Shown piece by piece: positions 1 to 64,000 of a stretch of DNA of 64,000 bases. Below the pieces are notes generated by a model. That model was not told the origin of the DNA and searched no databases. It saw only the letters and a list, made by a program, of their open reading frames with translations. Position numbers and translations under genes: made by a program. Position 1 is the first letter of the stretch. Every line of letters starts with the position of its first letter. The DNA comes from Thermodesulfovibrio sp. 3907-1M (GTDB lineage Bacteria; Nitrospirota; Thermodesulfovibrionia; Thermodesulfovibrionales; Thermodesulfovibrionaceae). The stretch is taken from assembly GCF_040450955.1 (NCBI RefSeq), contig NZ_CP144373.1, positions 1,220,486-1,284,485 of the forward strand, read 5' to 3'.

Positions 1-809
1 CCCACAAGCTGAGTTGCAAAAGGCTTTCTCTCTAATACTGCAGTTGCCTCAACTGCTACAGGCATTGTCTCTGCAGAAGAGGCTTTCTCATCAGAAGCTG
101 TCCGTGTCTCTTCTTTACCAGCAGGAGACATCTCTTCCTTAGCAACAGTTATATCTCTTTGTTCTCTTTCAATCTCTTTTGGTGTAGTTGCTCTTGGTGG
201 TGATGGTGGAGCTCCCTCTCTTACTATCGTGCTCTCACCAGCTTTAACTTCAACAACAATCTCTGGGCGCTGAATATTATAGGTATAAACCCTTCCTGTA
301 ATAACAGTTACGGTTGAATATGTTGGATAGTGGGCAACTATGTAGTTTGTTCCCCTTACTCCTGCAACTGCTATTGGTGTTTTAATCTCAAATCTGTTAG
401 CCTTTGGTGAAGCCTTTATTTTTTCAATGCTTTTTTCCGCTACAGCAGCTCCTACCTTGCCTCTTGGCACATTGAGTGTAACCTTGAGAGTTTCACCATC
501 AACAAAATACTCGCTTATATCAACTCTGCTACGGGGTGCAATTTTTACAACTGTTCCATCTCTGAATGTTATCTCTGCTCTTGAGTCTGTCTTTGTCCTT
601 ATTATGTCATTTAAATAAACAGGCTCATTTATCTTTGCAGGGACTGCTGGAGACTTGCCAGCCCTTAATATATCAACCTTTCCCTGAAGTGCTGTTATTT
701 TCCCCACTTCCTCTGCATGAGCTATGGAAATAAATAAAAAGCACATAATTAATGAAAAAAAGAAAAATGAGAAGACTTCTCGCTTTGCCCGCAGCGATTT
801 TTCTCTCAT
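1..809 (-). CDS. FecR-domain exported protein (3' end outside window)
   Basis: Open from an ATG at 809 to the window edge, about 269 codons seen. An AGGAGG Shine-Dalgarno sits 6 nt before the ATG. The N-terminus is a signal peptide: basic start, hydrophobic stretch at residues 13-30 and an AHA cleavage site before EEVGKI. Residues about 35-190 resemble the FecR fold: a beta-rich stretch with DIIRTKTDSRAEITFRDGT, then GVRGTNYIV and a TVITGRVY segment. A charged, Pro/Ala-rich tail follows. It is 11 bp downstream of a TPR/beta-barrel gene on the same strand, so the two probably form an envelope pair. FecR domains here are more likely structural or peptidoglycan-associated than anti-sigma regulators, since no sigma factor is adjacent. 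The pairing is inference; the family call is fairly secure. Confidence 0.8.
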   Translation of the reverse strand, partial: MREKSLRAKREVFSFFFFSLIMCFLFISIAHAEEVGKITALQGKVDILRAGKSPAVPAKINEPVYLNDIIRTKTDSRAEITFRDGTVVKIAPRSRVDISEYFVDGETLKVTLNVPRGKVGAAVAEKSIEKIKASPKANRFEIKTPIAVAGVRGTNYIVAHYPTYSTVTVITGRVYTYNIQRPEIVVEVKAGESTIVREGAPPSPPRATTPKEIEREQRDITVAKEEMSPAGKEETRTASDEKASSAETMPVAVEATAVLERKPFATQLV

Positions 810-820
810 CTTAAGCCTCC

Positions 821-2344
821 TTAAAAGTTAAAGCTTAACTCAAATGTGTAAATATTTCTCCTGTAATCGTAAATAGGAAAATTAGAGTCAGCTCTTAAGT
901 GATAGTAGTTAAGATTTGCTCTCACTGTCTTTGAAACATCAAAGATAAATCCAGATGTTAATGAATAAATCCTGTCTTTTCTTTTTTCTGGTGTTTCAGG
1001 AAAACCTTGGACTCCTCTTGCACTGAGGGTATTAATATTTTTATAGTTCTGCCAGGTATGCTCTCCTGCTATCTGAAGGCTGAGTTTTTCTGTCAGAGGA
1101 TATACCAGCCCAGCAGAAACTCTATGGGAAGAAGAATCCCAGTTTATTCCCTGAGTATCATCAACTGTGTAGTCATATCTTGCATATAAAACTCCTTTTT
1201 CTTTAAAAGGATAAAAATATCCAGCTCCAATACTGTACTGACTGCTATCCCTGTCTTCATCAGGATTAAAACCTTCAATGTATTTAAGCATCTCTCTTTT
1301 ACCGTATCCAGCAAAAACCTGACCTATATGCCCGGGAAAAATCTGAATGCTCAGGGTTGGAGTAATTGAAAAGAATGACATATATTCTCTTTCATTAATC
1401 CACATGTGGGAGTAGCTTACTGGAAGCGTTATGAATCCATCTTTGATGTTTAATCCAGGGGTTAATGTAACCGTGCTTAAAGTAGTGTCATATTTGAAGG
1501 AGTGAAAGTAGTTTTTTGTGTAAAGAGTGAGGTCTCCTGTAAAAAATAGATCTCCTCCTGGCAGAGTTCTGTAACTAAGCTTCAGGGTGTTTGTCACCGC
1601 TGAGTCTCTTTTCCCTGAAATCTCATCAACTGCTGTAACTCCAATTATAGTTGTAGGCTTTGATACAACATTGTCATCATACTGATACGCAACTCCCAAT
1701 GTAATGCTCCACTCCTTAAAAGCAGTCTTTAATGCTGTAAGATAATCAGATGCAAACTCTGCTATATCTGTCTTTGGTTCAATCTTTATTAGAGTTTCAA
1801 GGCTTTTCATTGCCTCCTTTATCTTTCTTTCAGAGGCATATGTGAGTGCTATCTGTAAATCTGATGCCTGAGTGAGTGCTGGATCAATTGATTTTGCCTT
1901 TTCAAAAGCCTTTCTTGCTTCATCAAATCTTCCCATCTTTGAAAGAACAACTCCTTTAAGAAACATCACCCTTGAAGGCATGACAAACTCTCTTTCAGCC
2001 TCATCAAGCCAATGAATTGCCTCTTTTAACTCACCAAGAAAATATAAAACCTCAGCAACTTCAACATAGGCATCATTTATTCTTGGTGTGCCAGTAAGAG
2101 CCTTATAAAAATAGTCCTTTGCAGCTCTGTAATCTCCAGTCTGTTTGTATGTAAGTCCAAGATAAAAGGCTGCCATTGTTGATGGCTTTGTTTTGTAAAC
2201 CTCTTTTAATATCTCAAAGGCCTCTTCATAGTTTTCTGCTCTGTATTGCTCAACTGCTTTCTGAAGGTCTTCTGCATAAGCTAAAAAGGGAATAAATATC
2301 AAGATTAATGCTAAAAAAGAGTTTATTGAAATCTTTTTTAACAT
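821..2344 (-). CDS. TPR protein with C-terminal outer-membrane beta-barrel
   Basis: 507 aa. It has a signal peptide (LALILIFIPFLAYA, cleavage near residue 24). Residues about 25-205 are tandem TPR-like helical repeats (for example AAFYLGLTYKQTGDYRAAKDY). Residues about 215-507 alternate polar and hydrophobic residues with many aromatics and end in a terminal Phe, as outer-membrane barrels do. The YQYDDNV start of the barrel recalls the barrel part of surface-lipoprotein-assembly/DUF560-like proteins. It lies 31 bp after hisF and 11 bp before the FecR-domain gene, on the same strand. It is probably an outer-membrane protein with a periplasmic TPR module; its substrate or partner cannot be read from the sequence. 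Confidence 0.8.
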   Translation of the reverse strand: MLKKISINSFLALILIFIPFLAYAEDLQKAVEQYRAENYEEAFEILKEVYKTKPSTMAAFYLGLTYKQTGDYRAAKDYFYKALTGTPRINDAYVEVAEVLYFLGELKEAIHWLDEAEREFVMPSRVMFLKGVVLSKMGRFDEARKAFEKAKSIDPALTQASDLQIALTYASERKIKEAMKSLETLIKIEPKTDIAEFASDYLTALKTAFKEWSITLGVAYQYDDNVVSKPTTIIGVTAVDEISGKRDSAVTNTLKLSYRTLPGGDLFFTGDLTLYTKNYFHSFKYDTTLSTVTLTPGLNIKDGFITLPVSYSHMWINEREYMSFFSITPTLSIQIFPGHIGQVFAGYGKREMLKYIEGFNPDEDRDSSQYSIGAGYFYPFKEKGVLYARYDYTVDDTQGINWDSSSHRVSAGLVYPLTEKLSLQIAGEHTWQNYKNINTLSARGVQGFPETPEKRKDRIYSLTSGFIFDVSKTVRANLNYYHLRADSNFPIYDYRRNIYTFELSFNF

Positions 2345-2375
2345 TAAAAAGTGTAAAAATTTTTTTTATAAAAAA

Positions 2376-3215
2376 TCAACTGATTCTTACAGGAATTCCT
2401 CTTTGTCTTAAATACTCCTTTGCCTCTCTTACCGAGTATTCTCTGAAATGGAATATGGACGCTGCAAGAGCTGCGTCTGCTTTGCCAAGGGCAAAGGCTT
2501 CATAGAGATGCTCTAAGGTGCCCGCACCTCCTGAGGCAATAACTGGTATTGTAACAGTCTCTGCAATTGCTCTTGTAAGCTCTATGTCATAGCCTTCACG
2601 GGTTCCATCTCTGTCCATACTCGTAAGCAAAATCTCACCAGCACCGAATTCCTCCATTTTTTTTGCCCATGCAGTAGCATCAATTGGACGCATAAGTCTT
2701 CCACCATGAGTTGACAGAACAAATCTTGAGTTTTCATTGTAAAGCACATCCTGTAGTTCAGGGTCATCAAACCATTTTTCCTGTGGATAAGCTTTTGGAT
2801 TGAATGTGTTATCAACCCTTTTTGCATCTATTGCAATCACTATGCATTGTGAGCCAAAACGTGATGATGCTTTCTGAATAAAGTATGGATCACGGACAGC
2901 AGTTGTATTAATAGAAACTTTATCAGCACCTGCATTAAGTAAATCTCTTATGTCATCAAGGCTTTTTATTCCTCCACCAACAGTAAGAGGCATGAATACA
3001 ACTGAGGCAGTCCTTTCAACGACATCAATTATGATTTTCCTTTTTTCATGGGATGCTGTAACATCAAGGAATACAAGCTCATCAGCCTCTTCCTCATCAT
3101 AGTAAAGAGCATTCTCAACAGGATCACCTGCATCCCTGAGATTGAGAAAGTTCACACCTTTTACAACTCTTCCATCTTTCACATCAAGACAGGGTATAAT
3201 TCTCTTAGCAAGCAT
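2376..3215 (-). CDS. hisF: imidazole glycerol phosphate synthase subunit HisF
   Basis: 279 aa (beta/alpha)8 barrel. It is the cyclase half of IGP synthase, using ammonia from HisH to turn PRFAR into IGP and AICAR in histidine synthesis. Asp11 ([10 protein letters not shown]) and Asp130 ([10 protein letters not shown]) match the two catalytic aspartates of HisF in both position and context. The start has a good Shine-Dalgarno (GGAGTAAGG). It is about 25 residues longer than the usual 250-255 aa; the excess lies just after Asp130 (about residues 134-160, rich in W, F, D, P). hisA lies upstream, separated by a small nucleotidyltransferase gene. hisH is not in the window. Confidence 0.96.
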
Positions 3216-3261
3216 ACCTTACTCCAGAATTTTTTTATTTTTTATGTAACTTAAGAGCTCT

Positions 3262-3561
3262 TCATATTTTTATACCACATGTTCTTGCTATTTCGTAGAT
3301 TGAATTTTCTTCAGGTTTATGCATATTTTCAACAAGAATATCAATCTTTTGCTCTCCAATTTTTCTTTTAAGTTCAGCGAGAAATGAAGCCTTTGCCTCA
3401 ATTATTCCATCCTTCATCTCAGTGCTTATGTATATATCTATATCTCCGCCTTTCTGAGTATCGTCAACTCTTGAACCGAACATACGAACCTCGCAGTTTT
3501 CTCCAAAATACTTTTTGGCAAGAGTTTTAATGGCTTTTAACACCTCTTCACTTAATCGCAT
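3262..3561 (-). CDS. orphan minimal nucleotidyltransferase (MNT domain)
   Basis: 99 aa. The pattern MFGSRVDDTQKGGDIDIYI gives the nucleotidyltransferase signature: G29-S30 followed by D40-x-D42. This matches the small MNT proteins that act as antitoxins of HEPN toxins (MntA/HepT). Its ATG overlaps the hisA stop by 14 bp and hisF follows 46 bp later, so it sits inside the histidine operon and is probably translated by coupling. No HEPN partner flanks it, unlike the pair at 10472-11096. It could be a leftover antitoxin or an MNT with another target. Family call good, function unknown. Confidence 0.75.
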   Translation of the reverse strand: MRLSEEVLKAIKTLAKKYFGENCEVRMFGSRVDDTQKGGDIDIYISTEMKDGIIEAKASFLAELKRKIGEQKIDILVENMHKPEENSIYEIARTCGIKI

Positions 3562-4273
3562 TTACCAACTCAATTGCTTCTTTTAAATTTATTGCGCCTG
3601 AATAGATTGCTTTGCCTGTTATAACTCCCCAGAGTTTTTCTATTTCAGCAAGCTTCTTTATATCCTCCATTGATGAAACTCCGCCTGAAGCAATTACAGG
3701 AATGTTAACAGCCTCAACAATCGCTTTTGTTGCATCAATATTTGGTCCTGTAAGCATCCCATCTCTTGATATGTCAGTATAAATTATTCCCCACACTCCG
3801 TAATCCTGCATCCTAAGGGCAAGCTCTGCTGCCTTTAGCTCTGTAAGTTCAACCCAGCCCTTTACTGCTACAAACCCATCCTTTGCATCAATGCCTGCAA
3901 CTATTCTTTCAGGAAATATTTTGCATACCTCTTTTACAAAATCAGGATTATGAGCTAATACTGTTCCAAGAACTACTCTGTCAATTCCTGAATTTAAAAG
4001 CAATTCTATGTCCTCTATCTTTCTTATTCCTCCACCAACCTCTACTGCACCATGAAAAACTTCTCTGATTTTTTTTATTGACGAAAGATTGCTCAGTCTG
4101 CCCTGCTTTGCTCCATCAAGGTCAACAACATGAAGGACTTCTGCTCCTTCAGCTTGCCATCTTAATGCAGCTTCCTCGGGATTGTCATAATAAACTGTTA
4201 CTTCATCAAACTTACCCTGACGAAGTCTTACGCATTTTCCATCTTTAAGGTCAATTGCTGGAATAATCTTCAT
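3548..4273 (-). CDS. hisA: phosphoribosylformimino-5-aminoimidazole carboxamide ribotide isomerase HisA
   Basis: 241 aa, normal length. It catalyses the Amadori rearrangement of ProFAR to PRFAR, the step before HisF. Asp8 (IIPAIDLKDG) and Asp129 (VAGIDAKDG) match the catalytic acid/base pair, and two half-barrel phosphate-binding motifs are visible (VGGGIRKIED, ASGGVSSMED). No Shine-Dalgarno precedes the ATG. A TATACT -10 box lies 5 nt upstream (4284-4279), suggesting a leaderless or near-leaderless transcript. It is divergent from the methyltransferase at 4295 with only 21 bp between the start codons. Confidence 0.96.
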   Translation of the reverse strand: MKIIPAIDLKDGKCVRLRQGKFDEVTVYYDNPEEAALRWQAEGAEVLHVVDLDGAKQGRLSNLSSIKKIREVFHGAVEVGGGIRKIEDIELLLNSGIDRVVLGTVLAHNPDFVKEVCKIFPERIVAGIDAKDGFVAVKGWVELTELKAAELALRMQDYGVWGIIYTDISRDGMLTGPNIDATKAIVEAVNIPVIASGGVSSMEDIKKLAEIEKLWGVITGKAIYSGAINLKEAIELVNAIK

Positions 4274-4294
4274 TTTTTAGTATAACATAACAGG

Positions 4295-4909
4295 ATGGAT
4301 GAGCTTGCAAAGGAGTATGTAATTGATTTTTTTACAAAAAGGCTGATTCACTTTAAAAACACTCCTGAATCAGTGGGATGGACACGCACAGGTCAGTTGC
4401 TCCGATATGAAACAGTTCTTAAACTAATTGAGCCTGAGGGCAAGACTCTGCTTGATTTTGGCTGTGGAAAAGGAGATTTTTACGGCTTTTTGAAGGAAAA
4501 GGGAGTCAGATGTCGCTATACAGGCATAGATATAAATCCTTCGCTAATTGAAGTTGCCAGAAAGAGTTACCCAGAAGCGGAGTTTTATGTTATGGATATT
4601 GAAAATGAACCATTATCAGAGTTTTTTGATCTTACCGTTGCAATTGGTGTATTCAATCTTGCTGTGCAGGATGTAAAAGAGCTCATGCAGAGATGCGTGA
4701 AAATACTATTTCAGCATACGAGAGAAAGACTTGTTTTTACATGCCTTAATGAAAAAACAAAATTAAGAGACATCGGGGTTACTTATTTTTCTGTAGAAGA
4801 GTTACAAAGATTCGCCTGCACCCTTACAGAAAAATTTAAAGTTATAGATAATCTTATAGATGGCGATCTATTTTTAATTCTTGATAAAAGTAGCTTTTGT
4901 TTGAAATAA
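4295..4909 (+). CDS. class I SAM-dependent methyltransferase
   Basis: 204 aa. Rossmann-type methyltransferase: motif I is LLDFGCGKGDF (about residues 49-59), followed by an acidic end of beta2 (YTGIDINPSL) and VMDIENEP as motif II. Residues 1-40 resemble those of small uncharacterised methyltransferases. It is divergent from hisA and 28 bp before kdsD, which has its own promoter. A TATAAC box 8 nt before the ATG could serve as -10. The substrate cannot be inferred. Confidence 0.75.
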   Translation: MDELAKEYVIDFFTKRLIHFKNTPESVGWTRTGQLLRYETVLKLIEPEGKTLLDFGCGKGDFYGFLKEKGVRCRYTGIDINPSLIEVARKSYPEAEFYVMDIENEPLSEFFDLTVAIGVFNLAVQDVKELMQRCVKILFQHTRERLVFTCLNEKTKLRDIGVTYFSVEELQRFACTLTEKFKVIDNLIDGDLFLILDKSSFCLK

Positions 4910-4930
4910 AACCTCATACTAACTTAAAAT
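4901..4930 (+). promoter_or_regulatory. kdsD promoter, predicted leaderless
   Basis: TTGAAA (4901-4906), an 18-bp spacer and TAAAAT (4925-4930). The kdsD ATG at 4938 follows after only 7 nt and has no Shine-Dalgarno, so transcription should begin at or next to the start codon. Confidence 0.6.
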
Positions 4931-4937
4931 AAAATTT

Positions 4938-5906
4938 ATGGAAAATCTCATTGATGTAGCAAAAAGAGTTCTTACAATTGAAGCACAATCTCTTCAAGAC
5001 CTTAAAAAAAGAATTAACGAAGAGTTTCTCAAAGCTGTTGAGATAATTCATAACTCAAAGGGAAGAGTTGTTGTAACAGGAATGGGCAAGTCAGGGCTTG
5101 TGGGAAGAAAAATTGCAGCAACTCTTGCATCCACTGGAACGCCTTCATTTTTCATGCATCCTGCTGAAGCAAGTCACGGTGATCTTGGCATGGTTACAGA
5201 GGATGATGTTGTAATTGCTATAAGTAACAGTGGTGAGACAGAGGAAGTCTTAAGGCTTATTCCCTATCTTAAATATTTCAATGTGAAAATTATTGCTCTT
5301 ACTGGAAATCCTCAATCAACCCTTGCCAGACAGGCTGATGTGACACTGGATGTATCAGTAAAAGAGGAAGCCTGTCCATTTGGTTTTATTCCAACTGCAT
5401 CAACAACAGCTACTCTTGCAATGGGAGATGCTTTAGCAGTGGCACTTATTATGCGTAATGGTTTCAAAAAAGAGGATTTTGCTTTCTTCCACCCGGGAGG
5501 CTCTCTTGGAAGAAAAATGCTAACAAAAGTTAAAGACCTGATGCATACTGGGGAAGAACTTCCAGTTGCCTATCCTGATACTGTAATGCTTGATGCTGTT
5601 TTGGAGATTTCATCAAAAAGACTTGGCGTTGTTATAATTGTTGATGAAAACAGAAAGATTCTTGGAATTATTACTGATGGCGATGTGCGAAGAGGTGTTC
5701 AGAAATACGGTAAGGAGCTCTTTGAACTGAGAGCTTCTCAGATCATGACCAGAAACCCGAAAACTATAAATGAAGAAGAGCTTGCAGCAGTTGCCCTTTC
5801 AACGATGCAGAAATACTCTATAACAAGCCTTATTGTGCCTGCCAGTGATGGAACACTTAAAGGCTTAATTCACATTCATGATATTCTTAAAAAGGGTATT
5901 TTTTAA
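4938..5906 (+). CDS. kdsD: D-arabinose 5-phosphate isomerase (KpsF/GutQ family)
   Basis: 322 aa, family-typical. It interconverts D-ribulose 5-phosphate and D-arabinose 5-phosphate, the first step to Kdo for LPS. An N-terminal SIS domain (about 35-175) contains GMGKSGLVGRKIAATLAS and the histidine-bearing HPAEASHGDLGMV. Two CBS domains (about 205-320) carry the DLMHTGEELP and QIMTRNPKTI starts. Its stop overlaps the lptF ATG (TAATG), consistent with an LPS-assembly operon. It is expressed from a predicted leaderless promoter at 4901-4930. Confidence 0.93.
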   Translation: MENLIDVAKRVLTIEAQSLQDLKKRINEEFLKAVEIIHNSKGRVVVTGMGKSGLVGRKIAATLASTGTPSFFMHPAEASHGDLGMVTEDDVVIAISNSGETEEVLRLIPYLKYFNVKIIALTGNPQSTLARQADVTLDVSVKEEACPFGFIPTASTTATLAMGDALAVALIMRNGFKKEDFAFFHPGGSLGRKMLTKVKDLMHTGEELPVAYPDTVMLDAVLEISSKRLGVVIIVDENRKILGIITDGDVRRGVQKYGKELFELRASQIMTRNPKTINEEELAAVALSTMQKYSITSLIVPASDGTLKGLIHIHDILKKGIF

Positions 5907-6961
5907 TGAAAGTTATTTACGGCAGCTTAACCCGGGAGCTTATTCAGAATATTGCTCTTTCAATAGCCTTTTTAAATGCTGTTTTAATCATTGAAAAACT
6001 GTTTAAACTAAGTAAAATATTTGCTTCTGTTGGAATAGATTTGCCAAATCTTGTTTTGCTCATAATCCTTTTACAGCCTCAGTTGCTTATTTTTACAATT
6101 CCAATGGCTTTGCTTCTCGGTGTTTTGCTTACTTATGGAAGAACTCAGGCAGACAATGAAATGACAATCTACATGGTAAGCGGCATGCCCTATAAAAAGA
6201 CATTCAAACCCGCTATATACATTGCAACAGCAGCATTTTTTCTTACTACTCTGATGAGTTTTTATCTTGCGCCAGCAGGAGTAAGTCTTGTAAGAGAAAA
6301 AATTTTAAGTATTCTTGCAGAAAGAGCACCTCTTGGGCTGGAAGAAGGAGTTTTCAATCAGGGATTTAAAGATGTAACAATTTTTGTGAAGGAGAAACCT
6401 GACAGTTTACACTTAAAAGAAGTGGTAATTTTTGATGAGAGAAAAAATGAGACAAAAATAGTGATTGCTAAGGAAGGAGTTATTAAAAAGGAAAAAGACA
6501 ATATAAATTTAAGTTTGTTGGACGGGAAAGCTTATTTTAACAAAGGCACATCTTTAAATGAAGTAAGCTTTAAAGAGTATATATTCAAGCTTTCTCCAAA
6601 TATAGATCCAATAGCAAAAAAAATCAGTGAGCTTTCTTTAATTGAGCTTTTTTCAAAAATTGTTACTGAAAGATCAAAGAGCATAGATTACAAACTGGAG
6701 CTTTATAAGAGATTGGCTTTACCTATTTTATGCATAATAAGTGTTTTTTTAGCTCCTTCATTATGTCTTATTGTCGGGAAAAGTGGTAGAATTGGAGGAA
6801 TTACAGTAGGGCTTGCTATATTTGCAATTTATTACATCTTCATGATATATGGAGCAAATGTTGCAAAAGCAGGAAAAACATCAGCAGAAGTTGGTTCTCT
6901 TATGCCTGTTTTAGTCATGGGATTTTTAGCTTTCGTTATTTATTTCAGGATTAAAAAATGA
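5906..6961 (+). CDS. lptF: LPS export ABC transporter permease LptF
   Basis: 351 aa YjgP/YjgQ-family permease. It forms the inner-membrane LptB2FG complex that extracts LPS toward the LptA bridge. Hydrophobic segments lie near residues 15-35, 45-70 and 95-120 and in the C-terminal third. Between them is a soluble beta-rich stretch (about 130-250), the periplasmic jellyroll. It is coupled to kdsD by a 1-bp overlap and followed by lptG. LptF and LptG are hard to tell apart; the order suggests this one is LptF. Confidence 0.88.
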   Translation: MKVIYGSLTRELIQNIALSIAFLNAVLIIEKLFKLSKIFASVGIDLPNLVLLIILLQPQLLIFTIPMALLLGVLLTYGRTQADNEMTIYMVSGMPYKKTFKPAIYIATAAFFLTTLMSFYLAPAGVSLVREKILSILAERAPLGLEEGVFNQGFKDVTIFVKEKPDSLHLKEVVIFDERKNETKIVIAKEGVIKKEKDNINLSLLDGKAYFNKGTSLNEVSFKEYIFKLSPNIDPIAKKISELSLIELFSKIVTERSKSIDYKLELYKRLALPILCIISVFLAPSLCLIVGKSGRIGGITVGLAIFAIYYIFMIYGANVAKAGKTSAEVGSLMPVLVMGFLAFVIYFRIKK

Positions 6962-7003
6962 CTGGCAAACGCTATTCTGATACAGGCTTGAGCTGGAAAA
7001 AAA

Positions 7004-8101
7004 ATGAATATCGTATGTAAGAGCTACATAAAAGAGTTTTTAAAAACTTTTTTAATTCTGCTTTTTTCAATGTCTCTTCTTCTGTCAATTGTTGGGCTTA
7101 TTGAAAAAATAGATGATTTTATGCCTTATAAACCTTCAGCTGTTTTTTTTGTTAAATATGGTTTATACAGCATCCCCAGATACATTTTTTATCTTATACC
7201 TTTTGTCACACTTGTAACCTCTCTCTTTATATTTTCAGTTGGTGTAAGAAGCAGGGAATTCCTAATTCTTTCTGTTTCTGGCGGAAAATTAAGAGTCCTT
7301 TTAAAGCCCTTCTTAATTTTAGGTATTGTCATCTCTATTTCTGGCTTTATATTTGGAGAGTTTATTCAGCCAGAATTTACGAAAAAATTAAATATCATGG
7401 TTGAAGAATTGACCATGAAAGGGAAAAGTTCTGTACAAAAAAATATTTTTCTCAGAGCCAAGGATGGAACTGTGATAAAAATTGGAGAATATTTGGCGGG
7501 GCAAAGAAAGGCAAAGGATGTAAAAGCATTTATTATAAAAAACAATATCTTAACCAAAAGAATAGATGCTCAGGAGACAGAAATAAAAGAAAACTCATGG
7601 ATTTTTAAAAATGCCCTGATTTATGATTTCTTATCCGGCAAAGTTGAAAAATCCGAATTAACAGACTATCCGATTAATTTGAAGATATCCGTTGCCACAT
7701 TTAAAGATATTAAAAAAATTGAAGAGTTTGGAATAGTAGAACTTATTCAGAAAAGAAAAGAACTTAAAAGAGCGGGATTGAGCAATCCTAAAATTGATAC
7801 TGATATCAGTGGAAGGCTTTCATATAACTTTGTAACATTTTTCATGATGGTGCTTGGAATTTCTTTGCCTCTTGGTGCCCATGAAAAATTTATTTTTATT
7901 TTCTCAAAAACCAGAGGAGGAAGCAGTGGAATCATAACCGTAGGGATAGGTTTGCTCATAACAATAGTTTACTGGCTTGTATATTCACTCTTTATGTTTA
8001 TGGGTTATTCAAAAATCTTACCATCCTTTGTATCACCATGGATTACGCCCTTAATTTTTGGATTTGTATCTATGAAGCTTTTTTATGCAATAAAACAGTG
8101 A
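7004..8101 (+). CDS. lptG: LPS export ABC transporter permease LptG
   Basis: 365 aa, second YjgP/YjgQ permease, with the same layout as its neighbour: N-terminal membrane segments (about 12-35, 50-75, 95-120), a periplasmic beta domain (about 130-265) and C-terminal membrane segments ending LIFGFVSMKLFYAIKQ. It pairs with LptF in LptB2FG. Its start is 42 bp after lptF, with only a weak GGA-type ribosome site. lptB, lptA and lptC are not in the window. Confidence 0.88.
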   Translation: MNIVCKSYIKEFLKTFLILLFSMSLLLSIVGLIEKIDDFMPYKPSAVFFVKYGLYSIPRYIFYLIPFVTLVTSLFIFSVGVRSREFLILSVSGGKLRVLLKPFLILGIVISISGFIFGEFIQPEFTKKLNIMVEELTMKGKSSVQKNIFLRAKDGTVIKIGEYLAGQRKAKDVKAFIIKNNILTKRIDAQETEIKENSWIFKNALIYDFLSGKVEKSELTDYPINLKISVATFKDIKKIEEFGIVELIQKRKELKRAGLSNPKIDTDISGRLSYNFVTFFMMVLGISLPLGAHEKFIFIFSKTRGGSSGIITVGIGLLITIVYWLVYSLFMFMGYSKILPSFVSPWITPLIFGFVSMKLFYAIKQ

Positions 8102-8110
8102 AACTGATTT

Positions 8111-8398
8111 TTAGAAAAATAATTTGATAAGTCCTGCAAAAACACCAGCAAGGATGGCGGTTTGAGCAATTAAAAATCCTGCTACCCATTTAATTATTTC
8201 TATCTTGAATTGAGCAAGTTTTACTTCAATATTTGCTTCCACTTCCCTAATTCTTGCTTCAATCTCTTTAATGTCTCTTCTTGTGGCAAGGTCATCTTTT
8301 ATTTCTTTTTCAAACTCTTTCAAAAATTCAATAAATGCCTCTGCCGCATCTTCTCCGAGGCGTTCTCTTACTGATTTTGGTAAACTTAATACTGGCAT
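8111..8398 (-). CDS. small DUF1640/CCDC90-like coiled-coil protein with C-terminal membrane helix
   Basis: 95 aa. Three parts: a short helical head (MPVLSLPKSVRERLGEDAAE), a charged coiled coil (about 25-68) with the LATRRDIKEIEARI pattern typical of DUF1640 proteins, and one membrane helix (IIKWVAGFLIAQTAILAGVF) at the C-terminus. The much longer protein at 46971 has the same plan and similar end segments. It is convergent with lptG (9 bp gap). Promoter-like TTGATT-18-TATTTT lies 6 nt before the ATG. Function unknown; probably an inner-membrane oligomer. Confidence 0.65.
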   Translation of the reverse strand: MPVLSLPKSVRERLGEDAAEAFIEFLKEFEKEIKDDLATRRDIKEIEARIREVEANIEVKLAQFKIEIIKWVAGFLIAQTAILAGVFAGLIKLFF

Positions 8399-8404
8399 GT
8401 TTAA

Positions 8405-8434
8405 AAAATAGCAAACTCAGAATAAAAAAATCAA
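8405..8434 (-). promoter_or_regulatory. possible leaderless promoter of the small coiled-coil gene
   Basis: On the minus strand TTGATT (8434-8429), 18 bp and TATTTT (8410-8405), then 6 nt to the ATG at 8398. No Shine-Dalgarno is present. Confidence 0.4.
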
Positions 8435-8440
8435 TACATT

Positions 8441-8779
8441 TCAGTAAAAAGCATTCTCAATGTGCTTAATCTGTTTGTCTTTTATGGCTATAATATCAAA
8501 TCTTACAGGATATTCTTTACCCAGTTTACTTAGATAGAAAAGTGCCAATTTTTTAAGCTTTTCCTGCTTTCTGTAATTCACTGCCATCTCAGGATTTCCG
8601 AAATTCTCTGACATTCTTCTTTTAACCTCTATAATAACAATATATTTGCCATGCTTTGCTATAATATCTATCTCGCCAATCGGGGTACGAAAGTTTTTTT
8701 CAAGAATCTCGTATCCTTTGGCTAAAAGATAATCAACTGCCAGTTTCTCTCCCTCTTTGCCAAGATCTATTCGTCCCAC
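8441..8779 (-). CDS. YraN family (UPF0102) putative endonuclease
   Basis: 112 aa, normal for the family. A restriction-endonuclease-like (PD-(D/E)xK) core is visible: GKEGEKLAVDYL at the N-terminus, then GEIDII (Glu36, Asp38) and IEVKRR (Glu51, Lys53) as the catalytic set. YraN proteins are linked to DNA processing, but the cellular role is not settled. Its start overlaps the Toprim gene's stop by 13 bp, so the two are probably translated together. Confidence 0.88.
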   Translation of the reverse strand: MGRIDLGKEGEKLAVDYLLAKGYEILEKNFRTPIGEIDIIAKHGKYIVIIEVKRRMSENFGNPEMAVNYRKQEKLKKLALFYLSKLGKEYPVRFDIIAIKDKQIKHIENAFY

Positions 8780-9225
8780 TGTCTTACATCAAGGCTCTGT
8801 CCTGCAATTCTTTGAAAAAGTGATGGAATTTCTTCTATTTCTGTAATCTCTTTCTGACATAGCAATTTTAAAACTTCACGGATGGAGGCAAAATCTTCCC
8901 ACATTCCCTGAAGATTTTCACCTACTTTGGAGTAGAGTTCTTCACCCTTTTCATCCCAGTCAATAAGTAAAACAATCTTTTCAAATTTTTGAGCTATTGT
9001 TTCAGTAAACTCATATATGGATTTTCCGCTGTGCAGTGTAATTATCTCACCATCAAAACCAATGTCTCTTAAAGCTTTCTTATCCTTTTTGCCCTCTACG
9101 ATGATTGGAACAAGCTTGTTAATCTCGTAGAGATAATGAAGAACTTCTCTTATTTTTTCTGCTCTTTCCCAATCAAGTGGAATGAATTCTTTTTTATTCT
9201 TTATACGCCTTTTATGAAGTGACAT
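8767..9225 (-). CDS. small Toprim-domain protein
   Basis: 152 aa. Toprim signature: IIVEGKKDKKAL (Glu44) and LLIDWDEKGEEL (Asp89-x-Asp91), the metal-binding residues of primases and RNase M5-like enzymes. It lacks the rest of DnaG, so it is a stand-alone Toprim protein, perhaps RNase M5-like or a small archaeal-type primase relative. It overlaps phosphofructokinase by 14 bp upstream and yraN by 13 bp downstream, forming one translational unit. Exact function unknown. Confidence 0.75.
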   Translation of the reverse strand: MSLHKRRIKNKKEFIPLDWERAEKIREVLHYLYEINKLVPIIVEGKKDKKALRDIGFDGEIITLHSGKSIYEFTETIAQKFEKIVLLIDWDEKGEELYSKVGENLQGMWEDFASIREVLKLLCQKEITEIEEIPSLFQRIAGQSLDVRQWDE

Positions 9226-10447
9226 AATAAAATCTTTCCCTGAACTCCTCTTCTGTCATTCTTACCACACTGGCAAGGGATTTAAGACGCTTACCTTCAA
9301 AGTCTTCCTTTTCAAGTCTTATCATGTATTTTCTCCCAACCTCATAGTTTTCTGAGGTGATGTCAACCTTTCTTATTTTAACTTTACCTGTTCTGTAATC
9401 TATAAGCTCAACAAATGGAATGGGACGGAGATGACCTTCTTCAAAGGTTATCATAGCACCTGTGCCACCTCTCAATAAATAGCGGACTGCTCCATAGCCA
9501 AGATTTCGTGTGTATTCTATGTCATAGGGTATAGGGTCAGCAGACCTCAGTTCATAACCAATGTTTTTATCAACAATTGTCAGTTTAATCCCCATATCTT
9601 CAAGAGATTTTTTAACAAAGTTTTTCATAATTCTTCCAAGCTGAATCTCACTGAGTCTCACTCTTCCTGTTTCATCCTTTTCAAGCTGTTCATATTCACT
9701 TAGTTCGTCAGGATCAAACTTCTCAGATAAACCCTCGGCAAGAATGGCAACTCCGTGGTCTCTTCCCATGCTTAGTCTCTTAATTATTGCTCCTGTGAGA
9801 ATATCAGCTACTTTTCTGAATGAGATCTTTTCCTCTTGGAACTCTTCGGGAATTATTGTAAGAGTTGCTCCCGCTGCCTTGCCTACACCTAAAGCCAAAT
9901 GACCTGTGTATCTTCCCATTATTGTAAGGAAATACCATCTTGCTGTAACCCTTGCATCTTCCATAATGTTTTTTACAATTTCTACTCCCCAGTGTCTCGC
10001 TGTTTCATATCCAAACGTAGAAGCACCTCCTGGAAGTGGAATGTCATTGTCTATTGTTTTTGGGACATGGACAACATTTATCTCTCCCCTTGCTTCTCTT
10101 TCAATCCAGTTTGCCATAAAAAGAGTCCCATCTCCACCAATTGTAATGAGATATTTTATTCCAAGAGCTTTCAATGTTTTCATCAAAATCGGGAATCTTT
10201 CCTTAACTCTCTCTGCATGCTCACGGGATGTCCTCAGTATTGAGCCTCCCTTCGTATGTATTCTTGAAACATCATCAACAGTAAGAGGCACAGCACAGGA
10301 AAGATCACCATCAAAGAGAGGTTTAAATCCACCTTTTATTCCAACAACTTTTTTGCCCTGATTTACTGCCTCAATTGTTGCAGCACTTATTGTTCCGTTT
10401 ATTCCAGGAGCAGGTCCTCCACCTACAATAATTCCTACTGTTTCCAT
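9212..10447 (-). CDS. 6-phosphofructokinase (probably ATP-type by Gly in GGDGT)
   Basis: 411 aa, the longer class of PFK. It phosphorylates fructose 6-phosphate in glycolysis. GGDGT at residues 104-108 has the Gly typical of ATP-using enzymes, while PKTIDND at 129-135 has the Lys usual in PPi-PFKs and in plant/trypanosome ATP-PFKs. The catalytic TIDND aspartates are intact, and the fructose-6-phosphate site MGRYTGHLA is visible near residue 180. The start has a strong TAAGGAGG site. The phosphoryl donor is inferred; PPi cannot be excluded. The aldolase gene lies upstream, separated by a toxin-antitoxin pair. Confidence 0.88.
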   Translation of the reverse strand: METVGIIVGGGPAPGINGTISAATIEAVNQGKKVVGIKGGFKPLFDGDLSCAVPLTVDDVSRIHTKGGSILRTSREHAERVKERFPILMKTLKALGIKYLITIGGDGTLFMANWIEREARGEINVVHVPKTIDNDIPLPGGASTFGYETARHWGVEIVKNIMEDARVTARWYFLTIMGRYTGHLALGVGKAAGATLTIIPEEFQEEKISFRKVADILTGAIIKRLSMGRDHGVAILAEGLSEKFDPDELSEYEQLEKDETGRVRLSEIQLGRIMKNFVKKSLEDMGIKLTIVDKNIGYELRSADPIPYDIEYTRNLGYGAVRYLLRGGTGAMITFEEGHLRPIPFVELIDYRTGKVKIRKVDITSENYEVGRKYMIRLEKEDFEGKRLKSLASVVRMTEEEFRERFYYVTS

Positions 10448-10471
10448 AAAATGCCTCCTTAATGTTGCTCA

Positions 10472-10807
10472 TTAATTAAAAAATTGACAGCTTTTTCTAA
10501 TTCGGGAAGTTTTTTCTTCAATAATATTCCAGATTATTTTACTGTCAATTCCAAAATACTCATGTATAAGAATGTCTCTTAATCCTGCAATCTTTTTCCA
10601 ATCAATTGGATATTTTTGTCGTACATCCTCGGGTATTTTTTTTACTGCTTCTCCAATGTTTTCAAGAGCTTTTATTGTAGCATACATTACGAGTTCATTA
10701 TCACTAAATTCCTCTACTGAATTAATACATTTATTAAACCTTTTTATTCTCTTTATTTCTTCAAGAATATCCTGTAAAATAACGAAGAGAATCCTCTTTT
10801 TAGACAT
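10472..10807 (-). CDS. HepT-like HEPN ribonuclease toxin (DUF86)
   Basis: 111 aa alpha-helical HEPN protein. The catalytic R-x4-H-x-Y motif is present as RDILIHEY (Arg77, His82, Tyr84). In characterised HepT/MntA systems the HEPN protein cuts RNA and the tyrosine of this motif is AMPylated by MntA. Its start overlaps the upstream nucleotidyltransferase gene by 8 bp, the classical antitoxin-toxin order. The pair sits between aldolase and phosphofructokinase. Confidence 0.88.
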   Translation of the reverse strand: MSKKRILFVILQDILEEIKRIKRFNKCINSVEEFSDNELVMYATIKALENIGEAVKKIPEDVRQKYPIDWKKIAGLRDILIHEYFGIDSKIIWNIIEEKTSRIRKSCQFFN

Positions 10808-11096
10808 AAACAGTTTCCTCTAATATGTAAGGCATTAAATAAGGTTTAATAGCATCTTTAATTACGAGATCAATATCAGTAGATAAAATCTCAGAAAGAA
10901 AATTTTTTAAATCCATATAGTTGTCAAATGTCCTGAATTTTTCATCTAAAACAACCAGTATATCAATATCACTTTTTTCTGTCTCTTCCCCTCTAACATA
11001 AGAACCAAAAATACCTATTTCTAATACTCCAAATCTTCTTTTCAATTCATTTTTCTCTTTTTGCAATACGGTGATTATTTCCTCTATTTTACTCAT
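10800..11096 (-). CDS. MntA-like nucleotidyltransferase antitoxin
   Basis: 98 aa minimal nucleotidyltransferase. GIFGSYVRGEETEKSDIDIL contains the complete G31-S32-x10-D43-x-D45 signature. MntA proteins neutralise HepT by transferring AMP to its active-site tyrosine. It begins 12 bp after the aldolase stop and overlaps the toxin start by 8 bp. No clear Shine-Dalgarno is seen; translation may depend on read-through from the aldolase message. Confidence 0.88.
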   Translation of the reverse strand: MSKIEEIITVLQKEKNELKRRFGVLEIGIFGSYVRGEETEKSDIDILVVLDEKFRTFDNYMDLKNFLSEILSTDIDLVIKDAIKPYLMPYILEETVYV

Positions 11097-11108
11097 AATA
11101 AATTAAAT

Positions 11109-12446
11109 TTAAATCTTCACAGGCACTTTGACAACTTTTACAGTCCTGTTAACAATATCTTTTGTATTGAAAACCTTTAACTTGCCAAAAAGTAATTCAA
11201 ATTTATCCTCAAGCTCTTTCATGATGGTTTCTTTAACCTCTTTTGGCAGGCTCCACCACTCTTTCTTAAAAGGACCAAATCCTTTTTTGCGGGTGCTGTA
11301 AATGAATTGTTCTTCTGTCTGACCTTCCTTCCATTCAGAGGCAAACTGCTTTTTAAGAAATTCATAAATCATCTTCCTGAAATCATCTGGTAGAGCTTTG
11401 CTATCATAAATTATATTCTGAAATCCTGTTGCAAGATGTATTTCTGATGTGCCTGTTTCAGGGAATTTATCAAATGCTTCCTCTGGAAGAGTGCTTGCCC
11501 CATGCTGAACGCATCCGCTTAGACCATACTCTTTTCTTACAAGCTCAGAAAGAACTCTAAGAGTTTCAAAATCAATCTTAACCTGCGCAATGCTTCCATC
11601 AGGAAGCACTACTCCACCATGTTTTGTGCCTGTCTGCACACTCAGTTTGCTTAAGCCTTTGTTTCCTTTATAAACATCTTTGAATCCATCAAGATAAGCT
11701 CTTGCTTCTTCAGGTGTTGAGTTTTTACCACCAATTTCACCAATCTCTCCACCGATTGATACTGTAATACCTTCAGGTTGAAGACTACGGACATATTCCG
11801 CAAGCTGAGCAGTATATTCAAAATTAGGTCTTTGCTGTTCATACACTGTATCTTTACTAAGGTCAACAAGAGTGGAAGTGTCAATGTCTATATTGTAAAA
11901 TTCTGCTTCAATTGCCTCTTTTATTAAGCCTTTTACATAGTTAACTTCAGCTTCTGGGTCTTTTTCAAAATGTCTTCTTACTATCTGGAAATGATCTCCC
12001 TGAATGAAAACAGGACCTGTAAATCCTTCTTTGACAGCAGCAGCTAAAACACAGGCTGAGTATTCAAGAGGTCTCTGTTTTGTATAGCCAATTTCAGAGC
12101 GAGCAATTTCAAATATAAAGGCACCAACATTTTTCTCCTTTGCCTTTCTAAAGATTGCTCTTGCCACATCATATGTTAATCCTCTGATATTTATCGCAGG
12201 AACTGTAAATCCAGGAAATTCTCTTCCCATTTCCTCATATAATTCCTGAATTGAGGCTGGTATTGCTCCTATTTCTTTTGCAATTTCTTTAATTATTAAA
12301 AGCTTTTTTACTCTTACATCATCTGATCCTTCAAAAACTGCATCAAATATGAGTTCATCCATTAAATTTTTAATTGATTCTTTATCTTTTACTGTAACTT
12401 TCCCATTTTTAATCTCCACTGCTTCTGCAAATTTTTCAAATCCCAT
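11109..12446 (-). CDS. class II fructose-bisphosphate aldolase family protein
   Basis: 445 aa, longer than the usual 285-360 aa. Class II (zinc) aldolase barrel motifs are visible: FIQGDHFQI with the catalytic Asp and zinc His, IGGEIGEIGGKN, TGTKHGGVV and CVQHGASTLP. It would cleave fructose 1,6-bisphosphate to DHAP and glyceraldehyde 3-phosphate, or act on a related ketose bisphosphate. An N-terminal extension of about 75 residues and a longer C-terminus set it apart from canonical FbaA. The start has AGGAGGTG and an upstream TATAAT. With phosphofructokinase nearby, a glycolytic or gluconeogenic role is likely. Confidence 0.85.
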   Translation of the reverse strand: MGFEKFAEAVEIKNGKVTVKDKESIKNLMDELIFDAVFEGSDDVRVKKLLIIKEIAKEIGAIPASIQELYEEMGREFPGFTVPAINIRGLTYDVARAIFRKAKEKNVGAFIFEIARSEIGYTKQRPLEYSACVLAAAVKEGFTGPVFIQGDHFQIVRRHFEKDPEAEVNYVKGLIKEAIEAEFYNIDIDTSTLVDLSKDTVYEQQRPNFEYTAQLAEYVRSLQPEGITVSIGGEIGEIGGKNSTPEEARAYLDGFKDVYKGNKGLSKLSVQTGTKHGGVVLPDGSIAQVKIDFETLRVLSELVRKEYGLSGCVQHGASTLPEEAFDKFPETGTSEIHLATGFQNIIYDSKALPDDFRKMIYEFLKKQFASEWKEGQTEEQFIYSTRKKGFGPFKKEWWSLPKEVKETIMKELEDKFELLFGKLKVFNTKDIVNRTVKVVKVPVKI

Positions 12447-12472
12447 GATGCACCTCCTGAAAAATTTTTTAT

Positions 12473-12478
12473 ATTATA
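12473..12478 (-). promoter_or_regulatory. -10 box of the aldolase gene
   Basis: Consensus TATAAT on the minus strand, 26 bp before the ATG. AGGAGGTG lies between them, so this transcript has a normal leader. No good -35 is seen. Confidence 0.6.
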
Positions 12479-12585
12479 CTCAATTTTGTCAGGATAAAAT
12501 CCAGATAGTGTAAAATTTTCTATTAAACTAATAAAAGCAACACAAAGAAAGTAGAAATACACCCATCCCTGTGCCTTTCAAATGA

Positions 12586-12615
12586 TTGACAGAATTTTAC
12601 ATGAGTATGGATAAT
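12586..12615 (+). promoter_or_regulatory. ubiD promoter, predicted leaderless
   Basis: Perfect TTGACA (12586-12591), an 18-bp spacer and GATAAT (12610-12615). The ATG at 12624 comes 8 nt after the -10 box and no Shine-Dalgarno is present, so the mRNA should start at or next to the AUG. Confidence 0.7.
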
Positions 12616-12623
12616 AACTTTAT

Positions 12624-14069
12624 ATGGCTTATAACGATTTAAGAGAATTCCTGCACATACTTGATAAAAAAGGATTACTTCACAGAGTCAGGGTAGAGGT
12701 TGACCCTGTGCTTGAGATTGCTGAGATAACTGACAGAATGTGTAAATCTCCCAATGGTGGAAAGGCTTTGTTTTTTGAAAAAGTAAAGGGTTCATCCATG
12801 CCAGTAGTAACCAATATTTTTGGCTCCTTTGAGAGAATGTGTCTTGCCCTTGAAGTTGAAAGCCTTGATGACGTTAGCAAAAGAATTGAAAAGCTTATTA
12901 ATCAAACTCCACCAAAGAGTTTGAAAGACAAAATAAAAGCTGTTTTTGAATTGATTGAGATTAGCAAATACCTGCCAAAAAGAGTAAGCAAAGCAGCATG
13001 TCAGGAAGTTATAAATCATAATCCTGACTTAAGTAAACTTCCAATTCTTAAAACATGGCCCAAGGATGGTGGAAGATTTATTACCTTCCCAATGGTTTTT
13101 ACCCGTGATCCTGAAACAGGCAAACAGAACTGCGGAATGTATCGCATGCATGTCTATGATGAAAGAACAACAGGCATGCACTGGCACATTCATAAAGATG
13201 GAGCTGTGCATTACAGAAAATATAAGGAACTCGGCAAAAGAATGCCAGTTGCTGTTGCCATTGGTTCTGATCCCGCTGTTATTTATTCTTCCACAGCACC
13301 TCTTCCCTACGGAGTTGATGAGATTGTGTTTGCTGGATTTTTAAGAAGAAGTCCTGTTGAGATGGTTAAGTGCGTAACTTCTGATATAGAAGTGCCTGCA
13401 AACTCTGAGATAGTCCTTGAAGGTTATGTGGAACCTGATGAATTAAGGGATGAAGGTCCTTTTGGCGATCATACAGGTTTTTACTCTCCAGTTGATAAAT
13501 TTCCTGTTTTTCATGTAACATGCATTACCCATAGAAAAAACCCCATATATCCTGCAACAGTGGTTGGGAAGCCTCCGATGGAAGACTGTTATATGGGTAA
13601 AGCAACGGAGAGAATCTTTCTTCCTTTGCTCAGAATGCATTTTCCAGAGATAAAGGACATTAATCTTCCTATTGAAGGAGTATTTCATAATGCCGCTATA
13701 GTTTCAATAAAAAAGCAGTATCCAGGGCATGGTAAGAAGATAATTCACGGGCTATGGGGAATGGGACAGATGATGTTTTCAAAGCTCATAATTGTCGTGG
13801 ATGAAGATGTTAATGTTCAGGATTTATCAACTACTGCATGGAAGGTTCTTAACAATGTGGACTGGCGGAGAGATGTGATAATCTCTGAAGGACCTGTTGA
13901 TGAGCTTGACCATGCATCAAGCATGCCAAGATTTGGCGGTAAAATGGGAATTGATGCAACACGCAAAACCCGTGAAGAAGGAATGATGAGAGACTGGCCA
14001 GAGGAAATCACTCAGGCAGAAGAAATAAAAGAGCTTGTCACAAAAAGATGGCATGAGTATGGGTTCTGA
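12624..14069 (+). CDS. UbiD family decarboxylase
   Basis: 481 aa, the usual UbiD length. These enzymes use prenylated FMN for reversible decarboxylation of aromatic or unsaturated acids. Seen: GMHWHIHKDG near residue 185 (cofactor and metal region), DEGPFGDHTG near 275 (catalytic acidic residue) and TVVGKPPMED. It may serve menaquinone synthesis (UbiD or the MqnL-like step of the futalosine route), but substrate is not readable. Its 3' end overlaps the activase gene by 17 bp, suggesting co-expression. The ubiX flavin prenyltransferase is not in the window. Confidence 0.88.
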   Translation: MAYNDLREFLHILDKKGLLHRVRVEVDPVLEIAEITDRMCKSPNGGKALFFEKVKGSSMPVVTNIFGSFERMCLALEVESLDDVSKRIEKLINQTPPKSLKDKIKAVFELIEISKYLPKRVSKAACQEVINHNPDLSKLPILKTWPKDGGRFITFPMVFTRDPETGKQNCGMYRMHVYDERTTGMHWHIHKDGAVHYRKYKELGKRMPVAVAIGSDPAVIYSSTAPLPYGVDEIVFAGFLRRSPVEMVKCVTSDIEVPANSEIVLEGYVEPDELRDEGPFGDHTGFYSPVDKFPVFHVTCITHRKNPIYPATVVGKPPMEDCYMGKATERIFLPLLRMHFPEIKDINLPIEGVFHNAAIVSIKKQYPGHGKKIIHGLWGMGQMMFSKLIIVVDEDVNVQDLSTTAWKVLNNVDWRRDVIISEGPVDELDHASSMPRFGGKMGIDATRKTREEGMMRDWPEEITQAEEIKELVTKRWHEYGF

Positions 14070-17000
14070 ACTTGCAGTTGGTATTGATGTAGGAAGCGAG
14101 ACAGCCAAGATAGCAGTTTTAGACAGGGATTTTAGAATTATTGAAAAGCTATATTTAAAACATTTTGGAAAGCCTGCTGAGATAGTATCCCGCATTTTGA
14201 CAGAGATTTTCTCAAGATACCGTGATTTAAGATTATGTTTTACAGGCGTCTCAGGAAGATTTATTGCAAGGACTGCTTGTGCTTCATATGTAAATGAGAT
14301 TGTATCACAGGCAACGGCAACATCGTTTTTCTATCCTCAGGTAAGGACAATTATTGAGATCGGAGGAGAGGATTCAAAGCTTATCTTCCTTGATAAAGGA
14401 GGAAGAATAAAGGATTTCTCCCTTAATAGTATATGTGCAGCAGGAACTGGCTCTTTTCTTGAGCAGCAGGCAGAGCGGCTTGGGCTTACAATAGAAGAGT
14501 TCAGCGAGCTTGCCATAAGATCTGAAAGACCATCAAAGATTGCCGGTCGTTGCAGTGTTTTTGCAAAATCAGACATGATACATCTTCAGCAGATTGCAAC
14601 TCCTCTGGAAGACATAATTGCAGGAGTTTGCTTTGCCCTTGCAAGAAACTTCAAGGCAACCATGTTTAAAGGCAGAAGCATTGAAAAAGAAGTTGCCTTT
14701 CAGGGTGGAGTTGCAGCAAACAGGGGAATGATAAAGGCATTTAAGAAGGTGCTGGGAATAGATGAGATAATCATTCCTGAGCATTTTGAGGTAACAGGTG
14801 CAATTGGTGCTGCGATTAAGGCTAAAAAAGAGGGAGTTTATCTCAATGAGTCAATCATTGAAAAAATCGGTAAGCTCAAAGCAGAGATTGAATACGGACT
14901 TCCACCAATTAAGAGTTTTTCTTCTCACTTTAGTCCTCAGCCCTCAGACTTAAGCTCTCAGCCTCAGCATGCCTATCTCGGTATTGATGTTGGTTCTGTA
15001 AGCACAAACATTGTTCTTATAGATGAAGAGGGTAACATCATCACAAAGAAGTATCTTCCCACAGCAGGAAAGCCAATTGATGCAGTAAAAAGAGGCTTGA
15101 GTGAGATAAGCAGGGAAGTCCAGAATATCCAGATAAAAGGAGTTGGTGTTACAGGTTCGGGTCGTTACATGATTGCAGATTTTGTAGGTGCAGATGTGGT
15201 GAAAAATGAGATAACAGCCCATGCCAGAGGTGCAATTCATTTTGATCCAAGCATTGACACGATTTTTGAGATTGGAGGACAGGATTCAAAATACATAAGG
15301 CTTAAAGATGGCAAAGTTGTTGATTTTGAGATGAATAAAGCCTGTGCAGCAGGAACAGGCTCATTTATAGAAGAACAGGTTGACAAACTCGGTATAACTC
15401 TTGAAGAGTTTCAAAGCCTTGCATTTAGCTCAAAAACACCATGCAAGCTCGGTGAAAGATGCACTGTTTTTATGGAAAACTCCCTTGTCATAAATCTACA
15501 TAAAGGTGCTCGCAAAGAAGACATTGTTGCAGGTCTTTGTTACAGTATTGCGGAAAACTACATAAACAGGGTTGTAGCTGGGAAGCCGATCGGTAAAAGA
15601 GTATTCTTTCAGGGTGGCGTTGCCTTTAACAGAGCAGTTGTTGCAGCCTTTGATAATTTCTTAAAAGAGAAAGTTAACAGGGAGTTGGAGCTAATTATTC
15701 CACCTCATCACGAAGTCATGGGCGCAATTGGTGTAGCACTGATTGCAAAAGATTTTATGAAAAACGGTAAAGAAAGCAAATTCAAAGGCTTTTCTTTAAA
15801 GGATAGACTTTACAGTATTTCTTCCTTTGAATGCAAAGGCTGTCCCAACTACTGTGAAATAAACAGGGTTAAGATAGAAGGCGAAGAAAACTATCTTTTT
15901 TATGGCGGTAGATGCGAGAAATATGAAAAAAAGGATGTGATTTCAAAGCTTCCAGACCCTGTAAAACTGAGAGAGGAGCTGCTCTGGAAGGCACATAAAG
16001 AGTATGAAACTCAATACAGAGATAGAAAGGCACCTGTAATTGGAATACCTTACATATTTTTCTTTCATGATCATCTTCCTTTCTGGAGCACTCTTCTATG
16101 GGAGCTCGGTTTTAATGTAAAGATTTCCGATAAGACGAACAAAGAAATTATTAATAAAGGCATTGAAAAGGTTTTATCTGAGGCATGTTTCCCCCTTAAG
16201 GTTGCCTATGGACACATAGCAGACTTAATTGAAAAAGGAGTTGATCTAATCTTTCTTCCGAGCTTTATAAATCTTAATCTTTATGATGAGTTTGAAAGAG
16301 GTCTTGCATGTCCTCTTGTTCAGACAATTCCATATGTAAACAGAAAGCTATTTAGAGAAGCAAAGTTTGTTATACCGAGAATAGATTTCTCAAGAGGATT
16401 TGATTACCTTAAAAAGGAACTGATTGAGGCATTTAAGGGAATTATAAATATAAAAAACATTGATGAAAAAATAGCTACTGCAAAACAGAAGCAGAGAGAG
16501 TTTGTTAGTTCAATTCAAAAAGAAGGACTAAAGCTTCTTGCGACAGCCATAGACAGATCCCTCGGTCAGCAAGCCACAGTGGTTATTCTTGGCCGGTCCT
16601 ATAACTCCTTTGATCAGGCAGTTAGTCTTGATATTTCAGGAAAGCTTACCCGCCTTAATGTTCTTCCAATTCCAATGGATATGCTTCCTCTTGAGGGAAT
16701 AAACATAAAGGATGATTGGAGCAACTTATACTGGCGTTCAGGGCAAAGGATTATAAGAGCTTCAAGATTTATTCATAAGCTGGATGAGGTATATCCTGTA
16801 TTTATAACGAATTTTTCCTGTGGACCTGACTCCTTCATAATAAATTATTTCAGAGAAGAAATGGCTCAAAAGCCTTATTTGATAGTTGAGATTGATGAAC
16901 ACAGTGCTGATGCTGGAGTTGTTACAAGACTTGAGGCTTTTATAGATAGCGTCAAGGATAGAGATAAAAAGGATTCAGCAAATAAATTCATTCCCCTATT

Positions 17001-18213
17001 GATTAAAACTTCAGACATTTCAAAAAGAACCATATACATTCCAAGAATGTCTGACCATGCCTTTGCTTTAAAGGCAGCCTTTAACTACTGTGGAATTGAT
17101 GCAGAAGTAATGCCTCCTTCGGACAGGCAGTCAGTTGAGCTTGCAAGAAAATATGTATCAGGAGGAGAATGCTTTCCCTATGTTGTAACTCTTGGTGATA
17201 TGCTTAAGATTGTTTTTTCAAAAGATTTCAATCCTCAGAGGACAGCCTTTTTCATGCCTTCTGGAGCTGGTCCATGCAGATTTGGTCAATATAATGTTTC
17301 TCACAGGATGATGCTTAAAAAATTAGGATTTGAAAGTGTTCCCGTTTATTCACCCCAGCAGGATGCTCAATTTTACAAAGACTTAAACATTGCAGGAGGA
17401 GAGTTTTCCCTCAGAGCGTGGCAGGGAGTTGTTGCCTATGGCTTGCTTACAAAATTGCTTTTACAGACAAGACCTTATGAAAAAAACAAAGGTGAAACTG
17501 AAGCTTTATATGAAAGTTATCTTGTGAAAATTTATGATGCATTAAAGAGTAGAAATGGCAGCATTGATAGTTTATTAAAAGACATGAGAAGAGATTTTGA
17601 AAATATACCAAAATATAAGGATAAAAAGCCTCTTGTTGGAGTTGTAGGAGAGATATTTATTCGTTCTCATTCATTTTCCAATGAGAATCTGATAAAGAGA
17701 CTTGAGTCCTTAGGTGCAGAAGTTTATCTTACGCCAATTGAGGAGTGGATTCACTATGTAAATAAAATGGCTTTAAGAAAAGCCTTGATAAAAAAGGATA
17801 AATCTGCTATTATAAAAATTCTTGTTAATAAATTTTTCCAGTGGAGGGTGGAAAGGAAGTTTTCTTCATGTTTTAAAGGAGCAATGAATTTTTTGCATGA
17901 ACCCTCCATAAAAGAAATTTTTAAGTTTGCATCACCCTATGTTCCTGACAGTTTTGAAGGAGAGACTATTTTGAGTATAGGTAAAAGTGTTGACTTAATT
18001 AAAAAAGGCGTAAGTGGCATCGTTAATGCAATGCCCTTTGGATGTATGCCAGGTGCTATTGTTACTGCTTTGTTGAGATTTATTCAAAAAGATTATAATA
18101 TTCCTGTTATATCTCTTGCCTATGATGGCACAAACTCAACTGTGAATGAACTGTGGCTTGAAGCTTTTATGGAAACAATTAAAAAATTCGGAATGACATG
18201 TGGAGTTGATTGA
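14053..18213 (+). CDS. giant 2-hydroxyacyl-CoA dehydratase activase-type protein
   Basis: 1386 aa from ATG 14053; a TTG at 14035 is less likely. It has two tandem BadF/BcrA ATPase domains (about 5-265 and 315-570). Each begins with an acidic phosphate-binding loop (VGIDVGSETAKIAV, LGIDVGSVSTNIVL) and has a CAAGTGSF cysteine (residues 128 and 431). Each also has a second cysteine in GRCSVF or GERCTVF. In HgdC-type activators these two cysteines hold a [4Fe-4S] cluster. After that come a Cys-rich linker (CKGCPNYC), a DUF2229-like region and an HgdB-like C-terminal half with further cysteines (GGECFPYV). It is therefore an ATP-driven electron-injection module fused to reductase-like domains. Such proteins are widespread in anaerobes, with unknown substrates. 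Confidence 0.88.
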   Translation: MSMGSELAVGIDVGSETAKIAVLDRDFRIIEKLYLKHFGKPAEIVSRILTEIFSRYRDLRLCFTGVSGRFIARTACASYVNEIVSQATATSFFYPQVRTIIEIGGEDSKLIFLDKGGRIKDFSLNSICAAGTGSFLEQQAERLGLTIEEFSELAIRSERPSKIAGRCSVFAKSDMIHLQQIATPLEDIIAGVCFALARNFKATMFKGRSIEKEVAFQGGVAANRGMIKAFKKVLGIDEIIIPEHFEVTGAIGAAIKAKKEGVYLNESIIEKIGKLKAEIEYGLPPIKSFSSHFSPQPSDLSSQPQHAYLGIDVGSVSTNIVLIDEEGNIITKKYLPTAGKPIDAVKRGLSEISREVQNIQIKGVGVTGSGRYMIADFVGADVVKNEITAHARGAIHFDPSIDTIFEIGGQDSKYIRLKDGKVVDFEMNKACAAGTGSFIEEQVDKLGITLEEFQSLAFSSKTPCKLGERCTVFMENSLVINLHKGARKEDIVAGLCYSIAENYINRVVAGKPIGKRVFFQGGVAFNRAVVAAFDNFLKEKVNRELELIIPPHHEVMGAIGVALIAKDFMKNGKESKFKGFSLKDRLYSISSFECKGCPNYCEINRVKIEGEENYLFYGGRCEKYEKKDVISKLPDPVKLREELLWKAHKEYETQYRDRKAPVIGIPYIFFFHDHLPFWSTLLWELGFNVKISDKTNKEIINKGIEKVLSEACFPLKVAYGHIADLIEKGVDLIFLPSFINLNLYDEFERGLACPLVQTIPYVNRKLFREAKFVIPRIDFSRGFDYLKKELIEAFKGIINIKNIDEKIATAKQKQREFVSSIQKEGLKLLATAIDRSLGQQATVVILGRSYNSFDQAVSLDISGKLTRLNVLPIPMDMLPLEGINIKDDWSNLYWRSGQRIIRASRFIHKLDEVYPVFITNFSCGPDSFIINYFREEMAQKPYLIVEIDEHSADAGVVTRLEAFIDSVKDRDKKDSANKFIPLLIKTSDISKRTIYIPRMSDHAFALKAAFNYCGIDAEVMPPSDRQSVELARKYVSGGECFPYVVTLGDMLKIVFSKDFNPQRTAFFMPSGAGPCRFGQYNVSHRMMLKKLGFESVPVYSPQQDAQFYKDLNIAGGEFSLRAWQGVVAYGLLTKLLLQTRPYEKNKGETEALYESYLVKIYDALKSRNGSIDSLLKDMRRDFENIPKYKDKKPLVGVVGEIFIRSHSFSNENLIKRLESLGAEVYLTPIEEWIHYVNKMALRKALIKKDKSAIIKILVNKFFQWRVERKFSSCFKGAMNFLHEPSIKEIFKFASPYVPDSFEGETILSIGKSVDLIKKGVSGIVNAMPFGCMPGAIVTALLRFIQKDYNIPVISLAYDGTNSTVNELWLEAFMETIKKFGMTCGVD

Positions 18214-18246
18214 AAATTAACAGGGCTTGGAATTTTCTGATTTTCA
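18211..18246 (+). repeat. inverted repeat shared with 25881-25914
   Basis: TGAAAATTA (18211-18219; the first three bases are the activase stop codon) pairs with TGATTTTCA (18238-18246). It lies exactly 5 nt upstream of the -35 box of the bS22-like gene. The same pair and spacing recur upstream of the MFS gene. Confidence 0.55.
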
Positions 18247-18251
18247 AGAGC

Positions 18252-18281
18252 TTGTAAGTTTGAACAGTCTTAAGATATAAA
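18252..18281 (+). promoter_or_regulatory. promoter of the bS22-like gene
   Basis: TTGTAA (18252-18257), an 18-bp spacer and TATAAA (18276-18281), then an AAGGAGGTGA ribosome site before the GTG at 18299. Confidence 0.55.
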
Positions 18282-18298
18282 AAAAGGAGGTGAATTGA

Positions 18299-18394
18299 GT
18301 GGGAAGTGTTCTTAAGTGGAGGAAAAAAAAGATAAAAAAACACAAATACAGAAAGCTTCGCAAAAAAATGAGAGCACAGAGAAGAAATAAATAA
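18299..18394 (+). CDS. bS22-like / AURKAIP1-COX24 domain small ribosomal protein
   Basis: 31 aa, extremely basic. It starts with GTG preceded by a strong AAGGAGGTGA. The protein begins MGSVLKWRKKKIKKHKYRK and ends KMRAQRRNK. This matches the pattern of the AURKAIP1/COX24 domain, which includes mycobacterial ribosomal protein bS22 (MGSV-x-KxRRKRM-x-KKKHRK). Such proteins bind 16S rRNA near the decoding region. It is far too short for routine gene calls. It has its own promoter and is followed 12 bp later by a coiled-coil gene. Confidence 0.85.
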   Translation: MGSVLKWRKKKIKKHKYRKLRKKMRAQRRNK

Positions 18395-18406
18395 GAGGTA
18401 ATTTTT

Positions 18407-18622
18407 ATGAAAGACCTAATGAGTTTAAAAGAAAAGATTGCCTTGATAGAAGCTGAGATAAAAGTAATTTCAGAGAAAATTGATGAAATGAATAAAAAAT
18501 TAGAAAAAATTGATGAGCTTGCCCTTGAAATCAAGGCAATTAAAATGTTTTTAAAGAGGGTTTTCCCTGATTTTAAAAAAGAGTATCCTGATATTCTAAA
18601 AAAACTCAGCTCAATGGAGTAA
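18407..18622 (+). CDS. small coiled-coil protein, unknown function
   Basis: 71 aa, nearly all helix and charge. Residues 5-50 form a heptad-like coiled coil (SLKEKIALIEAEIKVISEKI), followed by a short FLKRVFPDFKKEYPDIL segment. There is no signal peptide or membrane helix. An AGAGGT ribosome site precedes the ATG, and the next gene's ATG follows 2 nt after its stop, so translation is probably coupled. I do not recognise a family. It differs from the DUF1640-like proteins because it lacks their membrane tail. Confidence 0.65.
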   Translation: MKDLMSLKEKIALIEAEIKVISEKIDEMNKKLEKIDELALEIKAIKMFLKRVFPDFKKEYPDILKKLSSME

Positions 18623-18624
18623 TT

Positions 18625-19620
18625 ATGTTTGAACCATTTACCACCACAGGCATAGGAAGCATGCCTCATACAGAGGTTTTGTCTGCTTGTGAACTTATTT
18701 TGAAATACTTTGATATCCCATTCTGGCCTCAGATGCCTAAATATTCAGTTAATGAGCAGATGATTGCCCAGTTCTGTGAAGGATTTCCCGGCATAACTTT
18801 TGAGTCAGACAAAGTTTACATCAAAAAAAATGACGAGCTTATCACTGAATGGTTAAGTAACTATCATGATGAAATGTTATCTCCTGTAAGTGAACAATTT
18901 GCCATCGGTCTTTACAGCATGCAGAGATTGATAAAAAACGAAAAACTAAAACTCTTTAAAGGACAGATTACAGGACCCGTTACATTTACCTTATCTCTTA
19001 AAGATGATGAGGGTAAACTTATTTATTTTGATGAAACTCTGAGAGAACTTTCTCTCATGCATCTTAAAGCAAAAGTAAAGTGGCAAATTGAATTTCTAAA
19101 AACTTTTGCCGAAAATGTAATAATTTTTATTGATGAACCCATACTTCAGGCAGTTAGCACATCTGCATATATCTCTGTTGAGCAGTCTGAAGCAATGAGG
19201 TTAATTAAGGAAATTGTCTCTTTTATTAAATCTTTTGATGTTAAAGTAGGAATTCACTGCTGTGGAAGAACTGACTGGAAAGAAGTTTTATCTCTTGATA
19301 TAGACATTTTAAGCTTTGATGCCTTTTCCTTTTTTGATTTTTTCAAAATTTACAGTGATGAAATTTCAGAATTTCTGAGCAGAAGTGGCTATATTGCCTG
19401 GGGATTTATTCCAACTACAGATGATTTAAATGCTCTGAGCGATGAAGAAATAATTGAACGGGCAGTAAGAAAAACTGAGGAAATATCAAAAAATTTACAC
19501 TTAATAAATAAAAACTCACTTCTCACTCCATCCTGTGGAATGGGCTCTCTTGATGTTTCAAGTTCCCAGAGAGTTTGCGAACTTCTTAAAAAATTAAAAA
19601 ATAGACTAGTAAATGAATAA
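18625..19620 (+). CDS. UroD/MetE-superfamily protein
   Basis: 331 aa TIM barrel resembling the C-terminal half of cobalamin-independent methionine synthase and UroD. Zinc-ligand candidates are GIHCCGRTDW (His/Cys) and TPSCGMGSL (Cys), plus the acidic IFIDEPILQ strand. The N-terminal TTGIGSMPHTE loop is typical of MetE-like core proteins. It lacks the N-terminal MetE domain, so it may be a core-MetE methyltransferase using a corrinoid or other donor; the substrate is inferred only. Its stop overlaps the tmk start by 8 bp. Confidence 0.7.
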   Translation: MFEPFTTTGIGSMPHTEVLSACELILKYFDIPFWPQMPKYSVNEQMIAQFCEGFPGITFESDKVYIKKNDELITEWLSNYHDEMLSPVSEQFAIGLYSMQRLIKNEKLKLFKGQITGPVTFTLSLKDDEGKLIYFDETLRELSLMHLKAKVKWQIEFLKTFAENVIIFIDEPILQAVSTSAYISVEQSEAMRLIKEIVSFIKSFDVKVGIHCCGRTDWKEVLSLDIDILSFDAFSFFDFFKIYSDEISEFLSRSGYIAWGFIPTTDDLNALSDEEIIERAVRKTEEISKNLHLINKNSLLTPSCGMGSLDVSSSQRVCELLKKLKNRLVNE

Positions 19621-20242
19621 AGGAATTTTTATAACCTTTGAAGGCATAGAGGGTTCTGGTAAAACAACTCAGGGAAAATTACTTGCAGAAAAGCTTAAAA
19701 AAGAGGGATTTCCAGTTTTATACACCTATGAACCAGGAGATACAGAAGCTGGAAAGCATATAAGAGAGATTCTTCTTAATTCAGAAATTAAAATAACTCC
19801 ATTATGCGAACTTCTTCTTTATGTTGCAGACAGGATTCAACATATTGAGGAAAAAATAAAGCCACATCTTGAAGCAGGTTTTATTGTAATATGTGACAGA
19901 TTTACTGATTCAACTGTAGTTTATCAGGGATATGCAAGAGGCATATCAATTGATTTAATTGAAAAATTGAATAAAGAACTTTTCAGCGAATTAATGCCTG
20001 ATTTAACAGTATTGCTTGACTGTTCAGCAAGCATTGGACTTGGACGAAATAAGAAAGTTAATAAGAAAGATAGATTTGAGATGGAAAATTTATCTTTTCA
20101 TGAGAAAGTAAGAGAGGGTTATCTTGAACTTGCAAGAATAAATAAAGAAAGATTCTTTGTTCTAGATGCCACCGAGCCCATAAATGTAATAACTGAAAAA
20201 ATATATAAAAAAGTTAAATCTATCATTGAATGCCGCTCTTAA
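19613..20242 (+). CDS. tmk: thymidylate kinase
   Basis: 209 aa, normal length. It phosphorylates dTMP to dTDP. P-loop FEGIEGSGKTTQ (about residues 8-19), the DR(Y/F/H) motif in CDRFTDSTVVYQGYARG that binds the nucleotide, and a basic lid segment (GRNKKVNKKDRFEME). It overlaps the upstream gene by 8 bp; the tail overlaps holB only if the upstream TTG start is used. The tmk-holB order is common in bacteria. Confidence 0.95.
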   Translation: MNKGIFITFEGIEGSGKTTQGKLLAEKLKKEGFPVLYTYEPGDTEAGKHIREILLNSEIKITPLCELLLYVADRIQHIEEKIKPHLEAGFIVICDRFTDSTVVYQGYARGISIDLIEKLNKELFSELMPDLTVLLDCSASIGLGRNKKVNKKDRFEMENLSFHEKVREGYLELARINKERFFVLDATEPINVITEKIYKKVKSIIECRS

Positions 20243-20252
20243 GTTTATTAAA

Positions 20253-21200
20253 ATGGGTTTTAGTGAATTTCAGCAAAAAGCAATAAAACTGCTCAAGGGC
20301 ACATTAAGGACGAAAAAGATTCCCGGTGCTTTATTATTTCTGGGAGACGCTTATATCGGAAAGACCAGAGCAGCTATTACCTATGCCAAAGCTTTAAATT
20401 GCTTGAATTCTGAAGAAGATGCCTGCGATACATGTATATCATGCAAAAAAATTGAACAAGGACTGCATCCAGATGTTAAACTCGTAACTGCTGAAAAGGA
20501 TGTAATCACAGTGAACAGCATAAGAGAGGTTGAAGAGTTTGTTTCTTTCCGCAGCCTTGAAGGAAGGTATAAAGTTGTTATTATAAAAGAAGCACATAAA
20601 ATGAATAATGCAGCAGCGAATGCCTTTCTTAAAACAGTTGAAGAGCCTCCTTTAAATACAGTAATAATTCTTATCTGCGAAAATATGTATACTTTACCAG
20701 AACCTCTGATTTCAAGATGTTTTAAACTATATTTTACACCTCTTTCAACTCAAGCAGTAAAAAAGATTTTGCCTGATGTTGAAGACAGTGTAATCAGAAT
20801 TATTATGGGTAAACCTGGGCTTTTTATATCAAGGGATGTATTAAAAGATATTCAATGGTTTAATGCTACATTAAAAAACATGAAAGAAAAGAATAAAAAA
20901 TCTCCTTGGAAAGACAATGAAGATGTTAAATGGTGGATAGATTTTTTATGTATTTTTCTTAGAGACTGCCTTGCGGGATTTTTTCTTAAAACTTCATATT
21001 GCCCTATTTTACCTTCAGATTTTAAACTAAAAGAGAATGTATCAGTAGAGGAGTTGTTTAATCTGTATGAAGAGATGCAAAACATAAAAAAAAGCATTGA
21101 TTTAAACTTAAATAAGTCAATTGTATGGAACTATATGGCTTGTCTTCTTGGAAATTTGATAACTATGAAAAAGCAGGAAACAACTAACTTAGAACAATAG
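20253..21200 (+). CDS. holB: DNA polymerase III subunit delta'
   Basis: 315 aa from ATG 20253 (a TTG at 20226 would add nine residues). Clamp-loader AAA+ protein: FLGDAYIGKTRAA has a nearly complete P-loop. A four-cysteine zinc knuckle follows (CLNSEEDACDTCISC plus the upstream context), then VVIIKEAHKMNNAAANAFLKTVEEPP, the Walker B and arginine-finger region with an SRC sensor (ISRCFKLYF). It helps load the beta clamp. The C-terminal third is poorly conserved. It is followed 12 bp later by ricT, as in Bacillus. Confidence 0.9.
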   Translation: MGFSEFQQKAIKLLKGTLRTKKIPGALLFLGDAYIGKTRAAITYAKALNCLNSEEDACDTCISCKKIEQGLHPDVKLVTAEKDVITVNSIREVEEFVSFRSLEGRYKVVIIKEAHKMNNAAANAFLKTVEEPPLNTVIILICENMYTLPEPLISRCFKLYFTPLSTQAVKKILPDVEDSVIRIIMGKPGLFISRDVLKDIQWFNATLKNMKEKNKKSPWKDNEDVKWWIDFLCIFLRDCLAGFFLKTSYCPILPSDFKLKENVSVEELFNLYEEMQNIKKSIDLNLNKSIVWNYMACLLGNLITMKKQETTNLEQ

Positions 21201-21212
21201 GGAGACGCAGGG

Positions 21213-21971
21213 ATGAACAATACAGTACATGTAAGAGTTAGACCTTTTGGTAAGGTTTATCGCTATTTAAACAATCTTGGTATAGAATTAAAAAAAGGTG
21301 ATTTTGTTGTAGTAGAAGGTGATTTTGGATTAACCTTGGGATACGTTTTGAAAACTTCTTCTGACACAGAAAACTCCTTTAAGCCAGTAATCAGAAAGGC
21401 AACTCAGGAAGATATGGAAGCCTTTCAGAAAAATCTTTCCTTAGAGAAAGAAGCATGGAATTTTTGTCTTCAAAGAATAAATGAAAGAAAGTTGCCAATG
21501 AAACTCTTAGTAGTTGAATCTGCTCTTGACAGAAAAAGAATTATCTTTTATTTTACTGCAGAAGGAAGGATTGATTTCAGAGAACTGGTTAAAGACCTTG
21601 CAGCAAAATTCAAAACAAGAATAGAGATGAGGCAGATAGGAGTAAGGGATGAAGCAAAATTTCTTGGCGGGATCGGAGTTTGCGGGTTTGAGGTATGCTG
21701 TAAAACATTTATCAGCTTCTTTAAGCCAGTCTCTTTAAAAATGGCTAAAGATCAGGAAATTGTGCTTAATGTTTCCAAACTTTCAGGTGTTTGCGGAAGG
21801 TTGAAATGTTGTCTCAGACACGAATACTATGGTGAAGTAGAGGATAGTTTTGATGAAGAAATTATTACTCAGGAAGAAAAAGAGCCTGAGATCAAAAAGC
21901 TGTCCTTTATTATAAAAGAGGCAGAAGAATTAATAGATGAGAATTCTGGAGGAAATGATGAGTCAAAATAA
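21213..21971 (+). CDS. ricT: PSP1/RicT (YaaT) family protein
   Basis: 252 aa. PSP1 domain with the characteristic cysteines in GIGVCGFEVCCKTF and LSGVCGRLKCCLRHEY. In Bacillus, RicT works with RicA and RicF in an Fe-S complex that stimulates RNase Y; ricT next to holB is also the Bacillus arrangement. A GGGAGACGCAGGG site precedes the ATG. The C-terminus (EEKEPEIKKLSFIIKEAEEL) is acidic and helical. It overlaps metG by 14 bp. Partner proteins RicA/RicF are not in the window, so its role here is by homology. Confidence 0.9.
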   Translation: MNNTVHVRVRPFGKVYRYLNNLGIELKKGDFVVVEGDFGLTLGYVLKTSSDTENSFKPVIRKATQEDMEAFQKNLSLEKEAWNFCLQRINERKLPMKLLVVESALDRKRIIFYFTAEGRIDFRELVKDLAAKFKTRIEMRQIGVRDEAKFLGGIGVCGFEVCCKTFISFFKPVSLKMAKDQEIVLNVSKLSGVCGRLKCCLRHEYYGEVEDSFDEEIITQEEKEPEIKKLSFIIKEAEELIDENSGGNDESK

Positions 21972-23835
21972 GGGATTTTACATTACCACCCCAATATACT
22001 ATGTTAATGATATTCCACATATTGGACATGCCTACACCACTGTGGCTGCTGACATACTTGCGAGATATATGAGACTTAAAGGTAGAAAAGTATTCTTTCT
22101 TACAGGAACAGACGAGCATGGTCAGAAAGTTGAAAAAGCAGCTTGTGAGCGTGGCAGAGCTCCAAAGGAACATGCAGATATCATGGTTGAAAACTTTAAA
22201 GCTTTATGGAATGAATTAAATATAAGCAATGATGCTTTTATACGAACAACCGATGAAGAACACAAAAAAGTTGTTAGTGCAATACTTCAGAAGCTTTATG
22301 ATAAAGGTGAGATTGAAAAGAGAAAATACTGTGGAATGTATTGCACTCCCTGCGAGAGATTCTGGACAGCAAAAGATTTGATAGAAGGGAAGTGCCCTGA
22401 CTGCGGAAGAGAAGTTGAATGCATTGAAGAGGAAAACTATTTCTTCCTCATGTCCAGGTATCAGAGCTCTCTCATTGATTACATTGAGAAAAATCCAGGA
22501 TACATTCTTCCTGAAACGAGAAAAAATGAGGTTCTTTCATTTCTTAAAACTAAACCTCTTGGTGACCTCTGCATTTCCCGCCCTCGGCAGAGACTGCAGT
22601 GGGGAATTCCTCTTCCCTTTGATGAAAACTACACAACCTATGTATGGTTTGACGCACTTGTTAATTATTACTCAGCATTGAATTATCTTGCACCAAAAGA
22701 CATTGAGTGGTGGCCCCCTGATCATCATTTAATAGGCAAGGACATTCTAATAACCCATGCAGTTTACTGGTCAACAATGCTTATGGCTCTGGAAATGCCT
22801 CTTCCAAAAAATATATTTGCTCATGGATGGTGGACAGTCCAGGGTGCTAAAATGTCAAAATCTCTTGGCAATGTTGTAAATCCATACGAAGTTATAAAGA
22901 AATACGGAGTAGATGCTTTCAGATACTTTTTATTCAGAGAGGTTTCCTTTGGTCTTGATGGAGATTTTTCAGAAGAAGCAATTATAAGAAGAATAAACAA
23001 TGATCTTGCTAATGACTTAGGCAATCTTGTAAATCGTTTTCTTGTGATGAATGAAAAATATATGAATGGTCAGATAAAGCCTACAAAAGCAGTTGATGAA
23101 TTGTCAGAAAAACTCAAAAATCTGATCCAAGAGATTGATAATGAAAACCTCTGGAATGAGTTCAAATTCAATATAATTCTTGAAAAAATATGGGAGGTTA
23201 TATCCCTTACAAACAACTACATTGCAAAAACAGAACCCTGGAGAGTAGCAAAGGAAAACTCTGAGAGGCTTCCTCAAATACTTTTTAATATATGGAATGC
23301 ATTGAGAATTATTACAGCTTTTCTTTATCCATTTATGCCACAGACATCATTGAAAATCTGGAATGCTTTAGGATTAAGTTCTTTTAAAATTGACTGTAAT
23401 ATATTAAATTGGGACATAGAGATAAAAGAGGTGAGAACTGAAAAGATTGAACAAATTTTCCCGAGAATAGAGAATAAATCTGAAGAAAAAATTAAGGAGA
23501 GCAAGATGGAAGAGCTTATAAGTATTGAAGATTTTGCAAGGATCAAACTTAAAGTGGGTAAAGTTATAGAAGCTGAAAAACTAAAGGGTTCAGAAAAACT
23601 TATAAAGCTTATTGTAGATATTGGAGAGAAAAGACAGATTGTGGCAGGCATTGGGAAGTCCTACTCACCTGAAGAGCTTGTTGGCAGGTCAATTGTTATT
23701 GTAAGTAATCTCAAGCCTGCAAAGCTTATGGGAGTTGAATCTCAGGGTATGCTTCTTGCAGCAACTGGCTCTGATGGAACAATATCAATACTTACTGTTG
23801 ACAGAGAGGTTAATCCTGGTGCAAGCATAAAATGA
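21958..23835 (+). CDS. metG: methionyl-tRNA synthetase
   Basis: 625 aa from the ATG 5 nt after a GGAGG; the in-frame ATG at 21937 is upstream of that site and unlikely. Class I synthetase: HIGH in NDIPHIGHAYTT, KMSKS in GAKMSKSLGN, and a zinc knuckle (CGMYCTPCE then CPDCG) near residues 120-145. Residues about 530-625 form the EMAP/Arc1p-like tRNA-binding and dimerisation domain (DFARIKLKVGKVIEAEKLKG). Its TGA overlaps the radC ATG (ATGA). Confidence 0.97.
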   Translation: MSQNKGFYITTPIYYVNDIPHIGHAYTTVAADILARYMRLKGRKVFFLTGTDEHGQKVEKAACERGRAPKEHADIMVENFKALWNELNISNDAFIRTTDEEHKKVVSAILQKLYDKGEIEKRKYCGMYCTPCERFWTAKDLIEGKCPDCGREVECIEEENYFFLMSRYQSSLIDYIEKNPGYILPETRKNEVLSFLKTKPLGDLCISRPRQRLQWGIPLPFDENYTTYVWFDALVNYYSALNYLAPKDIEWWPPDHHLIGKDILITHAVYWSTMLMALEMPLPKNIFAHGWWTVQGAKMSKSLGNVVNPYEVIKKYGVDAFRYFLFREVSFGLDGDFSEEAIIRRINNDLANDLGNLVNRFLVMNEKYMNGQIKPTKAVDELSEKLKNLIQEIDNENLWNEFKFNIILEKIWEVISLTNNYIAKTEPWRVAKENSERLPQILFNIWNALRIITAFLYPFMPQTSLKIWNALGLSSFKIDCNILNWDIEIKEVRTEKIEQIFPRIENKSEEKIKESKMEELISIEDFARIKLKVGKVIEAEKLKGSEKLIKLIVDIGEKRQIVAGIGKSYSPEELVGRSIVIVSNLKPAKLMGVESQGMLLAATGSDGTISILTVDREVNPGASIK

Positions 23836-24506
23836 AATCTGTTAAGGAATGGCCAGAAACTGAAAGACCGAGAGAAAGACTATTAAAACATGGTGCTCAG
23901 AACCTGACTGATGCTCAGTTGCTTGCAATTATTCTCAGAACAGGTAGTAATGGGAAAACAGTAATGGAAACAGCCATTGAACTTTTAAATAAATTTGGCG
24001 GATTAAAAGGAATTGAAGAGGCATCAATCAATGAACTTCAGTCTGTAACCGGGCTTGGGATTGCAAAAATTGCTCAAATTAAAGCATCCTTTGAACTTGG
24101 TAGAAGGCTTTTAAGTCAGCCAGCACAGGAAGAAGTATTCAATTCTGCAAGTTTGGTTTATAATTATCTATATCCAAAACTTAATGGTTTGAAAAAAGAA
24201 GTCTTTATCACCCTTTTACTGGATACAAAATTGAAACTCATAAAGGAGATTAAAGTTACAGAAGGTATATTAACGCAGACACTGATTCATCCGAGAGAGA
24301 TTTTTAAGGAAGCAGTAAAGGAATCAGCTTACGCAGTAATAGTTGCTCACAATCATCCAAGTGGAGATCCTGATCCATCAGAGCAGGATGTGGAGATAAC
24401 AAGAAAGCTAAAAAAAGCTTCAGAGATACTTGAAATTTCTCTTTTAGACCACGTAATTATAGGTAATGGAAAATATTTTAGCATGAAGGAAAATAAAATA
24501 ATTTAG
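23832..24506 (+). CDS. radC: RadC family protein (JAB/MPN metalloprotease fold)
   Basis: 224 aa. An N-terminal helix-hairpin-helix-like region (RERLLKHGAQNLTDAQLLAI, LQSVTGLGIAKIAQI) precedes a C-terminal MPN+ domain with AHNHPSGDPDPSEQD, the JAMM zinc site. The old link to DNA repair is unsupported; actual function is unknown. It is translationally coupled to metG. Confidence 0.93.
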   Translation: MKSVKEWPETERPRERLLKHGAQNLTDAQLLAIILRTGSNGKTVMETAIELLNKFGGLKGIEEASINELQSVTGLGIAKIAQIKASFELGRRLLSQPAQEEVFNSASLVYNYLYPKLNGLKKEVFITLLLDTKLKLIKEIKVTEGILTQTLIHPREIFKEAVKESAYAVIVAHNHPSGDPDPSEQDVEITRKLKKASEILEISLLDHVIIGNGKYFSMKENKII

Positions 24507-24516
24507 GAGGTGGCTT

Positions 24517-24681
24517 ATGCCTTTGTATGAGTTTCAATGTCAAAAGTGCAATGAAACTTTTACAAAGAAGATGAGCATAAGCGAAATGGAAAAAACAAAG
24601 GTAAGATGTCCAAAATGTAAATCTCAGAAAGTAAAAAAGGTTATTTCAGGATTTTATTCAATAACTTCAAAAAAATCATAG
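24517..24681 (+). CDS. FmdB-like zinc ribbon protein
   Basis: 54 aa. It starts MPLYEFQCQKCNETF and has two CxxC pairs (Cys8/Cys11 and Cys31/Cys34), the FmdB/Zn-ribbon pattern. A strong TTAGGAGGTGG site lies 6 nt before the ATG. It lies 10 bp after radC and 12 bp before glpX, each with its own ribosome site. FmdB proteins were named for a proposed regulatory role near formamidase genes; the general function is unknown. It is short enough to be missed. Confidence 0.88.
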   Translation: MPLYEFQCQKCNETFTKKMSISEMEKTKVRCPKCKSQKVKKVISGFYSITSKKS

Positions 24682-24693
24682 GAGGAAATTAAA

Positions 24694-25659
24694 ATGAATA
24701 GTTCATTAACTCCAGCAATTTTAAGAGTTTGTGAACTTGCAGCAATTGAGGCTGCAAGACTTATGGGAAAGGGTAATAGAAAAGAAGCAGACCAGGCAGC
24801 TGTTACAGCAATGAGAAAGGCTTTGAATGATTTACCTATTAAAGGAAGAATAGTCATAGGTGAGGGTGAAAGAGACGAGGCTCCAATGCTTTATATAGGT
24901 GAGGAAGTTGGTAATGGAACTGGTCCTGAAGTTGATATAGCTGTTGACCCTCTTGAAGGAACAAATCTGTGTGCTACAGGAATGCCAAATGCATTGACTG
25001 TTATGGCAGTTACAGAAAGAAACGGACTTCTTCACTGCCCTGATACATATATGGAAAAACTCGTAGTTCGTCCTCAGGCAAAGGGAATGGTTGATATAAG
25101 AAAACCTGTCAAGGAAAATCTTGAAGCCCTTGCAAAAGCTCTTGGAAGAGACATTGATGACCTTGTAGTGGTGGTGCTTGATAGACCCCGTCATGAAAAT
25201 TTAATTAAAGAAATCAGGGCTGCTGGTGCGAGAATTAAACTGATCTCAGATGGTGATATTACTCCAGCAATAGCGGCAACAGTTGAAGGAACAGGTATTC
25301 ACGCCCTGATGGGAATTGGTGGAGCACCTGAAGGTGTGCTTTCTGCAGCAGCAGTTAAGTGTCTTGGTGGAGAGATGCAGGCAAGAATGCGATGGAGAAA
25401 TGAGGAAGAAAAAAAGCGAGCTATAAGCTATGGAATGGATATTGATGAAGACAAAGTTTATACTCTTGATGACCTTGTTCCAAGTGATGATATAATTTTT
25501 GTTGCTACAGGCGTAACAAAAGGTGATCTTCTTAATGGAGTGAGATTTTTTGGTGGAGGTGCAAGAACTCATTCAATTGTAATAGAGTCTCATCAGAGAA
25601 TTGTAAGATTTGTTGATACAATTCACATATTTGATAAACTGGTAAAAATAACATTATAG
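24694..25659 (+). CDS. glpX: class II fructose-1,6-bisphosphatase
   Basis: 321 aa GlpX-type phosphatase. It removes the 1-phosphate from fructose 1,6-bisphosphate in gluconeogenesis. Metal and substrate motifs: IVIGEGERDEAPML, VDIAVDPLEGTNLC, GIGGAPEGVLSAAA. A TAGGAGGAAA site precedes the ATG. It is last in a plus-strand run from 18625. With phosphofructokinase and aldolase elsewhere in the window, sugar flux can run both ways. Confidence 0.95.
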   Translation: MNSSLTPAILRVCELAAIEAARLMGKGNRKEADQAAVTAMRKALNDLPIKGRIVIGEGERDEAPMLYIGEEVGNGTGPEVDIAVDPLEGTNLCATGMPNALTVMAVTERNGLLHCPDTYMEKLVVRPQAKGMVDIRKPVKENLEALAKALGRDIDDLVVVVLDRPRHENLIKEIRAAGARIKLISDGDITPAIAATVEGTGIHALMGIGGAPEGVLSAAAVKCLGGEMQARMRWRNEEEKKRAISYGMDIDEDKVYTLDDLVPSDDIIFVATGVTKGDLLNGVRFFGGGARTHSIVIESHQRIVRFVDTIHIFDKLVKITL

Positions 25660-25829
25660 AGACAGCATTTTTTATTTTTGTCACGAGGAATTTCCTCCTG
25701 TTAAGGCTCAGGTTGAAGTTTTTTAACTTTGAATTTTGAACCTTGAACTCTGAATCACCCCGAGTGGTGAAGGGCGTTTGAGTTGCTGTAAGGTGTATGC
25801 CGATTGGTGCTCAGGAGACAGCAGAGAGT

Positions 25830-25860
25830 GTCATTCTGAGGCGACAGCAGCATCTCCTCC
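25830..25860 (+). repeat. degenerate copy of the GTCAT...GAATCTCC hairpin repeat
   Basis: GTCATTCTGAG, then a GCGACAGC centre and CATCTCCTCC. It matches the ends of the unit at 61514-61545. A shorter relic (GTCACGAGGAAT...TCCTCC) lies at 25680-25698. Confidence 0.55.
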
Positions 25861-25880
25861 TTTGTAAAAGAGGATGTAAT

Positions 25881-25914
25881 TGAAAATTAGGGAGCTAACG
25901 GTTTATGATTTTCA
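25881..25914 (+). repeat. inverted repeat shared with 18211-18246
   Basis: TGAAAATTA (25881-25889) and TGATTTTCA (25906-25914), again ending 5 nt before a TTGT-type -35 box (25920). The right-hand flank also aligns with the first locus (TTGT...TTT..AA.AG..CTTAA). Confidence 0.55.
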
Positions 25915-25919
25915 GAAAT

Positions 25920-25949
25920 TTGTGTATTTTAAAAGAGCCTTAATAAAAA
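25920..25949 (+). promoter_or_regulatory. candidate promoter of the MFS gene
   Basis: TTGTGT (25920-25925), an 18-bp spacer and TAAAAA (25944-25949), 26 nt before the ATG. Same geometry as the promoter at 18252-18281. Confidence 0.45.
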
Positions 25950-25975
25950 TAAATAATGTAAAAGAGCTCTGATAC

Positions 25976-27127
25976 ATGCCGATTAAGGATTTTCTTGCTA
26001 TAATCTATACTACAATACTTACAATTTCAGCATTACACATGCCTCAGCCCCTTCTGCCTTTACTTGGAAATTCCTTTAAAGTGGAAATGGATACAGTATC
26101 TCTTATTATGAGTGCCACATTTATCCCTCTTACAGTAATTCCAGTTATTTCAGGAATTTTACTTAATTTTTTACCGCCAAAAGGAATGATTCTTCTTGCA
26201 GCTACAGTGCACTCTTTTGTTGTATTTTCAATATCTATGGCAGAAAATGTTTATCTCGTTATACTTCTCAGGTTTATAGAGGGTTTTTTAATCTCTGCAA
26301 TTCTTACTTCAAATACAACGTATATTTCATTAAAATCAGTCAAGGAACGAGTTCCTGTTTTCATGTCCTATTACATTGCTTTTACGATAATTGGAGGGCT
26401 TTCTGGAAGAGTTTTTGGTAGCATGATAGCCAATTACTTTGGATGGAGAACCTGTTTTCAGATCATGTCAATAAGTCTTCTTCTTGTACTTCCTATAGTT
26501 TATTATCTTATGGAAGATTTAAAGTTGCCAAAAATAGAACAAAAAAATTATTTCAGTTTCAAAAAGTTTAAATCTATTATTTTTGATAAAAGAAACTTTT
26601 ATATTTACACTGCAGTTTTCTGTCTTTTTTTTGTTTTTTCAGGAATAACAAACTTTCTACCTTTCAGAATAAAAAGCATCAACAAAGAAGCCAGTGAAAT
26701 GCTCATAGGGTTTATCTATTCAGGGTATATTACTGGTGTTTTTATTTCCTTTATTGCAACGAAAATCATAAAATTAATCGGAAACGAGAAAAAAACAATG
26801 CTTGCTGGTTTTGCTGCCTATGGTTTTTTCCTTTTAATAATGAGCATACCAGACATATCTCTGATATTTATCACAATGTTTGGTTTTTGCTCAGGCATGT
26901 TTCTTATTCATTCAGTAGCCTCTGGTTATTTAAATAAAATCACAACAATGCAAAAAAGCCTTGTAAATGGAGCATATATAGCTTTTTATTATTCAGGTGG
27001 TGTTCTTGGCTCTTATTTACCAGGAATTGTATATAAAAATTTTGGATGGCAGAGTTTTATAATCAGTTTATTTATTCTGGTAGTTGCTGGTTTTTTTATG
27101 GTCACTAAACTATCAGACCATGCTTAA
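25976..27127 (+). CDS. MFS transporter
   Basis: 383 aa with about twelve hydrophobic segments and short loops, typical of the major facilitator superfamily. A conserved loop between TM2 and TM3 is modified (LPPKGMILLAATVHS), and RFIEGFLISAILTSN marks the TM4 region. The central cytoplasmic loop is KIEQKNYFSFKKFKSIIFDKR. Probably a drug or small-solute exporter of the YnfM/inner-membrane type; substrate unknown. Its 3' end overlaps the convergent regulator gene by 23 bp. Confidence 0.85.
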   Translation: MPIKDFLAIIYTTILTISALHMPQPLLPLLGNSFKVEMDTVSLIMSATFIPLTVIPVISGILLNFLPPKGMILLAATVHSFVVFSISMAENVYLVILLRFIEGFLISAILTSNTTYISLKSVKERVPVFMSYYIAFTIIGGLSGRVFGSMIANYFGWRTCFQIMSISLLLVLPIVYYLMEDLKLPKIEQKNYFSFKKFKSIIFDKRNFYIYTAVFCLFFVFSGITNFLPFRIKSINKEASEMLIGFIYSGYITGVFISFIATKIIKLIGNEKKTMLAGFAAYGFFLLIMSIPDISLIFITMFGFCSGMFLIHSVASGYLNKITTMQKSLVNGAYIAFYYSGGVLGSYLPGIVYKNFGWQSFIISLFILVVAGFFMVTKLSDHA

Positions 27128-27746
27128 TAGCATAATTTATAATTTCAGCATTGTTTTCACATCCAAGTTTTTCAAGAATTCTTGCTCTGTATGTGCTTAC
27201 AGTTTTAATGCTTATGGAAAGTTCTCTGGCAATCTCAATGAGACTTTTGCCTCTTGCTATCATAAGAAAAACCTGAAATTCTCTTTCTGATAACTTTTCA
27301 TGTGGTGGAATTTCCCTGGATTTATCAATGTAATGAATCAACTTTTCTGAAAAAGCCTGTGGTACATACTTCCCACCCTTCACTATCTTATTGATAGCTT
27401 TTAGTAGTTCTTCAGGGTCAGCTGATTTTGTTAAGTAACCTGAAGCTCCAAATTTTAATGATCTTATGGCATACTGCTCTTCAGGATACATACTTAGCAT
27501 AAGGATTTTTGTTTCAGGATACTCAGTTCTAATTTTTTTCAGGGTCTGTATTCCATCCATATCAGGCATTGCTATATCAAGAAATACTATATCAAAACTT
27601 TCTTTTGAAAGAATATCAATGGCTTCGTAACCAGTTTTAGCTTCTTTGCATTCTTTAATATAAGGAGTATCAAGAAGAATCTCTTTTAAACCTTTTCTGA
27701 ATAGAGTATGGTCATCAACGATTAAAACTCTCAGTTTTTTATTCAT
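27105..27746 (-). CDS. NarL/LuxR-family response regulator
   Basis: 213 aa. Receiver domain with DDH acidic pocket (residues 11-12), phospho-acceptor Asp57 (VFLDIAMPDMDG), conserved Thr/Ser (LSMYP) and Lys (YLTKSADP). The C-terminal LuxR helix-turn-helix (about 148-205) contains LSEREFQVFLMIARGKSLIEIA and SIKTVSTYRARILEKLG. It overlaps its kinase by 8 bp, so they form one two-component system. The targets cannot be read; the adjacent glgC or the convergent MFS gene are candidates by position only. Confidence 0.92.
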   Translation of the reverse strand: MNKKLRVLIVDDHTLFRKGLKEILLDTPYIKECKEAKTGYEAIDILSKESFDIVFLDIAMPDMDGIQTLKKIRTEYPETKILMLSMYPEEQYAIRSLKFGASGYLTKSADPEELLKAINKIVKGGKYVPQAFSEKLIHYIDKSREIPPHEKLSEREFQVFLMIARGKSLIEIARELSISIKTVSTYRARILEKLGCENNAEIINYAIKHGLIV

Positions 27747-29895
27747 TGTCTTTTAAAGGAACTGAGAGAATTAACTCAGTTCCTCCCTCTGAGCTCCTTC
27801 GTATGTCAAAGGTTGCATTTATTGAGTAAGCCCTTTCTCTCATTGCCATTAAACCAAATGATTCAGGACTTTTAATTTTTTCTTCTGATATTCCTACTCC
27901 ATTGTCTTTAATTATTAGCACAATACTTCCATTTGACCGAAACATTTTAATATTGACAAGTGTTGCATTGGCATGTCTTGCAATATTTGTAAGTGCTTCC
28001 TGAAATATTCTGAAAATGTTTAAAGATATGTTTCTTGATAGTTTCACGCTGTCCTCTAAAATCTCAACACTGCACGGCACTGAAGTATTTCTCTCAAATT
28101 CCTTGACCTGCCACACTATAGCATCCTCCAAGGTTAAATGGTCAATTAAAGAAGGACGAAGTCTGTTTGATATATTCTGAACCTGTCTTATCAGAGCATT
28201 TACTATACTTAATGTTTCATCAAATTTTTCTTGTAAAATTTTATCTTCAATCCTTTTTCTAATCCATGATAGCGACAGTTTTAATGCAGTGAGAGACTGT
28301 CCCATTTCATCATGAATTTCCCTGGCAATTTCCTTTCTTTCTTTTTCTCTCACATTCTGTAAATATACGGAAAGCTTTCTAAGAGCTTCTTTTGATTTCC
28401 TGAGTTCTTCCTCAATTTTTTTTCTGTACGTAATGTCTCTTCCTATTGTTTTTGTTTTAACAAAATTTCCCTTTTCATCCACCTCAACATAAACATTTAA
28501 AGCCGCAGTAAAAACTGAGCCATCCTTTCTGACAAAGTCTCTCTCAACTTGAATAAAACTGTATTTTCCTATGTTAGAGAAAAATTCCTCCTGTGCTTTT
28601 CTTGATTCTTCTGTCATAAAATATGTTACTGGTTTACCAATTATTTCTTCTTTTTTGTATCCCAGCATTTTTGCCTCTGTTTCATTACATTCAATAATAA
28701 TTCCATTTTTATCAACAGAGTGATACATATCAGGAGCATTATCATAGAGGTCTCTGTATTTTTCTTCTGATATTCTCAACTCTTTTTCAACTTTTTTTCT
28801 TTTTGAAATATTTATTGAAAGAACAATTATTACAAGAGATAATCCAATAAAAATTAAAGTAATTCCTATCAATGTTTTTCGGTATTTTATCCAGAAGCTT
28901 TCAGGAAGATTTATAACTCTGCTTTCTTTGGGAAGTTTATTTAAAGAAACATGAAATCTCTTGAGTTCATTATAATCAAACATGAATTCATTTGGGCTTT
29001 CTTTAATAACTGGAATTTCTGAGGGAGATTTGCCATTCAAAATTCTCAATGCCAGTTCACCAGCCTTTTTGCCCTGTAAATATGCACTTGTTAGTTTACC
29101 ACCAACAATTCCTCTGCCAAGATAAAAATCCCATACACTGTATATGGGAGCATTAGTGTGGGGATAGAGTAAGTCAAGACTCTCCTCATAGGCAAAGAAA
29201 TTACCTGTTCTGTCCCTATTTACGAGTAAGAGAAGTATGATACTTTTTGGTGGAATTTTCTCAACTTCTCTCTGAAGCTCCTTCATATCAGGATTTTCAA
29301 GCATAATGAAAGTAACTTTACTGGCAAATTTCGGGAATATCTCAAGAAGTCCCTTTTTCATCGCCAGTCCAGTTGTTGTAATATCATTGATAATGTAGAC
29401 CCTCCTGGTATCAGGATGAAGCTTAAGTGCTATGTCAATTGTTCCTTCAATATCTGTTTCTTCGGCAACTCCAGTAAACCATTTTCTGTACTTTTCTATC
29501 ATACTATCCCTGAAATTATTGATTCCACAGAAAACCACAGGAACTCCATTAAACAATCTGTGATAATGTTTCATGGTGAATAAAAGAGCATCATTATCTG
29601 AAACAATTATCAAATCAAATTTAACTCCACGGTATTTTTGTTCAAGAAGATTAAAAATTTTCTCAAAGTATTTTTCATTATAAAAACGCTTGGTATCCAT
29701 GTATTCAATATAGTAATCAACATAATTCTCCATAGGCTTCAGTGATTCTTGAATCCCTTTCACTATGTTGTCTGTCCAGCTTAATCCCTGATGGTAAGAG
29801 TTAAGAATTAAAATCTTTTTTTTATCCTGAGTGTGAGCAGGTGTTGAAAGACAAAAGATGAATAAAAAAATAAGAATTAAACAATTTCTAAACAT
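27739..29895 (-). CDS. sensor histidine kinase with ABC-type substrate-binding sensor domain
   Basis: 718 aa from ATG 29895, which gives a clean signal/anchor (CLILIFLFIFCLSTPAHT); an ATG at 29919 would add eight residues. The large periplasmic part (about 25-330) resembles the PF04392 'ABC substrate binding' fold (ILILNSYHQGLSWTDNIVKG, VPVVFCGINNF). It is followed by a membrane helix (about 340-365), a PAS domain (about 380-495), a HisKA_3 dimerisation helix with the phospho-histidine in EIAREIHDEMGQSL, and an HATPase (IIKDNGVGISEEK). It would sense a small ligand directly in the periplasm and signal to the LuxR regulator. The ligand is unknown. It overlaps glgC by 8 bp. Confidence 0.88.
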   Translation of the reverse strand: MFRNCLILIFLFIFCLSTPAHTQDKKKILILNSYHQGLSWTDNIVKGIQESLKPMENYVDYYIEYMDTKRFYNEKYFEKIFNLLEQKYRGVKFDLIIVSDNDALLFTMKHYHRLFNGVPVVFCGINNFRDSMIEKYRKWFTGVAEETDIEGTIDIALKLHPDTRRVYIINDITTTGLAMKKGLLEIFPKFASKVTFIMLENPDMKELQREVEKIPPKSIILLLLVNRDRTGNFFAYEESLDLLYPHTNAPIYSVWDFYLGRGIVGGKLTSAYLQGKKAGELALRILNGKSPSEIPVIKESPNEFMFDYNELKRFHVSLNKLPKESRVINLPESFWIKYRKTLIGITLIFIGLSLVIIVLSINISKRKKVEKELRISEEKYRDLYDNAPDMYHSVDKNGIIIECNETEAKMLGYKKEEIIGKPVTYFMTEESRKAQEEFFSNIGKYSFIQVERDFVRKDGSVFTAALNVYVEVDEKGNFVKTKTIGRDITYRKKIEEELRKSKEALRKLSVYLQNVREKERKEIAREIHDEMGQSLTALKLSLSWIRKRIEDKILQEKFDETLSIVNALIRQVQNISNRLRPSLIDHLTLEDAIVWQVKEFERNTSVPCSVEILEDSVKLSRNISLNIFRIFQEALTNIARHANATLVNIKMFRSNGSIVLIIKDNGVGISEEKIKSPESFGLMAMRERAYSINATFDIRRSSEGGTELILSVPLKDNE

Positions 29896-31123
29896 TGCTA
29901 AATTCTTTAATCCAGTCATTATATCGTGCTGCTCTTGGAATAATGCATATTCCTGATGAGTCTATATGACAGCGAAAACGATCCCTTTCTGGTGAAAAAC
30001 CGATCTGTTCTCCTTCATAAACCACATTTTTTTTATCCACTATGACCCTGTAAAGTTTGCTATTTCTTTTTACAATAACATCATCCATAATAAGAGAATC
30101 CCTTACCTCTGCTCCTTTTTCTATTATGCAACCACTTCTTATAAAGGAGTTTTCTATTTTCCCGCCATAGATTAATGCTCCATCAGCAATAACGCTATTT
30201 TTTATCTCTCCATCAAGAATTTTTACAGGTGGTCCTTCATATCTTGCAGGATAGATAGGCCACATCTTATTGTAGATTTCAAAAACAGGTTTCTCTCCAA
30301 GCATATCCATATGGGCATCAAAATATGTTTTTATTGTTCCCACATCTCTCCAGTAACCAGGTTCTTCATAGGATTTTATACCGGGGACCTCATTTTTAGC
30401 AAAATCATAGGCATAAACCCTTGCGCCTCTTTCAACAAGATCAGGTATAACATGGGCACCAAAATCATGCTGTTTTTTCTTTTCAGCACGGATTAAAGCA
30501 TCAATTAAAATATCACTATTAAAGATATAATTCCCCATTGAAACATAAGCCATCTCAGGATTGTCAGGCATTGGTTGAGGCTGTTTGGGTTTTTCCTGAA
30601 ATCCTGTAATTCTCTGCTCTGAATCTGAAACAATTACTCCAAATGCTGAAGCCTGTTTTAAAGGGACAGGTCTTGCAGCTACGGTAACCTGAGCATTGTT
30701 TTCAACATGAAATTTTATCATCTGTCTTATGTCCATTCTGTAAATGTGGTCAGCACCGAAAATCAGAACAATATCTGGCTTATGTTCTTTGATTAATCCC
30801 ATATTCTGAAAAACTGCATCAGCTGTTCCCTGAAACCATTCAGGTCCCATTCGCATCTGAGGCGGAACAACTGTAACAAAGTGATCTCGTCCAACAGAAG
30901 AAAAAAACCAGTTCTGTCTGATGTGTTCAATAAGTGATTGAGATTTATACTGAACAAGAAGATAGATTGAATAAATATGGGAATTGACAAGATTGCTTAA
31001 AACAAAATCAACAATTCTATATCTTGCACCAAAGGGAACAGAAGGCTTTGATCTGAAAGATGTTAAAGGAAAAAGTCTTTCTCCCTTTCCTCCTGCAAGA
31101 ACTATTGCTAAGACCTTTGTCAT
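29888..31123 (-). CDS. glgC: glucose-1-phosphate adenylyltransferase
   Basis: 411 aa. It makes ADP-glucose for glycogen. Nucleotidyl-transferase start VLAGGKGERLFPLT, then KPSVPFGARYRIVDF, GADHIYRMD with the metal-binding Asp, and FQEKPKQP. The C-terminal left-handed beta-helix (about 300-400) is visible as short hexapeptide-like turns (NSVIADGALIYGGKIENSFI). A strong GGGAGGGGGT site precedes the ATG. glgA, which uses the product, is at 54340. Confidence 0.95.
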   Translation of the reverse strand: MTKVLAIVLAGGKGERLFPLTSFRSKPSVPFGARYRIVDFVLSNLVNSHIYSIYLLVQYKSQSLIEHIRQNWFFSSVGRDHFVTVVPPQMRMGPEWFQGTADAVFQNMGLIKEHKPDIVLIFGADHIYRMDIRQMIKFHVENNAQVTVAARPVPLKQASAFGVIVSDSEQRITGFQEKPKQPQPMPDNPEMAYVSMGNYIFNSDILIDALIRAEKKKQHDFGAHVIPDLVERGARVYAYDFAKNEVPGIKSYEEPGYWRDVGTIKTYFDAHMDMLGEKPVFEIYNKMWPIYPARYEGPPVKILDGEIKNSVIADGALIYGGKIENSFIRSGCIIEKGAEVRDSLIMDDVIVKRNSKLYRVIVDKKNVVYEGEQIGFSPERDRFRCHIDSSGICIIPRAARYNDWIKEFSNV

Positions 31124-31132
31124 ACCCCCTCC

Positions 31133-31642
31133 CTATTTCTCTATTAAAAGTGTCCAGAAGTCTGTCTTTTTCCATTTTTTTGCAAAGCTTTCAAAATCTA
31201 TTCTTTTGTATTGTTCTGTCCCGGAGTTTACTATGATACTATGTTTATCAAATCCAACAATCACCATATAATGATACTTTTTATAAAACCAAAAACCCTC
31301 ATCAGTCATAACTATTAAAGGTTTCTGAGCCTTTATTTTTTCCTTTATATCTTCAATATTTCCACTGTACTGACTGGCTTTAAATCCCTTTTTTTCTGCA
31401 AATATGAGCATATCAAAATCTGCTGTTCCACGAGCAGTTTTGCTGTAGATATCTTTTGCTATCTCTTCTGGAGTAATTCTTAAACCCCAGAAATTTAAGA
31501 CCATTGCCAAGGATGCTGGACCGCATTGAAAATCCTCTGAAGGAAAAAAGGGAACAGAGCTTATTATGTATTCCTGAGCATAGGCAGCAGAGATTAAGAC
31601 AACTAAAGTAAACAATAAAAGCATTTTTTTATTCTTTTTCAA
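31133..31642 (-). CDS. exported C39-like cysteine peptidase domain protein
   Basis: 169 aa with a signal peptide (MLLLFTLVVLISAAYA). The C39-like papain fold is indicated by DFQCGPASLAMVLNFWG (catalytic Cys near residue 39, oxyanion Gln before it) and KYHYMVIVGFDKHSIIVN (catalytic His, then a residue near NSG). C39 domains usually cleave leader peptides of secreted peptides, but this one is stand-alone, exported and without an ABC transporter, so it may process or bind another periplasmic substrate. It lies between prmC and glgC with 9-10 bp gaps. Confidence 0.75.
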   Translation of the reverse strand: MKKNKKMLLLFTLVVLISAAYAQEYIISSVPFFPSEDFQCGPASLAMVLNFWGLRITPEEIAKDIYSKTARGTADFDMLIFAEKKGFKASQYSGNIEDIKEKIKAQKPLIVMTDEGFWFYKKYHYMVIVGFDKHSIIVNSGTEQYKRIDFESFAKKWKKTDFWTLLIEK

Positions 31643-31652
31643 ATTTTACCTC

Positions 31653-32480
31653 TCAATTTTTTAATATCATAACTCTTTCAATTCCTGCAAGGTCTTTTAC
31701 CACATCAACTACTTCAAAACCTTCCATTGATGCTTCAGCATAAACTGCATCTGACTGCCCAGCTCCAATTTCCAGAAAAATTAATCCATCTTTTAAAAGA
31801 TACCTCATTGCCTCTTTTATAATATCCCTGTAAAACCTGAGTCCATCCTTTCCTCCATCCAATGCTTCAAAGGGCTCATAATCTTTAATCTCTGGCTGCA
31901 ATTTAAAGATGTCTTCTGTCTTCACATAAGGCGGGTTTGCAGTAATACAGGAAAATAATTTTTCCCTGAAGGGTTCAAATAAATTACCCACAAGAAAATC
32001 AGCATTTTTTATATTATTTAAAGCTTTATTTTCAACAGCGTACATTACTGCTTTTTTTGAAATATCAATACCAAAAACATGAAAGTCTGGAATATTTTTA
32101 GCAATAGCCAGAGCAATACATCCTGAACCTGTGCATAAATCAAGCACTCTGTGTCCTGTGTTTGCAATCAGGTTTTTCCTTTTTATAACTTCTTCAACAA
32201 GGATTTCTGTTTCAGGTCTTGGGATTAGAACACCAGGACCCACTTTTATTTTAATGTTATAAAAAAAGCATTCTCCAAGAATGTACTGAAGAGGTTCTTT
32301 TTTTAGCCTTCTTTCAATTAAACTCTCAATGATCTGAGATTTATCTGGAGTTATTTCTGGATTTTCAGTATAAAGTTGAGTTTTTCCAATTTCTAAAACA
32401 TGACAGACAATTTCCAGTGCTTCTTTGATATGAATAGAAAATTTATCGGTGAGATTTCTTATTTTTTCAAGGGCTCTCAC
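31653..32480 (-). CDS. prmC: peptide chain release factor N5-glutamine methyltransferase
   Basis: 275 aa. It methylates the GGQ glutamine of release factors. N-terminal helical domain (about 1-80), SAM motif [16 protein letters not shown], and the catalytic NPPY in [13 protein letters not shown]. It overlaps prfA, whose product is its substrate, by 4 bp (ATGA). Confidence 0.95.
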
Positions 32481-33538
32481 ATTTCTTTTAATTTTTCAGC
32501 CTGATAATAAGCAATCAGCGCATCAATTATTTCATCAATCTCTCCGTTTAAGATCTGTTCAAGTTTATAAAGAGTCAATCCTATTCTGTGGTCTGTAACC
32601 CTGTTCTGGGGAAAATTATAAGTTCTTATTCTTTCACTTCTTTCACCTGTTCCAACCTGTCCTTTCCTTTCAGCTGCCCTTTCTGCTTCCTTTTTCTGCC
32701 TTTCCATCTCAAGCAAGCGGGCTCTCAGGACCTTCATGGCTTTTTCTCTGTTTTTAATCTGAGATCTCTCGTCCTGACATTGAACAATTATGCCTGTTGG
32801 AATGTGAACAATTCTTACTGCTGAATAGGCTGTATTTACTGATTGTCCTCCAGGTCCTGAAGAGCAAAAGGTGTCAATTCTTAAGTCTTTTTCATCAATT
32901 TTTATATCAACCTCTTCTGCTTCAGGAAGCACAGCTACTGTTGCAGTAGAGGTATGAATTCTTCCAGAGGCTTCTGTTACAGGAATTCTTTGAACTCTAT
33001 GCACTCCGCTTTCGTATTTCAGTTTGCTAAAAGCTCCTTTACCTGATATTGAGGCAATTATTTCCTTGAAACCTCCCAATCCTGTAGGATGACTATCAAT
33101 AACTTCTACTTTCCATCCCTTTGATTCAGCATACTTCATATACATTCTGAAAAGGTCTGCTGCAAAAAGTGCTGCTTCTTCACCACCTGTACCTGCTCTA
33201 ATTTCAAGGATTACATTTTTTTCATCTCTTGGGTCTTTTGGTAGAAGAAGGATTTTCAGTTCCTGTTCAATCTGCGGCTTTATTTTTTTTAGTTTCTGTA
33301 GCTCTTCTTCAGCAAGCTCTTTTAAATCAGAGTCACCACTTTTGATTATCTCCTCAGCTTCCTGTATTTGGGTAAGAATTTTTTTGTATTCTCTGAATTT
33401 TGTAACAATTGGTTCAAGCTCTGCCTGTTCTCTGGAGTATTTCATATATTCATCTTTATTTGAAAGCAGTTTTGGGTCAGAAAGTGCATAAGTTATTCTC
33501 TCATATTTGTTTTCCACCTCCATTAATTTTTCAAGCAT
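32477..33538 (-). CDS. prfA: peptide chain release factor 1
   Basis: 353 aa, normal length. It reads UAA and UAG. The GGQ motif is in [18 protein letters not shown] (about residues 230-247). The stop-codon recognition region near 185-190 ([20 protein letters not shown]) has the RF1-type PxT-like context PVTEASG. UGA would be read by RF2, which matters here because selD uses an in-frame UGA. It overlaps yqhQ and prmC. Confidence 0.96.
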
Positions 33539-34418
33539 TGATTTTCACCTCCTTGTGGGAAAGATTTAGCAATACCTTTAATGATTCACAGGCAACCTCT
33601 ATCTGTGCCTCATCTGGCTCACGGGTTGTTATTTTTTGAAAAATCAAGCCAGGGTATGTAAGGGTTTTGCCTATTAAATTATTACGCCATCTGGCAGAAA
33701 TTTTCAGTATCTCGTAAGACAGACCTGCTATTAATGGCAGAAGTATCACTCTTGATGTAGCCTTTAAAAAGAAATTCCATGAAGTAGGAATCATGGAAAA
33801 TACTAAGATACTTATTACAAGCACGATAAAAATAAAGCTTGTTCCACATCTTACATGTAATCTTGAATATTTTTTGATATTTTCAGGAATCAGAGCTTCA
33901 CCAGCTTCAAAGGCATTTATTGTTTTGTGTTCAGCACCGTGATAGGCAAAAATTCTTCTCATCATGGGGAACATGCTTACTGCAAGAACATAGCATATAA
34001 AAACAAAGACCCTTAAAATACCATCAATAAGATTAAAAACAAAAGAATTTGTTGATATCATCTCAATAAAATAGCCTGACAATCTCGTCAGATACAACGG
34101 TAAAAGGATAAAAAGAAATACTCCAATAACAGATGCAAGAAGTAGTGATAAAGCAAGACTCCAAGGACTTGATTTTTCTTCTTTAAACACTATCCTGCTA
34201 CTAAAATCTATTGCCTTCATGCCAAGCCATAAAGTTTCAAGAAGAATAAAGAAACCTCTTATTATCGGTATTTTTGAAAAAATGTTCTGTTTTTTAAATT
34301 TTTCCGATTTCACAACAATTTCTCCCTGAGGGTTTCTTACAGCTACTGCCCATCCTTCTTTTGATTTCATCATCACACCCTCAATTACAGCTTGTCCGCC
34401 AATAGCAATATCATTCAT
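33531..34418 (-). CDS. yqhQ: DUF1385 (YqhQ-like) membrane protein
   Basis: 295 aa. N-terminal [14 protein letters not shown] is the family hallmark. Several membrane segments follow (about 88-115, 140-160, 195-215), with the conserved histidine-rich loop [17 protein letters not shown] between them. The function is not known. The linkage to prfA and prmC is common in bacteria, which fits a role near the translation genes only loosely. It overlaps prfA by 8 bp. Confidence 0.88.
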
Positions 34419-34444
34419 CTCTGAATTTCTCCCTTATTGCAAAC

Positions 34445-34485
34445 AAAAAGGGGTTAGAAAATCTAAGATTCAGTTCTAACCCCTT
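34445..34485 (-). terminator. rho-independent terminator after rpmE
   Basis: On the minus strand AAGGGGTTAGAA and TTCTAACCCCTT form a perfect 12-bp stem (34485-34474 with 34459-34448) around a 14-nt loop, followed by TTT before G. It starts 18 bp after the rpmE stop. Confidence 0.85.
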
Positions 34486-34502
34486 AAAAGACTCTTTAGA
34501 AT

Positions 34503-34703
34503 CTACTTTTTACTGTATTTTTTCATGAACTTCTCTACTCTACCCTCTGTATCAACAATTTTCTGTTTACCCGTATAGAAAGGATGACACTTAGAGCAGA
34601 TATCCACTTTAATTAAAGGCTTTGTTGAACGGGTAACAAAAGTTTCACCACAGGCACATATAACTTTTGCTTCTTTGTATTCAGGGTGAATTTTCTCCTT
34701 CAT
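34503..34703 (-). CDS. rpmE: 50S ribosomal protein L31 (zinc-binding type)
   Basis: 66 aa. Four cysteines of the C+ paralogue are present: CACG (16, 18) and CSKCHPF (37, 40). The [20 protein letters not shown] motif is diagnostic of bL31. GGAGGGAAGA is the ribosome site. It has its own terminator downstream. Confidence 0.96.
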
Positions 34704-34757
34704 TCTTCCCTCCGTAAAAGTTTAATATTTAATTTTATCCTGAAAAATATTTTTTTA

Positions 34758-35813
34758 TCAAGCAATTGCTTTCCTTATTTCCTCTATTAAAGCCTTAACA
34801 AGCTCAGTTTCTTTTACAGTTTTTATAACTTTTCCTTTTGCAAAAACTATTCCCTGAGCTCGTCCACCTGCTATTCCAAAGTCTGCTTCTTTTGCCTCTC
34901 CAGGACCATTCACCGAGCATCCCATTACAGCTACTTTTATAGGCTCTTTTATATTTTTAAGTGCTTTTTTTACCTGCCTTACCATTCTCTTAATATTTAC
35001 TTCACATCTTCCACAGGTAGGACAGCTAATTATCTCAACTCCAACATTTCTTAATCCCACCACTCTCAATATTTCATAGGCTACATTAACTTCAAAAACC
35101 GAAGAATCTGTGAGAGAGACTCTTATTGTGTCGCCAATTCCTTCAAGAAGAAGAAGTCCAATTCCAATAGAGCTCTTTACAACACCTTCGGGAACAGATC
35201 CTGTCTCTGTAATTCCCACATGAAGAGGATAATCATATTTACTGCTAAAAACTCTGTAAGCTTCAACTGTTTTCATAACATCTGATGCTTTAAGTGAAAC
35301 CTTAATATCATGAAAATCAAGTTCTTCAAGAATCTCTATGTGCCTTTCTGCTGCCTCAACCATTGCCTGAGGGGTAGGACCGTGTTTTTCCACTAAATCT
35401 TTTGGCAAAGAGCCTGCATTGACTCCTATTCTTATTGGTATTCTTCTGTCCTTCGCAGCACTGACAACTTCTTTAACCTTCCATTTTGCTCCAATATTGC
35501 CCGGATTTATTCTTAATCCATCAACTCCCTGAACAATTGCCTCAAGCGCGAGTTTGTAGTTAAAATGTATGTCTGCAATCAATGGAATTTTTATTCTCTT
35601 TTTTATTTCTCCCAAGGCTTTCGCAGCAGTCTCATCAGGAACTGCAACTCTTACTATTTCGCAGCCTGCCTTTTCAAGTCTTCTTATCTCCTTTACAGTT
35701 GATTGCACATCACGGGTATCTGTTTTTGTCATTGACTGTACCCTAACAGGAGCACCATCTCCAATTGAGACATCTCCAACATATATTCTTCTTGTTTTTT
35801 TCCTCTCAATCAA
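34758..35813 (-). CDS. ispG: 4-hydroxy-3-methylbut-2-enyl diphosphate synthase (flavodoxin/ferredoxin)
   Basis: 351 aa. It reductively opens methylerythritol cyclodiphosphate in the MEP isoprenoid route, using a [4Fe-4S] cluster. N-terminal TIM barrel (VRVQSMTKTDTRDV, PLIADIHFNYKLAL), C-terminal cluster domain with CPTCGRCEVN and GCSVNGPGEAKEADFG. It overlaps mltG by 8 bp. Its products feed the polyprenyl synthase at 43857. Confidence 0.96.
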   Translation of the reverse strand: MIERKKTRRIYVGDVSIGDGAPVRVQSMTKTDTRDVQSTVKEIRRLEKAGCEIVRVAVPDETAAKALGEIKKRIKIPLIADIHFNYKLALEAIVQGVDGLRINPGNIGAKWKVKEVVSAAKDRRIPIRIGVNAGSLPKDLVEKHGPTPQAMVEAAERHIEILEELDFHDIKVSLKASDVMKTVEAYRVFSSKYDYPLHVGITETGSVPEGVVKSSIGIGLLLLEGIGDTIRVSLTDSSVFEVNVAYEILRVVGLRNVGVEIISCPTCGRCEVNIKRMVRQVKKALKNIKEPIKVAVMGCSVNGPGEAKEADFGIAGGRAQGIVFAKGKVIKTVKETELVKALIEEIRKAIA

Positions 35814-36801
35814 ATCTGTTTCCTCTTATTTGATTTATGGCTGAAATGTGCGTTTTGTAATCAGAAGAAAATTCATGAGTTCCGTCTCCACGGGAAACAA
35901 AATAAAGATATGACACCCTGGCAGGATTCAGAGCAGCTAAAATTGATTTCAATCCTGGTGAAGCAATCGGTCCTGGAGGAAGCCCTTTTATTAAGTAGGT
36001 ATTGTAGGGAGTTCTGTTTTTAAGATCTTTTTTTGTAACTCCATCTTTATATCTTTTAATTCCATAAATTGCTGTTGGATCTGCCTGAAGAGGCATTCCA
36101 AGTTTCAATCTATTATGATAAACTGCTGAAATTAAAGGCTTCTCTTCATCAACCTTTGCTTCCTTTTCAATTATTGATGCAAGAGTAACTACCTGATTTG
36201 TTGTCCATCCAATTTTCTTTGTTCTTTCCATTAATTTTGAATCATAAACATCCCAGAATCTCTTTACCATCAGTCTTACAATCTCTTCAAGCTGCAGTCC
36301 TTTCGGAATGTTGTAAGTATCAGGGAAAAGATATCCTTCCAACGAAGGCGCATCAATTTTTAAAGAGCGAAGAAATGCTTTGTCATATGCCAGCTGAAAT
36401 AGTTGATCTTTAAAATCAGGATTAATTTTTGAAAGCTTGTCAGCAATCTCGTATAGACTGTCACCTTCAACCACTGTAACAGTATACTCTGTGATTTTTC
36501 CCTGAAGAAGCTTTTTAATAACATCAAGCACAGTCATTTCTTTAGTAAATAGATAATATCCAGCTCTTGCCTTTTTCTCAATTCCGTAAATTCTTCCTAT
36601 GATAATAAAAATCGTTTCATTTCTGATAATACCTTTTTCCTTAAAAATTCTGGCTATTGAGGAAAAACTCGCACCCTTAGGAACATAAACCTCTGTATCC
36701 TCGGAGATATTTATTGGCTTTGTAAGTTCTATTGTTAAGTAAAGTGTAAAAAACAAAAAATAGCCAGCAAAAACAATCGCCACAGCTTTCCACAGCTTCA
36801 T
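35806..36801 (-). CDS. mltG: endolytic murein transglycosylase MltG
   Basis: 331 aa. It cuts nascent peptidoglycan strands and sets glycan chain length. One N-terminal membrane helix (about 5-25), a LysM-like domain (about 35-130), and the catalytic YceG domain with LASIIEKEAKVDEEKP (catalytic Glu) and AVYHNRLKLGMPLQADPT. Predicted leaderless: TTGCCA-18-TAACAT lies 6 nt before the ATG and there is no Shine-Dalgarno. Divergent from selD. Confidence 0.94.
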   Translation of the reverse strand: MKLWKAVAIVFAGYFLFFTLYLTIELTKPINISEDTEVYVPKGASFSSIARIFKEKGIIRNETIFIIIGRIYGIEKKARAGYYLFTKEMTVLDVIKKLLQGKITEYTVTVVEGDSLYEIADKLSKINPDFKDQLFQLAYDKAFLRSLKIDAPSLEGYLFPDTYNIPKGLQLEEIVRLMVKRFWDVYDSKLMERTKKIGWTTNQVVTLASIIEKEAKVDEEKPLISAVYHNRLKLGMPLQADPTAIYGIKRYKDGVTKKDLKNRTPYNTYLIKGLPPGPIASPGLKSILAALNPARVSYLYFVSRGDGTHEFSSDYKTHISAINQIRGNRFD

Positions 36802-36807
36802 TATTTA

Positions 36808-36837
36808 ATGTTAGCAGATGATAACATTAAATGGCAA
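36808..36837 (-). promoter_or_regulatory. mltG promoter, predicted leaderless
   Basis: Minus strand TTGCCA (36837-36832), an 18-bp spacer and TAACAT (36813-36808), then 6 nt to the ATG. Confidence 0.5.
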
Positions 36838-36851
36838 ACCATCCCGGATTA

Positions 36852-36860
36852 TGGTAAAAT
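36852..36860 (+). promoter_or_regulatory. extended -10 of selD
   Basis: TGGTAAAAT, a TGn-extended -10 box, 22 nt before the selD ATG; an AAAGGTG ribosome site lies in between. Confidence 0.4.
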
Positions 36861-36882
36861 AAAAAAAACAAAAGGTGTTGAA

Positions 36883-37905
36883 ATGCTCACAGAAAAAGTT
36901 AAAGCTGCTGGCTGAGCAGCAAAGATAGGTCCAGGGGACCTGGAAGAAATACTAAAACATATTCCTTTGCCAGAAGATCCCAACATTCTGGTTGGCTCTG
37001 AAGACTGGTCTGATGCAGGGATTTATCGTTTAAAAGAAGACATGGCAGTGGTCCAGAGTGTTGATTTCTTTACTCCTATTGTTGATGATCCCTATGATTT
37101 TGGACAGATTGCAGTAGCCAATGCCTTAAGTGATATATATGCAGTTGGAGCTAAGCCTCTTCTGGCTCTCAATATCGTTTGTTTTCCAGTAAATGAGATG
37201 GATAAGTCAATCCTACGAGAAATTTTAAAAGGCGGAGCGGACAAACTAAAGGAAGCAGGAGCTTTTATGATTGGTGGGCACAGTGTTGAAGATCCTGAGA
37301 TAAAATATGGAATTGCAGTAACTGGAATTGTTCATCCTGAAAAATTTGTTACCAACAGGGGTTCAAAACCTGGAGATATTTTAGTTTTAACAAAACCTAT
37401 TGGAACCGGTATTCTTTCAACAGCCCTTAAAGGAAAACTTCTTGACCCTGAAACAGCAAATATTCTTACTCAAACAATGACTTTACTCAATAAAACAGCC
37501 TCAGAAGTTATGATAAATACTGGAGTTCATGCCTGTACGGACATAACTGGATTTGGATTACTTGGACATGCTCTTGAAATGGCAAGGGCAAGCAAAGTAA
37601 CTATAAAAATATGGAAGGATAAAGTTCCACTCTTACCAAGAGTTTATGAGTTTGCTTGCATGGGAGTTGTTCCAGCAGGAGGAAGAAGAAATGTAAAGTA
37701 TTGTTCAAAACTGGTTGATACAGGACAAACAGATCCAGTAACTCTTGATATTCTCTCCGATCCTCAAACATCAGGAGGGCTACTTATTTCTGTACCATCA
37801 GATAAAACAGATGATTTAACTGCAAAATTGAATTTAAATGGAATTCAGGCAACTGCAGTAGGTGAAGTTATAGAAAAAAGTCAGGGCAGGATCATTTTGA
37901 TTTGA
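36883..37905 (+). CDS. selD: selenide, water dikinase; selenoprotein with in-frame UGA
   Basis: 340 aa when TGA at 36913-36915 is read as selenocysteine. It makes selenophosphate from selenide and ATP. The N-terminus is [10 protein letters not shown]-Sec-AAKIGPG; Sec11 aligns with the catalytic Cys of other SelD proteins and Lys14 with the essential Lys. Downstream motifs: [45 protein letters not shown] start at TTG 36967 is wrong because it would remove the catalytic loop. A GC-rich hairpin follows the UGA. Ribosome site AAAGGTG. The organism must therefore encode selA, selB and tRNA-Sec elsewhere. Confidence 0.95.
36904..36941 (+). promoter_or_regulatory. candidate bacterial SECIS element of selD
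   Basis: GCTGC (36904-36908) pairs with GCAGC (36916-36920), looping out the UGA. Next, AGGTCC (36927-36932) pairs with GGACCT (36936-36941) around an AGG loop about 18 nt after the UGA. The position fits a SelB-binding bSECIS. Confidence 0.65.
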
Positions 37906-37938
37906 TATGAATTGTATAAAATAATTTAATAAAATCTC

Positions 37939-37968
37939 TTGACAAAAATAATGTTTTAATGATATATT
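37939..37968 (+). promoter_or_regulatory. hsp20 promoter
   Basis: Perfect TTGACA (37939-37944), an 18-bp spacer and TATATT (37963-37968). The ATG follows after 42 nt with AAAAGGAGGTG in the leader. No CIRCE-type inverted repeat is seen. Confidence 0.7.
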
Positions 37969-38010
37969 TAGTTAAAAAATATCAATATCACCTAAAAGGA
38001 GGTGTTAGCC

Positions 38011-38487
38011 ATGACAAGAAAAGAAACAAAGGATGTAGCAAGGGTTGAACCTTCAATCCTTTCTCCCTTTGAGGAGATTGATCGTCTTTTTGATGAATTT
38101 ATGAGGAGACCCTTTTCCCTGTTCAGGTCCTTTGTTCCGAGACTAAGAGAAGAAGAGATTGTGTCTCCAGCAGTGGACATATATGAAGAAGGCGATGAGC
38201 TGGTTGTTAAGGCAGAGCTACCCGGTATAAAAAAAGAAGACATTGAAGTTAAAATTACCGATGATTATCTCACCATATCTGGTGAGAAAAAGAAAGAAGA
38301 AAAAGTAGAAAAGAAAGACTACTACAGATACGAGCGATCCTATGGTTCATTCTCAAGAACATTCAGGCTTCCTGTGGATGTTCAGACTGACAAAGCAAAG
38401 GCAAAATTTGAAAATGGTGTGCTTGAAATAAGAATTCCTAAGACAGAAGAAGCAAAGAAAAAAGAAAGAAAGCTTCAGATTGAATAA
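38011..38487 (+). CDS. Hsp20/alpha-crystallin small heat-shock protein
   Basis: 158 aa from the ATG 7 nt after AAGGAGGTG (the GTG at 38002 lies inside that site). ATP-independent holdase. The alpha-crystallin domain covers about 48-150: VDIYEEGDELVVKAELPGI, DYLTISGEK and FENGVLEIRIPK. The C-terminal IxI-like tail is weak. It is a single-gene unit with its own promoter and terminator. Confidence 0.95.
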   Translation: MTRKETKDVARVEPSILSPFEEIDRLFDEFMRRPFSLFRSFVPRLREEEIVSPAVDIYEEGDELVVKAELPGIKKEDIEVKITDDYLTISGEKKKEEKVEKKDYYRYERSYGSFSRTFRLPVDVQTDKAKAKFENGVLEIRIPKTEEAKKKERKLQIE

Positions 38488-38492
38488 AAAAC

Positions 38493-38512
38493 AGGAGGGC
38501 ATCTGCCCTCCT
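38493..38512 (+). terminator. terminator after hsp20
   Basis: AGGAGGGCA and TGCCCTCCT form a tight 8-9 bp hairpin (38493-38501 with 38504-38512) 5 nt after the stop, with a modest T-rich tail. It ends 8 nt before the next gene's ATG. Confidence 0.75.
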
Positions 38513-38520
38513 TAATTCTT

Positions 38521-39387
38521 ATGAAAAAACTACTTATTACAGGCGGAACAGGTTTTATTGGAAGGTATGTTGTAAAGCTTGCTTTACAAAGAAGCTATGA
38601 TGTTCACTTAATTGTAAGAAATCCAGAAAAAGCAAAAGCTCTTTTTGGTGAAAAACCGAAAATCTATCAACTTAATGAGTTTACTAATCGGGAAAAACTG
38701 AGAAAAATCATAGAGATTATCAACCCTCAATATGTGATTCATCTTATTGGAATTATTCAGGAAAAAGGCAAAGCTACATTTGAAAAAGTGCATTACCAGT
38801 ATTCAAAAGCTCTTTATGAAGCTTTAAAAGATTTTCCCGTGGAGAAAATAATACACATGAGTGCTTTGGGAGTTGATGAAAAAGCTCCGTCTAATTACCA
38901 TATTACAAAGCTTAAGGCGGAAAAAGAACTGATAAAAACAGGAATTCCCTTTGTAATTCTTCGTCCTTCTTTTGTTGTGGGACCTGAGCAACTTCTTTTT
39001 TTAAAATTAAAACCGGTTTTAAAGAGACTGCCAATTTTGATATTTCCTGACATTGGCAAATACTACTTTCAGCCAGTGGATGTGAGAGATGTTGCAGAAT
39101 GTTTCATCAATGCCATTGATTACAATGGTAACGCTATTTTTGAACTATGTGGAGATGAAAAAGTTACTTTAAGGAACATAGTTCATGACTTTGCAAAAAA
39201 TCTGGGTAAAAATGCTATTTTTGTTCCTTTCCCAAAGACTGTTCTTAAAATTTTTGCAAGACAGCAATACAAGATGATGTGGAGGGACAATGTCTGCGGA
39301 TACTCTGAAGTGTTGCAGATGGAGACTCTCTTAAAGAAAAAGTCGATTCCTTATAGAGAACAGATAAAATGGGCTGCTCAGCATTAA
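38521..39387 (+). CDS. NAD(P)-dependent epimerase/dehydratase (NDUFA9-like)
   Basis: 288 aa atypical short-chain dehydrogenase. The GGTGFIGRYV glycine-rich loop at residues 8-17 binds NAD(P). HMSALGVDEKAPSNYHITKLKAE holds the S/Y-x3-K region. FVILRPSFVVGP and YYFQPVDVRDVAE are typical of the NDUFA9/NmrA-like group. The substrate is unknown. No Shine-Dalgarno is seen, and the hsp20 terminator lies directly upstream. It is convergent with moeA (4 bp overlap). Confidence 0.82.
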   Translation: MKKLLITGGTGFIGRYVVKLALQRSYDVHLIVRNPEKAKALFGEKPKIYQLNEFTNREKLRKIIEIINPQYVIHLIGIIQEKGKATFEKVHYQYSKALYEALKDFPVEKIIHMSALGVDEKAPSNYHITKLKAEKELIKTGIPFVILRPSFVVGPEQLLFLKLKPVLKRLPILIFPDIGKYYFQPVDVRDVAECFINAIDYNGNAIFELCGDEKVTLRNIVHDFAKNLGKNAIFVPFPKTVLKIFARQQYKMMWRDNVCGYSEVLQMETLLKKKSIPYREQIKWAAQH

Positions 39388-40619
39388 TCTATGATTTCAA
39401 CTAAAACTTCTTCTCCTTCTGACAACCCCAGTAATTGAGAAGGTATGTGAACAATTCCCTCTGCTTTTACAAGACTCATTATAAGTCCTGATTTACTCAA
39501 CAGAGGAGTTGCCCATATTTCACCATCCCGACTGTCAAGACAAACTCTTATAAAATCTTCTCTACCAGCCTGGGAGTGAATACTTCTTGAAATTTTTGCT
39601 TTTATGAGTTTTTTAAAGTTTTTATCTGTTACTGCAAGCATATGATGAATCACTGGTTTGACAAAAAGTTCAAAACAAATATATACAGCTACAGGGTGCC
39701 CCGGAAGTCCAAAAACAGGTTTGCCATTGCACGCTGCACCAATAACAGGTTTCCCAGGCTTTATTGAAGCACCATGAAAAAGCACACCTGGACAGCCAAG
39801 CTCATCAATAACTTTTGCAGTTAAATCTTTCACGCCAGCAGAGGTTCCACCTGTAATAAGCACAATATCACTTAATTGATATGCTTTCTCAGCAGTTTCT
39901 TTAAGTGCGTTGTATTCATCCTTTATAATTCCCATTTTTAATGGAATAGCACCACTTTCATAAATTAAGCCTGCAAGAGTAAAGGAGTTTACATCCCTTA
40001 CTTTTCCAGGAGTAACCTTTTCAGTGTGAGGAATTATCTCATCTCCTGTAAGAATTATAGAAACCACAGGCTGTTTAAAAACTTTAACAGCGGTTATTCC
40101 AACTCCAGCAAGAGCTCCTATATCCTGAGGCTTAAGCCTGTGTCCTGCTTTTATAACAACTTCTCCCTTTTTTGCATCCTCATCGCGAAATATGACATTC
40201 TCACCTGGAGAAACAGCCTTTAATACCTCAATCAAATCTTTTGATATCACATTAACGTGCTCTATCATCACAACAGCATCAGCTCCTTCAGGAAGCATAC
40301 CTCCAGTTGCAATAGATGCTGTTTCTCCTTTTGATAGGGAAAAATTAGGTATAGCTCCCATAGGTATGTCACCTTTAACATTGAGATAGGATGGAGAGCT
40401 TTCTTTTGCGCCGAATGTATCAGAAGCTTTAACAGCAAAGCCGTCAACAGTGGAACGTTCAAACCCTGGAAGATCCTCAGGTGAGATTATATCTTCTGCG
40501 GTAACTCTACCATAGGCTTTTTCAATTGGAATTATTTCTACTGGAAGGCATCCTGGCACGATTTGAGCGAGTATAAGTTTTAAAGCATCATGAGGAAGCA
40601 GGTATTTTTTATCAAGCAT
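39384..40619 (-). CDS. moeA: molybdopterin molybdenumtransferase
   Basis: 411 aa. It inserts molybdate into adenylated molybdopterin. Domains: PEDLPGFERSTVDGFAV (N-terminal), ATGGMLPEGADAVVMIE, the MoaB/Mog-like core (GDEIIPHTEKVTPGKVRDVN, ITGGTSAGVKD) and a C-terminal beta domain. Moco implies molybdo- or tungsto-enzymes such as formate dehydrogenase, which would also fit selenium use. Predicted leaderless; divergent from scpA. Confidence 0.94.
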   Translation of the reverse strand: MLDKKYLLPHDALKLILAQIVPGCLPVEIIPIEKAYGRVTAEDIISPEDLPGFERSTVDGFAVKASDTFGAKESSPSYLNVKGDIPMGAIPNFSLSKGETASIATGGMLPEGADAVVMIEHVNVISKDLIEVLKAVSPGENVIFRDEDAKKGEVVIKAGHRLKPQDIGALAGVGITAVKVFKQPVVSIILTGDEIIPHTEKVTPGKVRDVNSFTLAGLIYESGAIPLKMGIIKDEYNALKETAEKAYQLSDIVLITGGTSAGVKDLTAKVIDELGCPGVLFHGASIKPGKPVIGAACNGKPVFGLPGHPVAVYICFELFVKPVIHHMLAVTDKNFKKLIKAKISRSIHSQAGREDFIRVCLDSRDGEIWATPLLSKSGLIMSLVKAEGIVHIPSQLLGLSEGEEVLVEIID

Positions 40620-40626
40620 AAATTTT

Positions 40627-40656
40627 ATTATACAGGAAAAAAAAGAGAGATGTCAG
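40627..40656 (-). promoter_or_regulatory. moeA promoter, predicted leaderless
   Basis: Minus strand CTGACA (40656-40651), an 18-bp spacer, consensus TATAAT (40632-40627), then 7 nt to the ATG. No Shine-Dalgarno. The AAAATTTATG junction is identical to that of kdsD. Confidence 0.65.
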
Positions 40657-40665
40657 TTAAGATTG

Positions 40666-40674
40666 TGATAAAAT
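40666..40674 (+). promoter_or_regulatory. extended -10 of scpA, predicted leaderless
   Basis: TGATAAAAT is a TGn-extended -10 box followed by 8 nt and the ATG at 40683. Confidence 0.45.
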
Positions 40675-40682
40675 ACTATAAA

Positions 40683-41381
40683 ATGATTCAGGTTAATTTA
40701 CCCACATTTGAAGGTCCTTTAGATTTGCTTCTTCATCTTATTAAGCAGAATAAAATAGACATCTATGACATTCCGATTGCTTTAATTACAAAGCAGTATC
40801 TTGAATATCTTGAACTTATGCAAGAGCTTGACCTTGAAATTGCCTCAGAGTTTCTTCTTATGGCAGCTACATTGATTTATATAAAGTCAAAAATGCTTCT
40901 TCCAGTGCAGGAGCCTGAGGAGGAAGACCCAAGGAAAGAACTGGTAGCACAGTTAATAGAATATCAGAATTTTAAAGAAGCCTCTAAAATTCTTAAAGAA
41001 AGATATGAAGTATGGTCATTAGCCTTTCCAAGAAATACATCACATGAGGAAGAATTTTTTCTTGAGGAGCTGAGTATATTTGACCTTTTACAGGCTTTAA
41101 GGAAAATAGTTGATAAACCTCAGCCGAGAGTATATGTTCCAAAGGAAACTATAAAAGTTGAGGAAAAAATTGAACAGATTCTCAGTTTACTGAGATTGAA
41201 AAAATCAATAGCTTTTTATGAACTTTTTGAACATAACTCATCAAGGCTTGAAATTATAGTGACTTTTCTTGCATTATTGGAATTAATAAAACTCAGAATT
41301 GCCAGAGCTTATCAGGAAAAACCTTTTGGAGAAATTTTAATAAATCTGGAGGAAAGAAATGAAAATAGGAATTATCTCTGA
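40683..41381 (+). CDS. scpA: segregation and condensation protein A
   Basis: 232 aa from ATG 40683; earlier in-frame starts at 40590 and 40650 would lie within or upstream of the predicted promoter and add a non-conserved leader. Kleisin of the SMC-ScpAB condensin. N-terminal VNLPTFEGPLDLLLHLI and DIYDIPIALITKQYLEYLE bind the SMC neck; the C-terminal winged helix (about 160-230) binds the SMC head. scpB and smc are not in the window. It overlaps the phosphodiesterase gene by 23 bp. Confidence 0.93.
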   Translation: MIQVNLPTFEGPLDLLLHLIKQNKIDIYDIPIALITKQYLEYLELMQELDLEIASEFLLMAATLIYIKSKMLLPVQEPEEEDPRKELVAQLIEYQNFKEASKILKERYEVWSLAFPRNTSHEEEFFLEELSIFDLLQALRKIVDKPQPRVYVPKETIKVEEKIEQILSLLRLKKSIAFYELFEHNSSRLEIIVTFLALLELIKLRIARAYQEKPFGEILINLEERNENRNYL

Positions 41382-41838
41382 TACCCATGATCATATGGAC
41401 AACATAAAAAAGGCATTGAAAATTTTTAAAGAAAATGATGTAAAGACAATAATTCATGCAGGTGATTTTGTCTCTCCCTTTACATGGAGAGTTTTTAAGG
41501 ATTTTGATGGTGAGTTTTACGGAGTTTTTGGTAATAACGATGGAGATAAAGTTCTTTTAAAGAAAATGTACGGAGAAAGAATTCAGCCACAAATAAGAGA
41601 ATTTGAAATTAATGGTAAAAGGATTGCATTGATGCATGAACCTCAGATAGTTGAAGCACTTGCTCAATCAGGTAGATTTGATCTTATCGTTTATGGACAT
41701 ATGCATGAAGTTGATATTCGCAAGGTAAATAATACTTTAATCATAAATCCTGGTGAAGCCTGTGGCTGGCTTTATGGAAAAGCAACGGTTGTGGTTCTTG
41801 ATCTTGAAAGTTTACAGCCAGTGGTAATATCTTTTTGA
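41359..41838 (+). CDS. YfcE/MJ0936 family phosphodiesterase
   Basis: 159 aa calcineurin-like metallophosphoesterase. The five metal blocks are visible: IISDTHDH, IIHAGDF, VFGNNDG, ALMHEPQ (a His), VYGHMHEVD. Members cleave simple phosphodiesters in vitro; the physiological substrate is unknown. It overlaps scpA by 23 bp and the convergent radical SAM gene by 27 bp. Confidence 0.9.
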   Translation: MKIGIISDTHDHMDNIKKALKIFKENDVKTIIHAGDFVSPFTWRVFKDFDGEFYGVFGNNDGDKVLLKKMYGERIQPQIREFEINGKRIALMHEPQIVEALAQSGRFDLIVYGHMHEVDIRKVNNTLIINPGEACGWLYGKATVVVLDLESLQPVVISF

Positions 41839-42762
41839 ATAAATAACACAATCTATTCTTGTTAGTCCATATTTTAAAGCCATATTTACAGCGTCTTCAA
41901 ACTCCTTTTGCGTTATTCTTCTGTTTAATTCCGGATACTCCTCTGCCTGCCAGCATGGTCTGTACTGATCCATGATGTTTATGTATGTATTTTTGGAGAT
42001 TTCCTCTGCAATAAATTTTACAATCTCCTGTGTTCCTGCGATATTGTTAGGCAAAACAAGATGTCTTACAAGAAGTCCTCTAACAGCAACTCCTTCTTCA
42101 TTTATAATCAGATCTCCAACCTGCCTGTGCATCTCCTTCAAAGCTTTTTTTGCGAACTCAGTATAATTTTTAACCTTTGAGTACTTTTCAGCCAGAGCAC
42201 TATCAGCATATTTAAAATCAGGCATATAAATATCAATGATTCCATCAAGAATTTTCAATGTTTCAATAGCTTCATAACCACCACAATTATAAACAATGGG
42301 AATTCTGAGTCCCTGTTCACGGGCAATGTAAATTGATTTAATAATTTGAGGCACCTGATGAGTGGGTGTCACAAGATTTATATTGTGACAGCCTGAATTT
42401 TGAAGAAAAATCATAAGTTGAGCAAGCTCATCATATGAGATTTCTTCGCCTTCTCCAAGATGACTTATTGTCCAGTTCTGACAGTAAACACAGCTGAGAT
42501 TACAAAAACCGAAAAATATGGTTCCTGAACCGTATCTTCCAACCAAAGGAGCTTCTTCTCCAAAATGAGGTCCCCAGCTTGAAACATAGGGTTTTATAAG
42601 AACTTTACATGCTCCTTTTCTACCCGAGGTTCTGTCAACATAGCAATTTCTCGGGCAGAGAGTGCAATCTTTCAGAATCTCAAAAGCTTTTTCAATCCTT
42701 TGATTAAACTCTTTATCTGATAAATTTAAATAAGCTACATTTTGAGCCTTAGATGAACTCAT
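41812..42762 (-). CDS. PflX-like radical SAM protein
   Basis: 316 aa. Radical SAM motif CxxxCxxC at Cys87, Cys91 and Cys94 (FCNLSCVYCQNW). A preceding cysteine set, Cys33, Cys36, Cys40 and Cys52 (CTLCPRNCYVDR...GAC), is the COG1313/PflX signature and could hold an extra cluster or zinc. These proteins resemble pyruvate-formate-lyase activators, but the target is unknown and no glycyl-radical enzyme lies nearby. GGGAG ribosome site and an extended -10. Confidence 0.85.
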   Translation of the reverse strand: MSSSKAQNVAYLNLSDKEFNQRIEKAFEILKDCTLCPRNCYVDRTSGRKGACKVLIKPYVSSWGPHFGEEAPLVGRYGSGTIFFGFCNLSCVYCQNWTISHLGEGEEISYDELAQLMIFLQNSGCHNINLVTPTHQVPQIIKSIYIAREQGLRIPIVYNCGGYEAIETLKILDGIIDIYMPDFKYADSALAEKYSKVKNYTEFAKKALKEMHRQVGDLIINEEGVAVRGLLVRHLVLPNNIAGTQEIVKFIAEEISKNTYINIMDQYRPCWQAEEYPELNRRITQKEFEDAVNMALKYGLTRIDCVIYSKRYYHWL

Positions 42763-42783
42763 TGAAATACTCCCTGTTTTTTA

Positions 42784-42792
42784 ATTATATCA
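42784..42792 (-). promoter_or_regulatory. extended -10 of the PflX-like gene
   Basis: Minus strand TGATATAAT (42792-42784), then a 21-nt leader with GGGAG before the ATG at 42762. Confidence 0.5.
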
Positions 42793-42822
42793 TTTAGAAA
42801 AAAGATTTAGCCTGCGAAAAAT

Positions 42823-42831
42823 TGTTATAAT
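42823..42831 (+). promoter_or_regulatory. extended -10 of mtnA, predicted leaderless
   Basis: TGTTATAAT ends at 42831, directly against an ATG at 42832 and 6 nt before the ATG at 42838. Only the second can be in a transcript made from this promoter. Confidence 0.55.
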
Positions 42832-42837
42832 ATGCCT

Positions 42838-43860
42838 ATGCTTCAGTCTATAAGATGGGAAAATGGTGCTGTTTACATCCTTGACCAGAGGCTTTTACCA
42901 GAAAAAATTGAATACTTAAAATGTACCAATTATGAAGAAATTGCAAGGGCGATTGAAAATCTCTCAATAAGAGGAGCTCCTGCGATAGGAATTGCTGCTG
43001 CGTATGCTGTAGCAGTTGCCTCAATCGGTTTAAAATCCTGTTGTTCTGAAAAATTTCTTTCCGATTTAAATACTGTTTTTCAAAGACTCATAAATACAAG
43101 ACCAACTGCTGTAAATATAAAATGGGCTGTTGATAGAATTAAAAATCTGATAGAGAAAAATGCATCTTTATCTGTCTCTGAACTCAAAGATTTAGTAATA
43201 AATGAGGCTTTAAAAATTCATGAAGAAGACATACAGACAAACAAACACATAGGTGAAAATGCCTTACATCTTTTTAAAGAAGGATGCACTGTTATAACCT
43301 ACTGCAATGCCGGTGCATTGGCAACAGGTGGATACGGAACAGCAACTGCGCCAATGTATCTTGCGAAGGAAAAGGGAATAAAATTTAATGTAATTGCCTG
43401 TGAGACAAGACCTGTGCTTCAGGGCGCCCGTATTACAGCTTTTGAACTAATGCAGGCTGGAATTGATGTAACCTTAGTCTGCGACAACACAGCCGGTGCT
43501 TTACTCAGAAAAGGTATGATTGATTTTGCAATTGTGGGAACAGATAGAACTGTAAGAAATGGTGATGTGGCAAACAAAATCGGTACTTATTCCTTAGCTG
43601 TTCTTTGCAGAGAAAACAATGTTCCTTTTTATGTAGCAGCTCCCTTGTCAAGCATTGACTTAAGCATACCATCAGGAGATATGATTCCCATTGAACAGAG
43701 AGCATCAGAAGAAGTAACAACCATCAGAGGTATAAAAATTGCACCGGAAGGAGTTAAGGTAATAAATCTTGCCTTTGATGTAACTCCTGCTAAGTATATA
43801 ACCGCAATAATCACTGAAAAAGGAATTTTTAACCCTGAAGAATTGAGGTTTAAACTGTGA
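42838..43860 (+). CDS. mtnA: S-methyl-5-thioribose-1-phosphate isomerase
   Basis: 340 aa from ATG 42838; the ATG at 42832 abuts the -10 box. It isomerises MTR-1-P to MTRu-1-P in methionine salvage, or the equivalent step on related ribose phosphates. Motifs: [31 protein letters not shown] with the catalytic Cys, and [19 protein letters not shown] with the catalytic Asp. No other salvage gene is adjacent. Its TGA overlaps the polyprenyl synthase GTG start. Confidence 0.95.
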
Positions 43861-44825
43861 ATTTTCAGGATATATTCAGGCAATACGAAGATGAATTAAA
43901 AATGGTAGAAAGAGAGCTTCTGAATATATTCCAGTCAGAAGCTTCCTTAATACCAACCATAGGAGCATATATTGTAAACTCAGGAGGTAAAAGGCTTCGT
44001 CCATTGTTTTTACTTTTAAGTGCTGACCTTGTTGGTTACAGGGGATACAAAAGAGTGATTCTGGCTGCAGTAATTGAGGCACTTCACACTGCAAGTCTTC
44101 TTCACGATGATGTGGTTGATGAGGCTGAACTCAGAAGAGGTAAGGCTTCTGCTAACAAAATATGGGGAAATCAGGTTACAGTTTTACTTGGTGATTATCT
44201 TTATGCAAAGGCATTGCACATATCAGTTCAACAGGAAAGTCTTCCAATAATGGAAGCTTTATCTCAAGCAACTTCACAGATGGCTGAAGGAGAGATTCTC
44301 CAGCTTATGAAAGCAGGCGATCCAAGCATAACTTTTGATGAATACTTAAAAATAATTACAGGAAAAACAGCAGGATTGATTCGCACTGCCTGCAGAGTTG
44401 CAGGAATTCTGGGTAAGCTATCACAGGAAAAACTTCAAGCTTTAACTGAATTTGGAAATAATATTGGCATAGCTTTTCAGATGGTAGATGATATTCTTGA
44501 TTATATAGCAGATGAAGCAGAACTTGGTAAAAAACTTGGCAAAGATCTAATGGAAGGCAAAATTACTCTTCCCCTCATTGAATTGATAAAAAAAGCACAG
44601 GAAAAGGAAGAAATTATAAGCATAATAAAATATGACAATCTTTCAGAAAAAAATCTTTCAAAGATTTTGAATTATCTCAGACAATACAACTGCATTGATT
44701 CATCTATGAAAATAGTAAAGCAATATATAGATAAAGCAAAAAAGGCTCTTCAGGTGTTTCCAGACTCTGAAGCCAGAGAGCGACTGTTTTACATAGCAGA
44801 CTATATTACTCTGAGGAGTAATTAA
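43857..44825 (+). CDS. trans-isoprenyl diphosphate synthase (polyprenyl synthetase)
   Basis: 322 aa starting with GTG inside the mtnA stop. Aspartate-rich motifs: [15 protein letters not shown] (first, DDxxD) and [13 protein letters not shown] (second); the N-terminal SGGKRLRPL binds the allylic phosphate. The length and spacing suggest a long-chain (C35-C50) enzyme for the menaquinone side chain; product length is not readable. Coupled to surE (TAATG). Confidence 0.92.
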
Positions 44826-45574
44826 TGGCTTTAATTCTTGTAACAAACGATGATGGCTTTTTCTCAAAAGGAATACAAACGCTTGCAGAAACTTTAAAAG
44901 AGCTTGGTGAAGTATACATTGTTGCACCAGACAGAGATCGTTCTGCTGTAAGTCATGCTCTTACAATGCACAGACCCCTACGAGTGGACTTAATAAGAGA
45001 GGGCTGTTACAGTGTAAACGGCACTCCTACTGACTGTGTTGTTGTTGGAGTGAAAAAACTTTTGCCCCGTGAACCTAATTTAATCGTGTCAGGCATAAAC
45101 AAAGGAGCGAACCTTGGAGAGGACATAACATACTCAGGAACTGTTTCAGCTGCTATTGAAGGAACAATTCTCGGAGTTCCCTCTTTTGCAATATCTATAG
45201 TTGGCGAAAGACCTTTCAGATATGAAACAGCATGTTACTATGCATTAAAGATAGCAAAATTCATTCTTGAAAAGGGTCTTCCTCATGATACACTCTTGAA
45301 TGTGAACCTGCCCAATAAACCTTTACAGGAAATCAATGGAATTAAAATAACAAAGCAGGGTAAACGTTCCTATGAAAACTCAATTCATGAAATTTTTTCT
45401 CCATGGGGAGAAAAACAGTACTGGATTGGAGGAGGAATTGTATCATGGCAGAAAATGGAAGGAACAGATATTCAGGCAATAATGGAAGGATATGTATCAG
45501 TTACTCCACTTCATATTGATTTAACAAATTATCAGGCATTGGAGTATTTAAGAAGACATGGCATTGAAGAATAA
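44825..45574 (+). CDS. surE: 5'/3'-nucleotidase SurE
   Basis: 249 aa. Metal-dependent phosphatase acting on nucleoside monophosphates. The N-terminal VTNDDGFFSKGI (catalytic Asp pair), VAPDRDRSAVSH and SGINKGANLGEDITYSGTVS are all family signatures. It is often near pcm, which is found 2.3 kb downstream here. It overlaps the next gene by 17 bp. Confidence 0.96.
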   Translation: MALILVTNDDGFFSKGIQTLAETLKELGEVYIVAPDRDRSAVSHALTMHRPLRVDLIREGCYSVNGTPTDCVVVGVKKLLPREPNLIVSGINKGANLGEDITYSGTVSAAIEGTILGVPSFAISIVGERPFRYETACYYALKIAKFILEKGLPHDTLLNVNLPNKPLQEINGIKITKQGKRSYENSIHEIFSPWGEKQYWIGGGIVSWQKMEGTDIQAIMEGYVSVTPLHIDLTNYQALEYLRRHGIEE

Positions 45575-46940
45575 GTATGATGTAATTATTATTGGTGCAG
45601 GACCTGCCGGTATTTTTACAGCCTTAGAGATAATTAAGAATGCCTCATTAAAAGTTTTAATTATTGAAAAGGGCAAAGACATTGAAAAAAGAAAATGCCC
45701 GATGGAGCAAACAGGAAAGTGTATCAATTGTCCAGTTTGTGATATTTTAAGTGGATGGGGTGGTGCAGGAGCTTTCAGCGATGGAAAATTGAATTTATCT
45801 CCTCAAATTGGAGGATTTTTAGATAAATACATGGAAAGAGACAGCCTTGTTGAACTTATTAATTATGTTGATAAAATATATCTTAAATACGGTGCTCCAG
45901 AAACAGTTTACGAGCCTGAGCCTAAGGTAGCTGAAAAAATCAAAAATCAGGCAGCAAAAAATGGAATTCTTTTTATTCCATCAAAAATAAGACACATTGG
46001 AACAGAAAGATGTGCTGAAATTCTTAAAGCAATAAAGGAGGAGCTTTCAGAAAAAGTTGATATAATCTTTGATTCTGAAGCCTTCAAAATCATTATAAAC
46101 AGAACAAAAGCTTTAGGGATTGAGCTTAAAGATAAAAGAAGATTCTATGCAAAATACATCGTTCTCGCACCTGGAAGAGCAGGAAGTAGCTGGTTAAGAG
46201 AAGAGGCAAAAAGGCTGAAATTAAATACAGAGCTTAATCCTGTTGATATTGGTGTTAGAGTGGAAGTTCCTGCTTCAGTTTGTGATGAGCTTACCAGAGT
46301 CTGTTACGAGCCAAAGTTTATTTATTATTCAAAAACTTTTGATGATATGGTAAGAACATTCTGTGTAAATCCCTATGGCGAAGTTGTAAGAGAAAACATA
46401 AATGGAATATGGACCGTAAATGGGCACAGTTATGCAAATAAAAAAACAGACAACACCAACTTCGCAATTCTTTCAAGCACATACTTTACAGAACCTTTCC
46501 GTGAACCAATTCTTTATGGACAGAGTATTGCAAGACTGGCAAATTATCTTGGACAGGGAGTTTTAATTCAAAGACTTGGCGATCTTAAAAAGGGTAGAAG
46601 ATCAACCCATGAGAGAATTCTTAAAAATCCTGTTCACCCTACCCTTAAAGATGCTACTGCAGGTGATCTCAGTTTTGTTTTACCATATCGGTATCTGGTA
46701 AATATTCTTGAAATGCTTGAAGCCCTTGACAGGATTATGCCAGGTATAAATTCAAATCATACACTTCTTTACGGAGTGGAGATTAAACTTTACAGTATGA
46801 GGCTTAAACTTACTGAAAGTCTTGAAACAGAAATAGATAATCTTTTTGCTGCAGGAGATGGAGCAGGTATCAGCAGGGGCTTGATTCAAGCTTCAGTATC
46901 TGGTATTCTTGTAGCAAGAGAGATACTAAGACGCGGTTAA
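45558..46940 (+). CDS. FAD-dependent oxidoreductase (COG2509-like)
   Basis: 460 aa. Rossmann FAD-binding start VIIIGAGPAGIFTALEI; four nearby cysteines (KCPMEQTGKCINCPVC) and GWGGAGAFSDGKLNLS are hallmarks of the COG2509 uncharacterised dehydrogenases. The C-terminal LFAAGDGAGISRGLIQA is the second FAD contact. Substrate unknown. It is last of the mtnA operon, overlapping surE by 17 bp. Confidence 0.88.
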   Translation: MALKNKYDVIIIGAGPAGIFTALEIIKNASLKVLIIEKGKDIEKRKCPMEQTGKCINCPVCDILSGWGGAGAFSDGKLNLSPQIGGFLDKYMERDSLVELINYVDKIYLKYGAPETVYEPEPKVAEKIKNQAAKNGILFIPSKIRHIGTERCAEILKAIKEELSEKVDIIFDSEAFKIIINRTKALGIELKDKRRFYAKYIVLAPGRAGSSWLREEAKRLKLNTELNPVDIGVRVEVPASVCDELTRVCYEPKFIYYSKTFDDMVRTFCVNPYGEVVRENINGIWTVNGHSYANKKTDNTNFAILSSTYFTEPFREPILYGQSIARLANYLGQGVLIQRLGDLKKGRRSTHERILKNPVHPTLKDATAGDLSFVLPYRYLVNILEMLEALDRIMPGINSNHTLLYGVEIKLYSMRLKLTESLETEIDNLFAAGDGAGISRGLIQASVSGILVAREILRRG

Positions 46941-46941
46941 A

Positions 46942-46950
46942 TGTTATAAT
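46942..46950 (+). promoter_or_regulatory. extended -10 of the repeat-protein gene
   Basis: TGTTATAAT, identical to that of mtnA, 20 nt before the ATG, with AAAGGAGGAG in the leader. Confidence 0.5.
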
Positions 46951-46970
46951 TAACAAAAAAGGAGGAGTTT

Positions 46971-47912
46971 ATGCCTGTAACATTGCCAATAGAAGTATTT
47001 GAAATATTTGAGAAAACTTTTGGACGGGAAGATGCTAAAACTTTATTGAAATCATTTGAAAAAGTCACTGCCGATGAAATTTACCAAAAATGGTATGAAA
47101 CAAAAGAAGAATTAAAAGAAGAATTATTAAGAGAGGTTGCAACAAAGAAAGATTTAGAAATTCTGAGAACAGAGTTGCTTGGTAAAATAGAGGCATTATA
47201 CGAAAAAACAGAAAAAGACAAAACTGAGTTACTTAGCAAGATGGAGAAAGACAAAACTGAACTTCTCGGTAAGACAGAGAAAGACAAAACTGAACTTCTC
47301 GGTAAGACAGAGAAAGACAAAACTGAACTTCTCGGTAAAATAGAGGCATTATACGAAAAAACAGAAAAAGACAAAACTGAGTTACTTAGCAAGATGGAGA
47401 AAGACAAAACTGAACTTCTCGGTAAGACAGAGAAAGACAAAACTGAACTTCTCGGTAAAATAGAGGCATTATACGAAAAAACAGAAAAAGACAAAACTGA
47501 GTTACTTAGCAAGATGGAGAAAGACAAAACTGAACTTCTCGGTAAGACAGAGAAAGACAAAACTGAACTTCTCGGTAAAATAGAGAAAGACAAAGCTGAA
47601 CTTCTTAGTAAGACAGAGAAAGACAAAACTGAACTTCTCGGTAAAATAGAGAAAGACAAAGCTGAACTTCTCGGTAAAATAGAGAAAGACAAAGCTGAAC
47701 TTCTCGGTAAAATAGAGAAAGACAAAACTGAACTTCTCGGTAAAATAGATGCATTATATGAAAAAATAGAGAAAGACAAAGCTGAATTGTCCAGTAAAAT
47801 TAACAAGATCGATTTAACTCTTAAATTCCTCATCATTATAAACTTGATAGCTCTTACTCTTATGAATCCCGTGGCAGCAGAATTGATTAAAAAGTTATTT
47901 AAACTCGGTTGA
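46971..47912 (+). CDS. DUF1640/CCDC90-like protein expanded by 11-residue repeats
   Basis: 313 aa. The head (1-55) and the VATKKDLEILRTELLGKI stretch resemble DUF1640 proteins, and the C-terminus has one membrane helix (about 288-305, LKFLIIINLIALTLM) and an AELIKKLFKLG tail. Residues 81-277 are sixteen 11-residue units, consensus EKDK(T/A)ELL(G/S)K(T/I/M), interrupted by 7-residue spacers EALYEKT after units 4 and 7 and DALYEKI after unit 15; one EALYEKT also precedes unit 1. Eleven- and seven-residue steps both preserve coiled-coil register, so this should be a long membrane-anchored rod. The smaller relative is at 8111. Own promoter and strong AGGAGG. Function unknown. Confidence 0.8.
   Translation: MPVTLPIEVFEIFEKTFGREDAKTLLKSFEKVTADEIYQKWYETKEELKEELLREVATKKDLEILRTELLGKIEALYEKTEKDKTELLSKMEKDKTELLGKTEKDKTELLGKTEKDKTELLGKIEALYEKTEKDKTELLSKMEKDKTELLGKTEKDKTELLGKIEALYEKTEKDKTELLSKMEKDKTELLGKTEKDKTELLGKIEKDKAELLSKTEKDKTELLGKIEKDKAELLGKIEKDKAELLGKIEKDKTELLGKIDALYEKIEKDKAELSSKINKIDLTLKFLIIINLIALTLMNPVAAELIKKLFKLG
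47211..47801 (+). repeat. 33-nt coding tandem repeat array, 16 units
   Basis: Near-identical 33-nt units, such as GAGAAAGACAAAACTGAACT and on to the next GAG, with three 21-nt spacers inside the array. A 120-nt higher-order block (21 nt plus three units) is repeated almost exactly, from about 47341 and about 47461. High DNA identity implies recent expansion. Confidence 0.9.
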
Positions 47913-47919
47913 TTTTTCT

Positions 47920-48567
47920 ATGGATAAATACAAACATTTAAGAGAATGGATGGTTGAAACCCAGATCATTGAAAGAGGCATCAGGGATAAAAGGGTTATT
48001 GAGGTAATGAAAAAGATTCCGAGACATCTCTTCATACCAGAGGACATCATTGATAGCGCATATGATGATAGAGCTCTTCCAATTGGTCATGGTCAGACTA
48101 TTTCTCAGCCATACATTGTTGCTTTAATGACAGAATTACTTGAACTTAAAGGAGAAGAAAAGGTTCTGGAAATAGGAACAGGTTCTGGATATCAGGCTGC
48201 AATTCTTGCTGAACTTGCAAAAGAAGTTCATACCGTTGAAAGAGTTGAACCACTGGCTATTGCTGCGAAAAAAAGATTTGAAAATCTCGGAATTAAAAAT
48301 ATCAAAGTTTATATCAGAGATGGCACAGAAGGAATACCAGAAGAGGCTCCATTTGATAGAATAATTATAACTGCAGCAACTCCAGATATACCCGAACCAC
48401 TTATTGCACAACTAAAAGAGTATGGCATTATTGTTGCACCTGTTGGTGAAAGATACTCTCAGTATATGCTTAAAGCTATAAAAAAAGACGGCGAAATAGA
48501 AAGGCATTATCTGATTCCAGTAGCCTTTGTCCCACTAATAGGAAAGTATGGATGGAAAGAGGAGTAA
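47920..48567 (+). CDS. pcm: protein-L-isoaspartate O-methyltransferase
   Basis: 215 aa. It methylates isoaspartyl residues so that damaged proteins can be repaired. The SAM site is VLEIGTGSGYQAAILAEL; family-specific ALPIGHGQTISQPYIVALMTE precedes it, and the post-I motif is VHTVERVEPLA. It starts 7 bp after the repeat protein. The surE-pcm neighbourhood is common. Confidence 0.96.
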   Translation: MDKYKHLREWMVETQIIERGIRDKRVIEVMKKIPRHLFIPEDIIDSAYDDRALPIGHGQTISQPYIVALMTELLELKGEEKVLEIGTGSGYQAAILAELAKEVHTVERVEPLAIAAKKRFENLGIKNIKVYIRDGTEGIPEEAPFDRIIITAATPDIPEPLIAQLKEYGIIVAPVGERYSQYMLKAIKKDGEIERHYLIPVAFVPLIGKYGWKEE

Positions 48568-48576
48568 TTAGAATTT

Positions 48577-49791
48577 ATGAAGATTGCTGTAATTGGCGTT
48601 GGTGCAGTTGGATTTTTTCTTTGCAGGTATTTTCTTGAAAAAACAGATTTTACAATAAAGTGCGCTGATAAAAGCATTAGAAATCTTAGAAGGCTCAAAG
48701 AATTTGCAGACACTAAAAGATTAACTCTCCATAGAATTTCAGTAAATGACAACTCTACTTTAGAAAAATTAATCAAAGATGTGGATCTCGTAATAAATTC
48801 AGCAACCCCTGCAATTAACAGAAAAATAATAGAGATTGCCTTGAAACATGCTGTTAATTACCAGGATCTTGCTTCAAATCTTGAAGACTTGATAAATCCT
48901 GAACAGCTTGAATACTCTCAGGAATTTAAAAGAAAAGGAATTGTTGGTTTAATAAATACAGGGATAAGTCCTGGCTTGACAAACCTAATTGCCGGGGAGC
49001 TTGCTTCAAAATTTGAAAGTCTGGACATCATTAAAATTAGAATTTTTGAAGATCAAAGACCACCTGGAACAATATGGTCGTGGTCACCAAAGGTTTTGTT
49101 CAGTGATATTCTATCTCCTCCTCTGATCTATGAAAAAGGAAAATTTAAATTCCGTGAACCTTTTGATGAGCCTGAATATTACAGTTATCCAGAACCCATA
49201 GGTAGAAGAAAAGCCTATCTTGTTTACGGAGATGAAGTTTCCACTCTACCAAGATTTCTCAAAGTAAAAAATGTAAACCTTAAATCTGCAGGTTCTGATA
49301 TAGAGTTTCTCATGGCTCTTTATAATATGGGACTTTTAAGTGAAAATTCACTGAAAATTAACGGAGTTAATGTTTCTCCCTATGAAATTCTTTTAAAAAT
49401 CACCAAACGGGTTGCTTCAATAAAAGAAATTATCCAGAAAGTAAAGGAAGGAGTGCTTGAAGAAGCAACCTTTGGTCTTGTTGTAGAGACCTCTGGAAAA
49501 ATACAGGGAGAAAGAAAAACATTAAGAGGTTACTTAATTTTTCCTTCAATTAAAGAACTTATAAGAATTGCTCCTGGCTCTACCCATGTTTCTTATCCTA
49601 CTGCTTTGATAGCTGGCATTATGGCTAAATTTATAAAGAAAATTCAGTCTCTCGAGCAGGGAGTGTTTGCTCCTGAGGCTTTACCAAAGGTTATAAGAAG
49701 AAAAATTTTCTCTGAACTTAAGAAAGAAGGATTAAATGTTGCATTAGAAGAACTCACCAGACAAAAAGCTATTCCAATCCGAATTCTTTAA
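48577..49791 (+). CDS. saccharopine dehydrogenase-family oxidoreductase
   Basis: 404 aa. N-terminal NAD(P) site IAVIGVGAVGFFLCRYF and the family's DLVINSATPAINRKIIEIAL and GLINTGISPGLTNLIA motifs. The C-terminal alpha/beta domain fits lysine-route or carboxynorspermidine-type enzymes. The exact substrate is not readable and no lysine or polyamine genes are adjacent. Its end overlaps the convergent NtrC-type gene by 23 bp. Confidence 0.82.
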   Translation: MKIAVIGVGAVGFFLCRYFLEKTDFTIKCADKSIRNLRRLKEFADTKRLTLHRISVNDNSTLEKLIKDVDLVINSATPAINRKIIEIALKHAVNYQDLASNLEDLINPEQLEYSQEFKRKGIVGLINTGISPGLTNLIAGELASKFESLDIIKIRIFEDQRPPGTIWSWSPKVLFSDILSPPLIYEKGKFKFREPFDEPEYYSYPEPIGRRKAYLVYGDEVSTLPRFLKVKNVNLKSAGSDIEFLMALYNMGLLSENSLKINGVNVSPYEILLKITKRVASIKEIIQKVKEGVLEEATFGLVVETSGKIQGERKTLRGYLIFPSIKELIRIAPGSTHVSYPTALIAGIMAKFIKKIQSLEQGVFAPEALPKVIRRKIFSELKKEGLNVALEELTRQKAIPIRIL

Positions 49792-51052
49792 TTTTATTGT
49801 AAAGAGTTCTTAAAGAAATACCAAGTAATCGGGATGCCATTTTTTTATTGCCACTGGTTTTTTTCAAAGCTTCTATTATTGCTTTTTTTTCAAGACTTTT
49901 AAGATTATTATCTTCTGATTTTTCCTCTTTTTCAATTTTTATCTCAATCTCCTCTGTTTTTGAGAGAATTATTGCTCTTTCAAGAATGTTCTCAAGCTCT
50001 CTTATATTTCCCGGAAAGGAGTAATTCTTGATCGTTTCTACAGATTTTTTGTTCAATCTTTTTGGTTCCTTTCCAAGCTTTTTAGAAATCCTTTCTATAA
50101 GATAATCAGCAATTTTAGTTATATGCTGTCTTCTTTCTCTTAAAGGAGGAATGGTAATTGGAAAGACATTGAGCCTGAAATATAAATCTTCCCTGAATTT
50201 TCCATCTTTTACAAGCTGTTTTAAGTCTCTGTTTGTTGCAGTAATAAATCTTGCATTTGTTTTAAGAGTCTGAAGCCCACCAACTCTTTCAAAGCTTTTG
50301 TCCTGCAGCACTTTTAAAAATTTTGCCTGAATTGAGAGAGTTAATTCCCCTATTTCATCAAGAAATAGAGTTCCATTCTGGGCAAGCTCAATTTTACCAG
50401 GTTTTTGCTTTATTGCTCCTGAGAAAGCACCTTTTTCATAGCCGAAAAGCTCGCTTTCTATTAATGTTTCAGGAATTGATGCACAGTTTATCTCAACAAA
50501 AGCACCTTTCTTGCCGCTCATAATGTGAATTGCCTTTGCAATAGCTGATTTACCTGTTCCTGTTTCACCATAGAGAATTACTGTAGTATCTGTCTTTGCC
50601 ACTTCTTTAACCATCTGATAGACCTCTTCAATTCCTGCAAAGAGAATCTCATATGGAGGTAGTTCAAGTTCTTCACTGTAATGCCATGTCTTTAAAACTT
50701 TTTCTATGCGTTTTAAAAATTCTTCAGGGGATGAAAGAGGCTTTGTGATATAATCAATTGCGCCCTTTTTTATTGCTTCTACTGCAGAAGGGATCGTGCC
50801 ATAAGCTGTTATTACAATAAACTCTGTATTTACAACATCTTCTGCTTTTTCCATAAACTCAATACCATCCATTTTTGGCATCTTTAAATCTGTAATTATG
50901 AGATGAGGAGAAAAACTCCCAATATTTTTTAAGGCTATCTGAGGATCGTTAAATACCTTTACCGTGTAGCCTTCTTCTTCAAGAATTGTTTTAAGAAGGG
51001 AGGCAAAGGAGGAGTCATCTTCAACTATAACGATTCTGGCATTGTCAACCAT
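49769..51052 (-). CDS. sigma-54-dependent NtrC-family response regulator
   Basis: 427 aa. Receiver (Asp55 in LIITDLKMPKMDG), AAA+ domain with Walker A GETGTGKS at 162-169, the sigma-54 contact loop as GAFSGA at 208-213 (GAFTGA is canonical) and an arginine finger region (FREDLYFRLNVFPI). The C-terminal Fis-type helix-turn-helix is KKMASRLLGISLRTLYNKI. It activates RpoN promoters; the targets are not evident. It overlaps its kinase by 28 bp. Confidence 0.93.
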   Translation of the reverse strand: MVDNARIVIVEDDSSFASLLKTILEEEGYTVKVFNDPQIALKNIGSFSPHLIITDLKMPKMDGIEFMEKAEDVVNTEFIVITAYGTIPSAVEAIKKGAIDYITKPLSSPEEFLKRIEKVLKTWHYSEELELPPYEILFAGIEEVYQMVKEVAKTDTTVILYGETGTGKSAIAKAIHIMSGKKGAFVEINCASIPETLIESELFGYEKGAFSGAIKQKPGKIELAQNGTLFLDEIGELTLSIQAKFLKVLQDKSFERVGGLQTLKTNARFITATNRDLKQLVKDGKFREDLYFRLNVFPITIPPLRERRQHITKIADYLIERISKKLGKEPKRLNKKSVETIKNYSFPGNIRELENILERAIILSKTEEIEIKIEKEEKSEDNNLKSLEKKAIIEALKKTSGNKKMASRLLGISLRTLYNKIKEFGLE

Positions 51053-52212
51053 ACTTTTGTTCCCTGTCCTTCTTTGCTTTTAATTTCCAGATTAATATTT
51101 AAAACCTCACAAAGACGACTTACTATTGCAAGCCCCAATCCTGTACCTTTTGGCTTTGTCGTAAAAAAAGGCTCCTGGGCTTTTTTTAAAGTCTCTTCAT
51201 CCATTCCAGTTCCTGTATCAGATATTTCAATTTTTATTTTACCATTGATTTTTTTTGCTTTTATACTGATTCTTTTATCCTCTGTTTCTGATACGGCAAA
51301 AACAGAGTTCTGAAGAATATTGCTTAAAATTTGTGTTATTTTATCTCTGTCCGTGTTCAGGTATAGTTCATCTAAGTCTAAATCAAAAAATATCTCCCTG
51401 TGCTCAATTGTAAAAGGCAAGACAGTTTCATGAATTAATTCTTTGAGATTAACCCTCTGCAGGCTAATACTTTGAGGATTTGCATACTGTGATAGCTCTT
51501 CAGTAAGTCTTTCAAGCCTCAAACTCTCCTTTACAATTATTTCAAGATACTCTTTTAAAGAAGCCTCTGAAATCTTTTTCATAAGATACTGGGCAAATCC
51601 CTTTATGCTTCCAAGGGGGTTTCTTATTTCATGGGCTAAAACTCGTGAAAGCATTGAAAGATTTTCAAGCTCCCGCATTTTAATCTGCATTTTTTCTATT
51701 TTATTTAGAAGTATTGCTGTGAAAAAACCTGCCAGAATAAGGAATACTGCTGTAAAAGCCATAAAAAGTATATGTATTTTTGCATTTCTTAAAATAGCCT
51801 CAGCTGGATATGTATGTAAAGCAACTCTTAAAAGATAGGGTAGCCCACGGAGAACTATTTTTGTATCCGAAATAAAAACTTTTTCTCCTGTGCCCAGAAC
51901 AAGATAATGATAATAGGGAGTTTTCTCCTGAAAAACTGCGATTACTTCCTGAAATTTTTTTCCTATCAGTGCGGGATTTGAATGAAATACCACATTTCCT
52001 TCTTGACTGTAAAGAGCTATAAAGGCAACCCCCTCCCATCTCTCATCCAGTAAGATTTCTGAAAAGATTGTGCTACTCTGTTTTTTAATCTGGCCAATAT
52101 CAGAAGCCTGTAGAACACTGTTAAGAGTTATTGTAATTCCTATTGCCTGCATCTGAAGAGATTGCTCTGTAGCTTGTTCAGCATTTTTGTAAAGAAAAAA
52201 AGCACTGATCAA
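51025..52212 (-). CDS. two-component sensor histidine kinase, start uncertain
   Basis: At least 395 aa from a TTG at 52212, but that start cuts a membrane helix in half. In frame upstream, the sequence continues as IKVSRFTVKLIIYFLVFFAS and then LTQLISAFFLY, a complete first transmembrane segment, back to ATC (52281) or ATT (52284) just after a GAGGTGG; no ATG, GTG or TTG exists there. The body has a periplasmic sensor (about 20-145), a second membrane helix (IHILFMAFTAVFLILAGFF), HisKA (LAHEIRNPLGSIKGFAQYL) and HATPase (EISDTGTGMDEETL, GTGLGLAIVSRL). Partner of the NtrC-type regulator. Confidence 0.88.
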   Translation of the reverse strand: MISAFFLYKNAEQATEQSLQMQAIGITITLNSVLQASDIGQIKKQSSTIFSEILLDERWEGVAFIALYSQEGNVVFHSNPALIGKKFQEVIAVFQEKTPYYHYLVLGTGEKVFISDTKIVLRGLPYLLRVALHTYPAEAILRNAKIHILFMAFTAVFLILAGFFTAILLNKIEKMQIKMRELENLSMLSRVLAHEIRNPLGSIKGFAQYLMKKISEASLKEYLEIIVKESLRLERLTEELSQYANPQSISLQRVNLKELIHETVLPFTIEHREIFFDLDLDELYLNTDRDKITQILSNILQNSVFAVSETEDKRISIKAKKINGKIKIEISDTGTGMDEETLKKAQEPFFTTKPKGTGLGLAIVSRLCEVLNINLEIKSKEGQGTKVWLTMPESL

Positions 52213-52256
52213 CTGAGTTAAAGAGGCAAAGAAAACTAAAAAATATATAATTAATT

Positions 52257-53273
52257 TTACTGTAAATCTTGAAACCTTGATAATTCCACCTCTCTGTAAA
52301 CTTCCTCCGGATTTTCAATATATTTTGGAGAAATATGTAGTATCACAAGCTCTTTAACTTCTGCCTGCCTTGCAATTTTGCCAGTTAATGCAGCGGTCAG
52401 ATGATTTCTTTCAATTGCTCTCTCCATGTCTTTACTTAAAAAGTAGGCTTCACAGAATAGAACATCAGAACCTTTTACAAAATCTATTATTTTCTGAATG
52501 TTTTCTTCCAGAGGCGCCACATCCATTACATAAGAGATTTTTTCTCCCTTTGTAATATTTACAATCTCAAAAAGCTCTTCCAAGCCAAACTCTCCTTTTG
52601 GAGTATTGACCTTCAATTTAATTGAGGGATTTTTGGGCTTAAGCATCCCATAAGGCTCATAATCATAGTGAAGTTTAATCAGCTTTTTAAGCTCTCCAAG
52701 CCAGGGACCTACGACAAAGCCTTTTTTTTCAAGCTTTACTTTGTCAATATTTATATGAAAATCCTCTTCAATACAGTAGGCTATAACAGGTATTCCATGG
52801 GATAAAACAAGAGCTTTAACTTTAAAAAGAGGCTCCTTAAGAATGAATTCTTGCTTTGGAAGACTCGGCAATTTTTCAATTTTGAATTTCTGAGAAGCCA
52901 GAAATCTTGCTCTTTTTATCTTTTTTTCTGTAATTGCATAAACCTCAATTGATAATGGATAATCTGAAACGAGATTCCACGTATACCCCTTGAGTTTTCC
53001 ATAAACGCAATCTATAATACTGTCAGGTCCGTAAACTCTCAAAGGTTCAGCTCTTCTTAAAACAGCTCTTATTACCTGATCAAATCCTATAAAATGATCA
53101 ATATGGGTATGAGTTACAAAGATATCGCTTACTTTGAGTATTTCATTAAATGGAATTTTTCTTATATCTCCTACATCAAAAAGCAAAGCTCTCCTTTCCC
53201 TGAGAAGCCTTACAAAAACGCAAGGGTCTCCAAAGGCATTGTTTACAATCTTATAGTGAAAAAGTCTTGCCAC
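52257..53273 (-). CDS. RNase Z-like metallo-beta-lactamase protein
   Basis: 338 aa from GTG 53273. MBL-fold metal motif THTHIDHFIGFD (HxHxDH), then LVLSHGIPVIAYCIEE, an acidic VMDVAPLEE strand and EAYFLSKDMERAIERNHLTA with a late His, and LVILHISPKY. This resembles RNase Z but is atypical in length and could be another nuclease or hydrolase. A TATAAT box lies 9 nt before the GTG and there is no Shine-Dalgarno, so the transcript is predicted leaderless. A longer reading upstream lacks conserved residues. Confidence 0.78.
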   Translation of the reverse strand: MARLFHYKIVNNAFGDPCVFVRLLRERRALLFDVGDIRKIPFNEILKVSDIFVTHTHIDHFIGFDQVIRAVLRRAEPLRVYGPDSIIDCVYGKLKGYTWNLVSDYPLSIEVYAITEKKIKRARFLASQKFKIEKLPSLPKQEFILKEPLFKVKALVLSHGIPVIAYCIEEDFHINIDKVKLEKKGFVVGPWLGELKKLIKLHYDYEPYGMLKPKNPSIKLKVNTPKGEFGLEELFEIVNITKGEKISYVMDVAPLEENIQKIIDFVKGSDVLFCEAYFLSKDMERAIERNHLTAALTGKIARQAEVKELVILHISPKYIENPEEVYREVELSRFQDLQ

Positions 53274-53282
53274 AATGGTATA

Positions 53283-53288
53283 ATTATA
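53283..53288 (-). promoter_or_regulatory. -10 box of the MBL gene
   Basis: Minus strand consensus TATAAT, 9 nt before the GTG start; no clear -35. Confidence 0.5.
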
Positions 53289-53344
53289 CAAAATGAAAAG
53301 CAGTTTTGTGACGTTATCCAGAAACTTAATCAATGGAGGAATGC

Positions 53345-54343
53345 ATGTCAGAACTGAGAAGAGATCCAATATCAGGAAGATGGGTTATTATAGCTGTTGA
53401 AAGAGGTAAAAGACCTTCAGATTTTGCACCTGTCAGTCAGAAAAGAAAAATAAAAGGATTCTGTCCATTCTGCCCGGGGAATGAACATACGGCTCCAAAT
53501 GAAATTATTGCTTTCAGACCTCCCAACACTGCGCCAAACACACCTGGATGGAGTCTCAGAGTTGTTCCAAATAAATTCCCAGCTTTGCAGATTCATGGAG
53601 ATCTCAATAAAAGAGGAGAAGGAATTTACGATAAAATGAACGGAATTGGCGCTCATGAAGTAATCATTGAAACACCTGACCATCTTGCCTCACTTTCTAC
53701 AATATCCCTTAAGGCAGTTGAAGATGTTTTGTGGGCTTATTATTTTAGAATTACTGACCTTAAAAAAGACATACGCTTTAAATATGTCCTTGTTTTTAAA
53801 AATGAAGGTGAAGCAGCAGGAGCATCAATTGAGCACACCCATAGTCAGTTAATTGCTTTACCCATTGTTCCTCAGATTGTAAAAGATGAGATGAATTCTG
53901 CAAGGAAGTATTTTGAGTTGAGAGACAGATGCATTTTCTGTGATATAATAGCGCAGGAGCTTGAATTTGAAAAAAGAATAATCTATCAAAATGACGCTTA
54001 TATAGTGCTTTCTCCCTTTGCACCAAGAGAGCCTTTTGAAACATGGATTCTGCCAAAAAGGCATGAGTCTCGTTTTGAGCCAAGAGAAAAAAGCTTCAGT
54101 CTTCTTGCAGATGCTCTTCAGACAACACTTAAAAAACTTGATGCTGTGCTTGAAACTCCTCCCTATAACTATGTTCTTCACACATCTCCTTTCCAAGATG
54201 AGATAAATGAATACTATCACTGGCATATTGAGATAATTCCAAAGCTCACAAAAACTGCAGGATTTGAATGGGGTTCTGGATTTTTTATAAATCCAACTCC
54301 TCCTGAAGAAGCTGCTCAGTTTATGAGGGAGGCTAAAATATGA
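53345..54343 (+). CDS. galT: galactose-1-phosphate uridylyltransferase
   Basis: 332 aa from the ATG 4 nt after GGAGGA (an ATG at 53333 precedes that site). It swaps UMP between UDP-glucose and galactose 1-phosphate. Zinc cysteines in CPFCPGNEHT and a CIFCDI pair; the active-site histidine triad is in SIEHTHSQLIALP (HxHxQ). WHIEIIPKL is the C-terminal His motif. Some members of this family act as ADP-glucose or general hexose-1-P transferases; coupling to glgA (ATGA) suggests feeding sugars into glycogen. Confidence 0.92.
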   Translation: MSELRRDPISGRWVIIAVERGKRPSDFAPVSQKRKIKGFCPFCPGNEHTAPNEIIAFRPPNTAPNTPGWSLRVVPNKFPALQIHGDLNKRGEGIYDKMNGIGAHEVIIETPDHLASLSTISLKAVEDVLWAYYFRITDLKKDIRFKYVLVFKNEGEAAGASIEHTHSQLIALPIVPQIVKDEMNSARKYFELRDRCIFCDIIAQELEFEKRIIYQNDAYIVLSPFAPREPFETWILPKRHESRFEPREKSFSLLADALQTTLKKLDAVLETPPYNYVLHTSPFQDEINEYYHWHIEIIPKLTKTAGFEWGSGFFINPTPPEEAAQFMREAKI

Positions 54344-55827
54344 AGATTGCTCTTGTTTCAGCAGAGGCTTATCCCTTTTCAAAAACAGGAGGTCTTGGTG
54401 ATGTTGTGGGAGCTCTTTTCAAAGAATTTATAAAAGCAGGAATTGATGTAACAGTGTTTCTTCCCTTTTACAGAACAACAAGACAGAACTTTTTTTCATC
54501 TACAGTAAATGCAGGAATAGTTTATGGAGTTGCTGTTGGTTCAACTAAGCGTTTTGGTGCTGTAAGAACTGCAAGAGTTTCTTTTGATGAGGAAGACAAC
54601 TTAAAGATTGAAGCTTCAACTGAGGGAAATCTGTTTTTTATTGAGCATAACGACTTCTTTGATAGAGACGAACTTTATGGAACAAATCATGGTGAGTATC
54701 TTGATAACGCAGAAAGATTTGTATTTTTTTCCAGAGCAGTTCTTGAGATTTGTAAAGTCATGAATTTAAAATTTGACATAATTCACTGCCATGACTGGCA
54801 TACAGCTCTGGTTCCTCTTTATCTGAAAACGTTTTACAAAGAATGCAGCTGCTTTGAAAGAACAAAAACCGTATTAACCATTCACAATCTTGGGTATCAG
54901 GGCATATTCCCCCGTGAAAAACTTGAGATAACAGGCTTTGGCCAGGAGATGTTTCATATAGATGGATTTGAATTTTACGGAATGGTTAACTTTCTTAAAG
55001 TAGGACTTTTCAATGCCGATATAATTACCACTGTGAGTCCCACATATGCAAAAGAGATTCTGACTCCTGAATACGGAGCAGGACTTGACGGAGTGTTAAG
55101 AAAGAGAAAAGAAAGCCTTGTGGGCATTATAAATGGAATTGACTACAAAATATGGAATCCTGAAAAAGACCCATTTATTGTTCAAAATTATGGAACTGGC
55201 AACATAAGTGATAAACAAAAAAACAAACAATATTTACTGAGTTTTACTAATTTAAAATGCTCCATACAAAACCCTCTAATAGCCTTTATAGGGAGACTCA
55301 CCTACCAAAAAGGTATTGATATAATTGTTGATGCCATACCAGGGTTAATTGAAAAAGGAGTAAGCTTTATATTTGAAGGAACAGGCGAAGCCTATTATGA
55401 AAATAAAATCAGAGAACTTCAAAATAATTATCCCTCAAAAATATATGCTTTTGTAGGATTTGACGAAGCTTTAGCTCATAAAATATATGCTGGTGCAGAT
55501 AGTTTGCTCGTTCCATCAAGATATGAACCATGCGGTTTGAGTCAGCTTATTGCTATGAGATATGGCACGCCTCCAGTATGCAGACGAACTGGAGGACTTT
55601 CAGACACAGTTGAGGATGGAGTAACAGGTTTCCTCTTTGATGAATACAGTGCAGAAGCTTTAACAGAAGCAGTTAAGCAATTTTGCTCAGCCTACGAGGA
55701 CAAAAACAGATTTTCCAGAATCATTTATGAAGCCATGAAAAGAGATTTCTCCTGGAGCAATTCCTGTAAAAAATATTTGGAACTTTATAAAGGATTAATA
55801 AATGAAGGAAAGACAGGCATTATTTGA
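54340..55827 (+). CDS. glgA: glycogen synthase (ADP-glucose, GT5)
   Basis: 495 aa. It extends alpha-1,4-glucan from ADP-glucose made by GlgC. The N-terminal KTGGLGDVVGAL holds the substrate lysine; VLTIHNLGYQGIFP, GRLTYQKGIDI and PSRYEPCGLSQLIAMRYGTPP are GT5 motifs with the conserved acidic residue. It overlaps galT by 4 bp and the downstream kinase by 26 bp. Confidence 0.96.
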   Translation: MKIALVSAEAYPFSKTGGLGDVVGALFKEFIKAGIDVTVFLPFYRTTRQNFFSSTVNAGIVYGVAVGSTKRFGAVRTARVSFDEEDNLKIEASTEGNLFFIEHNDFFDRDELYGTNHGEYLDNAERFVFFSRAVLEICKVMNLKFDIIHCHDWHTALVPLYLKTFYKECSCFERTKTVLTIHNLGYQGIFPREKLEITGFGQEMFHIDGFEFYGMVNFLKVGLFNADIITTVSPTYAKEILTPEYGAGLDGVLRKRKESLVGIINGIDYKIWNPEKDPFIVQNYGTGNISDKQKNKQYLLSFTNLKCSIQNPLIAFIGRLTYQKGIDIIVDAIPGLIEKGVSFIFEGTGEAYYENKIRELQNNYPSKIYAFVGFDEALAHKIYAGADSLLVPSRYEPCGLSQLIAMRYGTPPVCRRTGGLSDTVEDGVTGFLFDEYSAEALTEAVKQFCSAYEDKNRFSRIIYEAMKRDFSWSNSCKKYLELYKGLINEGKTGII

Positions 55828-58405
55828 GCTTATAAAACTTCTTGAAATATACGAGGATACTGAGATTCTTCTTGAAAGACTTATTTACTATGTCTGTGAG
55901 CTTATGAATGCTCAGGCAGGTATCGTAAGACTGATTAGAAATGGATATTTATATATCACTGCCGCTTACAACGTTAATTCCGATAAAACTGTTATTAAGT
56001 CTGATGAAGGAATATGTGGAAAAGTTTTAAAGGAAGGCAAAGTTAAAACATTTAATAAAGCTCAACTTGAAAAATATGAGCTTGATATACCTGCTTACTC
56101 AGCAATATGTATTCCATTAAAAATGCAACAGGAAAATATTGGTACAATTCTTGTTTACAATAAACTTGACTCAGAAGAAGGGTTTGGAGAATTTACAGAA
56201 GAAGACATTGCAGTAGGAGAGCTTTTTTCAGCAATAGCCTCACTAATTATTCTTAAATCCCTTAGGTTCAAAGAACTTAAAGAGAGAGAAATGCAAAATA
56301 CAAAGGCAATGGCTCAGATAGAGGAGCTTAAAAGTTATCTTGAAAGCCTGATTCAGAGTTCTGCTGATGCAATAATAGCCACTGATTTAGATAATATTGT
56401 GACCGCCTGGAATAAAGGCGCAGAAAATATTTTTGGTTATGCAAAGGAGGAAGTTATCGGGAAACCTTTACCTGTTATTCCTGATTTCTTACGAGAGATG
56501 GAAAAAATATATTTTGAAAAAATTAAACAGGATGAAACATTAAAAGATATAGAAACAGTCATGGTAACAAAGGAAAATAAAATCATAGAAGTAAGTCTTA
56601 CCATGTCTCCGATAAAGAATTCAAGGGGACAAATAGTGGGAGTCAGCAGAATAATAAGAGATATTACAGAAAAGAAAAAGCTTGAAAGAGACCTCATAAG
56701 AAGAAACGAAGAACTTACAAAGATTCTCTTTATAAGCTCTGCTGTAAGAAGCACCTTAGAACTGAATAAACTTCTAAGAATTATACTTACAGTAATTACA
56801 ATGGGTGAAGGACTCGGGTTTAACAGAGCAGTGCTGTTTCTTGTTGATGAAGAAAGCAATTCTTTACGGGGAGTTATGGCAGTAGGTCCTTCCAGTTATG
56901 AAGAAGCCTGGCATATATGGTCAAGCATGTCACGAGAAAAGAAAACTCTCTTTGAGGTTCTTGATGAATTAAGCAGAAGAGAGTTTGAAGAAGATAGCTT
57001 TCTTGAAAGACTCTGTAAAAACATCTCCATACCATTAAGTGAAAATACACCGATTGTGCGAGCTGTAAAAGAAAAAAAAGTCTTTAACATCAAAGATGTT
57101 CACAAAGAAGAAGCAGACCCTGTTATAATTCAGCAACTTGGAAGCTTTGCCTATGCAGTTACACCTCTTATCTCTAAAGACAAGGCAATAGGAGCAGTAT
57201 GGGTTGACAATCTTTATACAAGAAAACCCATTACTGAACAAGATATTAATTTTTTGAAAGGATTTGCTGACCAGGTGGCAGGTGCAATAGAAAATGCCTG
57301 GATATTTGACAAAATAGAACAGGCAGAAAAAGAGCTTGAGATGCTTTTTAATTCAATAACAGACCTTATTTATTACACTGATGATACCTATACAATAAAA
57401 AAGGTCAATCGCTCATTTCTTGAGGCTGTTGGATTAAAAGAGAATGAAGTAATTGGCAAAAAATGTTTTAAACTTATTCATAAGACTTCTTATCCGCTGG
57501 AAGAATGTCCTCATAGAAAAGCAATGGAAACTGGAATTCCCCAAGTGGGAGAGCTTGAAGAAAACTATCTTGATGGTGTTTATCTTCTTTCAAGTTCTCC
57601 AATATTTGATAAAAATGGTATTCTAATAGGAACTATTAATGTAGCAAAGAATATAACAGAACTCAAGAATTTAAAAGAAAGAATAATATCAATGGAAAAG
57701 ATGGCAGCACTTGGAGAAATGGCAGCAAAGGTTGCTCATGAAATAAGGAATCCCTTACTTGCAATAGGTGGATTTGCTAAAAGACTTAATAAAGAGCTGA
57801 AGGATGAAAAATCACAGGAGTATATAAAAGTAATCATTGAAGAAGTAAGAAGGCTTGAAAGAATTCTCAATGAAATATTAAGCTTCGTAAAGCCTTACCC
57901 AATTGGCAAGGAATCTTTTGAAATCAATCAGCTTGTGGGTGATGTGGTCAACTTTGTTGAATCTACGCTGAAAGACAATAACAATGAATTTAAATTGACG
58001 ATAAATAACAACTTTAAAGTGCTCGGCAACTATGATAAATTGAAAGAGGTGCTTTTAAACCTGATCTCAAATGCCAATGAAGCAACAAAAAATGGAAGTA
58101 TAACTTTAAAAATACATAAGGCAGATAAATTACCGGTAGAGGCAGATGCAGGTAAAGAGTATTTCATAATTGAAGTTGAAGATACCGGATGCGGAATAGA
58201 AAAGGCAAATTTAAAGAGAATATTTGATCCCTTTTTCACCACAAAAACAACTGGCACAGGACTTGGACTTGCAATTGTGAAAAGAATTGTTGAAGAGCAT
58301 GGTGGTATAATTAAGGTAGAAAGCGAACTCAGTAAAGGAACAACATTTAAAGTTTTTTTGCCAATACATAAAGAAGGAGGGGATAATGAAAATTCTGGTA
58401 GTTGA
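55802..58405 (+). CDS. cytosolic hybrid-sensor histidine kinase (GAF-PAS-GAF-PAS-HisKA-HATPase)
   Basis: 867 aa with no membrane segment. Domains by pattern: GAF (about 15-155), coiled linker, PAS (about 180-295, LIQSSADAIIATDLDNIVTAW), a second GAF (about 315-500), PAS (about 510-635), HisKA (KVAHEIRNPLLAIGGFAKRL) and HATPase (EDTGCGIEKANLKRIF, GTGLGLAIVKRI). A Cys in ECPHRKAME within the last PAS is notable. It starts inside glgA and overlaps a receiver-only protein by 20 bp, so sensing is probably tied to this operon. Signal unknown. Confidence 0.9.
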   Translation: MKERQALFELIKLLEIYEDTEILLERLIYYVCELMNAQAGIVRLIRNGYLYITAAYNVNSDKTVIKSDEGICGKVLKEGKVKTFNKAQLEKYELDIPAYSAICIPLKMQQENIGTILVYNKLDSEEGFGEFTEEDIAVGELFSAIASLIILKSLRFKELKEREMQNTKAMAQIEELKSYLESLIQSSADAIIATDLDNIVTAWNKGAENIFGYAKEEVIGKPLPVIPDFLREMEKIYFEKIKQDETLKDIETVMVTKENKIIEVSLTMSPIKNSRGQIVGVSRIIRDITEKKKLERDLIRRNEELTKILFISSAVRSTLELNKLLRIILTVITMGEGLGFNRAVLFLVDEESNSLRGVMAVGPSSYEEAWHIWSSMSREKKTLFEVLDELSRREFEEDSFLERLCKNISIPLSENTPIVRAVKEKKVFNIKDVHKEEADPVIIQQLGSFAYAVTPLISKDKAIGAVWVDNLYTRKPITEQDINFLKGFADQVAGAIENAWIFDKIEQAEKELEMLFNSITDLIYYTDDTYTIKKVNRSFLEAVGLKENEVIGKKCFKLIHKTSYPLEECPHRKAMETGIPQVGELEENYLDGVYLLSSSPIFDKNGILIGTINVAKNITELKNLKERIISMEKMAALGEMAAKVAHEIRNPLLAIGGFAKRLNKELKDEKSQEYIKVIIEEVRRLERILNEILSFVKPYPIGKESFEINQLVGDVVNFVESTLKDNNNEFKLTINNNFKVLGNYDKLKEVLLNLISNANEATKNGSITLKIHKADKLPVEADAGKEYFIIEVEDTGCGIEKANLKRIFDPFFTTKTTGTGLGLAIVKRIVEEHGGIIKVESELSKGTTFKVFLPIHKEGGDNENSGS

Positions 58406-58745
58406 TGATGAGAAAAACATACTTATGCTTTATAAAGCTGAACTTGAAGATGAAGGATATGAGGTTGTCACAGCGAATTCTGGTCGTGAAGCCCTTGAAC
58501 TTTTTGAATCAGAAAAACCAGATATGGTGACTCTTGATATAATGATGCCTGATATTGACGGAATTCAGGTTTTAAGACAGCTGAAACAGAAAAATCCCAG
58601 TGTTCCTGTAATAATGCTTACTGCCTATGATTACAGGGATGATTTTTCAATATGGGCATCAGATGCCTATGTTGTTAAATCATCTGACCTTAGTACTTTA
58701 AAAGAGACCATTAAAGAAATTGCAGAGAAGTTTGGAATAAAATGA
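58386..58745 (+). CDS. single-domain response regulator (CheY-like)
   Basis: 119 aa receiver with no output domain. Acidic pocket VVDDEKN, phospho-acceptor Asp51 (VTLDIMMPDIDG), conserved Thr in MLTAYDY and Lys in YVVKSSDL. It overlaps the kinase upstream (20 bp) and the M16 peptidase downstream (4 bp). It must act by protein contact or phosphorelay. Confidence 0.93.
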   Translation: MKILVVDDEKNILMLYKAELEDEGYEVVTANSGREALELFESEKPDMVTLDIMMPDIDGIQVLRQLKQKNPSVPVIMLTAYDYRDDFSIWASDAYVVKSSDLSTLKETIKEIAEKFGIK

Positions 58746-60034
58746 GACATCTTGTAATATCTTTAATCTTTGTTTTAATATTTCCACTTATGAGTTTCTC
58801 TGAAGTTAAAGAAGAAGTCTTAAAAAATGGACTCAAAGTGATATTTATTAAAGATACTTCATCTCCTGTAGCAACCTTTCAGGTATGGTATAAAGTTGGT
58901 TCAATAGATGAACCAGAGGGCAAATCAGGAATAAGCCATCTTCTTGAACACATGATGTTCAGAGGAAGTAAAAACTATCCAGGAAATGTGTTTTCAAAAA
59001 TAATTCAGGCTCAAGGTGGAATTGATAATGCTTTTACAACGAAGGATTATACAGTTTATTTCCAGAAGCTTTCTCCTTCAAAGTTGCAAACTTCAATTGA
59101 TCTTGAGTCTGACAGAATGGCAAATCTTCTTTTTAATTCTGAAGACTTTGAACTTGAAAAAAAGATAGTTCTTGAAGAGCGAAGACAGCGATATGAAGAT
59201 GATCCTGAAAGCCTGATAATTGAAGAAGTTATTGGATTGGCTTTTAAAGATCATCCATATCGTAAGCCTGTAATTGGCTGGACTGATGATATTAAATCTA
59301 TCAGTCTTGATGACCTGAAAAGATACTATCATGAATATTACTGCCCTGGTAATGCCTTTATAATTGTTGCAGGAGACATAAGGATTGATGAAGTGAAAGA
59401 AAAAATAAAAGAGAAATTTGAAGATATTCCATCCTGCAGTGTTTTAAGAAAAACTTTTCATGAACCAAAACAATACGGACAAAAGAGAGTTATACTGAAA
59501 AGACAGACTCATCTACCAGTGCTTGTTTTAAGCTATAAAGTTCCTGCTTATCCCAATAAAGATAGCATTGCTCTTGAGATTTTAAGCACAATATTGGGAG
59601 AGGGTAAAAGTTCAAGGCTTTACAGAACCCTTGTTACAGAAAAGGCACTGGCAGTAGATGTTTCAACAAGCAATTCACCATTAAGCAGAGATGGATTTTT
59701 ATTTTTTGTAGTAGCTTATATTAAAACTCCAGAGAAAGTTGACGAAGTTGAAAGAATTATAAAGGAAGAAATTGAAAAGATAAAAAGTGAACCTCCTACG
59801 GAAGCAGAGATTGAAAAAGCAAAAAATCAGATAGAAGCATCTTTTCTTTTTAGTCAGGACTCTGTTTTCGGACATGCTCTTTATCTCGGTAAATTTGAAA
59901 TTCTTGGAAGTTGGAGGCTTATTGAAAAATATAAGGAAGATATAATGAAAGTAACAGCAAGGGATGTTCAGGAAGTAGCAAAAAAGTATTTTAACTTTGA
60001 TAATCTCTCAGTAGGAGTGCTTTTACCAGAATGA
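58742..60034 (+). CDS. M16 zinc peptidase, active subunit
   Basis: 430 aa with a signal peptide (VISLIFVLIFPLMSFS). Inverted zinc motif HLLEH at residues 66-70 and the distal Glu in VLEERRQRYEDDPE. The R/Y substrate pair region near LGEGKSSRLYRTLV is present in the C-terminal half. Together with the next gene it forms the two-chain M16B type, periplasmic here. It may clear signal peptides or process small peptides. Confidence 0.92.
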   Translation: MRHLVISLIFVLIFPLMSFSEVKEEVLKNGLKVIFIKDTSSPVATFQVWYKVGSIDEPEGKSGISHLLEHMMFRGSKNYPGNVFSKIIQAQGGIDNAFTTKDYTVYFQKLSPSKLQTSIDLESDRMANLLFNSEDFELEKKIVLEERRQRYEDDPESLIIEEVIGLAFKDHPYRKPVIGWTDDIKSISLDDLKRYYHEYYCPGNAFIIVAGDIRIDEVKEKIKEKFEDIPSCSVLRKTFHEPKQYGQKRVILKRQTHLPVLVLSYKVPAYPNKDSIALEILSTILGEGKSSRLYRTLVTEKALAVDVSTSNSPLSRDGFLFFVVAYIKTPEKVDEVERIIKEEIEKIKSEPPTEAEIEKAKNQIEASFLFSQDSVFGHALYLGKFEILGSWRLIEKYKEDIMKVTARDVQEVAKKYFNFDNLSVGVLLPE

Positions 60035-61335
60035 AAAAATTTTTAATAATATGCGTTTTGACTTTATTTTTTTATTCCATAGCAGGAGCTACAACTATGG
60101 ATTTTAAAACCTTTAAACTGGGAAACGGAGCAAAAATTAAATATCTTTACAGGGATAGCATTCCCATTGTTTATGTATCTGTTTTAATTCCAGCATCTCC
60201 ACTGGATGAGTCTAAGCCCTCAGTTGCCTATCTCACAGCACACTTGCTTACTCATGGCACAAAAACAATGACTGCACAGCAGATTGAAGATAAAATTGAT
60301 TTCCTTGCAATTTCAATTGACAAAAAAATTACCCATGACTATACGATGCTTACCCTTGCGACAACGAAGAGACATTTAAAAGAAGCTTTAAACTTATTTT
60401 TTGATGTCCTTATGAATCCAACATTTCCTGAAGAGGAGCTAAAAAAAGAACTTGCGAGAGTTGAAAAATCTTTAAAGCAGTTGGAGGAAGACCCTTCTTA
60501 TATAGCTTATAAAACCTTTATTAAACAGCTTTTTAATAAACATCCCTATGGAAGACCTGTTGAAGGTGAGCCTGAGGAACTCAGAAACATTACAAGGCAT
60601 GATATATTAGATTTTTATAAAAAATTTTATAATCCTCAGGCAATGGTTTTCTCTGTTGTTGGTAGTATAGATGAAAGAGAATTAAAAGAGCTTATTGAAA
60701 AACCCATTTCCCTGTGGCAAGGAAGTCTTTACAATCGCATAGTAAATCCTCCTTCATTTAAAGAAAGAAATGAACCATTAAAAATTTATGTAAAAAGACA
60801 GGATTTAACTCAATCAACGGTAGTTCTTGGTTTTGAAGGGATTTCAAGACAGGACCCTGATTTTTATGCTTTAAGCGTTATGAACTATATCCTTGGTGGA
60901 GGCGGGCTAACATCAAGACTTGCAAAACAGGTTAGAGAAGAGCGAGGCCTTGCCTATTCAGTTTATAGCACATTTTCTCCTTATTTAATGCCTGGAGCCT
61001 TTTATGTAGAAGTGAAGACGAAAAAAGAAAACACTCAGGATGTAATAAAATTAATTATTGAAGAAATTAAAAAAATGAAAGAAAAAGAAGTGACTGATGA
61101 AGAACTAAAAGAGGCAAAGTCATTCCTTACTGGAAGCTTTCCATTAAGAATTGATACAATGAAAAAAATCAGCGAGTTCCTACCAGTTATTGATTTTTAT
61201 GGTCTCGGGGATAATTATATAACAAAATATCCCGAATATATTGAAAAAGTGACAAAGGAAGACATAAAAAGAGTGACACAAAGAATTCTTAATACACAGG
61301 GGTACATTGTTGTAATTGTAGGAAAAGACTTATAA
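60031..61335 (+). CDS. M16 peptidase-like, catalytically inactive partner
   Basis: 434 aa with a signal peptide (LIICVLTLFFYSIAGA). The zinc site is degenerate: HLLTH at residues 71-75 has Thr in place of the catalytic Glu. The C-terminal substrate-binding part is intact (GGGGLTSRLAKQVREERGLAYSVY). It overlaps the active subunit by 4 bp, as in heterodimeric M16 enzymes where one chain only binds substrate. Confidence 0.92.
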   Translation: MKKFLIICVLTLFFYSIAGATTMDFKTFKLGNGAKIKYLYRDSIPIVYVSVLIPASPLDESKPSVAYLTAHLLTHGTKTMTAQQIEDKIDFLAISIDKKITHDYTMLTLATTKRHLKEALNLFFDVLMNPTFPEEELKKELARVEKSLKQLEEDPSYIAYKTFIKQLFNKHPYGRPVEGEPEELRNITRHDILDFYKKFYNPQAMVFSVVGSIDERELKELIEKPISLWQGSLYNRIVNPPSFKERNEPLKIYVKRQDLTQSTVVLGFEGISRQDPDFYALSVMNYILGGGGLTSRLAKQVREERGLAYSVYSTFSPYLMPGAFYVEVKTKKENTQDVIKLIIEEIKKMKEKEVTDEELKEAKSFLTGSFPLRIDTMKKISEFLPVIDFYGLGDNYITKYPEYIEKVTKEDIKRVTQRILNTQGYIVVIVGKDL

Positions 61336-61405
61336 GATTTTATATATCCTAACCTCTTATTCATCAATGCAAGCCTACCCATTCTTTATCATTCACCCCT
61401 TTCTT

Positions 61406-61624
61406 GTCATTTCGAGCCTGCGTTATAGCAGGCGAGGACTCCCCTTCGTTCTCACTATTTCAGACATCCATCGGAAGATCCCTCGGCTTTGCCTCGGGAT
61501 TACAAAAAGAAGTGTCATCCCGAGCGAAGCGAGGAATCTCCTCCGTTTTTTCTGTATTGAAAGACTCAGAGATTCCTCGGGGCATTGAGCCCCTCGGAAT
61601 GACAGGGGAAAAGCTCGCAATGAC
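61406..61624. repeat. cluster of GTCATyCCGAG hairpin repeats in alternating orientation
   Basis: Units: A (+) 61406-61444, B (-) 61474-61503, C (+) 61514-61545, D (-) 61569-61603 and a partial E (-) 61613-61624. The ends are conserved (GTCATyCCGAG and CGAGGAATCTC). The centres differ but are each self-complementary: GCCTGC/GCAGGC in A, GGC/GCC in B, GC/GC in C, GGGGC/GCCCC in D. A and E face each other as outer inverted repeats with one mismatch, and C and D as inner ones. Confidence 0.85.
61514..61545 (+). repeat. best-preserved unit (C) of the hairpin repeat
   Basis: GTCATCCCGAGCGAAGCGAG followed by GAATCTCCTCCG. Used as the reference for the relics at 25680-25698 and 25830-25860. Confidence 0.8.
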
Positions 61625-61658
61625 AGAAAAGGTTATTTCATTTTAACAAAATTATCAC

Positions 61659-64000
61659 TTACTGTAAAGCTTTTTTATTTCGGAAGGCTCTTAACATGTT
61701 TGCATGATGAGGAGAGCCCTGCATTTTCACCTTATGGCATACCTCACACTTCATCTCCGATGAGATTGGAAGAGGCATACCTTGATACTGCATAGGTTGA
61801 ATATTGTCTCTGTTTTTTCCAAACTCATTGAAAGCAGGATAAATTGCATGGGGAGAGCTGTGACAGGCAATACAAGGGATTTTTCCAGTGTTTTCTTTTC
61901 TGTTTCTGTAAAGACCTGCAGCATCTGTTATCCATTTATTGAAGGCTCTTACATTCTTAGCAGGCTTCTGAAATCCCACATGACAGCTAAGGCAATCAGG
62001 CTGCTGTATCCATGGCTTTCTTGGATTTATCTCTGAGATTGGTGTTTCAGGCTTTAGATTTCTGACAAGAAGCTGAGCGGTTCTTTTCCCTTCCTGAGAG
62101 AGTAAAACTGCTGAGGCATGCTCATCAAGTCTTCCATGACACTTAGTACAGCCAATTCCAAGCTTTGAATGGATATCTCTATTACATCTCGTGTTTCCTT
62201 TTGCATCATTGGGATGGCAGTAGTTACAGGCTCTCTCATCTTTCCATGGTATGTAGTTAGCATGCCAGCCATGCATGGAGGCTGAAAAACTATTGTGTCC
62301 CTTTATTCCCTTTGATTTAACTATAAAATCCTCGTGGCACTTCTGACACATCATAGGTTTTCCTTTAAGAGCACTTTCAAGAAGCTTTGTTCCGTGATTT
62401 CTGTCATGAACTCTTAAGATATTTCTGGCAGTCTCATCGGATATACCTGAAATGCCATTCCATCTTAGAGCACCACCATGACACTCAAAGCATCTTAGCT
62501 CCGTTGAAACAGGAGCAACAAATTTTGTGCTCTGTAAAACCTTTCCTGTAGACTTCTGCAATGCCTTTGCTTCAAAAACTGGATAGGGATTGAATGTTCC
62601 ATCATCTCTGTAAGGTAAGACTGGAACTCCCTCAACGGAGAATATGTTTTTCTCCTTATCATAATCAAAGACTCCACGGAGACCTTTACCGGTAACTCCT
62701 GTATTTTCAGGCAGCTTTTTGCCTTTCAAAAACTCTGAGTATCTCCAGAACTCACTATGTCTTGATGGATTCTCATATCCTTTCTGAACTTCATAATGAA
62801 TTTCTATGTCCTCTGAGACAATCTCTGGCTTCACACCTCTTTTTATGAGCACTGCCTGAAAGGCACTTCCTGGATAGAGGAATGAAAACCATCTGTCTGA
62901 ATCAGTTATGCATTTCTCACCGAGTGTACTCCAGGCAAGCAGGACATATTCATCCTTAGCAGGATTGAAGGATGGAATGCTGACTCTCTCTTTCTCTGGC
63001 TTAAAATCTACAGTTTTGCTTTCCCCTTTAGCATGTAGGCTTGCTAAAAAGTCTGCCAGAGCCTCCATCTCCTTTTCTGCCCCTATAAACTTGGGCATGT
63101 AATCACGAATTTTGCCCTGACCATAAAGCTGGGATAGTATTCCAAGCTTTGTAAGCCCTTTTGTTTTTTCAACAATATCGTTTTTAACCCCTCTGATTGT
63201 ATGGCAGCTTAAACATTGAAGATTAAATAGTTCTTTACCTGCAAGGAGTTTGTTTTTTTCAGTGATTTCTTTAACAGGACTCCATTTCGCATGTTTGAGA
63301 AATCCTTCTCTGCTTAGCCTTTCTTCATCTGTGACCAAAATAGAAGGAGAGTACATGTATCTATAAATTACATAGGGTTTTCTTGCGTACTCTCTCATGT
63401 ATTCAAAGCCGCCAATCCAGGAAAGCCCGATTAGCAAAAGCAAAAAAACTGCAGCCCTATTCAAAGCAGTTGAGGTTTTAAATATCAAGATTAATGCTAA
63501 AAGATAAAGTAAGACTGAGGAAACTATGAATACGTTTAAAGCAATGGCAGTTTGTTGATTAAGGACAAAATTTGTAAGTCTTGCATTTTCTGGAACCGAA
63601 TAGAAATACCATAACCCCGAAATTATGAGGAATGGAATGGGAACATAAAGCCATTTTGCACAGTATCTGAGAAGTTTTTGCCTCAGAGTTTCATCCTTTT
63701 CAAATACTGCGGTAACAAAACCAAAAAGTCCTGCAAACATTATGCATATAGCAGTTCTGAAAAACAGTCCTGGAAGATTGGTGGGATTGAAAAATCCATC
63801 CCAGAAATTATAAGTTACAAGCCACTGCCCTGGTGTGAGCATGAATGTTATAATTCCATTTATTACAAAAAGGCTTAACCAAGCTGAAGCTGCGTAGATA
63901 AAGGCAATTCTTAAACGGTTTTTATCTGAAAGTTTGTCAAATTTGTAGTGATAAATAAGCAGTGATACAATCTCCACAATGAAGAAGACCCACTCAATTG
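61659..64000 (-). CDS. cytochrome bd-like membrane domain fused to octaheme cytochrome c (5' end outside window)
   Basis: 780 codons seen; open through the right edge, so the GTG at 63977 is internal and the reading continues upstream as IEWVFFIVEIVSLLIYHY. At least five more membrane helices follow. The last ends in GFEYMREYARKPYVIYRY, which resembles the CydA segment containing the GRQPW motif. After the membrane part comes a class I cytochrome c domain (CLSCH, then YMPKF as possible axial Met), then seven more CxxCH motifs: CFECH, CQKCH, CNYCH, CTKCH, CLSCH, CIACH, CEVCH. Probably a quinol- or cytochrome-linked electron-transfer protein with its heme-c part in the periplasm. Function inferred; b-heme ligands lie beyond the window. 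Confidence 0.85.
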   Translation of the reverse strand, partial: IEWVFFIVEIVSLLIYHYKFDKLSDKNRLRIAFIYAASAWLSLFVINGIITFMLTPGQWLVTYNFWDGFFNPTNLPGLFFRTAICIMFAGLFGFVTAVFEKDETLRQKLLRYCAKWLYVPIPFLIISGLWYFYSVPENARLTNFVLNQQTAIALNVFIVSSVLLYLLALILIFKTSTALNRAAVFLLLLIGLSWIGGFEYMREYARKPYVIYRYMYSPSILVTDEERLSREGFLKHAKWSPVKEITEKNKLLAGKELFNLQCLSCHTIRGVKNDIVEKTKGLTKLGILSQLYGQGKIRDYMPKFIGAEKEMEALADFLASLHAKGESKTVDFKPEKERVSIPSFNPAKDEYVLLAWSTLGEKCITDSDRWFSFLYPGSAFQAVLIKRGVKPEIVSEDIEIHYEVQKGYENPSRHSEFWRYSEFLKGKKLPENTGVTGKGLRGVFDYDKEKNIFSVEGVPVLPYRDDGTFNPYPVFEAKALQKSTGKVLQSTKFVAPVSTELRCFECHGGALRWNGISGISDETARNILRVHDRNHGTKLLESALKGKPMMCQKCHEDFIVKSKGIKGHNSFSASMHGWHANYIPWKDERACNYCHPNDAKGNTRCNRDIHSKLGIGCTKCHGRLDEHASAVLLSQEGKRTAQLLVRNLKPETPISEINPRKPWIQQPDCLSCHVGFQKPAKNVRAFNKWITDAAGLYRNRKENTGKIPCIACHSSPHAIYPAFNEFGKNRDNIQPMQYQGMPLPISSEMKCEVCHKVKMQGSPHHANMLRAFRNKKALQ

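Follow-up and report, generated by a model that had tools for sequence, protein, structure and literature searches.

The DUF1640/CCDC90-like proteins (PF07798), which include MCUR1, CCDC90B, yeast Put6/Put7 and bacterial homologues, have four parts in common: (i) a short N-terminal head; (ii) an ATK neck; (iii) a coiled-coil stalk; and (iv) a C-terminal transmembrane anchor. The function of their mitochondrial representatives (MCUR1, CCDC90B, Put6/Put7) is disputed. The consensus of the DUF1640 beta-layer is [aliphatic]-A-T-K-[polar]-[DE] (PMC4786415). A head-neck-stalk layout and beta-layer necks are also found in trimeric autotransporter adhesins such as BadA, whose neck-stalk length differs between strains (PMC7247748).

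Here, we describe a rod protein of this kind encoded in a stretch of 64,000 nucleotides from Thermodesulfovibrio sp. 3907-1M (hereinafter, the window), whose stalk is encoded by tandem DNA repeats. The locus was compared among 16 Thermodesulfovibrio genomes, one per species, including the window genome (G000) and that of a sister species (G001). The genus of the set was deduced from one of its members, G003, whose small paralog is identical to the one in Thermodesulfovibrio sp. N1.

Family membership

The rod protein presents the order head, neck, stalk and C-terminal anchor, according to its translation, an alignment with 12 relatives and helix prediction, with the transmembrane segment taken from hydrophobicity. 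At the start of the stalk, V56-A-T-K-K-D61 fits the DUF1640 neck; the corresponding neck in the sister species is IATKRD. Compared with the described members of the family, the protein stands out for the length of its stalk (~209 residues) and its 16 similar hendecads. PF07798 gives no match to the window protein at E <= 1, and matches two of 13 aligned relatives at E <= 0.1 (best value, 1.7e-4). Since 12 of the 16 genus genomes yield matches at E <= 0.1, all of which fall short of the cut-off, PF07798 must be regarded as insensitive for the group found in this genus. Searches of Pfam and NCBIfam with the full protein returned just low-complexity coiled-coil matches under the cut-off. Likewise, PDB searches gave no confident match; subfamily profiles weakly matched 6h9l (E 0.18-0.35), a solved chain which itself has 11-residue repeats, of the ATKEDIEALRK type.

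Two groups of paralogs in the genus, i.e. MPVTEIE (98-127 aa) and MPVLSLPKSVRER (95-123 aa), also have a head, an ATK/ATR neck, a variable stalk and a C-terminal anchor, but they differ from the window protein in their short stalks and their anchor of the I(I/R)(K/R)W(M/V)... type. The window head is 41% identical to the MPVTEIE paralogs, which match PF07798 below the cut-off (E 9.5e-4 and 2.8e-4). Direct descent of the window gene from these paralogs is ruled out because their anchor belongs to another subtype. The window anchor type, ..ALTLMNPVxAEIIKxLLKL, is found again in relatives that belong to other families within the phylum. As a separate observation, the MPVTEIE paralog of the sister species (L042 1444-1797) seems to have lost the initial portion of the head, and there is an overlap between its ORF and the final part of a PAS/kinase-like gene.

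On the basis of neck motif, architecture and relatives, the rod protein reads as a DUF1640/CCDC90-like member. An earlier note on this DNA had described it as a DUF1640-like, membrane-anchored protein, a description with which head, neck and anchor agree although PF07798 gives no match. Regarding trimeric autotransporter adhesins, these have an outer-membrane beta-barrel anchor and are exported to the surface, whereas the window protein has a single C-terminal helix. It lacks a 12-stranded beta-barrel anchor and a signal peptide, and its structural model is all helical; hence, the likeness is one of analogy and not of membership. By analogy, the rod protein may oligomerize as a trimer. The C-terminal anchor is putatively transmembrane, and the protein presumably lies on the cytoplasmic side of the membrane.

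Organization and age of the repeat array

The features of the rod gene and its surroundings are given in Table 1. The gene lies between two genes named from their sequence: that of a FAD-dependent oxidoreductase and that of what we take to be a protein-L-isoaspartate methyltransferase (pcm).

Table 1. Coordinates, in the window, of the rod gene, its parts and other features of interest.
Feature	Position	Strand	Basis
FAD-dependent oxidoreductase gene	45558-46940
Ribosome-site-like AGGAGGAG before the rod ORF	46960-46967	+	sequence
ORF, 313 aa, tail-anchored DUF1640/CCDC90-like rod protein	46971..47912	+	translation, ORF list
Head, residues 1-55, starts MPVTLPIEVFEIFEKTFGREDAKTLLKSFEK	46971..47135	+	sister-species identity, phylum profile matches
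Neck motif V-A-T-K-K-D, residues 56-61	47136..47153	+	translation, DUF1640 consensus (PMC4786415)
Repeat array (stalk), 16 hendecads of 33 nt and 4 heptads of 21 nt	47184..47795	+
Block 1: heptad and 4 hendecads (120-nt block plus one additional 33-nt unit)	47184..47336	+
Block 2 (120 nt): heptad and 3 hendecads	47337..47456	+	120/120 identical to block 3
Block 3 (120 nt): same sequence as block 2	47457..47576	+
Five more hendecads, mostly KIEKDK(A/T)ELLG subtype	47577..47741	+
Last heptad KIDALYE and last hendecad, most diverged of the array	47742..47795	+
Hendecad units (4, 3, 8 and 1)	47205-47336, 47358-47456, 47478-47741, 47763-47795		codon parsing
Heptad spacers (21 nt), start positions	47184, 47337, 47457, 47742		codon parsing
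C-terminal anchor LKFLIIINLIALTLMNPVAAELIKKLFKLG: one hydrophobic helix and amphipathic tail	47796..47909	+
Antisense open frame across the array, 251 codons	47081-47836	-
Gene taken to be pcm	47920-48567
Second DUF1640-like gene, 95 aa, MPVLSLPKSVRERLG..., behind yraN-like gene	8111-8398	-

For the rod ORF, TRF yields a score of 652 at period 120, while the maximum among 500 codon shuffles of the ORF is 89. The array units occupy residues 72-275 and are of two kinds: (i) hendecads of the type K(I/T/M)EKDK(T/A)ELLG; and (ii) heptad spacers, KIEALYE or KIDALYE. The 33-nt units and 21-nt spacers first noticed in the sequence are thus real on codon parsing, but the array had been placed at 47211-47801, slightly off its actual extent. 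The 120-nt higher-order blocks also proposed at that time are exact in the first three blocks only: blocks 2 and 3 are identical, and block 1, minus one 33-nt unit, equals both of them at 120/120 positions. Past 47577, the array continues as five hendecads, a heptad and a hendecad, out of the 120-nt order. Identity between units ranges from 70 to 100% (mean 86%), and two unit subtypes can be distinguished by their codons, namely ACA/ATG with ACT and ATA with GCT.

Each 120-nt block has ~23 silent sites, and at least two block comparisons are independent. By arithmetic that assumes no gene conversion, the 95% upper limit of silent divergence since the block duplications is ~0.065. Given that three 120-nt blocks are identical despite a dS of 0.70-0.85 in the flanking genes between the two gene-bearing species, the block part of the array is recent, in line with the recent expansion suggested in the earlier note.

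Coiled-coil phase

The hydrophobicity of the stalk (residues 72-280) peaks at 3.65 residues per turn with a value of 0.96, above every one of 300 shuffles (maximum 0.68), and the sister protein has the same period. Both the 33- and the 21-nt units thus keep the coiled-coil phase and, being multiples of 3 nt, the frame, as had been claimed. The observed period falls between 11/3 (3.667, hendecads alone) and 40/11 (3.636, the 40-residue block), and a straight helix has ~3.63 residues per turn (PMC4786415). Since the mix of 11- and 7-residue periods comes close to that value, it should yield a nearly untwisted rod. A single-sequence AlphaFold2 model contains helices at residues 34-153 and 161-298, with a pLDDT near 80-86 across much of the stalk and low elsewhere; as the mean pLDDT is only 68, the model backs the helicity of the stalk and nothing beyond. 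At 0.1485 nm per residue, the 209 residues of the window stalk would span about 31 nm; the stalk of the sister species would reach about 16 nm.

Comparison between sister species

The ortholog in the sister species is a protein of 211 aa, with 8 hendecads and 2 heptads as opposed to 16 and 4 in the window protein (313 aa). This disagrees with an old array of stable copy number, the finding that had been named as evidence against a recent expansion. Outside the array, residues 1-72 are 89% identical between both proteins, the 38-residue anchor differs at 6 positions, and head and anchor have a dN/dS of ~0.05-0.10, similar to that of the neighbouring enzymes.

The units themselves follow a different pattern. 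The hendecad KIEKDKAELLG is encoded by AAA ATA GAG AAA GAC AAA GCT GAA CTT CTC GGT in the window genome and, typically, by AAG ATA GAG AAG GAC AAG GCA GAA CTG CTT GGC in the sister species, and the nearest neighbour of each unit lies within its own genome (24/24). Between species, the pS of the units is 0.95, nearly twice that of the flanking genes (0.45-0.51); within genomes, it is 0.38 (G000) and 0.53 (G001). By contrast, their pN is ~0.09 both within and between genomes, with a pN/pS of ~0.1 between species. Because unit codons are species-specific while unit amino acids are conserved, it is likely that after the split each lineage re-amplified its own unit, the protein sequence of the unit being held by purifying selection. 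The higher number of silent differences among the G001 units points to an older or quieter array in that species. Third-position G+C is 0.57 in the G001 array (L002 1249-1884, minus strand), but 0.23 in the gene next to it, and the G000 array has 0.32; the high value probably derives from the amplification of one unit with those codons.

Distribution and possible loss of the gene

The rod gene is present in two of the 16 genus genomes, G000 and G001, at the same locus. In 11 other genomes, the oxidoreductase gene runs straight into pcm, mostly overlapping with it (empty site), and in the remaining three, all of them incomplete, the site was not located. The nearest relative by both flanking genes, G002, has no rod gene. 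Its junction retains a leader piece of 14-17 nt, TTAAATGTTATAAT, which is common to G000 and G001 and absent from the outgroups (L016); in this empty site, the piece looks like a deletion scar. In the protein tree, G002 and G000 group together with an ultrafast bootstrap of 86 and G001 falls outside, although the alternative topology is not rejected (AU p = 0.134). An earlier gain of the rod gene followed by its loss in G002 is therefore the favoured reading.

The second family member of the window (Table 1) is also informative. In comparison with its 95 aa, its orthologs at the yraN locus have 116 aa in G002 and 123 aa in G001, i.e. exactly 3 and 4 heptads more. The stalks of the three species have 27, 48 and 55 residues, so that successive lengths differ by 21 and 7; there is hardly any difference among the 21-nt units. 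At this locus too, length shifts between species in phase-keeping steps.

Interpretation

The reading that we consider probable is that of a tail-anchored DUF1640/CCDC90-like coiled-coil spacer, tolerant of stalk length, which grows by duplication of phase-keeping units. According to this proposal, the conserved N-terminal head and the ATK neck would be held off the membrane by the helical stalk and the C-terminal anchor. The stalk would grow or shrink as whole units of DNA (33, 21 and combined 54/66/120 nt) duplicate or drop out, presumably through slippage or unequal recombination, and the steps retained would be only those that disrupt neither the reading frame nor the hydrophobic seam. Selection would then preserve the amino acids of the units and not their number, as might be expected of a spacer. 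The claim that length is free refers to one species pair at the rod locus and to the yraN locus, and the species-specific lengths could each be adaptive.

Among the alternatives, an expansion by replication errors that is merely tolerated, with a functionless added length and a possibly dispensable gene, appears unlikely. The gene is missing in G002, with an apparent deletion scar, and its length is not conserved, as such an expansion would predict; nevertheless, head and anchor (dN/dS ~0.05-0.10) and units (pN/pS ~0.1) are under strong purifying selection and the tree with loss in G002, although favoured, does not lead to rejection of the other topology (AU p = 0.13).

We give still less credit to a molecular ruler, a possibility raised in the earlier note. 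Stalk length would then be tuned in each species to a defined spacing relative to the membrane, with selection for length behind the growth of the array. Purifying selection on unit composition and phase would suit a ruler, and so would the fact that no other protein of the family panel is as long as that of the window. But the only ortholog found reaches half the length with the same head and anchor, a close relative (G002) lacks the gene, and the stalk lengths of paralogs in one genome vary widely.

More doubtful still is a contingency locus, whose array length would vary among cells of one population and alter reach or exposure. Long identical blocks (three of 120 nt and many 33-nt repeats) suit recombination, but there is no sign of surface export in the sequence (no signal peptide, C-terminal anchor) and units that are all multiples of 3 cannot provide an on/off switch. 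In the on/off sense, the phase variation previously suggested does not fit: the 33-, 21- and 120-nt units within the ORF never shift the frame, which makes it very unlikely. Finally, we set aside as scarcely credible the notion that the repeat acts as a DNA or RNA element (binding array, antisense gene) with the protein being incidental, given that the antisense frame is open because of the repeat itself and that the unit differences between species are almost all silent in the sense frame (pS 0.95, pN 0.09).

Stalk growth in other family members

A contig scan with the full window protein found no relatives; in consequence, these were reached via the genus paralogs and a head profile. Out of 295 genomes of the phylum (Nitrospirota), the head profile has matches in 23, with up to eight copies per genome, and the paralog-based scan provided 80 named loci, spread over Nitrospirota, Bacteroidota, Planctomycetota and further genomes. 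In a panel of 115 relatives, a few of which appear longer than they are because of start codons upstream, the window protein (313 aa) ranks first in length, followed by one of 233 aa, and the median is 103 aa. Within one genome, paralogs differ widely in the length of their stalks.

Arrays were counted in 110 distinct family genes of at least 200 nt, among which close relatives are not independent. TRF detects arrays in 26 of them, 25 with a period of 21, 33, 54, 66 or 120 nt. The best periods are 33 nt (n = 15), 21 nt (n = 5), 54 nt (n = 2), 120 nt (n = 2), 66 nt (n = 1) and 12 nt (n = 1); only the last of these is not a sum of 21s and 33s. These phase-keeping periods are not an artefact of the search, because the panel was found by head, neck and anchor patterns and not by repeats. 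Contrary to the initial impression that such expansion was unheard of in the family, it is recurrent. None of the papers found in a literature search that lacked many subscription papers describes recurrent hendecad amplification in the DUF1640/CCDC90-like family.

Several Nitrospirota relatives (L145, L163, L165, L173, L174, L187 and others) share head and neck with the window protein but have stalks made of their own tandem units of 11 (33 nt) or 18 residues (54 nt), up to ~11 units; L145, for instance, combines the window-type head and the same anchor with 11-residue GKIE units. Since unit sequences differ between relatives, these arrays most likely arose separately from that of the window. 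Their neighbour genes, compared by eye, include no constant partner and, hence, gene context yields no function.

A broader and more tentative reading is that DUF1640-like proteins might be widespread "elastic" tail-anchored spacers whose stalk length evolves fast and repeatedly by phase-keeping unit duplication while head and anchor stay conserved, with the window gene as an extreme, recent and maybe population-variable case. In any case, the family offers a natural series on coiled-coil length, in which one type of head and neck is combined with stalks of ~30 to ~210 residues, and makes selection on coiled-coil phase visible in DNA, its tandem periods being almost exclusively heptad/hendecad multiples.

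Some minor observations deserve mention. L166 and L167 are adjacent family members in a genome with eight copies (G244), which suggests gene-level duplication besides unit duplication. L171 and L149 are probably decaying copies, since a stop codon (TAG, TAA) interrupts their frame shortly after it begins. Lastly, L045, L055 and L059 encode soluble coiled-coil proteins (158-206 aa) with LKQDVAT-like heptad repeats, which may resemble DUF3782-type proteins and whose repeat number varies between species of the genus.
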